From positions 1 to 46,462 of the forward strand of contig NZ_JAQOSO010000028.1 of NCBI RefSeq assembly GCF_030068505.1: a stretch of 46,462 nucleotides of DNA. Reading direction: 5' to 3'. The DNA comes from Roseofilum capinflatum BLCC-M114 (GTDB lineage: Bacteria; Cyanobacteriota; Cyanobacteriia; Cyanobacteriales; Desertifilaceae). Of the stretch, positions 1 to 46,462 are shown one piece after another. The notes beneath the pieces were generated by a model. That model ran no database searches. It saw only the letters and a program-made list of their open reading frames with translations, and was not told the origin of the DNA. The translations under genes were made by a program, and so were the position numbers. Every line of letters begins with the position of its first letter. Position 1 is the first letter of the stretch.

Positions 1-246
1 ACAAATACGAATATAACCAATCCTTCTCTTCCTTGTCAACCCTTTTTTTGGAAAATCTTGAAATTATTTTTCGAGAAACGCTACAAACTATATATGGCGA
101 GGAGTTGAAGCTTTCAATATTTTTGGACATTTTGGAGATCCTTGAAGAGGTTAGGGTTGCCTTTGAACCGGAATGAGTCTAAATACTCAGTAAAATTATT
201 TTGAAATTCTTTGAGGGGGATGAGTGTACCTGAAATACGATCGCCA
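1..246. other. Left-edge intergenic DNA, no gene seen
   Basis: AT-rich sequence downstream of the SLH gene terminator. I found no convincing reading frame, RNA gene or repeat. An open frame of 79 codons runs through here on the minus strand, but it crosses the SLH terminator and overlaps the SLH coding end, so I do not treat it as a gene. Confidence 0.5.
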
Positions 247-285
247 GAAAAAAGAAGGAGGAAGGATTGATATCCCTCCCTCCTT
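247..285 (-). terminator. Rho-independent terminator of the SLH protein gene
   Basis: Read on the minus strand, a stem AAGGAGG(G)AGGGAT pairs with ATCCTTCCTCCTT and is followed directly by CTTTTTT. It sits 29 bases past the stop codon of the SLH gene, in the right orientation to end its transcript. The T-tract is at 248-253 and the hairpin at 255-285. This is a strong intrinsic terminator by eye; no folding energy was computed. Confidence 0.8.
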
Positions 286-313
286 GATAGGATGAGTCTT
301 TGAACTCCGAAGG

Positions 314-1585
314 CTACTGAGCAGAAGCAGTGGGAATATCCGATTTCACGCAATTGAGCATTCGTAGAGTTGCGGCGGCAGCATAGTTGCGGCGAGCGTT
401 ATCGTTGGGAACAAACTGAGTTCCAGATTCATTGAGTGGAGAGGCAACAGAGCAATAGGTAGACATCTGGGTAATGAGATCGGAGGCCCAATGATTATCA
501 ACATCACTAAAGGGTTGGGGATCTTGTTTGGCTTGAAGTTCGGGATTTAAGCCGCTAGTTTTACGGGCAAACTCGGCTGCACGACGTTGAACTGCCATTA
601 GTTCTGCACGGGTGACGGATTGAGCGGGTTTAAATGTACCATCTGTATAGCCACTGACAATGTTGTTGTCTTTTGCCCATTGGATTTTGGCGGCACTCCA
701 TCGAGAGGAAGCTACATCAGGGTAGGGATTAGTGGCGGTATTGGTGGGAATATTGACGTTAGTGCCAGGAATGGTTTTGAGAGATTCTAAAACCATGGAT
801 ACTAATTGTTCGCGTGTAAGGGGATTTTGGGGACGGAAGGTGCTATCTTCTGCAAAGCCAGAGATAAAACCGATATCGACTGCTTCATTAATTTCGCTGG
901 CATATATATCATTGGCGATATCTTTAAAGCTGGGAGTTGTGGGATCAACGGGATTGGGATCAACGGGATTGGGATCAACGGGATTGGGATCGACCGGATT
1001 TGGGTCAACGGGATTGGGTGTTGTACCAATTAATGAACTGAGCTGTTGATCGTTGAGAAGGTAAACATGGCCTAGGGTTTGACCTTCATAGGAGCGTTTG
1101 GCAAAGCGCCAACCGGGGTTGAGATGAATTTTGACAAAATCGGAGGTTGCACCATAGGTGCGACCAATTTCTATCTCTGGGCCTCCTGGGGTATTGGACG
1201 ATCCAACTAAGACTAAATCATTGTTGCGATTGACGATTCGTAGGCTGTACTGGAGGGCAAGATCTTGATTGTTAACTCGAATGGAAAATCCGTTACTGTC
1301 GGTGCTGCGGCCACAAATACCGCTAAAGTCAAAGTTGAGCAAAAGAGGATCGACAATCGTGGGACTTTGGCCGGTTTCACTCCAACATTGACGGGTACTG
1401 GATTTTTGTTCCAAAATAAGGAGTTGATGGGCGTTTGTGCCTCGTGGAGCGGCGATCGCAATAAAATCATCCTGTCTAACTTCGCTATGATCGAAGAAGG
1501 CGCGAGCGGTAGCCACCCAGGTGGTCATCCCAACGACAGTAGTGGTGGCAATAGCAGCTAAACGGGAGAGGAGTGATTTATTCAT
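314..1585 (-). CDS. Secreted DUF3747 protein with three C-terminal SLH motifs
   Basis: This 423-residue protein is probably an envelope protein. Residues 1-29 form a signal peptide ending ARA. Residues about 30-185 look like the cyanobacterial DUF3747 domain (start FFDHSEVRQDDF, then GWRFAKRSYEG). A Pro-rich linker of DPNPV repeats follows (about 190-215). Three S-layer-homology motifs come next, beginning FKDIAND (about 220), YPDVASSRW (about 290) and FSDVDNHWA (about 360). SLH motifs bind secondary cell-wall polysaccharide or peptidoglycan, so the protein is expected in the periplasm or outer envelope. The order of domains is read from the sequence; the role of DUF3747 is unknown. The gene is monocistronic, with a terminator just downstream. 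Confidence 0.85.
   Translation of the reverse strand: MNKSLLSRLAAIATTTVVGMTTWVATARAFFDHSEVRQDDFIAIAAPRGTNAHQLLILEQKSSTRQCWSETGQSPTIVDPLLLNFDFSGICGRSTDSNGFSIRVNNQDLALQYSLRIVNRNNDLVLVGSSNTPGGPEIEIGRTYGATSDFVKIHLNPGWRFAKRSYEGQTLGHVYLLNDQQLSSLIGTTPNPVDPNPVDPNPVDPNPVDPNPVDPTTPSFKDIANDIYASEINEAVDIGFISGFAEDSTFRPQNPLTREQLVSMVLESLKTIPGTNVNIPTNTATNPYPDVASSRWSAAKIQWAKDNNIVSGYTDGTFKPAQSVTRAELMAVQRRAAEFARKTSGLNPELQAKQDPQPFSDVDNHWASDLITQMSTYCSVASPLNESGTQFVPNDNARRNYAAAATLRMLNCVKSDIPTASAQ
942..1016 (-). repeat. 15-bp tandem repeat (5 units) encoding the DPNPV linker
   Basis: Five consecutive 15-bp units of the type GGATCAACGGGATTG (plus strand) encode the DPNPV repeats between the DUF3747 and SLH parts of the protein. 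Units 1-3 are near-identical and units 4-5 carry a few substitutions. Being a whole number of codons, gain or loss of units would change linker length without a frameshift. Confidence 0.9.
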
Positions 1586-1725
1586 AGTTGTAGAAGAGTG
1601 AGTAGACTTAATTTAAGCAGTGTACAAGAGAGGTGTTCTGTTCTCCAGTACCTCCCCAGTCGAAAGGTATCCGTAAATTGTTGCTAGGGGGTGTGACAGT
1701 TTTAGAGCTGTCTATGGCTACACAA

Positions 1726-3963
1726 TTAGGCGCTTTTAGAGATCGCTTGATATAAGGTCTTTAACTTGGCTTCTACAGAGGGGGGTTTAGAGGTAAATCG
1801 GATGGAAAACCGATCTTTAGACCGATGGTTATCTAGAACTTTGGCATACACATCTTCGCGGTTTTCTGGTTGCTCATCCTTAAAGAAATTAATTTTTAAG
1901 TTGGTTAACCCGGATGGAATTCGATCGCCGGATTCTGGGGTGAGCAGAATGGTTGCACCTTTTTCTGATAGGGCAATCAATTGACCCTGGTTGACGCGAT
2001 CGCTAATATTTTTACCTTCTAACACAGCATACTGAAGGGGAAGGGCTGGGGATAAGGGAAAGAAATGCTCTTCTTCTTTAGGCAGATCGAGCTGATAGGG
2101 GCCAGCAATCCCGCCAATATCGTAGATAGTAATAGGGGTTTTCACTCCCTTGGGGGTAACTTGTTTCTCGCCATTGATTTTGACTTCTGGGCCGGCTTCA
2201 AGCAGGGTGGATTCAGAAACTAAGATCTGGCCGGCGGTGGTGTAGGATTCAATGCGATAGGTTAAATTCACTTGAGAGCCGACTACGCCGTATTTGGTTC
2301 GTTTTTCAGAGCCAATGTTACCGACGACGACCTCACCGGTATTGATACCAACTCCCATTTCTAGGGAGGATAGTCCCCATTCTTTCATTTGCACGTTCAC
2401 CTGTTTCATGGCTAGTTGCATGGCTATGGCACAGGCGATCGCCCTTTGAGCGTCATCTTCACGGGGAATGGGAGCGCCAAATAAGACCAAAATGCCATCA
2501 CCCATAAACTCATCAATGGTTCCTTGATATTCGGTAATCACATCGGCCATGTAGCCTAAATAGAAGTTGAGGATTTTAATCACTTCCTCTGGGGAAAGGC
2601 GTTCAGACAGGGCGGTAAAGCCCCGTAAATCTGAGGTGAGAATGGTGATTTTGCGTCGTTCACCACCTAATTTTAGGCCTTCGGGATGCTCTAATAGGGT
2701 GGCGACAATTTCCTGACTTAGATAGCGGCCAAAGGTTTTGCGGATATCGCCAGCACTGCGGGCAATATAGGCGGTAATGGCAACACAGGAGCCAACTAAG
2801 CTGAGGACTGGCGGAACGACAGGTAACCACCATCCGATGAGAAAAGCTCCATAGGTGGCAGCCATGAGCAGGGGGAGCGTGGCGATGGGGGCGATCGCCT
2901 TACGAATGGTGGATGAGTTCAAACCGGTACTATGGCGTAATCTCCAGGTTAAAACGGCTCCGACCCAGGCCCAGAAGAGAATCCATAGGTTTTCCTGAGT
3001 TTCATTCCAGGTTTGAATCAGGGGTCGTCCTTCTAGGGCAGAACTCAGGATCAAACTGGTAATGTTGGCATGGATTTCTACGCCAGCCATCCGTTGAGAG
3101 GGAGTCCTGGTATAGGGAGTGGGAAAGAGGTCTTGAAAGGATTCTCCCACCGCACCAATTAAAACGATGCGATCGCTTGCCCAATCCTCTGGGACTCGAT
3201 CCTCCAAAACATCCATCAGAGAAACGGTCTCAAAAGACTTGCTGGGGCCATGATAATTGAGGATTAACTGATATCCCCCCTCTGCTTCCCCCAAGTAGGC
3301 CCCAGCATTGGGTTCAATGGGAGAAAAGATGCCTTTTCCTAAACGCCAAGTGTTTTCACTGACGGATTCAGGAACAATTCCTTCGGGTTGTAGATAGAGT
3401 AGAGCCAGATAAAGGGGCAGACCATGAATCCTTTCCCCTTCTGGCGTGTCCAGAAAGGCCAAAGCCCGACGCACTTTACTATCGGCATCGGGCAACAAAT
3501 CATTGGCTCCCACCTGGTTTTTCGCTTTTAGGGCTGGAGGAGGATCGACGCGATCGCGTTGGTCATCTCCAACTGCCTTTTCAATGCCGATCAAATAATC
3601 GGTATTCTCAAAAATCTCCACTAGAGCTTGATGGCCGGGTTCAACGGGTAAATCCCGGTAAATATCTAAACCAATGGCTCTAGGTTCCATGGCGATTAAC
3701 TTTTGGAGCAGGTCGGCATAAATTTGATCGGGAATGATGGCCTGACCAATGGCTTCTACATCTGCTTCATTAATGCCGACGATCGCAATTCGCGGATCGC
3801 GAGGTTCTAGAGGTCGCCAGCGCATATATAAATCAAATAGGGCCCATTCTCCTCCTTGGAGAGCGCCTATAAATCGTAACAGAATGACCAATAAAGCTAC
3901 AGAAGGGGTCGCAATCCACACCCCTCGCTGTTGCCATAACCAATCCTTAATTGTTTCCCACAT
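1726..3963 (-). CDS. CHASE2 sensor class III nucleotidyl cyclase, possibly guanylate-type
   Basis: This 745-residue membrane protein makes a cyclic nucleotide in response to an extracytoplasmic signal. It has an N-terminal membrane segment (about 17-36), an extracytoplasmic CHASE2 domain (about 40-320), a cluster of membrane segments (about 325-400) and a class III cyclase domain (about 435-600). Metal-binding aspartates are D445 (SDLRGF) and D489 (GDG); the transition-state residues are N566 and R570. The purine-contacting positions are E485, where adenylate cyclases carry Lys, and G559, where they carry Asp or Thr. This points away from classical ATP specificity. A C-terminal region (about 645-735) resembles a PilZ-like fold. 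Its divergence from the second cyclase at 7010-8650 is notable. Product specificity is inferred, not shown. Confidence 0.85.
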   Translation of the reverse strand: MWETIKDWLWQQRGVWIATPSVALLVILLRFIGALQGGEWALFDLYMRWRPLEPRDPRIAIVGINEADVEAIGQAIIPDQIYADLLQKLIAMEPRAIGLDIYRDLPVEPGHQALVEIFENTDYLIGIEKAVGDDQRDRVDPPPALKAKNQVGANDLLPDADSKVRRALAFLDTPEGERIHGLPLYLALLYLQPEGIVPESVSENTWRLGKGIFSPIEPNAGAYLGEAEGGYQLILNYHGPSKSFETVSLMDVLEDRVPEDWASDRIVLIGAVGESFQDLFPTPYTRTPSQRMAGVEIHANITSLILSSALEGRPLIQTWNETQENLWILFWAWVGAVLTWRLRHSTGLNSSTIRKAIAPIATLPLLMAATYGAFLIGWWLPVVPPVLSLVGSCVAITAYIARSAGDIRKTFGRYLSQEIVATLLEHPEGLKLGGERRKITILTSDLRGFTALSERLSPEEVIKILNFYLGYMADVITEYQGTIDEFMGDGILVLFGAPIPREDDAQRAIACAIAMQLAMKQVNVQMKEWGLSSLEMGVGINTGEVVVGNIGSEKRTKYGVVGSQVNLTYRIESYTTAGQILVSESTLLEAGPEVKINGEKQVTPKGVKTPITIYDIGGIAGPYQLDLPKEEEHFFPLSPALPLQYAVLEGKNISDRVNQGQLIALSEKGATILLTPESGDRIPSGLTNLKINFFKDEQPENREDVYAKVLDNHRSKDRFSIRFTSKPPSVEAKLKTLYQAISKSA

Positions 3964-4038
3964 AGAACCCAGGGTTACAGTAAACAGTAATCTTCAGTTA
4001 TGCTGCCTGTGAATCTGCACCCTAAAATCTCAATGATA

Positions 4039-4770
4039 CTAAGGATTTCCGGTAATTCTTTCTATGGAAAGCATCGGCGTTTGGGTTAATTTGTCCAAAC
4101 CTACGGATTTCAAGAGACTTTCCCAAGGGCCCGCATCTAAATCTCGTAACTGAGCGGCGATCGCCAGGCTATCGTACCAAACTTCGGCCTGAGCCAGCAG
4201 TTCTGCTTGTTTAAGTAGGTCTTCTTCGGCTTGGGCTTCTTCCAAAGCCGTCATTACATTTGGATCTAGAGTAACATGACGAATTTGCCCTTGAATGGAC
4301 TCATCAGCTCCTCGGTCACTGGGATTACACACCAGGAGAAATAACCAAGTATATTCAGTTGAATCGCCCATAGCTTCGGGGAGTGTCATGTTTACACTGA
4401 CTAATCCGCCATCTTTAGAGAGTTCTAGCTCCTCAGTATAGACATCATTGCCTTGCCGATCGACTAAAATAAACTCTGCCGATCTAGCTTTGGTTTTGGG
4501 CACATAAAAGAACATGGTCGGGGTATCACTGACCGTTTGACCGACATAATTATCGGGTTGAGGCGGTTTTAAGGCCATTAAGGAGAGTTCATTTTGGGGA
4601 GTGACGCAAGCCGAAGCTCCTCTGACTCCGCCCCCAGCACTTCCTCCTGTAGGAGCGCCCACCCCACCAGTGGGAGGAAATTCTAGGGCCAAAGCTCCTG
4701 GAGCTAGGAGAGCGGGAGCTAGGGCAAATGCCAGCAATTTCAGAGGGGAAGGGAAAAGTTGAAAGGCCAT
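4039..4770 (-). CDS. DUF928 family secreted protein
   Basis: The protein has 243 residues from the chosen ATG. A signal peptide (LLAFALAPALLAPGALA) is followed by a Gly/Pro-rich stretch and the DUF928 region, with its typical LSLMALKPP, FFYVPKTKA and a final region rich in Glu and Ala. DUF928 proteins are common in cyanobacteria, often near CHASE2 proteins, and have no established function. An upstream in-frame start would add nine residues ahead of the signal peptide. The ATG at 4770 is preferred because an AAGGAG lies about 13 bases upstream. The gene follows the same direction as the CHASE2 cyclase 75 bases downstream and may be co-transcribed with it. Confidence 0.8.
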   Translation of the reverse strand: MAFQLFPSPLKLLAFALAPALLAPGALALEFPPTGGVGAPTGGSAGGGVRGASACVTPQNELSLMALKPPQPDNYVGQTVSDTPTMFFYVPKTKARSAEFILVDRQGNDVYTEELELSKDGGLVSVNMTLPEAMGDSTEYTWLFLLVCNPSDRGADESIQGQIRHVTLDPNVMTALEEAQAEEDLLKQAELLAQAEVWYDSLAIAAQLRDLDAGPWESLLKSVGLDKLTQTPMLSIERITGNP

Positions 4771-4925
4771 AACGTGAATACATCTCCTTGTGGGCAAACA
4801 GTTGGGTCGCTTGATCTACTCTGGCATAGAATCCCAGGTCAAGGGTTGACTGGGTAGGCTAATCTCTATTGTGTCTACTTATCTTTGTCTGAGAAACTCT
4901 CATGTGATAAGAATTGAGGGTTAGA

Positions 4926-4978
4926 TTTCAGGTATGGTTTAAAATTACCTGAAACTGAAACGTCTTGATGAGAAGACG
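4926..4978 (+). promoter_or_regulatory. Inverted repeats in the hypE upstream region
   Basis: TTTCAGGTA (4926-4934) and TACCTGAAA (4946-4954) form a perfect 9-bp inverted repeat with an 11-base centre. A second, 6-bp one (CGTCTT...AAGACG, 4961-4978) follows. They lie 51-103 bases before the hypE start codon. They could be an operator or leader hairpins; I do not recognise the binding protein. Confidence 0.35.
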
Positions 4979-5028
4979 CTGAAAAAGAGCGTGAGTTCCA
5001 GGCTGTTTTATCCTATTTAACTACGAAT

Positions 5029-6093
5029 ATGGCTTCTGCACCGGATTTTTCCCTATCTTGTCCGATTCCGATCCAAAACTATCCCCAGGTGCTGTTAGCC
5101 CATGGAGGGGGCGGTAAGCTTATGCATCAGCTCATTGAGCAGATGTTTCTGCCGGTTTTTGGTCGTCCTGATGTTTCCCATGATGCTAGTGTGTTTGCTG
5201 TTAAGGGCGATCGCCTGGCGTTTACCACAGATTCCTATGTGGTCAATCCCCTCATCTTTCCAGGGGGGGATATTGGCTCGATGGCGGTTTATGGGACGGT
5301 GAATGATTTAGCTATGGCTGGAGCGAGGCCGCTGTATCTAAGTGCGGGGTTTATCTTGGAGGAAGGGTTATCGATGGAGACGCTATGGCAGGTGGTGCGA
5401 TCGATGCAAGGGGCTGCCCAGAAAGCAGGAGTACAAATTATTACCGGAGATACCAAAGTGGTCGATCGCGGCAAAGGGGATGGAATGTTCATTAATACGT
5501 CTGGTGTAGGGGTAATTGAGTCAAAAAACAAGATTTCTCCCCAACAGGTGCAGTCAGGAGATGCCATTTTAATTAATGGGGATTTAGGCCGACATGGGAT
5601 CGCGATTATGGCTGTGCGTGAAGGATTGGACTTTGAAACGACCATTGAGAGCGATTCCGCTCCCGTTGCAGCACCAGTTCTCCGGTTACTTGAAGCAGGG
5701 GTTCAGATTCATTGTTTGCGGGATTTAACCAGGGGAGGATTGGCCAGTACCTTAAATGAAATTGCCCTCAGTTCAGGATTAAACTTGCACATTGACGAAT
5801 CCTTAATTCCCGTTCGGGAAGACGTGCGCGGAGCTTGTGAAATTCTGGGTTTCGATCCCCTCTATGTTGCGAATGAGGGAAGATTTGTGGCCTTTATTCC
5901 CCAGTCTGATGTGGAGTTAGCCCTATCGATTTTAAGGGAAACTTCAGAAGCAGACAGGGAAGCATCAGTGATTGGACAAGTAGGGGAACCAGCAATTTCA
6001 GAGTTTTCTGCTCAGGTGAGTCTAAAAAGTCAGATTGGGGCCAGTCGCATTCTGGATTGGCTCAGTGGCGAACAGTTACCCCGGATTTGTTAA
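5029..6093 (+). CDS. hypE: Hydrogenase maturation factor HypE
   Basis: HypE dehydrates a thiocarboxamide on its own C-terminal cysteine, using ATP, to give the thiocyanate that supplies the CN ligands of the [NiFe]-hydrogenase active site. The carbamoyl group comes from HypF. The 354-residue length is normal. The N-terminal part has the AIR-synthase-like ATP site ([55 protein letters not shown]). The conserved DLTRGGLA follows, and the protein ends with the diagnostic PRIC, so the acceptor cysteine is intact. No other hyp or hox/hup gene is in the window. The stop codon abuts the stop of the convergent ParB-like gene with no spacer. Confidence 0.95.
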
Positions 6094-6894
6094 TTATCGT
6101 TCATTTTGTTGGGCAATGGCCTCTAATGATAGCTCTTTAGGGGGAGGAATCGTACAGGCAGAACTGTTTTCATAGGTGTACTGAGGATCGTGAATCATAG
6201 CCAGGGTTTGATAGACATGGGAACGGTTAATTTCCTCTGGTAAGGTTAAGCCAAATTCTTTTAAACAATCTGCTAACTTAAATTGGTAGAAAAAGATTTT
6301 TTCGCCTTTCGGTCGCTCAAAAAATCCCCAGTAAAGTGCCATTCCCACTGCGGCCCGATAAGGGTCGTTTTTTAATTCACCGAGGTTACGGGGCAAATTT
6401 TCAGGATTGATTTGATTTCCAGGGGTTCCCAAATAAGTATAGTTTTGTGCTTGCATTGCTGACCAAAAATCGGGCCGGTTTCTCCAATCTTGAATAATCT
6501 CAATGTTGACCCTAATGTTGGGATCGCCCTGATAATATTCCCAGATTGAACTCATGGTGTGGTGAGAGTCAACCATATAAAATTGATTATTTGGCCCTAA
6601 GACAACGGGGACTGTTCGCTGATTTACATAGTCTTCAACGGTGGCATATTTAGAGGATTCTCCGCGCTCGATAACTTTTAAAAATGCGACTTGATATTGG
6701 ACTTGGTACTTGCCAACGACGGGTTGTGTGGGATGCAAGTCACCGATCGCCATCTGACACTCTAGGGGTGTTCTCAGGAAGAGAGGACGGGAGGGACAGG
6801 GGGCAATTCTAGCATCTGCGGAGGGAGGGATAATGAGGGATAAACCGATCGCTGTCAGGATCAAACAGAAAAGCCAAATTTTTTTCACAGTCAT
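6094..6894 (-). CDS. Secreted ParB-like (ParBc_2) protein
   Basis: The protein has 266 residues from the ATG at 6894 (a GTG two codons upstream is the alternative; an AGGTG precedes the ATG closely). An N-terminal hydrophobic segment (IWLFCLILTAIGLSLII) with a following ADA reads as a signal peptide. The rest matches the putative ParB-like nuclease family (PF08857): VGKYQVQYQV, then QFYMVDSHHTMSSIW, in which the VDSHH motif is the family hallmark. Members are often secreted and have nothing to do with chromosome partition. The biochemical activity is not established. The gene is convergent with hypE with zero spacing. Confidence 0.75.
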   Translation of the reverse strand: MTVKKIWLFCLILTAIGLSLIIPPSADARIAPCPSRPLFLRTPLECQMAIGDLHPTQPVVGKYQVQYQVAFLKVIERGESSKYATVEDYVNQRTVPVVLGPNNQFYMVDSHHTMSSIWEYYQGDPNIRVNIEIIQDWRNRPDFWSAMQAQNYTYLGTPGNQINPENLPRNLGELKNDPYRAAVGMALYWGFFERPKGEKIFFYQFKLADCLKEFGLTLPEEINRSHVYQTLAMIHDPQYTYENSSACTIPPPKELSLEAIAQQNER

Positions 6895-7009
6895 ATTCAC
6901 CTAAGTCATAGACACTTGTTCAGGGTAAAAGGGAATGGTCTCATCCGTCAAATCAAGTAAAAATTGCCTATTCCGTAACTCTCAAGGCTATATTCTAGGG
7001 TTACCTACC

Positions 7010-8650
7010 TCAACTTTCTTCTACATTTAAGGTGTCTTGATGGGGCAGTTCTTCCCAAAGAACGCGATAGACTTGTAGGGGATCTTTTTTTCCTTTGACT
7101 TGTACAAGAGGTAAACGTTCTACGGGAATTTTGTTCTGCTTCAGTTTAAGAAAAGTGCTGGCAGAAATGAGGATTTCATTGGCTTTAGCTTCGCTACAAA
7201 TACGACTGGCGACATTCATGGTATCGCCAATATGGGCATATTGAATCAGACGTTCTGTACCAATATTTCCGGAAGCGACTCGTCCTGTATTTAAGCCGAT
7301 ATGAATATGAATAGGGTGATGGTTGCGCTGTTGCCGTTGGATATTGAGCCGTCTGACCGCCCATTGCATGGCGATCGCTGCTTTGACGGCTCGTTCTGCA
7401 TCATCTTCTCTTTGGTAAGGCGATCCCCAGACGGCAACTAAGGCATCTCCAATATATTTTTCTAGGGTTCCTTCGTAGGGAAAAACAATTTCTTCCACCA
7501 TCATGCCAAAATATTCATTGAGCATTTCAATCACGGCACGGGGAGACATGAGGGAGGACATCTGTGTAAATTGACTGAGATCAGAAAAGAGGGCAGTAAC
7601 TTCTGTATCTACAATTTTGTTGAGGTTGCCTTCTTCCCGCAGTTTACGGCTCACGGCTTTGGGGAAAAATCGCTCTAGTTTGTCCCGGAGAACGGCTTCT
7701 GATTCCATTTTTTGATAGAGTTGACTATGGTCAATGGCGATCGCTGCTTGATTGGCTAAAGCAGTTAGAAATTCTACATCTTCATCAGAATAAACATTAG
7801 CTAAGGATAAATTATCCACATATAACACCCCAATCACTGTATCGCGGGGTTTGAGAGGGGCACAAATAGAGGCGTGAATGCATTGACTAATTACCGAGTC
7901 AGAATCCCTAAATCGACCATCAATTTGGGCATCTGCGGTCATGATAGTTTGTTGTTTTTCACAGACAAAATCGGTGATTTTTTTACTATAAAATTGATAG
8001 TCTGCATGAATGCCGGGGCGAGAATTGACCGCTTTGACTTGGAGTTTATTGGTTTGGGGATTAATTAATAAAATAGCAGCACGATCGATCTGCATTAAAT
8101 CTAACAGAATTTCTAGGACTTTCTTGAGTAATTTATCTAACCTTTTTGGATAGGAGAGCTGTTTACTGACCTCTAACAGAAGTTTCAGCTTATCTTCTTT
8201 GCGCTTTTGCTGATCTTGCTCTCTTAATTTGAGTAAGGATAAGGATTTTTCCTCATCTGATAATAATTCTGGCATTCCTACCTCTCCTTGTTCTACGGAG
8301 AATTCTTTAATAATGGTAGGATTTTGCTGAGGATCTAAACCTGTTTTTTCTTCCAATACTTCGAGTTGCTCTCGATATTGGAAACTTACTTTACCACATC
8401 GAATAATATCCTTATCCTTGAGCCATTTCTTTTCAATGCGACTTTCATTAATAAACGTATGATTACTGCTATGAAGATCGCAAATTTCCACCCCTCTCGG
8501 TGTCCAGTGAATTTCTGCATGGTGTCGGGAAATACTGGCGTGACTGATGACGATCGTATTATCAAGCGATCGCCCCAGGGTATTAATTCCCCAACGTAAT
8601 TCATAGAGTTTTTCATCCTGACTATGGGGAGCGTAGATTAAGTACGGCAT
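7010..8650 (-). CDS. FHA-GAF-class III adenylate cyclase
   Basis: This 546-residue soluble protein probably makes cAMP. It has an FHA phosphothreonine-binding domain (about 20-90, with LGRSLDNTIVIS and SRHHAEI), a coiled linker (about 130-165), a GAF domain (about 165-310) and a cyclase domain (about 345-490). The metal-binding residues are D357 and D402. Adenine-specific K398 is present in LEKYIGD, and N479 and R483 are the transition-state residues, so all expected catalytic positions are visible. A472 stands where the second purine contact normally lies. It probably integrates a phosphoprotein signal and a small-molecule signal. It is not near other signalling genes of the same direction, and a repeat-rich region lies upstream. 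Confidence 0.88.
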   Translation of the reverse strand: MPYLIYAPHSQDEKLYELRWGINTLGRSLDNTIVISHASISRHHAEIHWTPRGVEICDLHSSNHTFINESRIEKKWLKDKDIIRCGKVSFQYREQLEVLEEKTGLDPQQNPTIIKEFSVEQGEVGMPELLSDEEKSLSLLKLREQDQQKRKEDKLKLLLEVSKQLSYPKRLDKLLKKVLEILLDLMQIDRAAILLINPQTNKLQVKAVNSRPGIHADYQFYSKKITDFVCEKQQTIMTADAQIDGRFRDSDSVISQCIHASICAPLKPRDTVIGVLYVDNLSLANVYSDEDVEFLTALANQAAIAIDHSQLYQKMESEAVLRDKLERFFPKAVSRKLREEGNLNKIVDTEVTALFSDLSQFTQMSSLMSPRAVIEMLNEYFGMMVEEIVFPYEGTLEKYIGDALVAVWGSPYQREDDAERAVKAAIAMQWAVRRLNIQRQQRNHHPIHIHIGLNTGRVASGNIGTERLIQYAHIGDTMNVASRICSEAKANEILISASTFLKLKQNKIPVERLPLVQVKGKKDPLQVYRVLWEELPHQDTLNVEES

Positions 8651-8813
8651 GGCGTTCTCAAGCGGGATGATATAGCGCTTTCCGCTTTCGCGGACATGAA
8701 ACGCGCTGGTTATGGAAATGGGTAATGGGTAAACCGTTTTCCCTTAACGTCACACTTTTAAGGCTTCCCCTGCACTCTACTGAAGGGGAGATTTATTTCC
8801 AAGTATAAGCGAT
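8651..8813. repeat. Repeat-rich gap: palindromic element plus ATGGGTA heptamers
   Basis: The gap holds a short palindromic element, TTTCCGCTTTCGCGGACATGAAA in outline (8679-8701), bounded by AGCGC/GCGCT. Two ATGGGTA heptamers follow (about 8719-8732). The 8679-8701 core recurs at 42908-42928 and, shortened, at 35379-35397. There is no gene here. Confidence 0.7.
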
Positions 8814-9803
8814 TTAAATAGCTTTGGCAAACAGGGTATACTGACGGATAGGTTGGGCATATCGATGGCTGATGTTCAGGGATGAATTGCCTTGATACAT
8901 AAGAGCATGAATTACGGATTGATAGCCTAATTTTTGGGCAATTTGATGACATTGGTAGACCAATAAACTCCCTAGTCCGGCGTATTCCCTTTGGGGCAAG
9001 ACGGCAACGGTCTTAAGAATAACGGTCTCGATAGGTAAGTTCTGTTGTCTTAAGCAAAAATCCGGAAGAGAAAATAAAAACCCTACAATCTTTTTTCTCT
9101 GGTGGGCTAATAATACCAATTCTGGCTGAATGTAGTCACGAACTGGGCTATATTGGGCGATAAATTCGGACTCAGGGAGGGGGGTATATAAGAAGTTTCG
9201 CGTAAAGGCAATGCGAGAGACTTGATAAATTTGATGCAAGTCTTCTTCCCAGTCTTCTAAGTTGAGGGGGCGAATGGTAATGTCGAGTTTTTTCAGGCGA
9301 TCGCTCACTCGCTCTAAGCGGCGATCGCTTTGATTTAAATCTGTAACTAAGGCAGAATAGTAGCGAGCCAAAGGACTAAAACCAGCTTCTAGAATTTGCT
9401 CAACGTACTCTGGAGGATGATCGGGTTCGAGAAAAAAAGTCGAATGATTTCCTCGATCCGTAATCCAGCGATAATTTCGCCAGGTATTGCCATCAATGGG
9501 GGAAACCGCTAAGGTACAGTTCTGTTGCCGCAGAATTTCTAGACTATGACTAAATAAAGCCTGGGCACTGGCCTGATCTTGAGCAGCATAATGGCCGATT
9601 AATCCTAATTTTTCTTGACTATAGTTTGGGGTATTTTTCCACCAAAGGGAACAGCGAGCGACTAAGGTTTGATCCTGCAAAACGGCCAGATGTGAATCGG
9701 GTTGATGTTGCTTAAAAAGGCTTCCACTTAAGGCAGTAATCCGATTATTACCCGGTAAAGAGTTTAGCTCGGAGGCTTTTTGAATTAAATGATATTTGTA
9801 CAT
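8814..9803 (-). CDS. GNAT family N-acetyltransferase-like protein
   Basis: The protein has 329 residues. The N-terminal half resembles a degenerate acyltransferase fold (GLIGHYAAQDQASAQALF). The C-terminal half has GNAT features: LVLLAHQRKKIVGFLFSLPDF for strands 4-5, and TVAVLPQREYAGLGSLLVYQCHQ for the acetyl-CoA pyrophosphate loop (R/Q-x-x-G-x-G/A pattern, near residue 275). Substrate is unknown. It follows the phytol-kinase-like gene by 41 bases in the same direction and could be the last gene of the ntcB transcript. Classification rests on the C-terminal motif. Confidence 0.65.
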   Translation of the reverse strand: MYKYHLIQKASELNSLPGNNRITALSGSLFKQHQPDSHLAVLQDQTLVARCSLWWKNTPNYSQEKLGLIGHYAAQDQASAQALFSHSLEILRQQNCTLAVSPIDGNTWRNYRWITDRGNHSTFFLEPDHPPEYVEQILEAGFSPLARYYSALVTDLNQSDRRLERVSDRLKKLDITIRPLNLEDWEEDLHQIYQVSRIAFTRNFLYTPLPESEFIAQYSPVRDYIQPELVLLAHQRKKIVGFLFSLPDFCLRQQNLPIETVILKTVAVLPQREYAGLGSLLVYQCHQIAQKLGYQSVIHALMYQGNSSLNISHRYAQPIRQYTLFAKAI

Positions 9804-9840
9804 ATAGCATCTTCATTTAAGTTGTAAACGGTTAGCAATC

Positions 9841-9866
9841 TCCATTACCCATTACCTATTACCCAA
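9841..9866. repeat. CCCATTA-type heptamer repeat
   Basis: A run of degenerate heptamers (CCATTAC, CCATTAC, CTATTAC) spans the stop codon of the phytol-kinase-like gene. The last codons (GGT AAT GGG TAA on the minus strand) are formed from repeat units. Confidence 0.75.
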
Positions 9867-11164
9867 ATGCTTAAACTGATGGCCGATCCGAAAGCAACGA
9901 TCGCCGATCGCCCGATCCACATCCAAGTCTCATCGAGTTCCCGGCAACTCTGTTGTAGGATAGCAAAGGCAATGGCTATCAGTCCCACGGTAACCAATCC
10001 TTCTCCAGCATAGGCGATCGCCTGAGCTTCCCAACCTTGAATCCAGAGAAATGGTACAAAAATTAACACCCAGCCTTTAAGAACAGAGCGCCCAATAAAC
10101 GCCCCATTAGGTAATTGGGGATGAAATTGAGGTACAGCAATATCAATGATAGCTAGATGAGCCGCAAAGGCCAGGGTATAAGCATAAAAACAAACCGGTT
10201 GACCCGTTACTTTTCCCAGCAATAACCATAAAATCCCCGTTGAGCCAATACTCAAAACGGCACGCATATCATGACGGCGTTCCTGATATTGTTGAGTCCA
10301 AGGACAGAGCAAAGAATAGGCTAAAAATAAAATAACTGGGGGAAGAAACCAGCGCCAATCTGCTAATACCCAGGTTAAATACCCCAACCAAGCACTTCCC
10401 AGAACGGCGCTATCATTCAGGGTCGTTCGGTTTCGCCAACCCAGGGTTAATATGCCCACAATTAAGGTAAGGATGAGACGAAAAATAAGGTCAGGAATAT
10501 CCATCGGCAGAAATAGCTTTAACATGATCAATCCACCGACGGGAATAAATAAATTATCCAATCCTTGCCAGGCGATCGCCTCTAAAACCATGACCTGCAA
10601 GCCTAAAATCACCCCAATTAATAGGCTTTCGGCTCGTCCTGTATCTGTGAGCAACAATAAAGGAACATGGGTGCTTAAAAAAGCAACGGTGAAAAAGGCG
10701 ATCGAGCCTTCCGCACTTTTACGCCCTTCTGAGGTGCTGTAGGTGTGCAATCCATAGCTGACCCCAATAAGTGCTGCTACTGCATCTCCGAGGGTTAGAA
10801 GCAACATGGGAATCAGATAGCAAACCAGATCGCCTTGGGATAAGGTAAAAACTAAGGCAACTGATAGGGGGAAATACACCTCTCCCCAGGAGCTACGGCC
10901 GACACCATCGGTTACACTGCCGAGCCGTGCATGAAAGAAAGGGATAAACTTAATACTGCATAAAAAGGCGATCGCCCCTATGGCCAACCCGATTACCGGT
11001 ACGGGAGAATCAAATAACCAGGGAAAGCTTAAGGTGACTAATCCCATTCCCACATGAAGCAATTTACGCACCCATTCTGGATGGGGAGAGTACCACTGCT
11101 GATAGACCCGCAATAGTATGATTAATCCTGCCAGAATTGATAAAACGAAAAGGACACTCAGCAT
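9845..11164 (-). CDS. Phytol/dolichol kinase-like integral membrane protein
   Basis: This 439-residue, very hydrophobic protein has about a dozen membrane segments. The N-terminal half carries the conserved features of the CTP-dependent dolichol/phytol kinase and phosphatidate cytidylyltransferase-like family: RKLLHVGMG (about 34-42), LTLGDAVAALIG, and GRKSAEGSIAFF. The best-known cyanobacterial member phosphorylates phytol for tocopherol synthesis, but that enzyme is about half this length. The C-terminal half (about 230-439) is an extra hydrophobic domain I do not recognise. Function is therefore inferred only at family level. It starts 21 bases after the GTPase gene. Confidence 0.65.
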   Translation of the reverse strand: MLSVLFVLSILAGLIILLRVYQQWYSPHPEWVRKLLHVGMGLVTLSFPWLFDSPVPVIGLAIGAIAFLCSIKFIPFFHARLGSVTDGVGRSSWGEVYFPLSVALVFTLSQGDLVCYLIPMLLLTLGDAVAALIGVSYGLHTYSTSEGRKSAEGSIAFFTVAFLSTHVPLLLLTDTGRAESLLIGVILGLQVMVLEAIAWQGLDNLFIPVGGLIMLKLFLPMDIPDLIFRLILTLIVGILTLGWRNRTTLNDSAVLGSAWLGYLTWVLADWRWFLPPVILFLAYSLLCPWTQQYQERRHDMRAVLSIGSTGILWLLLGKVTGQPVCFYAYTLAFAAHLAIIDIAVPQFHPQLPNGAFIGRSVLKGWVLIFVPFLWIQGWEAQAIAYAGEGLVTVGLIAIAFAILQQSCRELDETWMWIGRSAIVAFGSAISLSIWVIGNG

Positions 11165-11185
11165 TCAATTTAATCCTAGCGGTGA

Positions 11186-12361
11186 TCATTGATTTTTAAA
11201 CCGTTCTTTTGCTCCTTGAAAGGCTTCGCGCATCACGGATTGAATTTTACTGGGATCGGGTTTTTTGCCCCCCATTAAATCGCCAAAATAAACACAAGCA
11301 GTTTCTCCTAATGCAAAGGTATAAGCGGCGGCCCAAGACGCGGCGATCGCACTGCCAAAACCGGGAATAAACTTCACCAGCTCTCTGCCAATGGCTTGAG
11401 CTAAGAATCCACCGGCGATCGCACTCACCAACCCTCCCGCCTGAGACACGCTCAAGGTTTGGCCATAAAGTTTACCCAATACGCCCACCATTGACGCTTG
11501 CAGCGCCGTTAACACCGGCATGGTGGCAAAGGGCAAAGGAACTGCCGCAACCGTTGCTGCCATCACCGCAAATGCTGCAATATAACGCCGTCCCACATCT
11601 CTATATAAACTGCCTAACTGCTTACCAACCCCTTGATCCAAAAGCTGATAAATGGCACGAGACTCGGCTTCTGGCAGCAAATCTCCCAAAGTATCCCGCA
11701 ATTGTTCTAGACCGTAAAATACGGGTGTATACCCATCTTCCTCTAGGGTAAAATCAATTAAAATGACCCGATCTGGCTCTAGAGCGCGATCGCCCTTCAA
11801 TCCCTCTTCAATGGCAGAGGCTGCCCGTTGTAAAGACTCGAACTCTGGAGGATAAACCGGGTGATTCTCCACATCCGCAGGATACAGCTCATGTAAACAA
11901 GTAATTGCCAACAAACAGGGAACCTGGGGATACTTTTGGCGCAGTTTTTGCACCACTTGACGCAGAGTATCGGTGGCAAAATCATTAATCTTAACCGTTA
12001 AAATCAATACCTTAGCGCCCTTTGTCTCCCCTTCCAACTCCTGCGCCAACTCCTCAATAATCCGATCCGTATCCTGCTCAACATCTCCCAACCCCACTGT
12101 ATCCGTAAAAATCAATAACGGTAAATCCTCTGAGGGATAAGCATAGCGTTCTGTATGTTGGGTATGGGGACGGAACCCTTGACCGACAATTTCCGCCGAA
12201 ACTCCGGTTAGTCCCCTGACTATGGAACTTTTTCCGGTTTGTGGTTTGCCAATGAGTAGCGCTTCTGTCGTGGGTAATTCCGATCGCACCCGATCCAGAA
12301 TTTCGGCGATTTGCTCCTCACTGACTTGAAACCACTGATTCACCCTAAACCACTTATGCAT
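11186..12361 (-). CDS. DUF697-type membrane-associated GTPase
   Basis: The protein has 391 residues. The N-terminal GTPase domain has a P-loop GKPQTGKS (38-45), a G3 motif DTVG (87-90) and a candidate G4 region near TVKIND. The C-terminal part (about 255-375) has Gly/Ala-rich hydrophobic helices (YIAAFAVMAATVAAVPLPFATMP, and repeated GGF/GFGSAIAASWAAAY stretches) typical of DUF697 proteins, which probably insert in or lie on the membrane. It starts 9 bases after the TrpD2-like gene and belongs to the same tight run. Cellular role is unknown. Confidence 0.75.
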   Translation of the reverse strand: MHKWFRVNQWFQVSEEQIAEILDRVRSELPTTEALLIGKPQTGKSSIVRGLTGVSAEIVGQGFRPHTQHTERYAYPSEDLPLLIFTDTVGLGDVEQDTDRIIEELAQELEGETKGAKVLILTVKINDFATDTLRQVVQKLRQKYPQVPCLLAITCLHELYPADVENHPVYPPEFESLQRAASAIEEGLKGDRALEPDRVILIDFTLEEDGYTPVFYGLEQLRDTLGDLLPEAESRAIYQLLDQGVGKQLGSLYRDVGRRYIAAFAVMAATVAAVPLPFATMPVLTALQASMVGVLGKLYGQTLSVSQAGGLVSAIAGGFLAQAIGRELVKFIPGFGSAIAASWAAAYTFALGETACVYFGDLMGGKKPDPSKIQSVMREAFQGAKERFKNQ

Positions 12362-12370
12362 TGTTAAGGA

Positions 12371-13447
12371 TTAATGATTAATTATCTGACGCAGATCCTG
12401 TAAGGTTTTGGCTATTTTGTCCCCAGAAAGGAGATCTTGAGCCATGGATAAACCCGTCTCTACGCTACCACAATACCCACAGCGCCAGAGATAAAATCCA
12501 CCGTTCCAGATTGCAGAGTTCAAGAGGGGGGTGGGTTGATGGTCTAAAATGGCTTGGATTGAGGCGATCGCCATCTCTTCCGATTCTAATCCTACATCCG
12601 ATGGGGTTAATCCATAGTCTCGACAGTTAATCGAGAAGCGTTCGAGAACTATTTCCGGCTCTTGAGTGTCCGAAACCTCAGCCTGTTGCTCCTTACTCAG
12701 TCCCATAATAGCGGTGCGAGAGAGGGGTAAATCGCAACTCCCTTCTAATCCTTTAATCGTTGTTAGTTGCTCTATACCCCGCAGGGCTAAGGTGCGTTTA
12801 AATAGAGTTTCTGTGGGAGGATGCACATACCCAGCTATCAGATGAACTGGCCCCCAATAGGGACACCACATGAGTTCAACCGTTGCAAAGGGGGGGCGTT
12901 TACCGATTTCTTCTCGGAAAGGAATTAAACTATTTGCCTGCGGAAAATGCTGAGGTAAATAAACAAAGCCTAAACCCGTGTGATTAAAGATCTCCTGAGT
13001 GCGATCGAGGGAAAGGGAGTCCCAATTGACTCCTAATCCTTTCCAAAGGTCAATTAAGGGAATGCCGTATTTCGTTGGCATCCGACTCCCTCCATGGAGA
13101 ATTACCGGAATCCCCACGGTTTTGAGAATGAGGGCTGTAATTATATTGACTGGAACCAGGCGCGATCGCCCATCATAGGGAATTCCCAGAATCACCACCT
13201 TTTCCCCATCCTGACGAGGCTGCAATTTTGGCCCTAACTCATCATAAGCATCCAAAATTCCCGCTAACTCTTCTGGTGTCGGTCGTCGAATGCGGTGAGC
13301 AATCATAAAGGCCCCAATTTGCGCTGGTGTCGCTTCTTGCAGCAGCATCTGTCGCGCAGCTTGGGCCGATTCTGTGCGCGTGAGGAGTTTTCCAGTATGG
13401 GGGCCACTGCCTACTTTTTTTAACAGTTCTCGGAAGGAATCACTCAT
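12371..13447 (-). CDS. TrpD2-like anthranilate phosphoribosyltransferase family protein
   Basis: The 358-residue protein has the type III phosphoribosyltransferase fold. It has an N-terminal helical domain (QLLQEATPAQIGAFMIAHRIRRPTPEEL pattern, about 35-65) and an alpha/beta domain with HGGSRMPTKYGIPL, where true TrpD enzymes have a Gly-rich GTGGD-type loop and a following H. The family is annotated in many cyanobacteria beside ntcB, separate from the tryptophan pathway enzyme. E. coli TrpD2 (YbiB) binds nucleic acid rather than making PR-anthranilate. I expect a non-tryptophan role, perhaps in nitrogen control, but the sequence does not show it. It lies 14 bases after ntcB. Confidence 0.75.
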   Translation of the reverse strand: MSDSFRELLKKVGSGPHTGKLLTRTESAQAARQMLLQEATPAQIGAFMIAHRIRRPTPEELAGILDAYDELGPKLQPRQDGEKVVILGIPYDGRSRLVPVNIITALILKTVGIPVILHGGSRMPTKYGIPLIDLWKGLGVNWDSLSLDRTQEIFNHTGLGFVYLPQHFPQANSLIPFREEIGKRPPFATVELMWCPYWGPVHLIAGYVHPPTETLFKRTLALRGIEQLTTIKGLEGSCDLPLSRTAIMGLSKEQQAEVSDTQEPEIVLERFSINCRDYGLTPSDVGLESEEMAIASIQAILDHQPTPLLNSAIWNGGFYLWRCGYCGSVETGLSMAQDLLSGDKIAKTLQDLRQIINH

Positions 13448-13461
13448 AATTTATGGTTTAT

Positions 13462-14409
13462 TTATCTTCGAGTGGCGATCGCCGCTTGTCGAGTAAATTG
13501 GGGCGGAATATATTCTAGGGCTAAGGCACGGAATTTTTCAATAGGTGGAATTTGTAGTCGATCTTTAGTCGTAACCAATACAACATTACGAATCAAGGGT
13601 TTTCCCCCATCCTGAAGGCTCGGTTGTAGAGGACGAGAAATCACGCTAGGGTCTTGGGAGGCTAATCGTACTGCTGATTCGGGTAATACAGCGATAAATT
13701 CTCCTTGGCGAATCACACCTCGAAAAGCGTCTAAGGTATTGAGTTCTAAAACGGCTCGATATTGAAGATTGTGCTTGCTAAATTGCTCATGAACCAGTCG
13801 TTGCATCCCATATCCATCCTTAAACATCACTTGCGGATAGTGGGAAATTGCCTCCCAAGATAACAGTTGTTCTTGACCTAGGGGATGATCGGCCGCCATT
13901 AATACGGCTATGGTTTCTTCAAAGAGGGGATCGACGACTAATTCAGCACTAGCCGTTAAAAAGCGATTTTGCATAATGAGTGCTAAATCTACTAAACCAT
14001 CTTTCAGCACTTTCAAGGCGCGATCGCTCCCTAAAGCCGTTACCCGTAATTGCACCTCTGGATGAGACCAACAAAATCGCTGTAACACTAAAGGTAATCC
14101 ATAGGAACACAAAGAAGGAATCGCCGCTACACAGAGTTCCTGCTGTTTTCCCGCTAACAGTTCCGAAACTTCCTCTTGAGCGGTTTGCCATTCTTGGCAA
14201 ATGCGTCGAGCATGGGGAAGCAGCACTTCACCTCCGACCGTCAATTTGGCGATCGAAGAACGATGAAATAAGGGAATCCCCAAATCTGCCTCTAATCCCT
14301 GAATTTGCCGACTAATGGTAGATTGAGTGACCCCACACTCATGAGCTGCCTGTTGAAAATTGCCAGTTCTAGCAACGGATAAAAATGCTTGTAATTGCTC
14401 TAAACGCAT
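13462..14409 (-). CDS. ntcB: LysR-type regulator, NtcB-like (nitrate assimilation)
   Basis: The protein has 315 residues, the normal LysR length. The winged-helix domain is at the N terminus (FLSVARTGNFQQAAHECGVT followed by STISRQIQGLEADLGIPLFHR, about 9-50), and an effector-binding domain fills about 90-300. The opening MRLEQLQAFLSVA and the overall pattern match NtcB, which boosts nir/nrt expression when nitrite is present. The assignment is strengthened by an upstream NtcA-type promoter (14448-14489), as expected for ntcB. No nirA or nrt genes are in view, so another nitrogen-related LysR protein is possible. Confidence 0.75.
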   Translation of the reverse strand: MRLEQLQAFLSVARTGNFQQAAHECGVTQSTISRQIQGLEADLGIPLFHRSSIAKLTVGGEVLLPHARRICQEWQTAQEEVSELLAGKQQELCVAAIPSLCSYGLPLVLQRFCWSHPEVQLRVTALGSDRALKVLKDGLVDLALIMQNRFLTASAELVVDPLFEETIAVLMAADHPLGQEQLLSWEAISHYPQVMFKDGYGMQRLVHEQFSKHNLQYRAVLELNTLDAFRGVIRQGEFIAVLPESAVRLASQDPSVISRPLQPSLQDGGKPLIRNVVLVTTKDRLQIPPIEKFRALALEYIPPQFTRQAAIATRR

Positions 14410-14447
14410 AGGCTGCCTAGCCTATTCCTAGTTTAAGTGATTTCCAA

Positions 14448-14489
14448 ACCTTAGCGAACCTCAAACCAGGATTTAGTATTTAAGACTAC
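14448..14489 (-). promoter_or_regulatory. NtcA-activated promoter of ntcB (GTA-N8-TAC plus -10)
   Basis: GTATTTAAGACTAC at 14476-14489 fits the NtcA consensus GTA-N8-TAC. Read toward ntcB on the minus strand, 22 bases separate it from TAAGGT (14448-14453), which fits the -10 pattern TA-N3-T. This spacing is the classical class II NtcA-activated arrangement, with NtcA replacing the -35 box. The predicted transcript would start about 30 bases before the ntcB ATG. Confidence 0.75.
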
Positions 14490-14506
14490 AAATAAAAAGG
14501 GAACTC

Positions 14507-14541
14507 CCCATTACCCATCACCGATTACTCATTACCCAACC
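14507..14541. repeat. CCCATTA-type heptamer repeat
   Basis: Degenerate heptamers (CCCATTA, CCCATCA, CCGATTA, CTCATTA, CCC) lie between the divergent ntcB and chorismate-lyase-like genes. They are the same repeat type seen at 9841, 23447 and, as TATTCCC, at 45354. Confidence 0.7.
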
Positions 14542-14589
14542 GATAGCGCTATCATAAGACTGAGAAAACGTTAAGTTATATGAAGAGCC

Positions 14590-15207
14590 TTGACTGTAAC
14601 CGCCCAATCTCAAACCCGAACCCCAGTCCCCACCACTTGGTATCGCCTGCATCCCCTATGGCAAGGCGATGAAACCGAGATCCAAACCGGACTACCCCAC
14701 GAACAACTCTCTCCAGCTTGGCAAATTCTCTTACTTGGCGATGGTTCCCCCACTCGTCACTTGCAATTGTTAACCCGCGAACGGACGGAAGTTGATGTAA
14801 TTGATATGTCCTCCATTGGCATGAATCCCGATGGCGCACCTGCCCAGATTTCCGCCATTCCGGGGCCGAGGTTAAGGCGACAGGTTTGGCTGAGAACCGC
14901 ATCAGGACAACGGTTAGCCTATGCCACCTCTTGGTGGGAAGCCAGCCATGTGGATGACTATCTACAAAACCGCTCGTTACCCATCTGGGCGAGTTTAGCT
15001 CGGTTGCGAACGGAGTTGTATCGAGATATTCAAGGGCTTTATTATGGCCATTCCCAAGCCTTAGAGGAGGCATTTGAGCAACCAGGGCCGTTTTGGGGTC
15101 GCCATTATTTATTTTGGCATCATGGACGACCATTTACGTTAATTTATGAAGTATTTTCCCCCTATTTAATTCAATATTTGGGGCCAACGGTAATGAGTCA
15201 GGAGTAA
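14590..15207 (+). CDS. Chorismate--pyruvate lyase family protein (DUF98)
   Basis: This 205-residue protein belongs to the UbiC-like fold. It has WYRLHPLWQGDETEIQ at the N terminus, the conserved LLGDGSPTRHLQLLT (about 46-60) and RLRRQVWLRT-type strands with an Arg cluster, and near the C terminus RHYLFWHHGRPFTLIYEVFSP. Chorismate lyase gives 4-hydroxybenzoate, the precursor for plastoquinone in cyanobacteria. The frame is closed by a TGA at 14581 and has no ATG near the front, so the start is most likely the TTG at 14590. The start codon is the least certain part. Confidence 0.75.
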   Translation: MTVTAQSQTRTPVPTTWYRLHPLWQGDETEIQTGLPHEQLSPAWQILLLGDGSPTRHLQLLTRERTEVDVIDMSSIGMNPDGAPAQISAIPGPRLRRQVWLRTASGQRLAYATSWWEASHVDDYLQNRSLPIWASLARLRTELYRDIQGLYYGHSQALEEAFEQPGPFWGRHYLFWHHGRPFTLIYEVFSPYLIQYLGPTVMSQE

Positions 15208-15236
15208 ATTACACCCTACCGAACATCAATTAAAAA

Positions 15237-15659
15237 TCACCCTTCTTCGGACTTGAGATAAAACGGGAACACCATACTGCGCTGATCGTGATTGGCCCGA
15301 ATTTCATATTGAATAATCAGGTCAACTCGTCCTTCTTCTTGACGAGGAAGGGTTAACACTTGTCGCACAATAATTCGCGGTTCCCACTGTTCCAAGGCTT
15401 CTTGCACCCAAATTCGCATCAGAGTTAAGGTCTCTCGGTTCATGGGTGCAAAGGCTAATTCTGATAACCGACAGCCAAAGTTAGGGCGATAAACCCTCTC
15501 CCCCAGGTCAGTCATCAAAATAATAACGATGGACTCCCGAATATTGAGATCTTCGGCACTCAAGGCCAAACTACCTTGACGAGTCACCTGCAAGGGGAAG
15601 GAGACTCCCTGACCGACGAAGGGACGACGCTGTTTAGATAAACGAGATGAATTGACCAT
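15237..15659 (-). CDS. GPW/gp25 family baseplate protein (orphan)
   Basis: The protein has 140 residues from the ATG at 15659 (a GTG at 15671 would add four). It matches the phage T4 gp25 / P2 gpW family: GVSFPLQVTRQGSLALS, then IRESIVIILMTDLGERVYRPNFGCRLSEL, which carries the conserved I-x-x-I-L-x-T-x-x-G-E-R-x-x-x-P-x-F-G motif, and a C-terminal beta region. This protein is a baseplate wedge part of contractile tails and of contractile injection systems, including thylakoid-anchored ones in cyanobacteria. No sheath, tube or other tail gene is nearby, so it is an isolated member here. Confidence 0.85.
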   Translation of the reverse strand: MVNSSRLSKQRRPFVGQGVSFPLQVTRQGSLALSAEDLNIRESIVIILMTDLGERVYRPNFGCRLSELAFAPMNRETLTLMRIWVQEALEQWEPRIIVRQVLTLPRQEEGRVDLIIQYEIRANHDQRSMVFPFYLKSEEG

Positions 15660-15797
15660 AGGGTATGGCACTGTACGCTGGGGACATCACTCTTATATAA
15701 TAGAGTAGAAATAGGTTAAAAATCTCCTTTTTTAGGTCAGACAGATAAGCCTAAATGTTGTTTGAAGTATTGCAGAAACTTGAGCAAGGTGCTTTCT

Positions 15798-16325
15798 ATG
15801 AGTAGTGAATTAGTTGTTTTAGCCTTCGATAATGAAGCAGATGCTTATGCCATGCGGGATAAACTAGCCCAATTGCAAAAAGAATATCTGATTGAGTTAG
15901 GAGATGCTGCCATTGTTAAACGCAATTCCAAAGGTAAAGTTAAAATTGACCAAGCGGTTAATTTAGTGAGTGCCGGTGCATTAGGGGGTGCATTTTGGGG
16001 TATGTTAATTGGCCTACTGTTTTTTGTCCCCTGGTTTGGCGCGGCTGTTGGAGCCATTACCGGTGCTTTGAGTGGCAAAGCGACCGATTATGGAGTAGAT
16101 GATAATTTTATCAAGGATGTGGGTAAAACCATTGAACCCGGTCATGCAGCTCTGTTTCTATTGATTCGGAAATGGACAGAAGATAAAGTGATGGAGCAAT
16201 TAACCCAATTTAATGCCACAGTTTTGCGAACTTCTTTGTCTAAAGAAGATGAAGAAAAATTGGCTAAAGCTTTCTCAAAAGAACAGAAAGAGCAAGTTAT
16301 TAGTGCTTTAGAAAAAGAAGAGTAG
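15798..16325 (+). CDS. DUF1269 membrane protein
   Basis: The protein has 175 residues. The start at 15798 is chosen because AAGGTG lies 7 bases upstream and the family starts at MSSELVVLAFDN; a TTG 36 bases upstream is less likely. A central Gly-rich hydrophobic hairpin (LVSAGALGGAFWGMLIGLLFF and FGAAVGAITGALSGKATDYGV, about 55-105) is typical of DUF1269. Short alpha/beta regions flank it, and the C terminus is charged (KEDEEKLAKAFSKEQKEQV). The function is unknown; some relatives are stress-induced in other bacteria. Confidence 0.8.
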   Translation: MSSELVVLAFDNEADAYAMRDKLAQLQKEYLIELGDAAIVKRNSKGKVKIDQAVNLVSAGALGGAFWGMLIGLLFFVPWFGAAVGAITGALSGKATDYGVDDNFIKDVGKTIEPGHAALFLLIRKWTEDKVMEQLTQFNATVLRTSLSKEDEEKLAKAFSKEQKEQVISALEKEE

Positions 16326-16480
16326 TCTGAAGGATTGAAGAGTTGACTGACTCTTAAAATTCATTATCAATAAACTCAAGATGAATGGGGTGGTTGGGTG
16401 ATGGCCCGATCGCCCTAAATTTATAGAGTGAGTCAAAAAATTGTTACAATAGTAAGGTTAACCCTATCGCTTAAAACGCT

Positions 16481-17158
16481 ATGTCAGCAAAACTGTTATT
16501 GGTCGATGATGAACCGGGACTACGGGAGGCGGTGCAAGCTTATCTCGAAGATTCAGGCTTTACGGTAGAAGTGGCGAATAATGCTATTGAAGGTTGGGAA
16601 AAAGTCCAACACATTGTGCCCGATCTAGTGATTTCGGATATTATGATGCCGCAAGTGGATGGCTATCAGTTCCTGCAACAGTTGCGGGAAGATGAGCGGT
16701 TCAAGTCTTTGCCTGTTGTATTTTTAACAGCTAAGGGGATGACTTCCGATCGCATCCAAGGCTATCAAGCGGGATGCGATGCCTATTTACCGAAACCTTT
16801 TGATCCAGAAGAATTAGAAGTAATCATCAAAAACTTACTCGAACGACGAGCAGCAGCGAGTAATTCAACAGAATTGGATGATATTAAACAACAACTCAAT
16901 CAAATTCAGGGCATTCTGCAACAAGGGCATACGGTATCGACTCAAACCAGCCCGATTCAAATTGATTTTACCCCTAGGGAGCAAAGTGTTTTGAACTTAG
17001 TCACAGAAGGCTTGATGAATAAGGAAATTGCTCGCCGTCTGGAAACCAGCGTGCGGAATGTGGAAAAATATGTGAGCCGATTGTTTGTCAAAACGGGAAC
17101 CAACAGCCGCACGGAGTTAGTCCGGTTTGCGATCGAGCATGGATTAAATCAATCTTGA
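16481..17158 (+). CDS. NarL/FixJ-family response regulator (LuxR-type HTH)
   Basis: The 225-residue protein has a receiver domain (about 1-120) with acidic pocket D9/D10, phospho-acceptor D53, T83 and K105. A linker rich in Gln (about 125-160) leads to a LuxR-type HTH (about 163-222: FTPREQSVLNLVTEGLMNKEIAR and following). It resembles the Ycf29 group of cyanobacteria and red-algal plastids, but I cannot separate that group from other NarL proteins by eye. No partner kinase is adjacent. A TACAAT at about 16443-16448, 33 bases before the ATG, may be its -10 box. Confidence 0.88.
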   Translation: MSAKLLLVDDEPGLREAVQAYLEDSGFTVEVANNAIEGWEKVQHIVPDLVISDIMMPQVDGYQFLQQLREDERFKSLPVVFLTAKGMTSDRIQGYQAGCDAYLPKPFDPEELEVIIKNLLERRAAASNSTELDDIKQQLNQIQGILQQGHTVSTQTSPIQIDFTPREQSVLNLVTEGLMNKEIARRLETSVRNVEKYVSRLFVKTGTNSRTELVRFAIEHGLNQS

Positions 17159-17209
17159 GGGGAATGGGGGAATAGGTATATGCCCTATGACCCATAATTT
17201 TTAATTGAA

Positions 17210-18046
17210 ATGACATTATATGTGGTGGGAACGCCGATTGGAAATTTAGAGGATATGACGTTTCGGGCGGTGAAAGTTTTGCAGTCGGTGGAGATCGTTG
17301 CTGCTGAAGATACTCGCCATACGGGTAAGCTATTGCAACATTTCCAAATTCAGACTCGGCAAATGAGCTGTCATGAGCATAATCAACAGCAGCGTATTCC
17401 AGAACTGTTGGCGCTGATGCAAGAGGGAAAGGCGATCGCCTTAGTCAGTGATGCGGGGATTCCAGGTATTTCCGATCCGGGCTATGAATTAATTCAAGCT
17501 ACGTTAAATGCTGGACTAGATGTGATTCCTATTCCTGGGGCAAATGCGGCTCTAACGGCTCTGTCTGCTTCCGGTTTGGGGAGCGATCGCTTCTGTTTTG
17601 AGGGCTTTTTACCCCCCAAAGGGAAACCCCGTAAACAGCGTTTAGAGATGCTCAAAACAGAGACTCGTACGGTTATTCTCTATGAAGCGCCCCACCGCTT
17701 GCCAGCGACGCTGCAAGATTTAAGCCATATTTGTGGAGCAGAGCGCAAAATTACTATTGCTCGCGAATTGACTAAACTCTATGAGCAGTTTTGGCGAGGA
17801 ACACTAGAGGAAGCGATCCAATATTATCAAGAGCATCACCCCAAAGGAGAATTTACCCTGGTGTTGGCAGGTGCAGAGATGGAGACTGTAGCGTTATCTG
17901 AAAGTGCCCTGAAAGCAGAGTTAGCTGATTTATTACAACAAGGATGGTCGCGATCGCAAGCCAGCCGCCATTTAGCCCAACTTACCCATGTTCCCAAACG
18001 CAAATTGTACCAAATGGCTTTAGAGCTGCCGGATGCGATCGATTAA
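17210..18046 (+). CDS. rsmI: 16S rRNA (cytidine1402-2'-O)-methyltransferase RsmI
   Basis: RsmI adds the 2'-O-methyl group to C1402 in the decoding centre of 16S rRNA, using S-adenosylmethionine. The 278-residue protein has all family motifs: VVGTPIGNLEDMTFRAV (5-21), AAEDTRHTGKLL (31-42), SDAGIPGISDPGYEL (80-94) and IPGANAALTALSASGL (108-123), then GFLPPKGKPR. The stop codon shares four bases with that of the convergent DUF4126 gene (18043-18046). Confidence 0.95.
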   Translation: MTLYVVGTPIGNLEDMTFRAVKVLQSVEIVAAEDTRHTGKLLQHFQIQTRQMSCHEHNQQQRIPELLALMQEGKAIALVSDAGIPGISDPGYELIQATLNAGLDVIPIPGANAALTALSASGLGSDRFCFEGFLPPKGKPRKQRLEMLKTETRTVILYEAPHRLPATLQDLSHICGAERKITIARELTKLYEQFWRGTLEEAIQYYQEHHPKGEFTLVLAGAEMETVALSESALKAELADLLQQGWSRSQASRHLAQLTHVPKRKLYQMALELPDAID

Positions 18047-18642
18047 TCGGGATTCTGTTTATGGCGACGGGGATGGTGGCGATCGCCCGATTTTGCCTGC
18101 TCCACATACCAGCGATACCACTCCTTAGAACTGCGAATCGCCAACCATAACAACAATAAAGCAATCAATCCCCCCTGTTCTGGGGCATCAAAGGCAAATA
18201 ACACCAAACATACACAGAGAAAATCTTGCAGAAAAATGGCCCATAGGGGAAGTCCTCGGAGACGATAAAACCATCCCGCTTGTACTAATTGCAAGACTAA
18301 AGCTAAGATCCCACCCACTCCACCAACGATCCAAGTCATCCAGGGGGGGTGTTCCAGAGCAGTCTGGGCGATCGCCATTCCCATGATCGTTCCCACCACA
18401 GGACTCAACACGATCTGAAGTAACTGCTGCACCCGTTGACCTAAAAGTTGCTTAGGTGCAAGCAACTCAAATAATGACCAACTCACCAACACTCCCAACA
18501 CAACTTGGGGCGGAATTAAAGATAGAATAGGAACACGAGACCAGAGGGAATCACCGTGTAATAGACCAATCACTAATAATGGTAAGGCAATTCTCAGACC
18601 TGCCGACGCAGAAGCTGAGAGAGCAGCCAAAAGCTCAATCAT
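18043..18642 (-). CDS. DUF4126 membrane protein
   Basis: This 199-residue protein has five or six membrane segments. It begins LLAALSASASAGLRIALPLLVIGLL, where the ASAGLR stretch is the DUF4126 hallmark, and has a Gly-rich pair of helices (VVGTIMGMAIA, VGGVGGILALVLQ). The tail is short, basic and cytoplasmic (HHPRRHKQ). The function is unknown. Its 3' end overlaps rsmI on the opposite strand by four bases. Confidence 0.75.
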   Translation of the reverse strand: MIELLAALSASASAGLRIALPLLVIGLLHGDSLWSRVPILSLIPPQVVLGVLVSWSLFELLAPKQLLGQRVQQLLQIVLSPVVGTIMGMAIAQTALEHPPWMTWIVGGVGGILALVLQLVQAGWFYRLRGLPLWAIFLQDFLCVCLVLFAFDAPEQGGLIALLLLWLAIRSSKEWYRWYVEQAKSGDRHHPRRHKQNPD

Positions 18643-18842
18643 AACTTATGAACTTGCACACTCTGTGAAGTATCAATGAGGAATCCTCCATATTTGGATC
18701 AAAACCGAGACCAGTCTGATGATAGAGATCACCCCCGTCCCTTCAGATGTTCCTTATGAGTCAGCACTCTCCCTCTACTGTGAAGCTTGCCGATGGGGAA
18801 CTCCTAAAGTTAGTCTAACAAAAGAGAATGGAGAAATGACCT

Positions 18843-20195
18843 ATGGAAACACCTAAACAAGACTTGATCTTAATTGTCGATGATAATCCGACAAATATCA
18901 AAGTCCTCTTTAGCTTTTTAAAAGAATCTGGGTTTAAGGTTTTGGTGGCTAAGGATGGGGAAAGTACCCTAGAAAAGCTCCAGGAAATTACCCCCGATCT
19001 GATCTTATTGGATGTGATGATGCCTGGGATTGATGGGTTTGAAACTTGCCGTCGGATTAAAGCGTCTCCCCAAACCCAGGATATTCCCGTTATTTTCATG
19101 ACGGCTTTATCAGATACGGTTGATAAAGTCAAAGGGTTGAAGATTGGCGCAGTGGACTATATCACCAAACCGTTTCAACAGGATGAAGTTTTGGCTCGGA
19201 TGAATATTCATCTTAAGTTACAAAACTTAACTCATCAATTCAAAGTTCAAAATGAACAGTTAAAAAGCTTAACAGAAGATCTCGAACAACGAGTGGAAGA
19301 GCGCACCGCACAATTAAAAGACTCCCTCAGTCAACTTCAGCAAGCTCAAATTCAACTCATTCAAAGTGAAAAAATGTCGAGCTTAGGGGAGTTAGTGGCT
19401 GGAGTTGCCCATGAAATCAATAATCCTGTGGGCTTTATTGCGGGGAATATTAGTATGGCGATGGAATATACGGAAGATATTTTTGAGCATTTGAAGTTAT
19501 ATCAAAAACAGTTTACCGATCCGGGAGATGAAATTGCTGAACATGCAGAGGATATTGAATTAGATTATTTAATGGAAGATTTGCCCAATATGCTCTCTTC
19601 TATGGAGTCAGGAATTGAACGAATTCGCAATATCAGTTTATCTTTGCGTAATTTTTCTCGGTCTGATAGTAATACTTGTACGGATTTGGATATCCATGAA
19701 GGTTTGGAAAGTACGTTGATGATTTTGAGGCATCGTTTAAAGGCTAACGATCAACGACCAGAAATTCAAATCAATAAACATTATGGAGATGTACCGATCG
19801 TTAATTGTTATGCTGGCCCCTTAAATCAGGTGTTTATGAATTTGTTAGCTAATGCGGTTGATGCTCTAGATGAGCAAAATGAGAATGAGCATAAAAGTTA
19901 TGATGATTTGAGAGAGAATCCCAATGAAATTACGTTAACGACTAAGGTGATCAGTGGAGGTAAAGTGGAAATTAAGATTGCGGATAATGGGCCAGGGATT
20001 CCAGAGGATAAAATTAAGGAAATTTTTAGTCCCTTTGTGACGACAAAACCGGTAGGAAAAGGTACGGGTTTAGGATTATCTATTAGTCATTCTATTGTGG
20101 TGGAAAAACATAAAGGTTTTTTAGGCTGTAATTCTGAGTTCGGAAAGGGTACGGAGTTTATTATTCAAGTGCCAGTTAAACAAGCTGATAATTAA
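18843..20195 (+). CDS. Hybrid response regulator-histidine kinase
   Basis: The protein has 450 residues and no membrane segment. An N-terminal receiver domain (about 6-122) has D57 as phospho-acceptor and K109. A coiled coil (about 130-178) follows. The dimerisation region has phospho-acceptor H190 in AGVAHEINNPVG, and the ATPase domain shows NQVFMNLLANAVDAL, DNGPGIPEDKI and GKGTGLGLSIS. Such REC-first kinases are common in cyanobacteria and often act in phosphorelays. No dedicated partner is next to it. Confidence 0.92.
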   Translation: METPKQDLILIVDDNPTNIKVLFSFLKESGFKVLVAKDGESTLEKLQEITPDLILLDVMMPGIDGFETCRRIKASPQTQDIPVIFMTALSDTVDKVKGLKIGAVDYITKPFQQDEVLARMNIHLKLQNLTHQFKVQNEQLKSLTEDLEQRVEERTAQLKDSLSQLQQAQIQLIQSEKMSSLGELVAGVAHEINNPVGFIAGNISMAMEYTEDIFEHLKLYQKQFTDPGDEIAEHAEDIELDYLMEDLPNMLSSMESGIERIRNISLSLRNFSRSDSNTCTDLDIHEGLESTLMILRHRLKANDQRPEIQINKHYGDVPIVNCYAGPLNQVFMNLLANAVDALDEQNENEHKSYDDLRENPNEITLTTKVISGGKVEIKIADNGPGIPEDKIKEIFSPFVTTKPVGKGTGLGLSISHSIVVEKHKGFLGCNSEFGKGTEFIIQVPVKQADN

Positions 20196-20241
20196 TCATT
20201 AAGGCAAAACGTACAACCGGGTTTTTGCTTTTGCCTTTTGC

Positions 20242-21153
20242 CTATTCCTCATTCCCTCTCATAGGATTGAGGGCACGAAAATATAGACCACCCATGAGGG
20301 TTATGAACATGAGATAACTGACAGCTTGCACCAGATAGAGGTGTTGTCGATACCCGAAGAGGGCTTTGAGGAGAATACCAGGAAATTGGCGATCGGGTAA
20401 AATCGCGGAGGTATCCCAAACTCTGGGGCCGAGAATACAGGAGGATTCGGAAGGATTGATACAGAGGGATTGGGCTTGAGGATGGAGGTGAACCCAACGA
20501 TAGAGGGCGATGTCATAGTGGATGAGGGCAGAGAGTAATAAGCCGCCAATGATGAGGAGTAAAAGTAGGCCCATGATTTGAAAGAAAAGACGGATATTGA
20601 TTTGAATTGAGCCTTGGAAGATGAGGAGGCCTAAGACGATCGCCAAACTGAGACCGATCGCTCCTCCAAACCAGGGTGCAAATCCTTCTTGGAAATAGGA
20701 TAACAGGAAGATGACGGTTTCAAACCCTTCTCGCAAAACGGCGATCAGCACCAGGGTGAATACGGCCCATCCTGCGCGAGAATTTTGCTGCAAAGCTTGG
20801 GAGAGGGAAGTTTCGATCTCCGTTTTGAGCGATCGCGATTGTTGGGTCATCCACAATAACATCCAACTGAGCATCACAATGGCGATCGTGCCAAATACAG
20901 CTTCTAATAACGGTTTAATTACCGTCTCATATTGGGGATAGGCCACACTTAGGGCCTCAATCCCCCAGGTTAACAACAGACCTACCAGCACACTCCCCAC
21001 TAACCCCAAGCCAATTCCCCCATACACCCAGGGATTCAAATGGGTTTGTTTCGCCTTGTATAAACAGGCCAGAATTAAACCCACCACTAAAGCGGCCTCA
21101 AATCCTTCCCGTAGGGTAACCAACAATGTGGGCAGGGCTGCTGTCCAATCCAT
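20242..21153 (-). CDS. FTR1-family iron permease
   Basis: The protein has 303 residues from the ATG at 21153. The frame stays open 53 codons upstream, but that extension is not hydrophobic and the family starts at MDWTAALPTLLVTLREGFE. Both iron-binding motifs are intact: REGFE at 15-19 and at 141-145, each in a membrane segment, with about seven segments in all. FTR1-type proteins carry ferric or ferrous iron inward, usually with an oxidase or a periplasmic partner. The divergent lipoprotein gene starts 217 bases away and may be the partner. A Fur-like sequence overlaps the start codon (21151-21169). Confidence 0.9.
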   Translation of the reverse strand: MDWTAALPTLLVTLREGFEAALVVGLILACLYKAKQTHLNPWVYGGIGLGLVGSVLVGLLLTWGIEALSVAYPQYETVIKPLLEAVFGTIAIVMLSWMLLWMTQQSRSLKTEIETSLSQALQQNSRAGWAVFTLVLIAVLREGFETVIFLLSYFQEGFAPWFGGAIGLSLAIVLGLLIFQGSIQINIRLFFQIMGLLLLLIIGGLLLSALIHYDIALYRWVHLHPQAQSLCINPSESSCILGPRVWDTSAILPDRQFPGILLKALFGYRQHLYLVQAVSYLMFITLMGGLYFRALNPMRGNEE

Positions 21154-21169
21154 AATGATAATGACTGAT
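21151..21169. promoter_or_regulatory. Candidate Fur box at the FTR1 start
   Basis: CATAATGATAATGACTGAT contains two adjoining hexamers matching the Fur half-site pattern (CATAAT, GATAAT) and a weaker third. It overlaps the start codon of the FTR1 gene in the divergent FTR1/lipoprotein intergenic region. Only the sequence resemblance supports this. Confidence 0.4.
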
Positions 21170-21370
21170 AGACTTATACACTCAAAAAGATTATATCGGA
21201 TACAGGAGAGAGTTTTCCCTGCTGCAAAAAAAAGATCATCATTTTTTAACAGAGGTCGTAAACCCTTGATTGGATAGGGTTTAAAGCCCCTAGTTGACTC
21301 ATCGCGTCCCACTTTTTATCCCCACAGGGGGCATTGTAATCCCTACAGAGATTCGCTTGACTAGAAATAG

Positions 21371-22231
21371 ATGTCAAGTCAAAAAGATATGGTCAATCAA
21401 CGTTTTCAGAACTTGCTGATTTCCCTTATGGTCACCAGTAGTTTGATCGGGTGTAACAGCTCTTCACCTCCAGAAGAAGTTTCTCAAGAGGGGACAGGAA
21501 GCTTAACGTTTCAGGCGAATGGTGAAGATTTTGTTCGCCAAGGATTTACTTCTAAAGATGGTTGGCAAATCGATTTTAACCATGTCTATGTGACTTTAGA
21601 TCAAGTAACGGCTTATCAGACTGACCCAGCTTTTAATTCGGAAGAAGATGGCGAAATCGACGCAACAACAACCCTAACCTTTACTTCTCCCCAAACCGTA
21701 GATTTGGCGGCTGGGGATGCTGAGGCGGAACCGATTGTGGTCGATCAGCTCCAGGAGGTTCCAGTCGGGGTTTATAATGCTGTCTCTTGGCGAATGGTTC
21801 CGGCTTCAGAAGGGCCAGCCGCCGGTCACACCGTGGTACTCGATGGTATTGCTCAAAAAGAGGATGAGACAATTAATTTTCAGGTCAGTATCAATCAAGA
21901 GTATACCTATACCTGCGGTGAATTTGTAGGCGATCAAAGAAAGGGAATTGTGATGGCCGATCAAGGGGCTGATGTGGAAGCAACTTTTCATTTCGATCAT
22001 ATTTTTGGGGATGCTAGTGCCCCTGCTGATGATGCGATCAATGTGGGTGCGTTAGGGTTTGAGCCATTGGCAAAATTGGCCAACAATGGCACAGTCGAGT
22101 TGGATGAGTCCATGTGGCGATCGCAACTGACCCCCGAAGAGGTGAAACGCTTGGATGTAGCACTGAACTCCCTAGGCCACGTGGGTGAAGGCCATTGTCG
22201 TCAATCTGAGGCCATACCCACACAACCTTAA
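21371..22231 (+). CDS. DUF4382-like lipoprotein beside metal transport genes
   Basis: The protein has 286 residues (an ATG six codons later is an alternative start). The signal peptide ends in the lipobox LIGC, with C28 as the lipidated residue, so the mature protein is membrane-anchored in the periplasm. The body (TGSLTFQANGEDF, FNHVYVTLDQVTAYQ, QLQEVPVGVYNAVSWRM) has the DUF4382-type pattern of beta strands. There are several His, Asp and Cys residues in the mature part (for example FHFDHIFGD and a final GHVGEGHC), which could bind metal. It lies between FTR1 and the NikL/CbiM pair, so I infer a periplasmic metal-handling role; no activity is known. Confidence 0.6.
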   Translation: MSSQKDMVNQRFQNLLISLMVTSSLIGCNSSSPPEEVSQEGTGSLTFQANGEDFVRQGFTSKDGWQIDFNHVYVTLDQVTAYQTDPAFNSEEDGEIDATTTLTFTSPQTVDLAAGDAEAEPIVVDQLQEVPVGVYNAVSWRMVPASEGPAAGHTVVLDGIAQKEDETINFQVSINQEYTYTCGEFVGDQRKGIVMADQGADVEATFHFDHIFGDASAPADDAINVGALGFEPLAKLANNGTVELDESMWRSQLTPEEVKRLDVALNSLGHVGEGHCRQSEAIPTQP

Positions 22232-22329
22232 GTTACTCTTCAAAAACCTCGATCTGCACTTCAGCCCTGACTATGCTGATTCTTAGAGGTTCATTGTCCT
22301 CACCTGTCCCAGTTACCCAAGTATTGTTT

Positions 22330-22833
22330 ATGAGATGGAAAACACTAATCCCACTAGGGATCGTCTCCCTGTTGGCGTTCTCGGAAAAAGCGATCGCCCA
22401 TGGGGTACAAATTCAACATCATCAGATCCCGGCCGTTCAAATCCAAGCCACCTACGATTCTGGGGAACCGATGGATAACGCTCAAGTGACTATCTACGCT
22501 CCTGATGACCCGGCTAACCCTTGGATGCAAGGCATATCCGATACTCAAGGTGAGTTTGTTTTCGTACCCGAACCGGGTCAAACCGGAACATGGACAGTCA
22601 GAATTCGTAAAGCGGGGCATGGTCAAATTTTCCATATTCCCAACCCTGAAGCCCAAAACTCTGACTCTCAAGCCTCCCAACCGGCGATCGCCAATGCGAC
22701 TTTAGGAGGGTATACTTCTATGCAAAAAGGCTTGATGATTGCCTCAGCGATCTGGGGATTTATCGGAACCGCCCTATTTTTCTCCCGCAGTCATCCCCGC
22801 AGTAATCGGAGTCAGTCGAATGCACATTCCTGA
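22330..22833 (+). CDS. NikL-like periplasmic partner of CbiM
   Basis: The protein has 167 residues from the ATG at 22330; a start at 22273 would put 19 residues in front of a clear signal peptide (LIPLGIVSLLAFSEKAIAHG). After cleavage near ...AIA, the mature protein begins HG, as in NikL-type proteins, where an N-terminal His can bind Ni(II). A carboxypeptidase-regulatory-like beta domain follows (SGEPMDNAQVTIYAP, DTQGEFVFVPEPG). A C-terminal membrane helix (LMIASAIWGFIGTALFF) anchors it. The 3' end overlaps cbiM by 14 bases, which suggests translational coupling. Confidence 0.7.
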   Translation: MRWKTLIPLGIVSLLAFSEKAIAHGVQIQHHQIPAVQIQATYDSGEPMDNAQVTIYAPDDPANPWMQGISDTQGEFVFVPEPGQTGTWTVRIRKAGHGQIFHIPNPEAQNSDSQASQPAIANATLGGYTSMQKGLMIASAIWGFIGTALFFSRSHPRSNRSQSNAHS

Positions 22834-23458
22834 TGGTATGCTTCCCCCGCAAGTGGCGATCGTGGGATATGCCATGAGTGGGGGAATCATGGCATGGTCT
22901 TTAAAACAGATTGAAAGAAGCGATCGCACCCAAGAACAAATTCCCAAAGCCTCCTTACTCACGGCTGCTTTTTTTGTCTCGTCCTCCATTCATCTTCCCA
23001 TTCCTCCCGCCAGCGTCCATTTAGTTCTTAATGGATTACTCGGAGCCATATTAGGCTATTATGCCTTTCCCGCCATTGTGATTGGATTATTTTTTCAAGC
23101 CGTCATGTTCCAACATGGAGGACTATCCACCCTCGGAATCAATGCTCTATTAATGGGACTTCCCGCCTTACTTGCCGGATATATCTTTCGCTCTCGCTTT
23201 GCCTTCGGTGGTAGAGATCGACCCTGGACGGGTTTATTTGGCTTTCTTTCTGGCAGCACTGCCGTCGGTTTATCCGCTACCATGTTCTTAAGTGTGGTAT
23301 TACTCACCTTACCCGTTGATATTGACCAAACCCTAGAACAAGCCTCTTTATGGGGCTTAATGTTTGCCCATATTCCCTTAGTCATTTTAGAAGGCCTATT
23401 TACCGCCATGGTGGTCATCTTTTTGGAACGAGTCAAACCTGAATTAATTAATGGGTAA
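22820..23458 (+). CDS. cbiM: CbiM-type Ni/Co ECF transporter S component
   Basis: The 212-residue protein starts MHIPDGMLPP, the invariant CbiM/NikM N terminus whose His2 and amino group bind the metal ion; this fixes the start at 22820 inside the preceding gene. Six or seven membrane segments follow, including HLPIPPASVHLVLNGLLGAILG with the second metal-site His. CbiM normally works with CbiQ and an ATPase (CbiO), but neither is present nearby. Some CbiM(N)/NikM(N) units transport on their own at low rate, or share a distant ATPase. The last codons (AAT GGG TAA) lie in a heptamer repeat. Confidence 0.9.
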   Translation: MHIPDGMLPPQVAIVGYAMSGGIMAWSLKQIERSDRTQEQIPKASLLTAAFFVSSSIHLPIPPASVHLVLNGLLGAILGYYAFPAIVIGLFFQAVMFQHGGLSTLGINALLMGLPALLAGYIFRSRFAFGGRDRPWTGLFGFLSGSTAVGLSATMFLSVVLLTLPVDIDQTLEQASLWGLMFAHIPLVILEGLFTAMVVIFLERVKPELING

Positions 23459-23476
23459 TCGGTAATCGCTAATCGG
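23447..23476. repeat. TAATGGG/TAATCG heptamer tract at the cbiM end
   Basis: TAATGGG, TAATCGG and TAATCGC, then TAATCGG, span the stop codon of cbiM and the gap to the convergent SRPBCC gene. Same repeat family as at 9841 and 14507. Confidence 0.65.
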
Positions 23477-23926
23477 TTAATTACCTCCGCAGTAGCGTTG
23501 AATCACTTGGTGACGATAAGTAAACATATCCTCCAACCGGTCAATTACAAAGCGACCCAACAAAAATTCTGTTATCTCTCCCCCAAACAATTCCAAGCGA
23601 ATGGTATCCGTTAAGCGGGTTCGATCGCCTTCGCGGGTGAACTCATGGCGATGCACCCAACTCTGACAAGGGCCTTCCATTTGGCGATCGACAAAATATT
23701 CATAGGGAACACAATCTGTATGACGGGCCAACCATTTAATCGGAATTAAGCCCAATTGAATTTCAAACTCTGTAATTGCCCCCACTCCTAAACCCCCTTC
23801 CCGACGCAACACTTTCACCGGTTGCCAAGGGGGAGTTAACACACTCAAAATATCCTCCCGTTCATGGAATTCCCAAACCCTTTCTACGGTTGCATCAATT
23901 AAAGTCGATTTCTCAAAATTCAGCAT
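23477..23926 (-). CDS. SRPBCC family (cyclase/dehydrase-like) protein
   Basis: The 149-residue protein has the START/Bet v1-like fold. It begins FEKSTLIDATVERVWEFHERED, then PPWQPVKVLRREG and GVGAITEFEIQLGLIPIKW, and ends with a long helix carrying FVIDRLEDMFTYRHQVI, as in SRPBCC proteins that bind hydrophobic ligands. The ligand is unknown. The gene ends 18 bases from cbiM on the opposite strand. Confidence 0.8.
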   Translation of the reverse strand: MLNFEKSTLIDATVERVWEFHEREDILSVLTPPWQPVKVLRREGGLGVGAITEFEIQLGLIPIKWLARHTDCVPYEYFVDRQMEGPCQSWVHRHEFTREGDRTRLTDTIRLELFGGEITEFLLGRFVIDRLEDMFTYRHQVIQRYCGGN

Positions 23927-23961
23927 AATTCTAATCCAGAATAGCCTTAAAATTGTTAATC

Positions 23962-24008
23962 AACTTCCCTTCTTCCACAGGAGAAGGGAATGGGGGTGAG
24001 GGCAAATC
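23962..24008. repeat. Small copy of the CCCTTCTCC-type palindromic repeat
   Basis: CCCTTCTTCCACAGGAGAAGGG forms a hairpin and is followed by a GGGGGTGAGGGC stretch. The same layout (a CCCTTCTCCC hairpin with a GTGAGGGC- or GCCCTCATCCCC-type flank) is seen at 35435-35515 and 45210-45325. Intergenic. Confidence 0.6.
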
Positions 24009-24034
24009 ATCCTTACCTGGTGGGTTATTGCTGC

Positions 24035-24445
24035 CTATTCCCAATTCAGAATTGGTTCTTGCAAAATTTGCCTACCGTCCTCTTCAACAACCAAAAAAGA
24101 CCCTTTAGCGGTGTTAAAAATAATATAATACAGATAGTTACCATTCCGAGCTTCAAAATATTCTCCACTAGAATCATAATCGCTCAATTCTAGGCGAATA
24201 TCATCTCCTGTCTGTTTATCTACACCCACATAAGTGTAAGGGGCATCACCGCCACAAATACTCACCCAAAAATTGGCAGTTTCGGCTAATAAATAAGTGC
24301 TTTCACTCTGATAACAATAATCTTGTAGTTGAGCCATTCGAGTTTGCCCCAGCACTTGACGGAATGGAACCAGAGTGGCTAGTACACCCAGGAGAACAGA
24401 GGCACTCAGGGTTAACCCCTTGTGAGTTAAAAATAGATGCTTCAT
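24035..24445 (-). CDS. Small secreted protein of unknown function
   Basis: The protein has 136 residues from the ATG at 24445; an ATG 45 bases upstream would add a His-rich leader before the signal peptide. A signal peptide (LTLSASVLLGVLATLVPFRQVLGQ) is followed by about 105 residues with two Cys (DYCYQSE, VSICGGDAP) that may form a disulfide. Many aromatic residues and beta-type patterns (YTYVGVDKQTGDDIRLELSDYD, YLYYIIFNTAKGSFLVVEEDGR) are present. Similar short proteins occur in cyanobacteria with no known role. I do not recognise the family. Confidence 0.65.
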   Translation of the reverse strand: MKHLFLTHKGLTLSASVLLGVLATLVPFRQVLGQTRMAQLQDYCYQSESTYLLAETANFWVSICGGDAPYTYVGVDKQTGDDIRLELSDYDSSGEYFEARNGNYLYYIIFNTAKGSFLVVEEDGRQILQEPILNWE

Positions 24446-24591
24446 AGTTTTGTAAGGATGATGGTGCATAAGTTGAAATGCCCTCATCATAGCAAGCCCA
24501 TTCCTTTGATGTCATCCTCTCTTTTTCCAAGGGAGAAGCACTGCTCTACCAACAGGGAAGGTTGACTGCTTTTAAAAAAGAGCGCCAATTG

Positions 24592-26196
24592 CTATATCTT
24601 CTGACTCATGGCTAAATGCTGTTTCAGGGTTTCTACTGATAGGGTTCCTTGGATATGCTGCCAAGGTAAAATTCTGTCAGTTGACCAGTTTTCATGCACA
24701 TAATCTTCTAAGTCAGGAACTTGTCCTTGAAAATGCTTAAACGCTTGCCGATAACTCCCTAGGGAATCCCCGGAGTTTTGCGTGAATTCTAGGATATGGG
24801 ATAAGCGGCGATCGCCCCTAGAAATAAGTGCTTGAATCACCGACCAGTTGTAACTCTCTGGGCGGAACTGTACGCCCATTTTTCCTAATCCTTTTTGTAA
24901 GAGCTTTAATCGTTTCTTGGCTTGGGGGTTTACCCCATACCATTGAAAGGGGGTATGAGCTTTGGGAACAAAGGTGCTACATCCCAAGGTTAAGCGCAAT
25001 CCAGGCGCAGCTTTTTTCAAGTCTTGCATTAAGTCTAAGGTAGGCTCTAAATCCTCGACTTCTTCTCCGGGAATGCCTACCATACCATAAAATTTAATTC
25101 CTTTGAGTCCTCCAGCTTTGGCGTTAATGGCAGCTTGGAGTATTTCGTCTTGTTGCAGTTTCTTATTCACAATGGCTCGCAATTTTTCCGATCCACTTTC
25201 GATGGCAATGGTGATCGAGCGGCTATCCCGTTGACTGAGAATGCGGGCGAGTTTTTCGGTGACTGTATTGGTGCGGACGGAAGCTAGACTTAAGCGCACT
25301 TGGTCGTATTTGGGTTGACTGAGATAATCGAGAAGGGTATTAAATTCGGGATGTTGGGTGACGGAAGCGCCTAATAATCCCAGCCGGTTGGTGAATTTTA
25401 ATCCTTGTTCGATCGCCGGAATTAATCCTTCTTGTAAATTCGCTGTCCGAAAGGGTAAGGTCAGATAACTGGCTAAACAAAATCGGCAGAGTTCGGGACA
25501 AGACCTGACGACTTCTACCATATAAATGTTTTCCCAGGCTGCTTGTGGGGTAACGACTCTAGAAGCGAGGAGGGTTGTACCGCGATAGGTTTGTTTCGTG
25601 GGTCGTTCGGGAATGGTATCCTCAAGGGGAGTAATTGCGGCGATCGCCCCCGTAGGACTCTCGTAGGTTACCTCATATAAACTGGGTACATAAATTCCTT
25701 CTCCCTGAGCCAGATATCTCAATTGCTCTGCTCTTGATGCACCCCGCACCTGTTGATAGCGGGCAATGAAGTCCCCTAATAACTGTTCTCCATCCCCCAA
25801 TAAAATCACATCAAAAAAGTCGGCAAAGGGTTCTGGATTGGCTGTTAATACTGGGCCACCGCCGAAAATTAGGGGATGATGGGGGTGGCGCTCCTGGCTC
25901 CGTCTCGGTATGCCTAATTGATCGAGCAGGGCCAAAATATTGCCATAGTCCAATTCCCAGGATAACGAGAAACCAAGCAGTTCAGCCTGTCTGGGCAGTT
26001 TTTCCTGCCCATCGGTAAATAAACGACTCACAGCCACGTCCGATCGCTGGCATAACTGCGACCAAATCACCTGATAACCTAAACTGGTGATGCCGATACT
26101 GTAGCTGTTAGGAAAGGCGAAGATTGCCGGAATAGCAGTGCTTTCAGGAGAGGCTGGAGAGAATAGAAGCTGTTCTTCATGCAGGGGAATAGACAA
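24592..26196 (-). CDS. B12-binding-domain radical SAM protein
   Basis: The protein has 534 residues. The N-terminal part (about 20-150) has a cobalamin-binding-like Rossmann region, with LIFGGGPVLTANPEPFADFFD and ILLGDGEQLL typical of this group. The radical SAM core follows, with [4Fe-4S] cysteines C233, C237 and C240 in the CPELCRFC motif, and then KIKFYGMVGIPGEEVEDLEP-type strands. It belongs to the cyanobacterial radical SAM proteins related to the YgiQ/TIGR03960 kind. Substrate and reaction are unknown, and there is no functional neighbour to suggest one. Confidence 0.85.
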   Translation of the reverse strand: MSIPLHEEQLLFSPASPESTAIPAIFAFPNSYSIGITSLGYQVIWSQLCQRSDVAVSRLFTDGQEKLPRQAELLGFSLSWELDYGNILALLDQLGIPRRSQERHPHHPLIFGGGPVLTANPEPFADFFDVILLGDGEQLLGDFIARYQQVRGASRAEQLRYLAQGEGIYVPSLYEVTYESPTGAIAAITPLEDTIPERPTKQTYRGTTLLASRVVTPQAAWENIYMVEVVRSCPELCRFCLASYLTLPFRTANLQEGLIPAIEQGLKFTNRLGLLGASVTQHPEFNTLLDYLSQPKYDQVRLSLASVRTNTVTEKLARILSQRDSRSITIAIESGSEKLRAIVNKKLQQDEILQAAINAKAGGLKGIKFYGMVGIPGEEVEDLEPTLDLMQDLKKAAPGLRLTLGCSTFVPKAHTPFQWYGVNPQAKKRLKLLQKGLGKMGVQFRPESYNWSVIQALISRGDRRLSHILEFTQNSGDSLGSYRQAFKHFQGQVPDLEDYVHENWSTDRILPWQHIQGTLSVETLKQHLAMSQKI

Positions 26197-26484
26197 GGAA
26201 CGATCCGGTTAATTTAAATTTTTGACATAAAACGGGCAGAATAACTTATAACTTTACAAAAAAAACGCTTCTTTGTCAAATTGATAGAAATTGCCTCAAA
26301 AATTGGTTGGATTGCTAATAATAATAGTCCTTTTTTAAAGACTTGATAAAAAATCAGCAAAAATACGGAGTGATTCCCCCTATCCGGTCGGCTATCCTAA
26401 AAGTATACCCTTCTTAATATTTAATTCAGGTGCAGTCGAAGGGGGTAAACCGGGTGAATCTGTTAGAAGGGAGCGATCGAAACG
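26197..26484. other. Intergenic region between divergent radical SAM and TPR genes
   Basis: AT-rich DNA that must hold the two divergent promoters. A GC-richer block ahead of the TPR gene (about 26428-26480, GGTGCAGTCGAAGGGGGT...) could be a structured leader, but I do not recognise a known RNA motif there. An AAGGGAG about 11 bases before the TPR ATG is the probable ribosome binding site. Confidence 0.4.
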
Positions 26485-27567
26485 ATGAAATCGAGATCAA
26501 CCTATTTAAAGGGGAAAGCACAAACCGTGGTTAGTCTTCATCGAGAGGGGGTACACCGGGATACATTGGTTCCGCGCGAAGAGGGGGACTTTAATCCAGC
26601 CAGTCTATCCATGATTACCCTTGCCGATCAAGCCGATCTCCTTTTTGAACAAGCCAGGATTTCTCAGCAACAAGGAAATGTGAAACAAGCTCAAGCCCAT
26701 TGGCAAGAGTGCTTAACCCTCTATGAAGCGCTGCAAAACCATCAGCGAATGAGTCAAATCTTGGGTTATTTAAGTCATACCTATTATGCCCAAGGGGACT
26801 ACGATCGCGCCATTGCATATCAACAACAACGATTAGAATTAGCCCACGAACTGGGTAATGTACGCCTAGAAGCTCAAACCTGGGGCAATTTAGGCAATGC
26901 TTATCGCCATCAAGGAAACTACACAGAAGCTATTGCTGCTGAAAGTCGCAGTATTGAACTGGCGCAACAAATCGGAGAGGATCGCCTATTAGCGATTGGT
27001 TATAACAATTTGGGCCTGGTTTACAAAGCTCTCAACGACTTACCGGAAGCGATCGAATACCAAACTCGAAGTTTACACCTGATTCAAGAGCAAGATAACC
27101 CCCTAATGGAGAGCCAAATTTTGCGGAACTTGGCCAACGCCCACCATGCCCTAGGGAATTCCGATAAAACCATCGACTATTACCAACAACTCCTAGCATT
27201 AGCTCGGAGAACCAACAATCAACGTTTAATCACCAAAGTGCTAAGAAACCTAGGCAATACGTTCCACACTTTGGGAGACTACGCCCAAGCAATTACCTAT
27301 TATGAAGAACGGCTACACTTAGCCGAACAAATGCAAGATCAACGGGTAAGAGAACAAACCCTAGGCAGTTTAGGGGTGGCTCACGATGCCCTCGGTAACT
27401 ATCAGAAAGCAACTCACTATTACGAGCAGCGCTTGCAAATTGCCCTACGCCTCAAAGACAAACGCTTAACTGGACAAACTCTAGGCAACCTAATTGTTGC
27501 CTGTAGTGCCCTCGGTGACTTGCTGAAAGTGGAGCAATACCGAGAGCAACGCAAAGCACTGGCTTAG
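26485..27567 (+). CDS. TPR protein of the Rapsyn/LGN-like tandem 40-residue type
   Basis: The 360-residue protein is made almost wholly of TPR units of about 40 residues (from about residue 45), each with a pattern such as GNLGNAYRHQGNYTEAIAAESRS, then LGNTFHTLGDYAQAITYYEERL. This long-spaced TPR type occurs in LGN/GPSM and kinesin light chains, where it binds peptides. The first 40 residues are different and basic (MKSRSTYLKGK). There is no signal peptide or catalytic domain, so it is probably an adaptor protein. It ends with four bases shared with the convergent DUF362 gene. Confidence 0.85.
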   Translation: MKSRSTYLKGKAQTVVSLHREGVHRDTLVPREEGDFNPASLSMITLADQADLLFEQARISQQQGNVKQAQAHWQECLTLYEALQNHQRMSQILGYLSHTYYAQGDYDRAIAYQQQRLELAHELGNVRLEAQTWGNLGNAYRHQGNYTEAIAAESRSIELAQQIGEDRLLAIGYNNLGLVYKALNDLPEAIEYQTRSLHLIQEQDNPLMESQILRNLANAHHALGNSDKTIDYYQQLLALARRTNNQRLITKVLRNLGNTFHTLGDYAQAITYYEERLHLAEQMQDQRVREQTLGSLGVAHDALGNYQKATHYYEQRLQIALRLKDKRLTGQTLGNLIVACSALGDLLKVEQYREQRKALA

Positions 27568-28529
27568 GAAACGTTCTGAGCTTGATAGGCGCTGATGGGT
27601 TCTTTAATTAAGCGAATATACAAATGTTTAAATGTAGATTTAATCACCCGTGGCATTCCAAAATCAATGGGTTGCATTCTATCGGGTAACTTCCAATCGG
27701 CGATCGCCAACTCCTGGGGATGACACAAGGGAAACTCCACAGCCTCCTCAGCATAACACCCCGCCGCCAGAGCCGCCTTATGGGTAGGAACCATCATGGG
27801 ATCGACTCCCAACAGCTCCAACAGGCTCAAGTCTAGAGCAAACACATCCTCAGATGCCCCTAAAATGCCCAGGAACCGGGGTGTACCGTTCATCGGCCCA
27901 TTTCCCTCATGGGCAATAATCCCATCAATAATGGTCAAATTTGGCGCAAGGGTACGAGCTGTTTCTACAAGCATCGCCCCAAATTCTTGGGGATTTTTCC
28001 CGGCTTGCATATGCCACCATGCCTTCATTTTACCGGGCACACAGCCAAATAAATTCTTAACCCCCAAGGTCATAGTCAACTGTTGATGGGATTTAATCTT
28101 GGGTAAATTAATCACCACATCTGCCTCCATCGCTTCCTTAGAGAGCAACAAATGACCCCAGCGATCGCCCTCCGTTTCATATCGTCTTCCCCGAAATTCT
28201 ACGATCGGTAATTCTACCTCCTGCAAAAATGGTAAATAACCATTAGACTGAGCCACCCCTTCAGCCGTGCCAAACGCCGGACTATCGCCCAAAAAGGGGA
28301 TACCTCCCGCTTGTTTGACCAACCGCGCAACCTCAACAACTAACTCCGGACGAGTCACACACTCATTTTTCGGTCGCGATCCCGTTAAGAGATTGGGCTT
28401 CAGGAGAACGCGATCGCCCGGTTTAACCAGCGACTCGATCCCTCCCAGAGGAGCCAAAACCTGCACCAAAGCAGCCTGTAGAGCTTCGCGATCGTAGGAG
28501 TTGGCCCGCACAAAACTAACTGTAGTCAT
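27564..28529 (-). CDS. DUF362 protein
   Basis: The protein has 321 residues from the ATG at 28529; an in-frame start 33 bases upstream is less like the family. It has DUF362 motifs: VLLKPNLLTG (about 40-49), GDSPAFGTAEGV, VVINLPKIKSHQQLTMTLGVKNLFGCVPG, and IIDGIIAHEGNGPMNG. Many relatives carry a C-terminal 4Fe-4S ferredoxin module with four cysteines; this protein has none, so it is the short form. The activity is unknown. It is 50 bases downstream of the oxygenase cluster on the same strand, but nothing else ties it to that cluster. Confidence 0.8.
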   Translation of the reverse strand: MTTVSFVRANSYDREALQAALVQVLAPLGGIESLVKPGDRVLLKPNLLTGSRPKNECVTRPELVVEVARLVKQAGGIPFLGDSPAFGTAEGVAQSNGYLPFLQEVELPIVEFRGRRYETEGDRWGHLLLSKEAMEADVVINLPKIKSHQQLTMTLGVKNLFGCVPGKMKAWWHMQAGKNPQEFGAMLVETARTLAPNLTIIDGIIAHEGNGPMNGTPRFLGILGASEDVFALDLSLLELLGVDPMMVPTHKAALAAGCYAEEAVEFPLCHPQELAIADWKLPDRMQPIDFGMPRVIKSTFKHLYIRLIKEPISAYQAQNVS

Positions 28530-28580
28530 TGTATTTTTTAACCCGTTCACCACTAAGCACAAGATAGCACGATCAACTCA

Positions 28581-29519
28581 TTACACTAACTCTTGAGCGC
28601 GACCGCCTCCCGTTTTCTCCACCCAAATGGAATTAAAATTTTTCAACATAATCTCAGTCGGATTGATCTTTTCATCGCTGCCGATGGGCTGAAAAACGGC
28701 ATTCACCTTGGGATAAACAAAAAATGGAATCGAAATCCGACTTTTCGCCAGAGTATGAATCACTTCATGGGGAGTGCTGATAAATAAGCCATTAGTCCAC
28801 AGTTGTAACATATCCCCTAGATTCACCACAAAGGCATCTTTGAGACAGACCGCATCAATCCAAGCCTCTTTAGCGTATACACGCAAGGAAGGGTTGGGAA
28901 AATATTCCTGGATTAAGATCGTGAAAATCCCATTATCGGTATGTTTCCCGGCAATCCCACCTTCGGGGGGATAATGAATGGTGCGATGGATTAAGATCGG
29001 TTCATCAAAATAAGGGTCAAAGTAATCGGGTTCCTGCCCTAAAGCAACGGCTAATCCTCGTAAAAGATGGGGAACAATTTTGGTCAGAATTTCCCCTTGA
29101 AGCTCATAGTGACAGGAGGCAAAACCCGGAGCTACCGTATCATCAGGAATCAGGGTGGTTCCGGTAAAAGGTTGGTCAGCATGGGGGCGTTCTATGCCTA
29201 AATCAAACAGCTCTTTGGGATCGGGCCCTTCTTCTCCATTGAGAGCTTCACCATAGAGGGGGCTGTATCCTCTACAGGTATTTGGATAAACAGTTTGTTT
29301 GTCTTGACTATAGGCTTTTTTCGTTTCTTCCGGCAACTGGAAAAAATTGCGAGAAGCCTGAATGGTTTTCTGGACTAATTCGGAGGAGATACCATGATCT
29401 TTAAGATAAAAAAATCCATGCTCTAAGCAAGTATCATATAGCCGTTTGTGTTCTTCATTTCCGGAGGGAGAACTTGATTTTTTAAGTTGGGCTAATGAAA
29501 TAATCGGTAACGTATTCAT
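28581..29519 (-). CDS. 2-oxoglutarate/Fe(II) oxygenase, IPNS-like (copy 1)
   Basis: The 312-residue enzyme of the isopenicillin-N-synthase-like 2OG dioxygenase family probably hydroxylates or desaturates a small molecule. The N-terminal DIOX_N part is at about 4-110 (EHGFFYLKDHGI, RGYSPLYGEALNGE, KELFDLG). The C-terminal 2OG-FeII domain has iron ligands H193 and D195 (GKHTDNG) and H251 (STPHEV). The likely 2-oxoglutarate contacts are R261 and S263 (RISIP). It is the last gene of a seven-gene run on the minus strand and a close tandem copy of the gene at 29682. Its substrate is unknown; within this cluster an amino-acid or betaine substrate is plausible. Confidence 0.88.
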   Translation of the reverse strand: MNTLPIISLAQLKKSSSPSGNEEHKRLYDTCLEHGFFYLKDHGISSELVQKTIQASRNFFQLPEETKKAYSQDKQTVYPNTCRGYSPLYGEALNGEEGPDPKELFDLGIERPHADQPFTGTTLIPDDTVAPGFASCHYELQGEILTKIVPHLLRGLAVALGQEPDYFDPYFDEPILIHRTIHYPPEGGIAGKHTDNGIFTILIQEYFPNPSLRVYAKEAWIDAVCLKDAFVVNLGDMLQLWTNGLFISTPHEVIHTLAKSRISIPFFVYPKVNAVFQPIGSDEKINPTEIMLKNFNSIWVEKTGGGRAQELV

Positions 29520-29589
29520 TTGTTTTTCTCCTAATTGTTAATCCCATAGGTAACGATATAGGGCTTGTATCTGCACTGATTATATCATC

Positions 29590-29624
29590 TTTTAGTCCTC
29601 TCCCATCACGAGAGAGGACTAAAA
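29590..29624. repeat. Perfect 13-bp inverted repeat between the two oxygenase genes
   Basis: TTTTAGTCCTCTC (29590-29602) and GAGAGGACTAAAA (29612-29624) pair perfectly around a 9-base loop. The 3' side in either direction ends in A residues, not a T-tract, so it is not a clear intrinsic terminator for the minus-strand transcript. It may be a processing or stabilising hairpin between the two genes. Confidence 0.7.
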
Positions 29625-29681
29625 ACCCTTAATTGCCAAACTATACGATCAAACACTTAGGGGGCAATCTAGGAGACCGGT

Positions 29682-30623
29682 CTATTGTGTTAATTCTTTA
29701 GCACGACCTGAACCGGATTTATCTACCCAGATAGAGTGAAAATTCTCTAACATTACGTCAGTCGAATTGATAGTTTCCTCGGTTCCCATGGGCTGAATCT
29801 GGGTATTGTGATTGGGGAAAACAAACAAGGGAATAGAAATGCGAGTCTGAGGCAGTTTGTGAATGACTTCGTGGGGGGTACTGACAAATAAACCATTCGT
29901 CCAATATTGCAACATATCCCCCAAATTGATCACAAAAGCATCCTCTAAACATCCCGCATCAATCCAAGCATCTTTCGCATACACTCTTAGGGAAGGAGTG
30001 GGGAAATATTCCTGAATCAAGATGGTAAAAATGCCGGTATCTGTATGTTTTCCGGCAATTCCTCCAGAAGCAGGGTAGTAAATGCTTCGATGGATTAAAA
30101 CGGGGTCTTCAAAGTAGGGATCAAACCAATGGGGGTCTCGGCCCAGGGCAACCGCTAATCCTTGTAACAGGGGGGGAACTACTTGATTCATAATTTCCCC
30201 TTGAAGCTGATAATGGGATGAGGCAAAACCGGGAGCGACTTCGTTATCAGGAACAACAGTTGGCCCGGTAAAGGGTTTATCGGATGGAGGGCGTTCTAAA
30301 CCTAAATCAAAGAGTTCTTTGGGATCGGGCCCCTCCTCTCCATTGAGGGCTTCACCATAGAGGGGGCTGTAGCCTCTAGAGGTTTTTGGATAAACAGTTT
30401 GCTGGTCGTGACCATAGGCTTTTTTAGTTTCTTGGGGAAGTTGAAAAAAGTTTCGAGAAGCGTCTATGGTTTGCTGAACTAACTCTGAAGAAACGCCATG
30501 ATCTTTGAGGTAAAAGAAGCCGTGTTCTAAGCAAATGTTGTAAAGTCGTTTATGTTCTTCATTTCCGGATGAATAACTGAGATCTTTGAGTTTTTCTAAT
30601 GAGATTACGGGTAAGGTATCCAT
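29682..30623 (-). CDS. 2-oxoglutarate/Fe(II) oxygenase, IPNS-like (copy 2)
   Basis: This 313-residue paralogue of the preceding enzyme aligns with it end to end with no gaps until the last residue, and most positions are the same. The active-site residues stay in place: H193, D195, H251, R261, S263. Differences are scattered; segments such as EGPDPKELFDLG are identical, while the stretch after residue 110 (RPPSDKPFTGPTVV) and 275-295 vary more. This is a tandem duplication with retained catalytic residues. The two enzymes may do successive oxidations on one molecule. Confidence 0.88.
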   Translation of the reverse strand: MDTLPVISLEKLKDLSYSSGNEEHKRLYNICLEHGFFYLKDHGVSSELVQQTIDASRNFFQLPQETKKAYGHDQQTVYPKTSRGYSPLYGEALNGEEGPDPKELFDLGLERPPSDKPFTGPTVVPDNEVAPGFASSHYQLQGEIMNQVVPPLLQGLAVALGRDPHWFDPYFEDPVLIHRSIYYPASGGIAGKHTDTGIFTILIQEYFPTPSLRVYAKDAWIDAGCLEDAFVINLGDMLQYWTNGLFVSTPHEVIHKLPQTRISIPLFVFPNHNTQIQPMGTEETINSTDVMLENFHSIWVDKSGSGRAKELTQ

Positions 30624-30737
30624 TAGTTAATGAGCCTCCGGGTTGGGTAGTTCTCCTTTTTTCTACAAAATTAGGTTAAATAATGTATTCAATGGAATTA
30701 TACCATGAAAAGGGGGCTTAATTATAGAAATTCTGGG

Positions 30738-31496
30738 TTAATCAATGCGTAGTCGCTGTTCGTATAGTTTTTCATAATAGGGTAAACAATACTTATAAGC
30801 TTGCTGCAAATGCTCGTTGTCTTCAATCTTCACATAATTGTTGGGTTTCGTTGGTTTAAATCCTTGACTCGATTGGACTTGTTTATGCCAGCTTTTCCAT
30901 GGAAGGAGTTCTGGTTGTTGCTTGGCTTCCCAGGTTAAGGCTTGAGGGAGAAAGGGAATGCCCACTGCATGACAATAGGCTTTGACAGTTGCTTCTGGTT
31001 TATGGACTAAATCATCGGAATCAATCAAAGGGGGGACTTTTCCCAGATAATTTTTGGTTGCTTCAAACAAGTGGTAAATTGCTGCATAGCCGGTTTCGAC
31101 TAGACTAAAATCGGGCCGACGGGCGAAGAGGGAGGGAAGGGCTTTAGCTGGATGGCGAATCAAGAAGGTGTTCTCAAAGTGGGATAAGAAGGTTGGATCG
31201 GCCCGATCGCAAATACAACGAGCCATATCTTTCATAAAGATTTTTTGGCTTTGGGCCTTATCAATCAGGCTTTGCAAGACGGGTTGAAAGCTCTTGGACT
31301 TCTGAATGTTGTCATCACTATAGCGATCGCTCTTTCTTTCCTCGCTACAGCAAAAGTACAGACCAAAGGGTTCGTGAAGAACCAAAAAGTCTCCCCTTTG
31401 GCGCATCATGGTTTCAAAAGCAGTAGAAGTCGATCGCGGCACTGCCCAAAGTGCAAGTATTTTTTGCATCAGAAAATTTCTCCCAGTGTCAGCCAT
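30738..31496 (-). CDS. Sulfotransferase-like protein
   Basis: The protein has 252 residues from the third ATG-type start (31496), which has AAAGG at good spacing; other in-frame starts are at 31502 and 31469. The front matches the 5'-phosphosulfate loop of PAPS-dependent sulfotransferases: ILALWAVPRSTSTAFE. A later stretch FLIRHPAKALPSLF fits the 3'-phosphate-binding region (R-x-P-x-x-x-x-x-S). A general-base His is not obvious; LVLHEPFG is a candidate. It would add sulfate to an alcohol or amine, but many proteins of this fold remain untested. It lies 29 bases after the enolase-superfamily gene, so the two are likely co-transcribed. Confidence 0.75.
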   Translation of the reverse strand: MADTGRNFLMQKILALWAVPRSTSTAFETMMRQRGDFLVLHEPFGLYFCCSEERKSDRYSDDNIQKSKSFQPVLQSLIDKAQSQKIFMKDMARCICDRADPTFLSHFENTFLIRHPAKALPSLFARRPDFSLVETGYAAIYHLFEATKNYLGKVPPLIDSDDLVHKPEATVKAYCHAVGIPFLPQALTWEAKQQPELLPWKSWHKQVQSSQGFKPTKPNNYVKIEDNEHLQQAYKYCLPYYEKLYEQRLRID

Positions 31497-31525
31497 AACC
31501 ATCCTTTCATCTGTACCCAGACCTA

Positions 31526-32629
31526 TTATTGATAGACGGCAATGGGTTCACCCAGCACCTCCATAATCGGCTCTACCCCTAATCCTGGCCCCTCTGGAGC
31601 CACCGTTTTACCCCCTTGACCCCGCGGCCCACCCGTGGCTGTATTCACTGTCAGCATCTCATGGCACAACCACGTCGCCCGCAGGTGAGTCGCTGGAGTA
31701 GACTGGGCCAAATGCACCGATCCCGCATCCCCGATCGCACTGCCCCCCGTCACCTCAATATTCATGCGAATCCCCGTTTCCACACAGAAATCCCGAATCC
31801 GCTTGGCCTTCGTCAAACCTCCCACCCGACCAATTTTCAACCCGATCGCCTCACACGCACGATCCCCTTGAGCGCGAACGATATCCCCATAGCCCTGAAT
31901 GCATTCATCCAGGATAATCGCATGATTCGTTAGCCTCCGCAGTTGTAAGCACTCTTCATAAGTTTCACAAGGTTGCTCAAAATAGAGAATCGGCTCTTTC
32001 ACCGCATTCATCACCCGCATCCCCTCATCCACCAACCAAGCGCGGTTCACATCAAAGGTCGCCGTTTCATCGGGGGGTAAATATGCACCAATGGCTTTAA
32101 TGCGCTCAATATCTAAGGCCACATCTGCGCCAATTTTACAGGTATGGACTTTTTCTCCCCTAGCTTGACCCCGTTTAATCGACTCAATCATGCCCTCTGG
32201 AGTATCTGTGGGCACAGAATTTTGAATCGTAATCTCTTGGTCAATGCGACCGCCAAACAATTCACACAGGGATAATCCCGTGAATTTGCCCAGGATATCC
32301 CAACAGGCCATATCCAGAGGGGATTTAATGTAGGGATGACCCGGTAGAGCCATATCCATCGCCCGATACACAACATCGATCCGTCGGGGGTCGAGGCCAA
32401 TCAGTTGGGGCGCTAACTCCTCAATTCCCGCCCGAATACCTCTGGGAAAGGCGGGTAAATAAGTTGACCCCCAAGGGCAGCCTTCCCCCCAGCCCCGGAT
32501 GCCTTCATCCGTATCCATGGCGATAATGGTGGAATCGAGTTTATCAAAGTACAATCTTCCTCCAGAGAGTCGGTAGGGATGCTCCAGGGGTAAGGTCACT
32601 TGATAGACGGTGATTTTTGTGATTTTCAT
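31526..32629 (-). CDS. Enolase-superfamily enzyme of the hydroxyproline betaine epimerase/C3LHypD type
   Basis: This 367-residue member of the mandelate racemase/muconate lactonizing enzyme group has two catalytic lysines, K165 (TCKIG) and K265 (GLKIGRVGGLTK). The metal ligands are D193 (FDVNRAW), E218 (FEQPC) and D241 (LDECI). The patterns WGEGCPWGSTY, GHPYIKSPLDMACWDILGK and APEGPGLG match the clade with 4-hydroxyproline betaine 2-epimerase and cis-3-hydroxy-L-proline dehydratase, so proton removal alpha to a carboxylate on a cyclic amino acid is plausible. The real substrate is unknown. It is separated from the dehydrogenase gene upstream by a MITE-like insertion. Confidence 0.82.
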   Translation of the reverse strand: MKITKITVYQVTLPLEHPYRLSGGRLYFDKLDSTIIAMDTDEGIRGWGEGCPWGSTYLPAFPRGIRAGIEELAPQLIGLDPRRIDVVYRAMDMALPGHPYIKSPLDMACWDILGKFTGLSLCELFGGRIDQEITIQNSVPTDTPEGMIESIKRGQARGEKVHTCKIGADVALDIERIKAIGAYLPPDETATFDVNRAWLVDEGMRVMNAVKEPILYFEQPCETYEECLQLRRLTNHAIILDECIQGYGDIVRAQGDRACEAIGLKIGRVGGLTKAKRIRDFCVETGIRMNIEVTGGSAIGDAGSVHLAQSTPATHLRATWLCHEMLTVNTATGGPRGQGGKTVAPEGPGLGVEPIMEVLGEPIAVYQ

Positions 32630-32653
32630 AGAGTTTTAGGCAAAAGTGTTGAA

Positions 32654-32791
32654 TTGTAGTGCCGTGACACAGCTAAAATAGGGCTTTGTTTGTAGTAAGC
32701 ACTTTAGTGCTTAAAAGCCTAGCTGGAGATGGCTTGAGCAATCACTACAAACAAAATCTATTGCATCAAATTAGCTGTGTCACGGCTACAA
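32654..32791. mobile_element. MITE-like palindromic element
   Basis: The outer ends are long imperfect inverted repeats: left TGTAGTGCCGTGACACAGCT, right (reverse complement) TGTAGCCGTGACACAGCT. An inner pair, TTTGTTTGTAGT and ACTACAAACAAA, lies further in. The whole element of about 138 bases has no coding capacity. It lies between the dehydrogenase and enolase-superfamily genes of the cluster. No clear target-site duplication is visible. Confidence 0.7.
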
Positions 32792-32829
32792 GGATTGGTA
32801 ATTATAGCTGTTTAATCGGACTTGGTATT

Positions 32830-32852
32830 ACTAGCGAGCGAGACGCTCGCAC
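32830..32852. repeat. GCGAGCGAGACGCTCGC-type hairpin repeat
   Basis: GCGAGCGAGACGCTCGCACTCC is a palindrome of a kind found scattered between cyanobacterial genes. It lies between the MITE-like element and the dehydrogenase stop codon. Confidence 0.6.
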
Positions 32853-32927
32853 TCCTCGTATTGCTTCATTTTATTGCGGTCACGGGACTACCCGCTTTTC
32901 ACCATTGGGCAATGGGAGAGCTAGGGA

Positions 32928-34238
32928 TTAACTCAGATGCTTGAGGATTTTGGTTAAAACCGGGAGCTTGGCGTGACGACCGAAGTCAAAGGATTGGATT
33001 TTGGGGACAATGGCTGGATCGGGTTGGTAGGAGGTTATATTATCAAATACCCAACAGGTTCCACAACTCCAGCGAATCACATCCTCGATTAATTGGTCGC
33101 TTAAGCCCATGTTTTTGCCCAGGTGGTGAGCTTCCCCTAAAATCAGGTAGTTGATATAGGCCATGAAGTCGGTGAGCGATCGCGCCATATCCATTAGAAT
33201 TGGATCGTCTAAGGGTTCCGGTGCAGGATATTGGAGTTCGTAGGGACGGGGTTTGATGCGACCGAAAATATCGCTGATTTTTTCCTCAGAATGAATATAG
33301 CTGCGATTCAAACCATAGGGAGAGGGAGCGGTAAAATGGGGCACTCTCAGATTCACCCCATTATCCTCTTCGATCAGCTTAGTGACTTTCACATGGTTAT
33401 CATGGGCATCATATTTCTGTCCCGCTTCCCGGTATCGTTCTTCGATGATGCGACCGATGGGGAGGGGAACGTTGAGTTCGTTGGCTAAGTTTACCGTCAA
33501 GTCCGTATCTTTAACGGTGATTTCTAGGGAGCAGGAATAGTCGTAGCTGCCGTCAAAAATAAACGGGGTAACTTGCTCGGCCACGAAGCTACTGCCTTGG
33601 GAAGAGCGGATTAAATCCCACATCCAGAGCAGGGGAATGCCATAGATTTTACAAATCATCAGCACTTCGCCCACGGTCACCATGCCGGTGTAGAAGAGCA
33701 GGTTGGTCAACAGTTTGATGGTCTGTGCTTCGCCGATGGTGTCACTGACAAAGAACGAGATTTCGCCCATGGAGTCCAGGGAGCCTTTACTGAGGTCGTA
33801 GCCTTGGCGATCGCCGCTCACATAGAAGCTAACGTTACAAAAATCAACCCCCATATGCGAGAGATTACTAACCGGCGACTCCAGACTAAAAATCCCTTTT
33901 TTCCTCGCTTCTCTGGCAATATTTTGGGTATTGTGGTAGTCCGTTGTCGAGAAATCCATCCAAGTTGACCCCGGTCTCATCCCTTCCACCGCTCCACTCG
34001 GCCCTAACATATTCTCTAAAACATGATGGGGTAGGGGCAAATTGGTAATCACTAAATCTGAGCCTTGAGCCGCTTCTTTGGGGCTGTTTTTCCAGATGGC
34101 TCCTTTGGCAATCACCGGCTCGGCCGCTTCTTTGTACTTATCGTACACTTGCACGTGATAGCCATCTTTGAGCAGTTTGTAGATCATCTGCTTGCCCATA
34201 GCGCCTGTGCCAATATAGGCAATTTTTTGCTTACTCAT
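32928..34238 (-). CDS. Beta-hydroxyacid dehydrogenase-like protein with duplicated helical domain
   Basis: The 436-residue protein has a Rossmann NAD(P) domain (1-165, GTGAMG at 10-15) followed by the helical domain of 3-hydroxyisobutyrate/6-phosphogluconate-type dehydrogenases. The catalytic lysine is K175 (QTIKLLTNL). Family members are usually about 300 residues; the extra 130 residues contain a second copy of the helical region. Residues 177-219 and 355-397 align without gaps with 13 identities (including L-T, Y, G-E, K, G, D, I-R, S and G). In the second copy the catalytic Lys position is Arg (R353). The enzyme would oxidise a beta-hydroxy acid or reduce the matching carbonyl or imine. 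It lies 22 bases after the MDR gene. Confidence 0.83.
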   Translation of the reverse strand: MSKQKIAYIGTGAMGKQMIYKLLKDGYHVQVYDKYKEAAEPVIAKGAIWKNSPKEAAQGSDLVITNLPLPHHVLENMLGPSGAVEGMRPGSTWMDFSTTDYHNTQNIAREARKKGIFSLESPVSNLSHMGVDFCNVSFYVSGDRQGYDLSKGSLDSMGEISFFVSDTIGEAQTIKLLTNLLFYTGMVTVGEVLMICKIYGIPLLWMWDLIRSSQGSSFVAEQVTPFIFDGSYDYSCSLEITVKDTDLTVNLANELNVPLPIGRIIEERYREAGQKYDAHDNHVKVTKLIEEDNGVNLRVPHFTAPSPYGLNRSYIHSEEKISDIFGRIKPRPYELQYPAPEPLDDPILMDMARSLTDFMAYINYLILGEAHHLGKNMGLSDQLIEDVIRWSCGTCWVFDNITSYQPDPAIVPKIQSFDFGRHAKLPVLTKILKHLS

Positions 34239-34260
34239 CCGTGAGTTTCCTTTCTCTTAC

Positions 34261-35331
34261 TTAAGGATTGTTTTCAGGCGTAATTACAACTTTGCCAAAA
34301 AAGCTTTTGCTTTGAAAAAATTTCTGCGCCTCTTGCATTTGACTCAGGGGAAAAACTTTAGCGACTGGAGGTTTCAACAGACCTCGTTCGATATATCCGA
34401 GCAAATTCTGAAATACTGCGGGTTCATAACGGTTGCCTCCATGCATCTCTACATCTTTGTAGATCAGATCTCGCAAATCCAGCTCAACCAGTGGCCCGGC
34501 GATCGCTCCAGAAGTCACATACCTTCCACCCACCACAAGGCTCTTGAAGATCAGACTAAAGTATTCTCCGCCCACTACATCTGCAACTACTGTAATTTCA
34601 TGCTTCCCAACATTAGAAGCAAGTTGGTCATCTCGGCAATAAGCATAATCAGCACCCAACTCCTTAGCTAAATGCTCTTTGTTTGCTCCCACAATCGCAA
34701 TCACAACTGCGCCTCGAATTTTCGCTAATTGTATGGCTGCACTGCCCACACCACCGGAAGCTCCTGTAATCAGGACTGTATCTCTAGCTGCGACTCTCGC
34801 CTTAGTTAACATATTCTCTGCTGTGGAATAAGCACAGGGCAGCGTTGCTAACTGAGTATCCGGTAGAGGGGAATTAATGGGGTAAGCATTAGTCGCAGGA
34901 ACTACTGCATATTCAGCAAAACCTCCATCGAGTTCGCTGCCCACATACTGATATTCTGCGAATTGAGCAGTACGAATCCAAGGATATACAATCACCCGTT
35001 GATTGAGGGTTTCTGGCGCGACACCCTCACCCATTCCGACAACTTTTCCCACGATATCAGCTCCCTGAATACGAGGAAATTCTACTCCTAGCTGATTCCA
35101 GGTTGCTTTTCCTCCTTCGTTGGTCTTTGTATCTTGCAGAATTTCTTGAAATCCTTGATCTGCTGCATACCAACCTGTACGAGTATTGATATCTGCATTG
35201 TTGATCGAACAAGCTCCTACTTTAATCAGGATTTCTCCTTTCTGGGGGGTTGGTTTAGGAACTTGAGTATAAACTAATTGTTCTGGGCCGCCATATCCGT
35301 TGAGAAGGACGGCATTCATTAATTCTGTCAT
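34261..35331 (-). CDS. MDR-family zinc-free oxidoreductase (quinone reductase-like)
   Basis: The 356-residue protein is of the medium-chain dehydrogenase/reductase group. The N-terminal GroES-like domain (to about 155) has NAVLLNGYGGPEQLVY and FPRIQGADIVG, and the Rossmann domain has ITGASGGVGSAAIQLAK (about 188-204), the quinone oxidoreductase-type nucleotide motif. The structural zinc cysteines are absent and no catalytic zinc ligand set is seen, so it is probably an NADPH-dependent reductase of a quinone, enone or activated C=C. An insertion (about 60-85: LQDTKTNEGGKATWNQL) enlarges the N-terminal domain. It precedes the hydroxyacid dehydrogenase by 22 bases. Confidence 0.85.
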   Translation of the reverse strand: MTELMNAVLLNGYGGPEQLVYTQVPKPTPQKGEILIKVGACSINNADINTRTGWYAADQGFQEILQDTKTNEGGKATWNQLGVEFPRIQGADIVGKVVGMGEGVAPETLNQRVIVYPWIRTAQFAEYQYVGSELDGGFAEYAVVPATNAYPINSPLPDTQLATLPCAYSTAENMLTKARVAARDTVLITGASGGVGSAAIQLAKIRGAVVIAIVGANKEHLAKELGADYAYCRDDQLASNVGKHEITVVADVVGGEYFSLIFKSLVVGGRYVTSGAIAGPLVELDLRDLIYKDVEMHGGNRYEPAVFQNLLGYIERGLLKPPVAKVFPLSQMQEAQKFFQSKSFFGKVVITPENNP

Positions 35332-35378
35332 AGGTGTTAATAGTCGGGGGTAAAAGTCTCTCTTCCTGGGGAAAGGGA

Positions 35379-35515
35379 TTTTCCTTCGGACATGAAAGGG
35401 AGAGGGCGCAACCTTTAGCTAATAGTCGTTTGCCCTCTTCCCCCAGCCCCTTCTCCCGTGGGAGAAGAGGGGTAAGAAGTCCCTCTCCCTGGGGAGAGGG
35501 ATATAGGGAGAGGGC
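35379..35515. repeat. Repeat block in the methyltransferase-MDR gap
   Basis: The 188-base gap between the two genes is almost wholly repeat sequence. It has a shortened TTTTCCTTCGGACATGAAA element (35379-35397), then CCCCTTCTCCCGTGGGAGAAGAGGGG (about 35450-35470) and CCCTCTCCCTGGGGAGAGGGATATAGGGAGAGGGC-like hairpins. The last block recurs at 45285-45320. Confidence 0.75.
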
Positions 35516-35519
35516 TTTC

Positions 35520-36233
35520 TTAGAGAACCTCAAACGCCCAATAGTGAGCGCCTTCTTCGGCAATATAGGGGCCATCGATGATGGAGCTAACGAGCTTCAC
35601 TTTCTTCTCGGCTTGTAGGCGATCGCACTCTTCTTGGAAGTTAGTGCTATCGTAATAGCTCTTCCGGGTGCTGACGACCACCAGACCACCGGGTTTGGTA
35701 AACCGGATCATCTCTTCTATAGCAGTGGGGGGCACATGACCCAGGGTAAACACCCCGCAACTAATGGAAGCATCATACTGGTTATCGGCATAATACTTGA
35801 TCCGTTGGGTCAGATCGCATTCTGTTCCCCCCTCTAGCTTCCGATAAGAATCGGTTTTTTCTGCCGCTTCCACCATCCCTGGGGAGATATCAAAACCATC
35901 CACATTCTTATAACCTTTGCGACGCAGAGCTACACCGACCAATCCTGTACCACAACCCGCATCTAGGATTTCGATCTCTGGATCGCGCAAATTCAGGAAT
36001 TTACCAAATTTTTTGGGTAATAAATCAAAATAGGCACTAATGTATTCCGGGCCACAATACGCTTCATTTTCTACATCATGGTCATACTTTTGAGACCACT
36101 GGTCATAATAGTCTCTGAGGACATCAGCATCGCCAGAAAGCTTGTGGGCTTCCTTGATCGCATCAAAACTGCTCTGATTTTCTTCGGTTTTGACTTGACT
36201 TGTATTGCTCACAACTTGTACCTTGGGTAACAA
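35520..36233 (-). CDS. SAM-dependent methyltransferase (METTL27-like)
   Basis: The 237-residue class I methyltransferase probably methylates a small molecule. The front has DYYDQWSQKYDHDV, typical of the Williams-Beuren protein 27-like group. The SAM site is LDAGCGTGLVGVALRRKGY (motif I, about residues 90-108) with an acidic residue in VDGFDISPGMVEAA, followed by YDASISCGVFTLGHVP (motif IV) and MIRFTKPGGLVVVSTR. It is the first gene of the seven-gene run, with about 275 bases of repeat-containing DNA upstream. The site methylated is not known; an N-methyl or O-methyl transfer is possible. Confidence 0.85.
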   Translation of the reverse strand: MLPKVQVVSNTSQVKTEENQSSFDAIKEAHKLSGDADVLRDYYDQWSQKYDHDVENEAYCGPEYISAYFDLLPKKFGKFLNLRDPEIEILDAGCGTGLVGVALRRKGYKNVDGFDISPGMVEAAEKTDSYRKLEGGTECDLTQRIKYYADNQYDASISCGVFTLGHVPPTAIEEMIRFTKPGGLVVVSTRKSYYDSTNFQEECDRLQAEKKVKLVSSIIDGPYIAEEGAHYWAFEVL

Positions 36234-36510
36234 CTTTTGATATATCTCTCGATATTTCTACAATTGGGGGCGATTACGATTATTGGTCATAATTAGCCCG
36301 TTCTTATCAGACCAAGATTTCTGCGGTTTGTCAAGCGATCGCCGGTTCAATGAAAAATTAAAAATTGACCATCGGAATAGGGCGGTGGGGCGATGATCGC
36401 CTCCTAAACACAAAAAATCACCCCAAACCCCCTACAAGATTTGGGTATAACCCGCCCCTACAGAGATCTGTAGCGCAAATAAATAGATTTGATATAACTA
36501 TATAACTGAT
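36234..36510. other. Gap upstream of the cluster, with repeat sequence
   Basis: No gene. The region probably holds the promoter of the methyltransferase gene. It contains CGCCCCTACAG (36453-36463), whose reverse complement CTGTAGGGGCG also starts the palindrome inside the cbiG-cobJ gene, and a nearby CTACAGAGATCTGTAG palindrome (about 36458-36473). Confidence 0.45.
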
Positions 36511-38397
36511 TCACCGTAAAGGAAAATAACCCCTGGGAGTAATCATCCATTGACCTTGGGTTCGGGTCGTGGGATTACCGATGAGGACGGTGGTTAACAT
36601 ATCAATGTCGAGTTGGGCAAAGTCTTCTAATGTGGTGAGGGTAATTTGCTCGTTTTCCCGATAGGCACAGCGTACAAGAGCGACGGGGGTTTGGGGATGA
36701 CGATATTGGAGGAAGATGTCTTGCGATCGCCGAATTCCCTCGGTGCGCTTCTGGGATTTCGGGTTATAGATAGCGGTGACAAAATCCCCCTGTGCAGCCG
36801 CTACTAAGCGCTTTTCAATCACTGGCCAAGGGGTTAACAGGTCGCTTAAACTAATGGCACAAAAGTCATGCATTAGGGGCGCTCCCACCCGTGCAGCGGC
36901 CGCTTGTAGGGCGGTAATTCCGGGGAAGACTTGGACTCCGGGAACTTGGCCATCCCAACCTTGGTTTTGCAGTTCCTCTAAGACTAATCCGGCCATGCCA
37001 TAAATGCCACAATCTCCGGAGGAGACCATGGCCACGGTTAACCCCCATTGGGCTAATTCTATGGCTCGTTCGGCCCGTTGGCGCTCTTGGGTGATGGGAA
37101 ACTGTTCAATGATTTGACCGGGACGACGCAGGGGGGCGATCAGGTCTAAATATAACCCGTAGCCCAGAACAGAATCGGCTTGTATAACGGCGGCTTGGGC
37201 GGCTGGAGTCATCTGTTGCAGCGCTCCGGGCCCCATGCCTACTAACCACAGTTGACCGGTTCGGGCGGTATATTCTTGGGGAGATTGGGCGATCGCCACG
37301 GTAACCGCTCCAGATAAGTCCCGAAAGCGATAGATTTGCTTCGTCACCAACAGTTCAGAGACCCCGGCCGCAGTCAGGGCGGCGGCTTCGGCAACGCTGG
37401 GTGTACCCACCGTTTCGGCGACCAGCGCCGAGGGATTGGGCACAGAAACCCCCTTTAACTGCTCTGATGGGAAGGGGATCAAGGGCCAGCCTTTCGCCTC
37501 ACACAGAGCCAATAACCCCGGCTCATCGGCCTTGCGATCCAGGGTGGCAATACCAGCGATCGCCCCTTCTGCCAGATGTGCAGCAGCCAGAACCTGCTCC
37601 AACGCTTGGGAAATCACCCGCTCATCGGTTCCCCGTTCGCACCCCATCCCCACCCACAACACCCTCGGATGCCATTGCACCTTGGGAAAGGTTCCCTTGG
37701 GGGTAAACTGGCGCTGGGTGGCGCTGATCCAAACCCTGGCTCCTGCGCTGCTAGAGTCGAGTTCAAATGCAAAGGGATGATCGTTGGGGAGATGTTCTTG
37801 CCACAGGGTTGATCCGGCATCTTGAATGACTTGTACAGAATGTTGTTGGGCGATCGCCGCGCTCACTCCTGTCCAGTCTCCGCTTCCTCGTCTCCATCCG
37901 AAGGGCAACCCCAAGGTATCGATCGCCGGTAAGTTGAGGCTATCACAAGCACCGGTAACGATCGGCGCTGCTCCCAATTGGGTCGCGACTAACCGCGTCA
38001 GGCGATCGGCTCCTCCCTGATGTCCCCCACAAACACTAATCACATGGTTTCCCGTTTCATCCACCACCACCACCGCCGGATCGGTGCTTTTATGGTTCAA
38101 TAGGGGAGCAATCAGGCGCACTACCGCACCCACAGCTAACCCAAAGATCAACCCTTGATGGTTTGACCAGAGGGTGGGTAAGTAGTCTGATAAGCTACCT
38201 GGATAGACTTCATAGGATTGACCTTCCTGTAGGGGCGAGGGGCCCCTCGCCCCAGTTTTTAAGGCAGTATGGCAAGACGGAGAGACGATCAGCTCTGCTC
38301 CCAGGGACTCGGTAAGGGGAAACAGACGATAAGCCGATCGGGGTGTCGTGGCGATCGCCACCAGAGACCCTACCTCAACATTCCCAGATTGAACCAT
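36511..38397 (-). CDS. cobJ: CbiG-CobJ fusion (precorrin-3B C17-methyltransferase)
   Basis: This 628-residue fusion is typical of cyanobacteria. The N-terminal CbiG-like half (about 1-380) opens the delta-lactone of the cobalt-factor intermediate; it has GLAVGAVVRLIAPLL, VVVVDETGNHVISVCGGHQGGADRL and the C-terminal CbiG part VLWVGMGCERGT. The CobJ/CbiH half (about 385-628) does the ring-contracting C17 methylation: LWLVGMGPGALQQMTPAA, SSGDCGIYGMAG, VFPGITALQAAAARVGAPL. The start at 38397 has AAAGGAG eight bases upstream; a GTG 24 bases before it is less likely. A near-perfect palindrome interrupts the CbiG N-terminal coding region (38232-38253). Confidence 0.93.
   Translation of the reverse strand: MVQSGNVEVGSLVAIATTPRSAYRLFPLTESLGAELIVSPSCHTALKTGARGPSPLQEGQSYEVYPGSLSDYLPTLWSNHQGLIFGLAVGAVVRLIAPLLNHKSTDPAVVVVDETGNHVISVCGGHQGGADRLTRLVATQLGAAPIVTGACDSLNLPAIDTLGLPFGWRRGSGDWTGVSAAIAQQHSVQVIQDAGSTLWQEHLPNDHPFAFELDSSSAGARVWISATQRQFTPKGTFPKVQWHPRVLWVGMGCERGTDERVISQALEQVLAAAHLAEGAIAGIATLDRKADEPGLLALCEAKGWPLIPFPSEQLKGVSVPNPSALVAETVGTPSVAEAAALTAAGVSELLVTKQIYRFRDLSGAVTVAIAQSPQEYTARTGQLWLVGMGPGALQQMTPAAQAAVIQADSVLGYGLYLDLIAPLRRPGQIIEQFPITQERQRAERAIELAQWGLTVAMVSSGDCGIYGMAGLVLEELQNQGWDGQVPGVQVFPGITALQAAAARVGAPLMHDFCAISLSDLLTPWPVIEKRLVAAAQGDFVTAIYNPKSQKRTEGIRRSQDIFLQYRHPQTPVALVRCAYRENEQITLTTLEDFAQLDIDMLTTVLIGNPTTRTQGQWMITPRGYFPLR
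38232..38253. repeat. Perfect 22-bp palindrome inside the cbiG-cobJ coding sequence
   Basis: The sequence reads GGGGCGAGGGG followed by its exact reverse complement. The flanking CTGTAGGGGCG (38227-38237) also occurs between genes at 36453-36463, which marks the palindrome as a copy of a dispersed repeat. In frame, it encodes about eight residues (GARGPSPL) between CHTALKT and QSYEVYPG, in a variable loop. Confidence 0.85.
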
Positions 38398-38499
38398 CGC
38401 TTTCTCTCCTTTTCCCCGCACCCTGTAGGGACTGTAAAATCCATCATACCTTGTAATCTAAGGATTGATCGTGCTTCAGGGTGCTGCTATTGAAGTAAG

Positions 38500-38549
38500 C
38501 GATCGCCCGCATCCACATCAAACCAATGCATCGCCTTTTGGGGCAGTCT
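38500..38549. repeat. 50-bp direct repeat, copy 1 (distal)
   Basis: These 50 bases match 39595-39644 exactly, and the match stops on both sides. They encode, on the minus strand, the last part of an ABC ATPase (RLPQKAMHWFDVDAGDR). This copy continues to a stop as LLQ, and its flank restores a GCGATCGC octamer. It probably is the original 3' end of the ATPase gene. Confidence 0.95.
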
Positions 38550-39460
38550 TATTTAGGGGAAAATTTCATCTTCAGATACTTAGCAATTGTTCTGGGCAAA
38601 GCATAAGCCTTACTCAGAAATAGACTCCAGAAATAAGGGTATTGAGGAAAATACTTGATCAGCAGAAAATCTGAGACAACATGAAAACGGGCTGCCTTAA
38701 GTGCAGGGTCTGAAGAAATAAAACGAATTTGCTCGTGGCCAGAAAGCCAATGTCCAATGATTTTATCCGGTGCAAATAGAGTTGCCTGGACAAATAAACC
38801 TGATAAACGATCAAATCCCGATCTCGGTATCCATGTCACAATACCTAATAACTCTGTAGCTTTTGAGAGTTCAGGCATCGCCTTCTGGATCGCCTCAGTT
38901 TTCCAGATAATATTATTAAAATTTTCAAAATGAAGTCCCGTTTTTTGAAACGGGAAGATCAAATAAGAAAGCTTAAATGAAGCGGTCAGAGGTGCGATCG
39001 GGACTTCTAATAATCCTTCAAACTTTCCTTTATCATAGCTTTGACAAACTGGCATATGTTCGAGATCGGGAATAGGTTCCCACTCTGACTCTATCCTTTC
39101 TTTTTCTTGGGAATCAATAACTGCTTTTTTCAACCGTAAAATAACACTTTCTGGGAATCTAGAGAAGTAAGTAGAAATCATCTTGATGATCTGGGGATGA
39201 GCATAATCATCATCATCTAGAGCCAATAAATAAGTCCCACGAGCATTAAGCAAACCCACAAAACGCTGCATCATTTCTCCTTTATAGGGACTGATCAACG
39301 TTCTCACCCTAGGATCATTCATATCGCCGGGTATCACTCCTGGTGGATAAATCAGGATAAATTCAATATCACCTTCAATCTTTAAAAGCTGTTCCAACCA
39401 ATAGGGCGAAAACTTTCCCAGTGTTGGTGTGATAATAGATAACAAAGGCTTTGTATTCAT
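38549..39460 (-). CDS. Family 2 glycosyltransferase-like protein
   Basis: The 303-residue protein of the GT-A fold has LLSIITPTLGKFSPYWLEQLL at the start and the metal-binding D-x-D motif in LLALDDDDYAHP (D82-D85). It has no membrane segment but a basic, amphipathic C terminus (LKMKFSPK). It would transfer a sugar to an unknown acceptor, probably for cell-surface glycans. The gene lies between two exact 50-bp copies of the ATPase gene's 3' end, and I see no GCGATCGC octamer inside it, unlike its neighbours, so it is a likely insertion. Its stop codon overlaps the last base of the distal repeat copy. Confidence 0.8.
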   Translation of the reverse strand: MNTKPLLSIITPTLGKFSPYWLEQLLKIEGDIEFILIYPPGVIPGDMNDPRVRTLISPYKGEMMQRFVGLLNARGTYLLALDDDDYAHPQIIKMISTYFSRFPESVILRLKKAVIDSQEKERIESEWEPIPDLEHMPVCQSYDKGKFEGLLEVPIAPLTASFKLSYLIFPFQKTGLHFENFNNIIWKTEAIQKAMPELSKATELLGIVTWIPRSGFDRLSGLFVQATLFAPDKIIGHWLSGHEQIRFISSDPALKAARFHVVSDFLLIKYFPQYPYFWSLFLSKAYALPRTIAKYLKMKFSPK

Positions 39461-39584
39461 AAATATTTACGTTACCTAACGAATTTTCTGGCTTTGTATT
39501 TCTTCGTGACTTAGCGGTTAACCCTTCCCATTCATTAAGAATTGAGTATCAGTCTTTCCTGTATTTTTCACGCCTTAAATCACT

Positions 39585-40649
39585 TTATGATATACGATCG
39601 CCCGCATCCACATCAAACCAATGCATCGCCTTTTGGGGCAGTCTGAGCCGAATTTGCTCCGTAGAGAAGGGGCGATCGGCTGGAATGAGCGATCGCACCG
39701 TTTTATCCGATCCGGCAACACGCACACTCAGCAACCGCTCTTTCCCCAAATCTTCCACCAAATACACCACTCCCTCCACCGCTTCCTTGCTCTCCTCTGG
39801 AGCGATCTGAATATCCTCCGGACGAATACCCAAAACGATCGCCCTAGGAACCCTGGACAGAGCGGGTAAAGGCAGGGCAAAATGACCCAAAATGGCTTGA
39901 TTTTGCTCGCAAGTCAACGTTAATAAATTCATTTGCGGACTACCCACAAACCCCGCCACAAACTGATTCGCGGGTTGACGATAAATCTGTTCTGGAGTCC
40001 CCAACTGTTGCACAAATCCCTCATAGAGTACAGCAATTTTCGTCGAAAGGGTCATGGCTTCCGTTTGGTCGTGGGTGACATAAACCACCGGTTTCTGTTG
40101 TGCTTCAAAGAGCTGCTTCAAATCTGCCCGTACCTGTTCCCGCAACAGGGCATCCAAATTACTCAACGGTTCATCCAACAAGAATACATCCGGATTGCGT
40201 ACCAGCGATCGCGCCAAAGCTACCCGTTGACGCTGACCTCCTGAAAGTTGCCCCGGCTTGCGATCGAGCAAATACTCTAATCCTAAACGACTCGATACAC
40301 TCTTCACCCTCGTTTCAATCTCATTCTTATCCACTTTCCGCAACCGCAGAGCCGTCGAAATATTCTCAAAAACCGTCATATGGGGATAGAGCGCATAACT
40401 CTGAAACACCATGGCCATATTCCGTTGACCTGGAGGTAATAAAGTAATATCTTCTCCCCCTAAAATCACCTGACCTTCCGTTGGTCGATCCAATCCTGCA
40501 ATCATCCGTAAAAGCGTCGATTTTCCACAACCCGAAGGCCCCAGCAAGGTCAAAAATTCCCCCTCCTCAACCTTCAGACTTACATCCTTAACCGGAATAC
40601 TCTTGCTCGTAAATTGCTTGCGTAAATTTTTTAAGATTAGTTTAGCCAT
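39585..40649 (-). CDS. ABC sugar importer ATPase (MalK/UgpC type)
   Basis: The protein has 354 residues from the ATG at 40649. The ATPase domain has a Walker A GPSGCGKST (37-45), a Q-loop Q83, a signature LSGGQ (135-139), a Walker B FLLDEP (156-161) and a switch H193. A C-terminal OB-fold regulatory domain follows (VLGIRPEDIQIAPEE, VEDLGKERLLSVRV). It is expected to power the two permeases at 42010 and 45423. Its last residues (DRIS) come from DNA past a 50-bp duplicated segment; the distal copy of that segment ends DRLLQ, so the C terminus was probably altered when the glycosyltransferase DNA was inserted. Confidence 0.93.
   Translation of the reverse strand: MAKLILKNLRKQFTSKSIPVKDVSLKVEEGEFLTLLGPSGCGKSTLLRMIAGLDRPTEGQVILGGEDITLLPPGQRNMAMVFQSYALYPHMTVFENISTALRLRKVDKNEIETRVKSVSSRLGLEYLLDRKPGQLSGGQRQRVALARSLVRNPDVFLLDEPLSNLDALLREQVRADLKQLFEAQQKPVVYVTHDQTEAMTLSTKIAVLYEGFVQQLGTPEQIYRQPANQFVAGFVGSPQMNLLTLTCEQNQAILGHFALPLPALSRVPRAIVLGIRPEDIQIAPEESKEAVEGVVYLVEDLGKERLLSVRVAGSDKTVRSLIPADRPFSTEQIRLRLPQKAMHWFDVDAGDRIS
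39595..39644. repeat. 50-bp direct repeat, copy 2 (within the ATPase gene)
   Basis: Exact copy of 38500-38549, 1095 bases away, still in frame as the C terminus of the ATPase. See the distal copy. Confidence 0.95.
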
Positions 40650-41062
40650 TTTAGAGATTGACCATCGCAGAACCACAAGCTATCCCTCTTCTGTCACTTT
40701 CGGAACAAAGAGGGTGGAACCCTGATTCTTTCGTTCGCGATAATGCTCCGCATCGCTTCGCGATCGCGGGCTGTAATGCCGGAAATTCGTCAGAATTTCC
40801 CAGTTTAACAGAAGAGAGCTACAATACTAGAACTATTTTAACCCATAATTTAAGCCTAATACAGCGTTTCGCGCTGTTATGAGGTACAGCATTAATCTAT
40901 GGGTTAGAATTGTCATTGCGACCGGAGGGAAGCATTCGCGCTTCGCGCAAGCTTCGCTAACGCCAAGATTGGGGGATTTTGCGATTGCTTCATTCCACTT
41001 CGTTCCATTCGCAATGACTTATCTGAATAAGACTGTACTCCGTTACAGCGCAAAGCGCTATA
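40650..41062. repeat. Gene-free repeat region upstream of the ATPase
   Basis: The region contains several palindromes. One is a GCATCGCTTCGCGATCGCGG-type hairpin at about 40750-40770, and another is ACAGCGTTTCGCGCTGT at 40861-40877. A copy of the GTCATTGCG...CGCAATGAC element spans 40911-41019. A CAGCGCAAAGCGCTA hairpin lies at about 41046-41060. No convincing gene is present. A promoter for the ATPase gene may lie here. Confidence 0.6.
40911..41019. repeat. GTCATTGCG palindromic element, copy A
   Basis: The ends GTCATTGCG (40912-40920) and CGCAATGAC (41010-41018) are inverted repeats; next to them are ACCGGAGGGAAGC and GATTGCTTCATTCCACTTCG. Copy B at 45008-45091 is the same element in the opposite orientation. 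The centre differs between copies. Confidence 0.85.
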
Positions 41063-41192
41063 TCTATTCGCATCGATCTTACGTCTCGGACTCGTCTAGA
41101 AAATTATGAACGTTTAGGGGTATTGGAAGTCTGGAGATATTCGCAAAATGGATTAGAAATTATCGTAGAATTTGAATCATACGGCTTATTCT
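41063..41192 (+). pseudogene. Remnant of a Uma2-family gene (3' part)
   Basis: The frame from about 41063 reads IRIDLTSRTRLENYERLGVL, then EVWRYSQNGLEIIVEF. This matches the end of the Uma2 core (compare KLQRYRFLGIPEVWFWEDG in the intact gene at 43040). The 5' part with the PD-(D/E)xK residues is missing, and palindromic repeats lie immediately before it. I read it as a gene fragment broken by repeats. Confidence 0.5.
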
Positions 41193-41210
41193 CCTGCCTA
41201 CCCTACTCGC

Positions 41211-41549
41211 TTATGGTTCAGGCAAACGGCTGTTTTCCAAGAGTTGACGGAGTTCAGGTATGCTAGTCTCAATAACATTCCAAAGAATTTTGAGATCCAC
41301 CTCTTTGTACTCATGGATCATGCGATTTCTCATTCCTCGGATCGCATCAATGGGGACTTCGGGGTTAGCAGCAATATAAGCTGGGGATAAACGATTGACG
41401 ATTTCGCCAAGGATAGCGATTTGGTATAGCACAGATGACTGGGTTTTGGGATCTCCTTCAAATTGAACCCGATCAAACCCCTGGCTAAATTCCAGGATCT
41501 TAGTACAGGCTTGGATAGCATCAAGGAGATATTCCAGATCGCGGCTCAT
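41211..41549 (-). CDS. hepT: HepT-like HEPN toxin of a MntA/HepT system
   Basis: The 112-residue DUF86/HEPN protein has the RNase motif R-x4-H-x-Y as R74, H79, Y81 (RNRMIHEY). The all-helical pattern and length are normal. In characterised pairs HepT is an RNase toxin that the MntA partner silences by adding AMP to the tyrosine. The start codon overlaps the MntA stop by four bases, so they are translationally coupled. The pair separates the ATPase from its permease. Confidence 0.9.
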   Translation of the reverse strand: MSRDLEYLLDAIQACTKILEFSQGFDRVQFEGDPKTQSSVLYQIAILGEIVNRLSPAYIAANPEVPIDAIRGMRNRMIHEYKEVDLKILWNVIETSIPELRQLLENSRLPEP

Positions 41550-41890
41550 CGGCAGTAGATAGTGTAAGTATGACTGAGAATGTTTTGGCGGCGGATGGGA
41601 TTATGGCTGTTTTCGATCGCATTACGGGTTACCAAGTCGATGGGGCGATCGCCAAACAGTTGGCTCAGTTGTGCTTCAATAATATCCAGGTCAAAAAAAG
41701 TAATTTTCGCTCTCTCAGAAAATTGCACCAGTAAATCAATGTCGCTATCGGGGCGAAAGTCATCACGCAGCACAGAACCAAACAGAGCCAGTTCAACAAT
41801 TTGCCAGCGATCGCATAGTTGATTGAGTTGAGTGCGATCGATGTGCAAGTCAGGGCGTAGGGGGAGGGTGTTAGAGACTAAAGTAGACAT
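41546..41890 (-). CDS. mntA: MntA-like nucleotidyltransferase antitoxin
   Basis: The 114-residue minimal nucleotidyltransferase has the motif G38-S39-x10-D50-x-D52 (FGSVLRDDFRPDSDIDLLV), which holds the two catalytic carboxylates. MntA adds AMP to the HepT tyrosine and so neutralises it. It is the first gene of the pair and overlaps hepT by four bases. The third acidic residue is probably the Asp in PIDLVTR, which is present. Confidence 0.9.
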   Translation of the reverse strand: MSTLVSNTLPLRPDLHIDRTQLNQLCDRWQIVELALFGSVLRDDFRPDSDIDLLVQFSERAKITFFDLDIIEAQLSQLFGDRPIDLVTRNAIENSHNPIRRQNILSHTYTIYCR

Positions 41891-42009
41891 AATTGTTAAT
41901 TGTAGCGACTTATAACCCGTTTAGGATCGGAATCATAGAGTGTAGACAAGGCAAGCGATCGCGCCATTTTTTCTGAATATTAATTCCGGAGAGTGACAGA
42001 AAAGAGGTA

Positions 42010-42861
42010 TTACCCTTTCACTGCACCTGCGGTAATTCCTTGCACAATGCGGCGCTGGAAAATTAGCACCAAAATGACTAGGGGAACTGTTCCCGCAATG
42101 GTTGCCGCAGCCATGGGGCCGTAGGGCACTTCAAATACGGAAGTTCCTCCCAGTTGGGCAACTGCAACCGGGATGGTATATAGACTTTCTTGGGTGATAA
42201 AGGTGAGGGCAAAAATGAACTCATTCCAAGCAAAAATAAACGTTAAAATTCCCGTTGTGACTAAAGCGGGTACGGTCATGGGTAGAATGATATTCAGCAA
42301 CATGCCCAAGGTGCTGTAACCATCAATTTTGGCTGAATCTTCTAAGTCTTTGGGCAATTGTTGAAAGAAGCTTCTCAGGACTAGAATGGTTAAGGGTAAG
42401 TTGATCGCCGTATAGGGAACAATCAGCGCCAGATAATTATTGCCCAATCCCAAGGCTTTCACCATTTCTAAGAGTCCCAGAAACAGCAGCACGTAGGGAA
42501 ATAGGCTAATCACTAAAATAAAGGCCAGGATAATTTTTTCTCCCGGTATGTTTAAGCGAGTGAGACTATAGGCGGCGGGCGCTCCGATGCCTAAGCAGAG
42601 AAGGGTGGAGAGGATGGAAACTAGGGCGCTATTGAAGCCATAACGAAGGAAGCCTAAGCCTAAACTTTGATAGTGTTTTAAGGTGAGTTGATCGGGGCTG
42701 GGCAGATAAATATTGGGAATGGCAGAAATGGCTTCATTAGTCTTGATGGAGGTCAGAATTTGCCACAAAATGGGAGTAACAAAAAATAAAGTTGTACCTA
42801 AAATGCCGATCCATAATAGGAATTTTATCCAGTTTAATTTAGGCTTCATTTCAGATTTCAT
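42010..42861 (-). CDS. ABC sugar importer permease (MalG type)
   Basis: The 283-residue protein has six membrane segments. The EAA loop (EDSAKIDGYSTLGMLLNIILP, about 185-205) that docks to the ATPase is typical of MalG-type carbohydrate permeases. The C terminus (RRIVQGITAGAVKG) matches the family end. A strong GGAGGAAAG lies before the start. It would pair with the permease at 45423 and the ATPase at 39585, though other genes separate the three. The transported sugar cannot be told from sequence. Confidence 0.92.
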   Translation of the reverse strand: MKSEMKPKLNWIKFLLWIGILGTTLFFVTPILWQILTSIKTNEAISAIPNIYLPSPDQLTLKHYQSLGLGFLRYGFNSALVSILSTLLCLGIGAPAAYSLTRLNIPGEKIILAFILVISLFPYVLLFLGLLEMVKALGLGNNYLALIVPYTAINLPLTILVLRSFFQQLPKDLEDSAKIDGYSTLGMLLNIILPMTVPALVTTGILTFIFAWNEFIFALTFITQESLYTIPVAVAQLGGTSVFEVPYGPMAAATIAGTVPLVILVLIFQRRIVQGITAGAVKG

Positions 42862-43039
42862 AGATTACTTTCCTCCGCTATGCAGTAGATTTTGATATGA
42901 AGTCCGGTTTCCGCAAGCGGACATGAAAATGGGAAAAGAGAAGCGGGCAAGATGCCCACACTCCTGGCATTCCTTGATATTATTTGGAGTGGTAGCGTCT
43001 CACTCCCTAGATTTTTAATGATCGAAAAATGCATTGGTT
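42862..43039. repeat. Repeat-filled gap upstream of the MalG-type permease
   Basis: The gap contains a copy of the TTTCCGC-AAG-CGGACATGAAA element (42908-42928). It also holds AGCGGGCAAGATGCCCACACTCC (about 42942-42964), a palindrome type seen between cyanobacterial genes. A small open frame here on the minus strand is only the translation of these repeats. Confidence 0.65.
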
Positions 43040-43642
43040 TTACGTTTTTATCCATCTGCGAAACTCATTTGCAGCTTCTAAGCGTGATGTTTGTGCCATC
43101 AACACGCAGCGAGTGAGAAGTTCTATATCCAAATCAATCAGTTCCGGGATTTCACTGCGGGCAATTTGACTGTAATTTTCCCCTTGCAGTCGATAAAGGC
43201 TAAATACACCATCTTCCCAAAACCATACTTCTGGAATACCTAGGAAACGGTAGCGTTGCAGTTTGTTGGAGCTGCCACTGGTAAAGATGACTTCGACGAC
43301 TAAATCCGGGCTAGGCTTAGATGTACTGAAACAATAGGATTCATCGGGTTCGGCGGAAACTGTACCTTCGTACTCCTGCGTAGTCGAGCCAAGGGGTTCA
43401 AATTCAATACCCATTTCCAGGCAAAATAACCCAATCAGAAATCCAATTAAGCGACTGAAAAATTGGTGTTCTCGTCCCGGCATGAAAATTTCTACGGTAT
43501 TTTGGGTGTAACAAAGCCGCAGATTTCGGCGATCGCCAAATCCAGACTGAAGGAGTTTGAATTGCTCCCAAGTAATCCCAGAATGGACAATACGCTGATC
43601 CGACGATGGAGACTTGATTTGTTCGGATTGCAGTTGAACCAT
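43040..43642 (-). CDS. Uma2-family putative endonuclease
   Basis: The 200-residue protein belongs to the Uma2 (DUF820) group with a PD-(D/E)xK fold. The active-site candidates are D100 (EPDESY), D113 and E117 (SPDLVVEV) and K127 (NKLQRY), followed by LGIPEVWFWEDG. Uma2 genes are heavily amplified in cyanobacteria and are often near repeats; their role is unknown. It lies between the two permease genes of the ABC importer. A related remnant is at 41063-41192. Confidence 0.88.
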   Translation of the reverse strand: MVQLQSEQIKSPSSDQRIVHSGITWEQFKLLQSGFGDRRNLRLCYTQNTVEIFMPGREHQFFSRLIGFLIGLFCLEMGIEFEPLGSTTQEYEGTVSAEPDESYCFSTSKPSPDLVVEVIFTSGSSNKLQRYRFLGIPEVWFWEDGVFSLYRLQGENYSQIARSEIPELIDLDIELLTRCVLMAQTSRLEAANEFRRWIKT

Positions 43643-43931
43643 AGGCCTATCAATTAAAAATGGGTTATGCCCTATTCTCCATAAAGATGCGCTTCACAAG
43701 GGGCGATCGCGCTGCCTTTTTGTAAAGAAATATTACAATATCCGCGATTTTGCATAAAATCGCCCCGAAAAAACAGATTAACTAATAGGAGGGTGGGTTA
43801 GTGTCTGGGAAAATCCCGACGGGAAATTACCCAGAAACTGAACTTTAACAGCCTCCTATATCCATCCAGAGAGGGATTCTACGGATTGAAACCCCTGCTC
43901 TGGAACTGAAAACGATTAGGAGAATAAATCC
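43643..43931. other. Divergent gap between Uma2 and the PEP-CTERM gene
   Basis: No gene. The region holds the two divergent promoters. A small hairpin (TCCCGACGGGA, about 43815-43825) lies in the leader of the PEP-CTERM gene. A single GGATTGAAAC (43883-43892) is not a CRISPR repeat since it does not recur. Confidence 0.4.
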
Positions 43932-44930
43932 ATGTTAACGAACCAATCTGGGATTAGTGCAGTTTCTCGCACCGTTAAGCGCGTTGCTCTTGGGGTAACC
44001 TCTGTGGTTCTCTGTTGGAGCGGTTTGAACCTGGACTCGAAAGCCAATGCTGCTCAGTTTTCCGTCTTGTGGTGGGATACAACACCCGTGAATCCTTGGA
44101 TCAATAGTGAACTTCGTCAAGAAATGTCTACTTTTCTAGATGATTTTGGTGGTGGAAATCTCTTTGATACCACGTATGTCTCTCATAGAACATCTGGAGG
44201 ACTGCAAGCCCATTTAGCCTCTAATAGCTATGATGTTGTGGTTTTAGATACTTTCTATAATCCTCCTTACAGTCCTGATTTTCCATTTGATTTAGGAGAT
44301 CGGGAAGCCCTAAAACAGCATTACACCCAGAAATCGAATTTGATGCTTGATGGAACTCTAAGCATTCGTAGTTTGCAAGCTATCCCAGAAACTGATTTTC
44401 CCGGCCCCAATAATGCCTTTGGTAACTTTACTGTGAATCAGATTTATGAACTGGCGAGACGAGGAGGAGGGATTTTTATTGGTACTGATGATTATACTGT
44501 TCAACATGATGGTAACTATATGCTTGATGCTCTTTTCCCAGGGCAACCAGCTAGGTTTAGTGGTTTAAGGAATCCTTCTACAGATGGAGTGTTCTACGGT
44601 TCAGATTTGATCAATAACCAGGTAGCCGTTTCACCTAATGATATTTTCACGCATTGGAGTGCGGCTCCCAGTCAAGGGGTTGCTCCCACGGGAGATTTTA
44701 TCGACTTCTTGGGCAACTCGGTCACTCTTTACAGTCAAGTGGATGTTGCCGATAAACCCGGTGGTGGGCAAAAGTATTCCTATATTTCCACCAGTTGGAA
44801 ACCGGATGAGTGTACAACTGCCGTCACCGGTACAAGTTCTGCCTGTAATCCGGAAAAAGTCCCCGAACCTTCCGCAGTTTTGGCACTGTTGGCGGTTGGG
44901 GGTCTCGGTTCCCTGTTGAAGCGGCGTTAA
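43932..44930 (+). CDS. PEP-CTERM sorted extracellular protein
   Basis: The 332-residue exported protein has a signal peptide (about 1-40, VALGVTSVVLCWSGLNL then ...ANAAQ). Its body includes WWDTTPVNPWINSELRQEM, VVLDTFYNPPYS and GGGIFIGTDDYTVQHDGNYM, which suggest a class I glutamine-amidotransferase-like (ThuA/periplasmic) beta-alpha fold, though I cannot name it. The C-terminal VPEPSAVLALLAVGGLGSLLKRR-type tail (from 310) has the PEP motif, membrane helix and basic end recognised by exosortase. It is secreted and processed at the surface. It lies, on the opposite strand, between the two permease genes. Confidence 0.82.
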   Translation: MLTNQSGISAVSRTVKRVALGVTSVVLCWSGLNLDSKANAAQFSVLWWDTTPVNPWINSELRQEMSTFLDDFGGGNLFDTTYVSHRTSGGLQAHLASNSYDVVVLDTFYNPPYSPDFPFDLGDREALKQHYTQKSNLMLDGTLSIRSLQAIPETDFPGPNNAFGNFTVNQIYELARRGGGIFIGTDDYTVQHDGNYMLDALFPGQPARFSGLRNPSTDGVFYGSDLINNQVAVSPNDIFTHWSAAPSQGVAPTGDFIDFLGNSVTLYSQVDVADKPGGGQKYSYISTSWKPDECTTAVTGTSSACNPEKVPEPSAVLALLAVGGLGSLLKRR

Positions 44931-45180
44931 GGTTGATACCGTAGGGGTGGGTTCACCTAAATTTAGAAAACCCACTCATATCAAGTCCGAATAATCAGCT
45001 ATGATTTGTCATTGCGAACGGAACGCAGTGGAGTGAAGCAATCTCATCATCTCGATAATTGTGGCGATTGCTTCCCTGCGGTCGCAATGACATCTATTTA
45101 ACCGGACATCATATCATCAATGGCGTGAACCTGACCCTTGTATCTTAAAAGAGTCGGCGATCATTAAACAGAAATGTACC
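44931..45180. repeat. Gap after the PEP-CTERM gene, containing element copy B
   Basis: A weak hairpin (GTGGGTT...AACCCAC, 44947-44975) follows the PEP-CTERM stop without a T-tract. The GTCATTGCG element copy B follows at 45008-45091. There is no gene in this stretch. Confidence 0.5.
45008..45091. repeat. GTCATTGCG palindromic element, copy B
   Basis: The ends GTCATTGCG and CGCAATGAC are inverted; the internal parts GAACGGAACGCAGTGGAGTG and GATTGCTTCCCTGCGGTCG match, in reverse orientation, those of copy A at 40911-41019. Confidence 0.85.
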
Positions 45181-45355
45181 TATAGCAGGCCTAAATGAGT
45201 TATGTAACGATTGCCCCTCATCCCCCTGCCCCCTTCTCCCGCAGGCGCTGCCCTGAGCGAAGTCGAAGGGAGAAGGGGGAAAAGTCCCTCTCCCACGGGA
45301 GAGGGATATAGGGAGAGGGCATTTCCCGTTGTACAACTCATTTAGACTAGCTATA
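45181..45355. mobile_element. MITE-like element with about 28-bp terminal inverted repeats
   Basis: The left end (TATAGCAGGCCTAAATGAGT...) and the reverse complement of the right end (TATAGCTAGTCTAAATGAGT...) match at most positions over about 28 bases. Inside is a block of palindromes with CCCTTCTCCC and CCCTCTCCCACGGGAGAGGG-like stems, also seen at 35435-35515. No coding capacity is present. Confidence 0.7.
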
Positions 45356-45430
45356 TTGCCTATTACCTATTCCCTATTCCCTATTCCCTATTCCCTATTC
45401 CCTATTACCTATTACCTATTCCCTATTCCC
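45354..45430. repeat. Eleven-unit TATTCCC/TATTACC heptamer array
   Basis: Eleven uninterrupted 7-bp units, mostly TATTCCC with some TATTACC and one TATTGCC, lie directly after the MITE-like element. The stop codon of the MalF-type permease (45423-45425) and its last two codons fall inside the array. Confidence 0.95.
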
Positions 45431-46355
45431 TAGCGCGAAGCGCTATAACTGGAGTGCGAAACTTAGTGAGCAACAAAGCGGCAACTGCCACGGCTAAAAT
45501 GAGTAACAAAAACGTGACCACAACCAACGCTGCACCATAGCCAAAATCTAGATAGCGGCGCACCGTAGCATAGATGTAAATGGAGACGGTTTCTGTGGCT
45601 CCGGCTGGCCCTCCTCCGGTCATCACTTGGACTAAATCAAAGATACCAAAGGCTTGGGCAAATCGGAATAGCAGGGCGATAATCAGTTGGGGGGTAATTA
45701 GGGGGACTGTGATCTGCCAAAAACTCTGCCAAGGGGTGGCTCCATCTATGGCATGGGCTTCATATAAATCGGCGGAAATGGATTGCAAACCAGCTAATAA
45801 AATGATGGCAATAAAAGGGGTGGTTTTCCAAACATCGGCGATAATCATGGCAATCATAGCGCGGGTGGGATCGCCGAGCCAAGTGATGGAGGTTTCGATT
45901 AAACCTAAACGGGTGAGTAAATCGTTAACTACTCCATATTGATCGTTAAAAATCCACGCCCAAGCTAACCCCATGACTGCCGTAGGAAGAGACCAGGGAA
46001 TCAGGGTGAGGGTACGCACAAATCCCCGACCAAAAAAGGCTTGATTGAGGATTAAGGCGATCGCCATCCCTAACGCGACTTCGAGTACAATGGATACAGT
46101 CGTAAAAATCGTCGTATTGCCGAGACTCTGCCAAAACCGACCATCGCCCCAAAGCCGTTGATAGTTGGCAAATCCCGAAAAAACAGCTTCGAGTTGCGTG
46201 CCCAAATTCTCCGTATACAGACTTAACCAAAAGGCGCGAACAATGGGATAAATAAATACTAAGCCCAGGATGATTAGGGCAGGCGCAATTAAGATTAAAC
46301 CGGTCTTTTGGTCTCGTCCAGGCGTTTGAGTCATGATTTCTCTGGTTTCTGTCAT
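45423..46355 (-). CDS. ABC sugar importer permease (MalF type)
   Basis: The 310-residue protein has six membrane segments (front LILIAPALIILGLVFIYPIVRAFWLSLY) and the EAA loop DLYEAHAIDGATPWQSFWQITVPLITPQL, as in MalF/UgpA-type permeases. The C-terminal residues ALRARE come from a small palindrome (AGCGCGAAGCGCT, about 45432-45444) and the heptamer array, so the end of the gene seems to have been rewritten by repeats. It pairs with the permease at 42010. The binding protein gene is likely to lie upstream, past 46462. Confidence 0.93.
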   Translation of the reverse strand: MTETREIMTQTPGRDQKTGLILIAPALIILGLVFIYPIVRAFWLSLYTENLGTQLEAVFSGFANYQRLWGDGRFWQSLGNTTIFTTVSIVLEVALGMAIALILNQAFFGRGFVRTLTLIPWSLPTAVMGLAWAWIFNDQYGVVNDLLTRLGLIETSITWLGDPTRAMIAMIIADVWKTTPFIAIILLAGLQSISADLYEAHAIDGATPWQSFWQITVPLITPQLIIALLFRFAQAFGIFDLVQVMTGGGPAGATETVSIYIYATVRRYLDFGYGAALVVVTFLLLILAVAVAALLLTKFRTPVIALRARE

Positions 46356-46462
46356 CGATTTTATCGTAGGGTGGGCAGTAGGAAAAGATCCCCCCTTGCC
46401 CCCCTTAAAAAGCAGGGGGTTTTCAAAGTCCGGGGCAATCTTTAAAAGAAAAGTGAACTTTT
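46356..46462. repeat. Right-edge gap with a CCCCCTTAAAAAGCAGGGGG-type hairpin
   Basis: After the permease start comes AAAAGATCCCCCCTTGCCCC, then the hairpin CCCCCTTAAAAAGCAGGGGG (about 46400-46419). It looks like another dispersed palindromic repeat. No gene is visible before the window ends. Confidence 0.5.

Follow-up and report, generated by a model that had tools for sequence, protein, structure and literature searches.

A recurrent five-gene core around an enolase-superfamily enzyme in cyanobacteria, possibly for the synthesis of a small amino-acid-like metabolite

What might a run of seven enzyme genes make, or break down, in Roseofilum capinflatum BLCC-M114, a member of a genus associated with black band disease of corals? 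The window, by which we mean the whole stretch of DNA analysed (46,462 nucleotides), covers positions 1-46,462 of contig NZ_JAQOSO010000028.1 (assembly GCF_030068505.1), forward strand. Between 28581 and 36233 it holds seven open reading frames, all complete and all on the minus strand, and their Pfam assignments agree with the families that an earlier note on this DNA had named for seven co-directional genes. With confidence a little above even, we read the locus as an accessory cluster of biosynthetic genes whose product would be a specialised metabolite, small and polar and similar to an amino acid. Its features are as follows.

35520..36233, minus strand: MT, class I SAM methyltransferase (Pfam Methyltransf_11/25); core gene
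35332..35519, no strand: MT-MDR spacer, 188 bp, with dispersed repeats
34261..35331, minus strand: MDR, quinone-oxidoreductase-like medium-chain reductase (Pfam ADH_N and ADH_zinc_N); core gene
32928..34238, minus strand: HDH, beta-hydroxyacid-dehydrogenase family (Pfam NAD_binding_2 and NAD_binding_11); core gene
32630..32927, no strand: HDH-ENO spacer, 298 bp, largely dispersed repeats
31526..32629, minus strand: ENO, muconate-lactonizing-type enolase superfamily (Pfam MR_MLE_N and MR_MLE_C); core gene
31472..31510, minus strand: EamA scar, 13 codons (MKGWLWLTLGEIF-stop), remnant of a deleted EamA-type transporter gene
30738..31502, minus strand: ST, sulfotransferase family (Pfam Sulfotransfer_5, PF19798); optional gene
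29682..30623, minus strand: OXB, 2OG/Fe(II) oxygenase (Pfam DIOX_N and 2OG-FeII_Oxy)
29520..29681, no strand: OXB-OXA spacer, 162 bp, longer than its counterpart in locus L007
28581..29519, minus strand: OXA, 2OG/Fe(II) oxygenase (Pfam DIOX_N and 2OG-FeII_Oxy), 74% identical to OXB

Phyletic counts over 291 sampled genomes of the cyanobacterial class (cut-offs 1e-30 for MT, 1e-60 for MDR and 1e-50 for HDH) rule out a chance neighbourhood or a group of housekeeping genes. Far from being scattered among related genomes, homologues of ENO, HDH and OX are confined to one and the same pair of genomes, those of MDR to this pair and one more (3 of 291), and those of MT to the pair and two more (4 of 291). 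The MDR and MT homologues outside this set lie in genomes G166, G111 and G003, and no further cluster query matched near the lone MT homologue of G111 or the MDR homologue of G166. Of the 16 cyanobacterial genomes that have a close ENO, 13 hold MT, MDR, HDH, ENO and OX at one locus, and all five are together again in two giant sulfur bacteria of the gammaproteobacteria, Thiomargarita (L019) and Achromatium (L023); the co-located sets show four different gene orders, and their presence in unrelated genomes goes beyond an inherited neighbourhood. The three exceptions, two Okeania and one Symploca, each have a contig end near; in one Okeania MDR lies on a different contig, and in the Symploca genome MDR was not found anywhere. 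The conserved unit is the five genes MT, MDR, HDH, ENO and OX. The expectation that the set would recur elsewhere with different spacers is thus borne out for this core, in shuffled order; ST and the second OX are optional. Around the core vary ST, the second OX, EamA, TauD, CmcI-type and other methyltransferases, an SDR, a GST pair, and an NRPS or NRPS-PKS. The adjoining DUF362 gene (27564-28562, downstream) and cobJ-type gene (36511-38421, upstream) were rejected as members, neither having a tblastn match in 18 other loci; likewise, the window flanks had no nucleotide blast match in seven stretches (several short) of four genomes of the same genus. In G291, L032 and G298 the core includes broken or truncated genes, and G298 has a second ENO (L106) with only a distant MT adjoining, from which we suggest that some hosts can do without the pathway or are losing it.

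The window's version of the cluster differs from that of its relatives between the genes as well. The earlier suggestion that repeats interrupting the gene links were later additions largely holds for two spacers, whose pieces are dispersed through the genome with at least 40 matches (HDH-ENO) and at least 62 matches (MT-MDR), the window itself included in both; these are lower bounds, 40 of 178 and 40 of 240 candidates, respectively, having been scored. In R. acuticapitatum L006, whose ENO is 99% identical, the corresponding gaps, without the stop codon, are 20 bp and 66 bp. Because the latter still contains a short piece of sequence similar to the repeat, the MT-MDR repeat in the window is longer rather than wholly new. 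That the locus has no transporter is likewise true of intact genes in the window, but an EamA gene belongs to the cluster in relatives: it follows ENO in L006 and L007, is full-length in these two and in G291, and survives here as its first codons (31510-31472), a 13-codon scar. The lack of a transporter is, on this comparison, a deletion of the EamA gene. The ST reading frame as called begins within this remnant, and most ST homologues begin M[KN]KIL, so that the true start is probably the ATG at 31469. In L006, both ST and the second OX are absent from the stretch examined, where a 47-bp ST scar persists.

ENO, which had been described as close to hydroxyproline-betaine epimerase, retains the catalytic features of that enzyme, but its nearest solved structures are others. 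Its bit scores against PDB entries are 388 for 2qdd, 367 for 3eez and 316 for 4mgg, which we take to be a cis-3-hydroxy-L-proline dehydratase, compared with 177 for 4e8g, 169 for 2pmq and 169 for 4h2h, presumably all structures of the hydroxyproline-betaine 2-epimerase HpbD (as are 4izg and 4j1o). We therefore reject a plain HpbD, with which ENO has the enolase subgroup and both lysines in common. A plain cis-3-hydroxy-L-proline dehydratase, which has the same fold family and catalytic residues, is rejected as well, since the best NCBIfam model over the full length, NF043002 for that enzyme, gives 380.5 bits and misses its cut-off of 500. In comparisons drawn from the best 80 of 255 ENO relatives, K165, D193, E218, D241 and K265 are present in 85 of 85 aligned rows; we take the two lysines to be catalytic and the three acidic residues to bind metal, as in the MLE subgroup. 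W320 occupies 83 of 83 ENO2-type rows of the same sample, the added ENO1 having Thr and the added ENO3 Cys, and its column is presumably the cation-pi position of the HpbD betaine site. Opposite the ENO3 Cys, 4e8g has Trp, so that W320 is linked to 4e8g through ENO3 rather than by a direct alignment; 4mgg has Thr at the position of W320.

One enolase family seems to have supplied the same position in the cluster on two occasions. MDRs of L019 and L023 fall inside the cyanobacterial MDR clade on a joint branch supported at 100/100, whereas their ENOs group with those of Anaerolineales, and a single clade of L019/L023 and cyanobacterial ENOs is rejected (p-AU 0.0008). The Thiomargarita and Achromatium ENO thus apparently has an origin separate from that of cyanobacteria. 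The second ENO tree was built after 6 distant rows and 14 of the 16 ENO1-type rows had been removed by hand from a set of 105; the residue counts also exclude the two remaining ENO1-type rows and include one added ENO1 and one added ENO3. N137 and the pair Y216/Q245 are common to both ENO lineages and to no other row of the alignment (best 80 of 255 relatives), in which the nearest Anaerolineales rows have S137, F216 and K245; these common residues could also mean that the ENO tree is wrong.

The other enzymes narrow the chemistry to differing degrees. ST carries the motifs RSTS and IR-P-AK-LPSL, which do not vary among 8 aligned rows, with IR[HD]PAK conserved; RSTS and IR[HD]PAK are presumably the 5' and 3' phosphate-binding motifs of PAPS-dependent sulfotransferases. 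A sequence comparison of ST with the PDB gave no credible solved homologue among the matches listed (60 of 488; antibody chains, spurious). OXB contains the motif HxD...H...RxS (H193, D195, H251, R261). The solved structure nearest to MT is METTL27, and O- or C-methylation would suit MT just as well as N-methylation; its TTG start is uncertain, with a GTG at 36206 as a candidate. HDH has, besides the two Pfam domains of the HIBADH family, K175 and N179, unchanged across all 14 aligned rows, which we take to be the family's catalytic lysine and the asparagine that follows it. In the place of what is presumably the usual carboxylate motif, DxPxSGG, stands ESPVSNL, leaving the HDH substrate uncertain.

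Taken together, these enzymes are most readily accommodated by a biosynthetic role, and the class of product that we consider most likely is a betaine-like amino acid, both hydroxylated and N-methylated. We envisage that OX would hydroxylate an amino acid or an amino-acid-derived acid; that ENO, with its two lysines, would deprotonate the carboxylate at its alpha carbon and then epimerise the substrate or eliminate a beta substituent; that MDR and HDH would adjust the oxidation state; and that MT would methylate, most likely on nitrogen. Where present, ST would sulfate a hydroxyl, as decoration or as leaving group, and EamA would export. Most strains would contain this product in free form; next to an NRPS it may serve as a building block. 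No description of such a cluster was found among the publications listed, as judged from titles and the openings of abstracts. If this reading is right, it adds an unnamed biosynthetic pathway common to Moorena, Okeania, Roseofilum and symbionts of sponges, ascidians and diatoms, which standard cluster finders may miss as most of the loci are without PKS or NRPS.

It is nevertheless conceivable, if unlikely, that the core serves a dedicated building block, made or tailored by its five enzymes for a small nonribosomal peptide or peptide-polyketide, and that window-type clusters are remnants whose assembly-line gene is lost or lies elsewhere. The statement that the cluster has no PKS or NRPS is true of the window but does not extend to its congener G294, where a 2832-aa A-PCP-KS-AT-MT-KR-TE protein (two carrier-domain matches) is encoded between HDH and ST-ENO. 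Three genomes (G294, L019 and L016/L111), of which two are cyanobacterial, have an NRPS or NRPS-PKS within the cluster or next to it, L112 has a thioesterase beside TauD-CmcI-MT, and five non-cyanobacterial ENO loci (L034, L068, L073, L077 and L082) give NRPS-like tblastn matches. Judged by eye at what are presumably the specificity-code positions, the Leptolyngbya NRPS seems to have a proline-like first adenylation domain and a glycine-like second one, and the adenylation domain of L019 looks glycine-like too. Small cyanobacterial NRPS/PKS clusters resemble this one in that their tailoring genes are exchangeable too. However, domain order differs among the three assembly lines, and tblastn with the L019 and Leptolyngbya NRPS proteins revealed none near the cluster, in the stretch examined, in 14 of the 16 cyanobacterial genomes, among them the window's own and that of an uncut Moorena locus. 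The G294 protein has no evident orthologue elsewhere in the window's genome either: the closest PKS matches (50-57%) lie together on contig C84 and are taken as another pathway.

In many heterotrophs, ENO relatives have MDR and demethylase genes of the Rieske or dimethylglycine-dehydrogenase type as neighbours. Since loci with relatives of ENO, MDR and ST thus look catabolic, the same could be true of the cyanobacterial set: a salvage module with which marine cyanobacteria import and degrade an N-methylated or hydroxylated osmolyte, ENO epimerising or dehydrating, OX hydroxylating or demethylating, and MDR and HDH oxidising or reducing the fragments. Among 66 other ENO loci (from the best 80 of 255 relatives, and including the query-source loci L017 and L066), a relative of the FAD-GcvT demethylase is present in 45 (43 at 40% identity or more), a Rieske oxygenase in 36, MDR in 33 and ST in 16, and six gammaproteobacterial ENO loci from the same sample have a distant OX relative (24-27% identity). 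The Rieske protein most resembles glycine betaine monooxygenase, scoring below its cut-off. A Roseobacter betaine-type demethylation locus in Leisingera (L066) has MDR near ENO2, as in the cluster, but Rieske, FAD-GcvT, RpiR, a class III aminotransferase and a DMSP_lyase-type cupin, presumably DddQ-like, where the cluster has MT, HDH and OX; in Acidimicrobiia L017, ST, MDR, ENO1 and ENO2 are consecutive, the ST, MDR and ENO families being common to this row and the cluster. Against degradation, the 12 cyanobacterial and 2 sulfur-bacterial loci (several cut by contig ends) gave no match to Rieske, FAD-GcvT, aminotransferase or RpiR queries, whereas Rieske and FAD-GcvT genes near ENO would mark a betaine-demethylation locus; unlike the HpbD demethylation pathway, the cyanobacterial cluster has a methyltransferase and oxygenases. 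Its loci carry in places extra methyltransferases or an NRPS; 8 loci have a putative exporter, and L013 has GSTs. We accordingly doubt that the module is catabolic. The betaine-type demethylation genes near many ENO relatives lend indirect support to the modified amino acid envisaged above, a plausible product of biosynthesis.

The two kinds of locus may also be counterparts. We offer, as speculation that we would not expect to hold in full, that marine cyanobacteria and giant sulfur bacteria use the five-gene core to make an undescribed methylated zwitterion, exchanged in the sea between producers and consumers, and that marine roseobacters, actinobacteria and gammaproteobacteria consume the same or a close compound through mirror-image gene sets, with the same enolase family, often the reductase, demethylases replacing the methyltransferase and, in some roseobacters, a DMSP_lyase-type cupin. 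The solved structure 2qdd/3fvd, whose entry has no specific function and which is the best solved match of the window's ENO, scores 682 bits with Leisingera ENO2, apparently its orthologue; its kin adjoin demethylase genes rather than MT, HDH and OX, and 2rdx is the apparent orthologue of the neighbouring ENO1. If such an exchange exists, 2qdd and 2rdx, neither with a named function, fall on the consumer side, and producer and consumer gene sets would constrain the substrate of these enolase-superfamily structures from both sides.

That the product is chiefly a compatible solute, highly concentrated and vented through mechanosensitive channels, is quite improbable: the named cyanobacterial hosts are, we presume, marine or coastal, and co-directional MscS-type genes lie beside the cluster or its NRPS in L008, L019 and L111, but a channel is present in these three loci only, the cluster is rare and decaying in several hosts, and variable decorating genes are atypical of an osmolyte. 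The three MscS-type proteins are mutually only 25-31% identical over short stretches, and the genes were apparently recruited separately.

Two proteins deserve a further remark. U295, a 295-aa protein with no Pfam or NCBIfam match, looks by eye (HHD...H) like a phytanoyl-CoA-type 2OG oxygenase; its structure prediction was useless (pLDDT 32.8). HDH, which is among the most cluster-specific proteins, is 436 aa long, compared with the roughly 290-300 aa and one C-terminal helical domain of the HIBADH family. The 50 matches listed in its fold search span 272-309 columns of targets of about 280-300 residues, none reaching the extra C-terminal part. A single hhalign comparison aligns residues 318-436 with 160-300 over 54 columns (probability 89.8, E 1.8e-6), and the predicted model (mean pLDDT 74.8) has long helices at 168-199 and 346-376, such that HDH apparently carries a second copy of its helical C-terminal domain.

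All seven open reading frames that an earlier note had placed at 28581-36233 are present on the minus strand, and the enzyme families it had guessed agree with those assigned here. In order of transcription they are:

36233-35520, minus strand, methyltransferase (MT)
35331-34261, minus strand, MDR reductase (MDR)
34238-32928, minus strand, beta-hydroxyacid-type dehydrogenase, 436 aa (HDH)
32629-31526, minus strand, enolase-superfamily enzyme (ENO)
31502-30738, minus strand, sulfotransferase-family protein (ST), probable start 31469
30623-29682, minus strand, 2OG/Fe(II) oxygenase (OXB)
29519-28581, minus strand, 2OG/Fe(II) oxygenase (OXA)

In the alignment, ENO carries the expected catalytic residues K165/D193/E218/D241/K265, both oxygenases (OX) have H193-x-D195...H251...R261-x-S, and the RSTS and IRHPAKALPSL motifs of ST are in place, as are K175 and N179 of HDH; we take these residues to be catalytic. 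The helical C-terminal domain of HDH shows an apparent second copy (hhalign, 54 columns; single-comparison E 1.8e-6), and the predicted model contains two long helices (mean pLDDT 74.8). Elsewhere in the window, 24592-26196 encodes a B12-binding radical SAM protein resembling TIGR03960 (287 bits against a cut-off of 462).

The enzyme families are all known, and as far as searches of the open literature by titles and abstract starts go, their combination and distribution are undescribed and no account of this gene set was found. The available portions of the Roseofilum (PMC9967302) and Hormoscilla (PMC6520454) genome papers treat PKS, NRPS, RiPP and terpene clusters and leave this set unmentioned. 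Across draws of 291 cyanobacterial genomes (thresholds ENO 1e-60, HDH 1e-50, OX 1e-40, MDR 1e-60, MT 1e-30), strong matches to ENO, HDH and OX fall in the identical 2/291 genomes, the strain's own and Leptolyngbya PCC 7375, to which MDR adds one more and MT two. At 1e-15, ST finds the cluster gene itself plus a 31% paralogue in the strain's genome and a 28% match in genome G003, with no match in PCC 7375. The Sulfotransfer_5-like paralogue lies outside the cluster, at G000:C55:122667-123392, and a short contig of G003 (L112:130-3976) that consecutively encodes a thioesterase, TauD, a CmcI-type methyltransferase and an MT relative may be a diverged relative within this family of clusters.

Within the genus, ENO occurs in five of six genomes, our own counted, and a scan of genome contigs gives R. 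acuticapitatum as its nearest named match (99%). Among the best 80 of 255 relatives, together with the regions from the genome draws, a close ENO is found in 16 cyanobacterial genomes: five of the genus, two Okeania, three Hormoscilla or same genus, and one each of Symploca, Moorena, Richelia, Calothrix rhizosoleniae, Prochloron and Leptolyngbya. MT, MDR, HDH and OX all lie within the examined stretch around ENO in 13 of these, contig ends cutting some core genes in two (L012 and the Calothrix locus L013). The exceptions are Okeania L008, which is without MT; Okeania L009, which has only HDH of the other four, with MDR on another contig; and Symploca, whose locus begins at a contig end with an MT fragment and in whose genome no MDR was found. 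Three of the 13 have broken or truncated core genes, namely G291 (MDR, HDH), L032 (ENO) and G298 (HDH, ENO, OX); the last has a second ENO elsewhere, next to which just a distant MT relative of the set matched (L106). In the same-genus genome G291, MDR residues 1-59 stand back to back with HDH residues 159-434 (L102:11724-11727) and nothing else of either matched, apparently an internal deletion spanning both genes.

The order of the core genes is variable.

Four orders of the core genes and where they occur
MT-MDR-HDH-ENO-OX: most loci
MT-MDR-ENO-HDH-OX: Richelia, Prochloron
MT-ENO-HDH-OX-MDR: Calothrix rhizosoleniae
HDH-MT-OX-MDR-ENO: Candidatus Thiomargarita nelsonii, Candidatus Achromatium palustre

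In Hormoscilla (L014), MDR is present in additional copies. Cyanobacterial rows of the ENO tree form one side of a branch with 100/100 support and the two sulfur-bacterial ENOs cluster with Anaerolineales rows; in a second ENO tree, from which 20/105 rows had been left out by hand, constraining sulfur-bacterial and cyanobacterial ENOs to one group was rejected (p-AU 0.0008; 17/85 rows). In the MDR tree, restricted to MDRs near an ENO, the sulfur-bacterial rows nest within the cyanobacterial clade on a joint branch with 100/100 support. Because the sulfur-bacterial ENOs group with Anaerolineales but their MDRs do not leave the cyanobacterial clade, one enolase family appears, on these trees, to have been recruited twice into the same gene set. 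Both ENO lineages have N137 and the pair Y216/Q245, which no other aligned row has (the nearest Anaerolineales rows have S137, F216 and K245); this is consistent with a shared substrate or, alternatively, with a wrongly placed branch.

At the level of sequence, ENO and MDR are kin to demethylation loci, the set is conserved and the expected catalytic residues are present. We propose that the product would be a small N-methylated, hydroxylated amino acid, with OX hydroxylating, ENO performing alpha-proton chemistry, MDR and HDH providing redox steps, MT methylating, and sulfation and export being optional. Counting against this mechanism, none of the NCBIfam models among the matches listed reaches its cut-off with ENO. 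That the product is instead an NRPS building block seems to us fairly unlikely. Assembly-line genes lie in or adjoin the cluster in three genomes: in the congener G294 a 2832-aa A-PCP-KS-AT-MT-KR-TE protein separates HDH from ST-ENO, in Thiomargarita (L019) ENO is directly followed by an NRPS-PKS, and in Leptolyngbya an NRPS precedes MT. With tblastn no assembly line was found in the examined stretch of the other 14 cyanobacterial genomes. An Acidimicrobiaceae ENO locus (L034:11732-13588) has an NRPS-like match (AMP-binding plus carrier) immediately before its MDR relative. Co-directional MscS-type channel genes adjoin the cluster in L008 (5213-7402) and L019 (1438-4899) and the NRPS in Leptolyngbya L111 (6726-8897); the three are dissimilar (25-31% mutual identity over short stretches).

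Catabolism, which ENO and MDR could serve in the cyanobacterial set too, is unlikely in our estimate. The surroundings are different in 66 other ENO loci, some of them on contigs too short to judge. Neighbour queries from an acidimicrobial (L017) and a Leisingera (L066) locus, both among the 66, found relatives of the FAD-GcvT demethylase in 45 (43 at >=40% identity), a Rieske oxygenase in 36, an RpiR regulator in 34, MDR in 33 (<=3.5 kb from ENO in 32), ST in 16 and a DMSP_lyase-type cupin in 12. We infer that the demethylase-containing loci are operons and catabolic. The best model for the Leisingera Rieske protein is glycine betaine monooxygenase (154.6 bits, below the 670 cut-off), and its cupin matches Pfam DMSP_lyase. 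W320 is present in 83/83 ENO2-type rows; 4e8g, presumably hydroxyproline-betaine epimerase, has an aligned Trp (via ENO3) that we take to pack on the ammonium group, whereas 4mgg, presumably cis-3-hydroxyproline dehydratase, has Thr. Leisingera ENO2 and ENO1 are apparent orthologues of the solved structures 2qdd (682 bits) and 2rdx (653 bits), both without a specific functional assignment in the PDB. The Leisingera locus (L066:2218-14166) and others like it in roseobacters combine the Rieske oxygenase, RpiR regulator, demethylase, MDR and cupin with a class III aminotransferase, and have three different enolase-superfamily proteins per locus. A compatible solute as the product is quite improbable.

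Around the core, an EamA-type transporter occurs in eight loci and as a fragment in L104, and ST, a second OX, a TauD-type oxygenase, CmcI-type and other methyltransferases and an SDR are further optional neighbours. L014, L032 and L107 carry a FAD protein that weakly resembles halogenases (seen for L014); U295, a 295-aa protein unmatched in Pfam whose motifs, on visual inspection, are arranged as in a phytanoyl-CoA-type 2OG oxygenase, persists as fragments in L011, L015, L016, L032 and L107. The near-identical clusters of the window and R. acuticapitatum (L006) carry reciprocal deletions, each with a scar: the window has lost EamA, leaving 13 codons at 31510-31472, and L006 has lost ST and OXB, leaving 47 bp of ST (L006:7259-7305, 100% identical to window 31365-31319). 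L007 retains all three. Dispersed-repeat pieces in the HDH-ENO (32630-32927) and MT-MDR (35332-35519) spacers match at least 40 and at least 62 genome places, themselves included, both lower bounds since part of the candidates were scored. Since the equivalent L006 gaps are 20 and 66 bp (stop codon excluded), the earlier suggestion that repeats were added later holds for HDH-ENO as a later insertion, and the MT-MDR repeat is longer in the window than in L006. Within the Calothrix rhizosoleniae cluster (L013:1369-3624) lie two glutathione S-transferases together with a class I glutamine amidotransferase, a pairing reminiscent of glutathione conjugation and subsequent removal of the gamma-glutamyl group.
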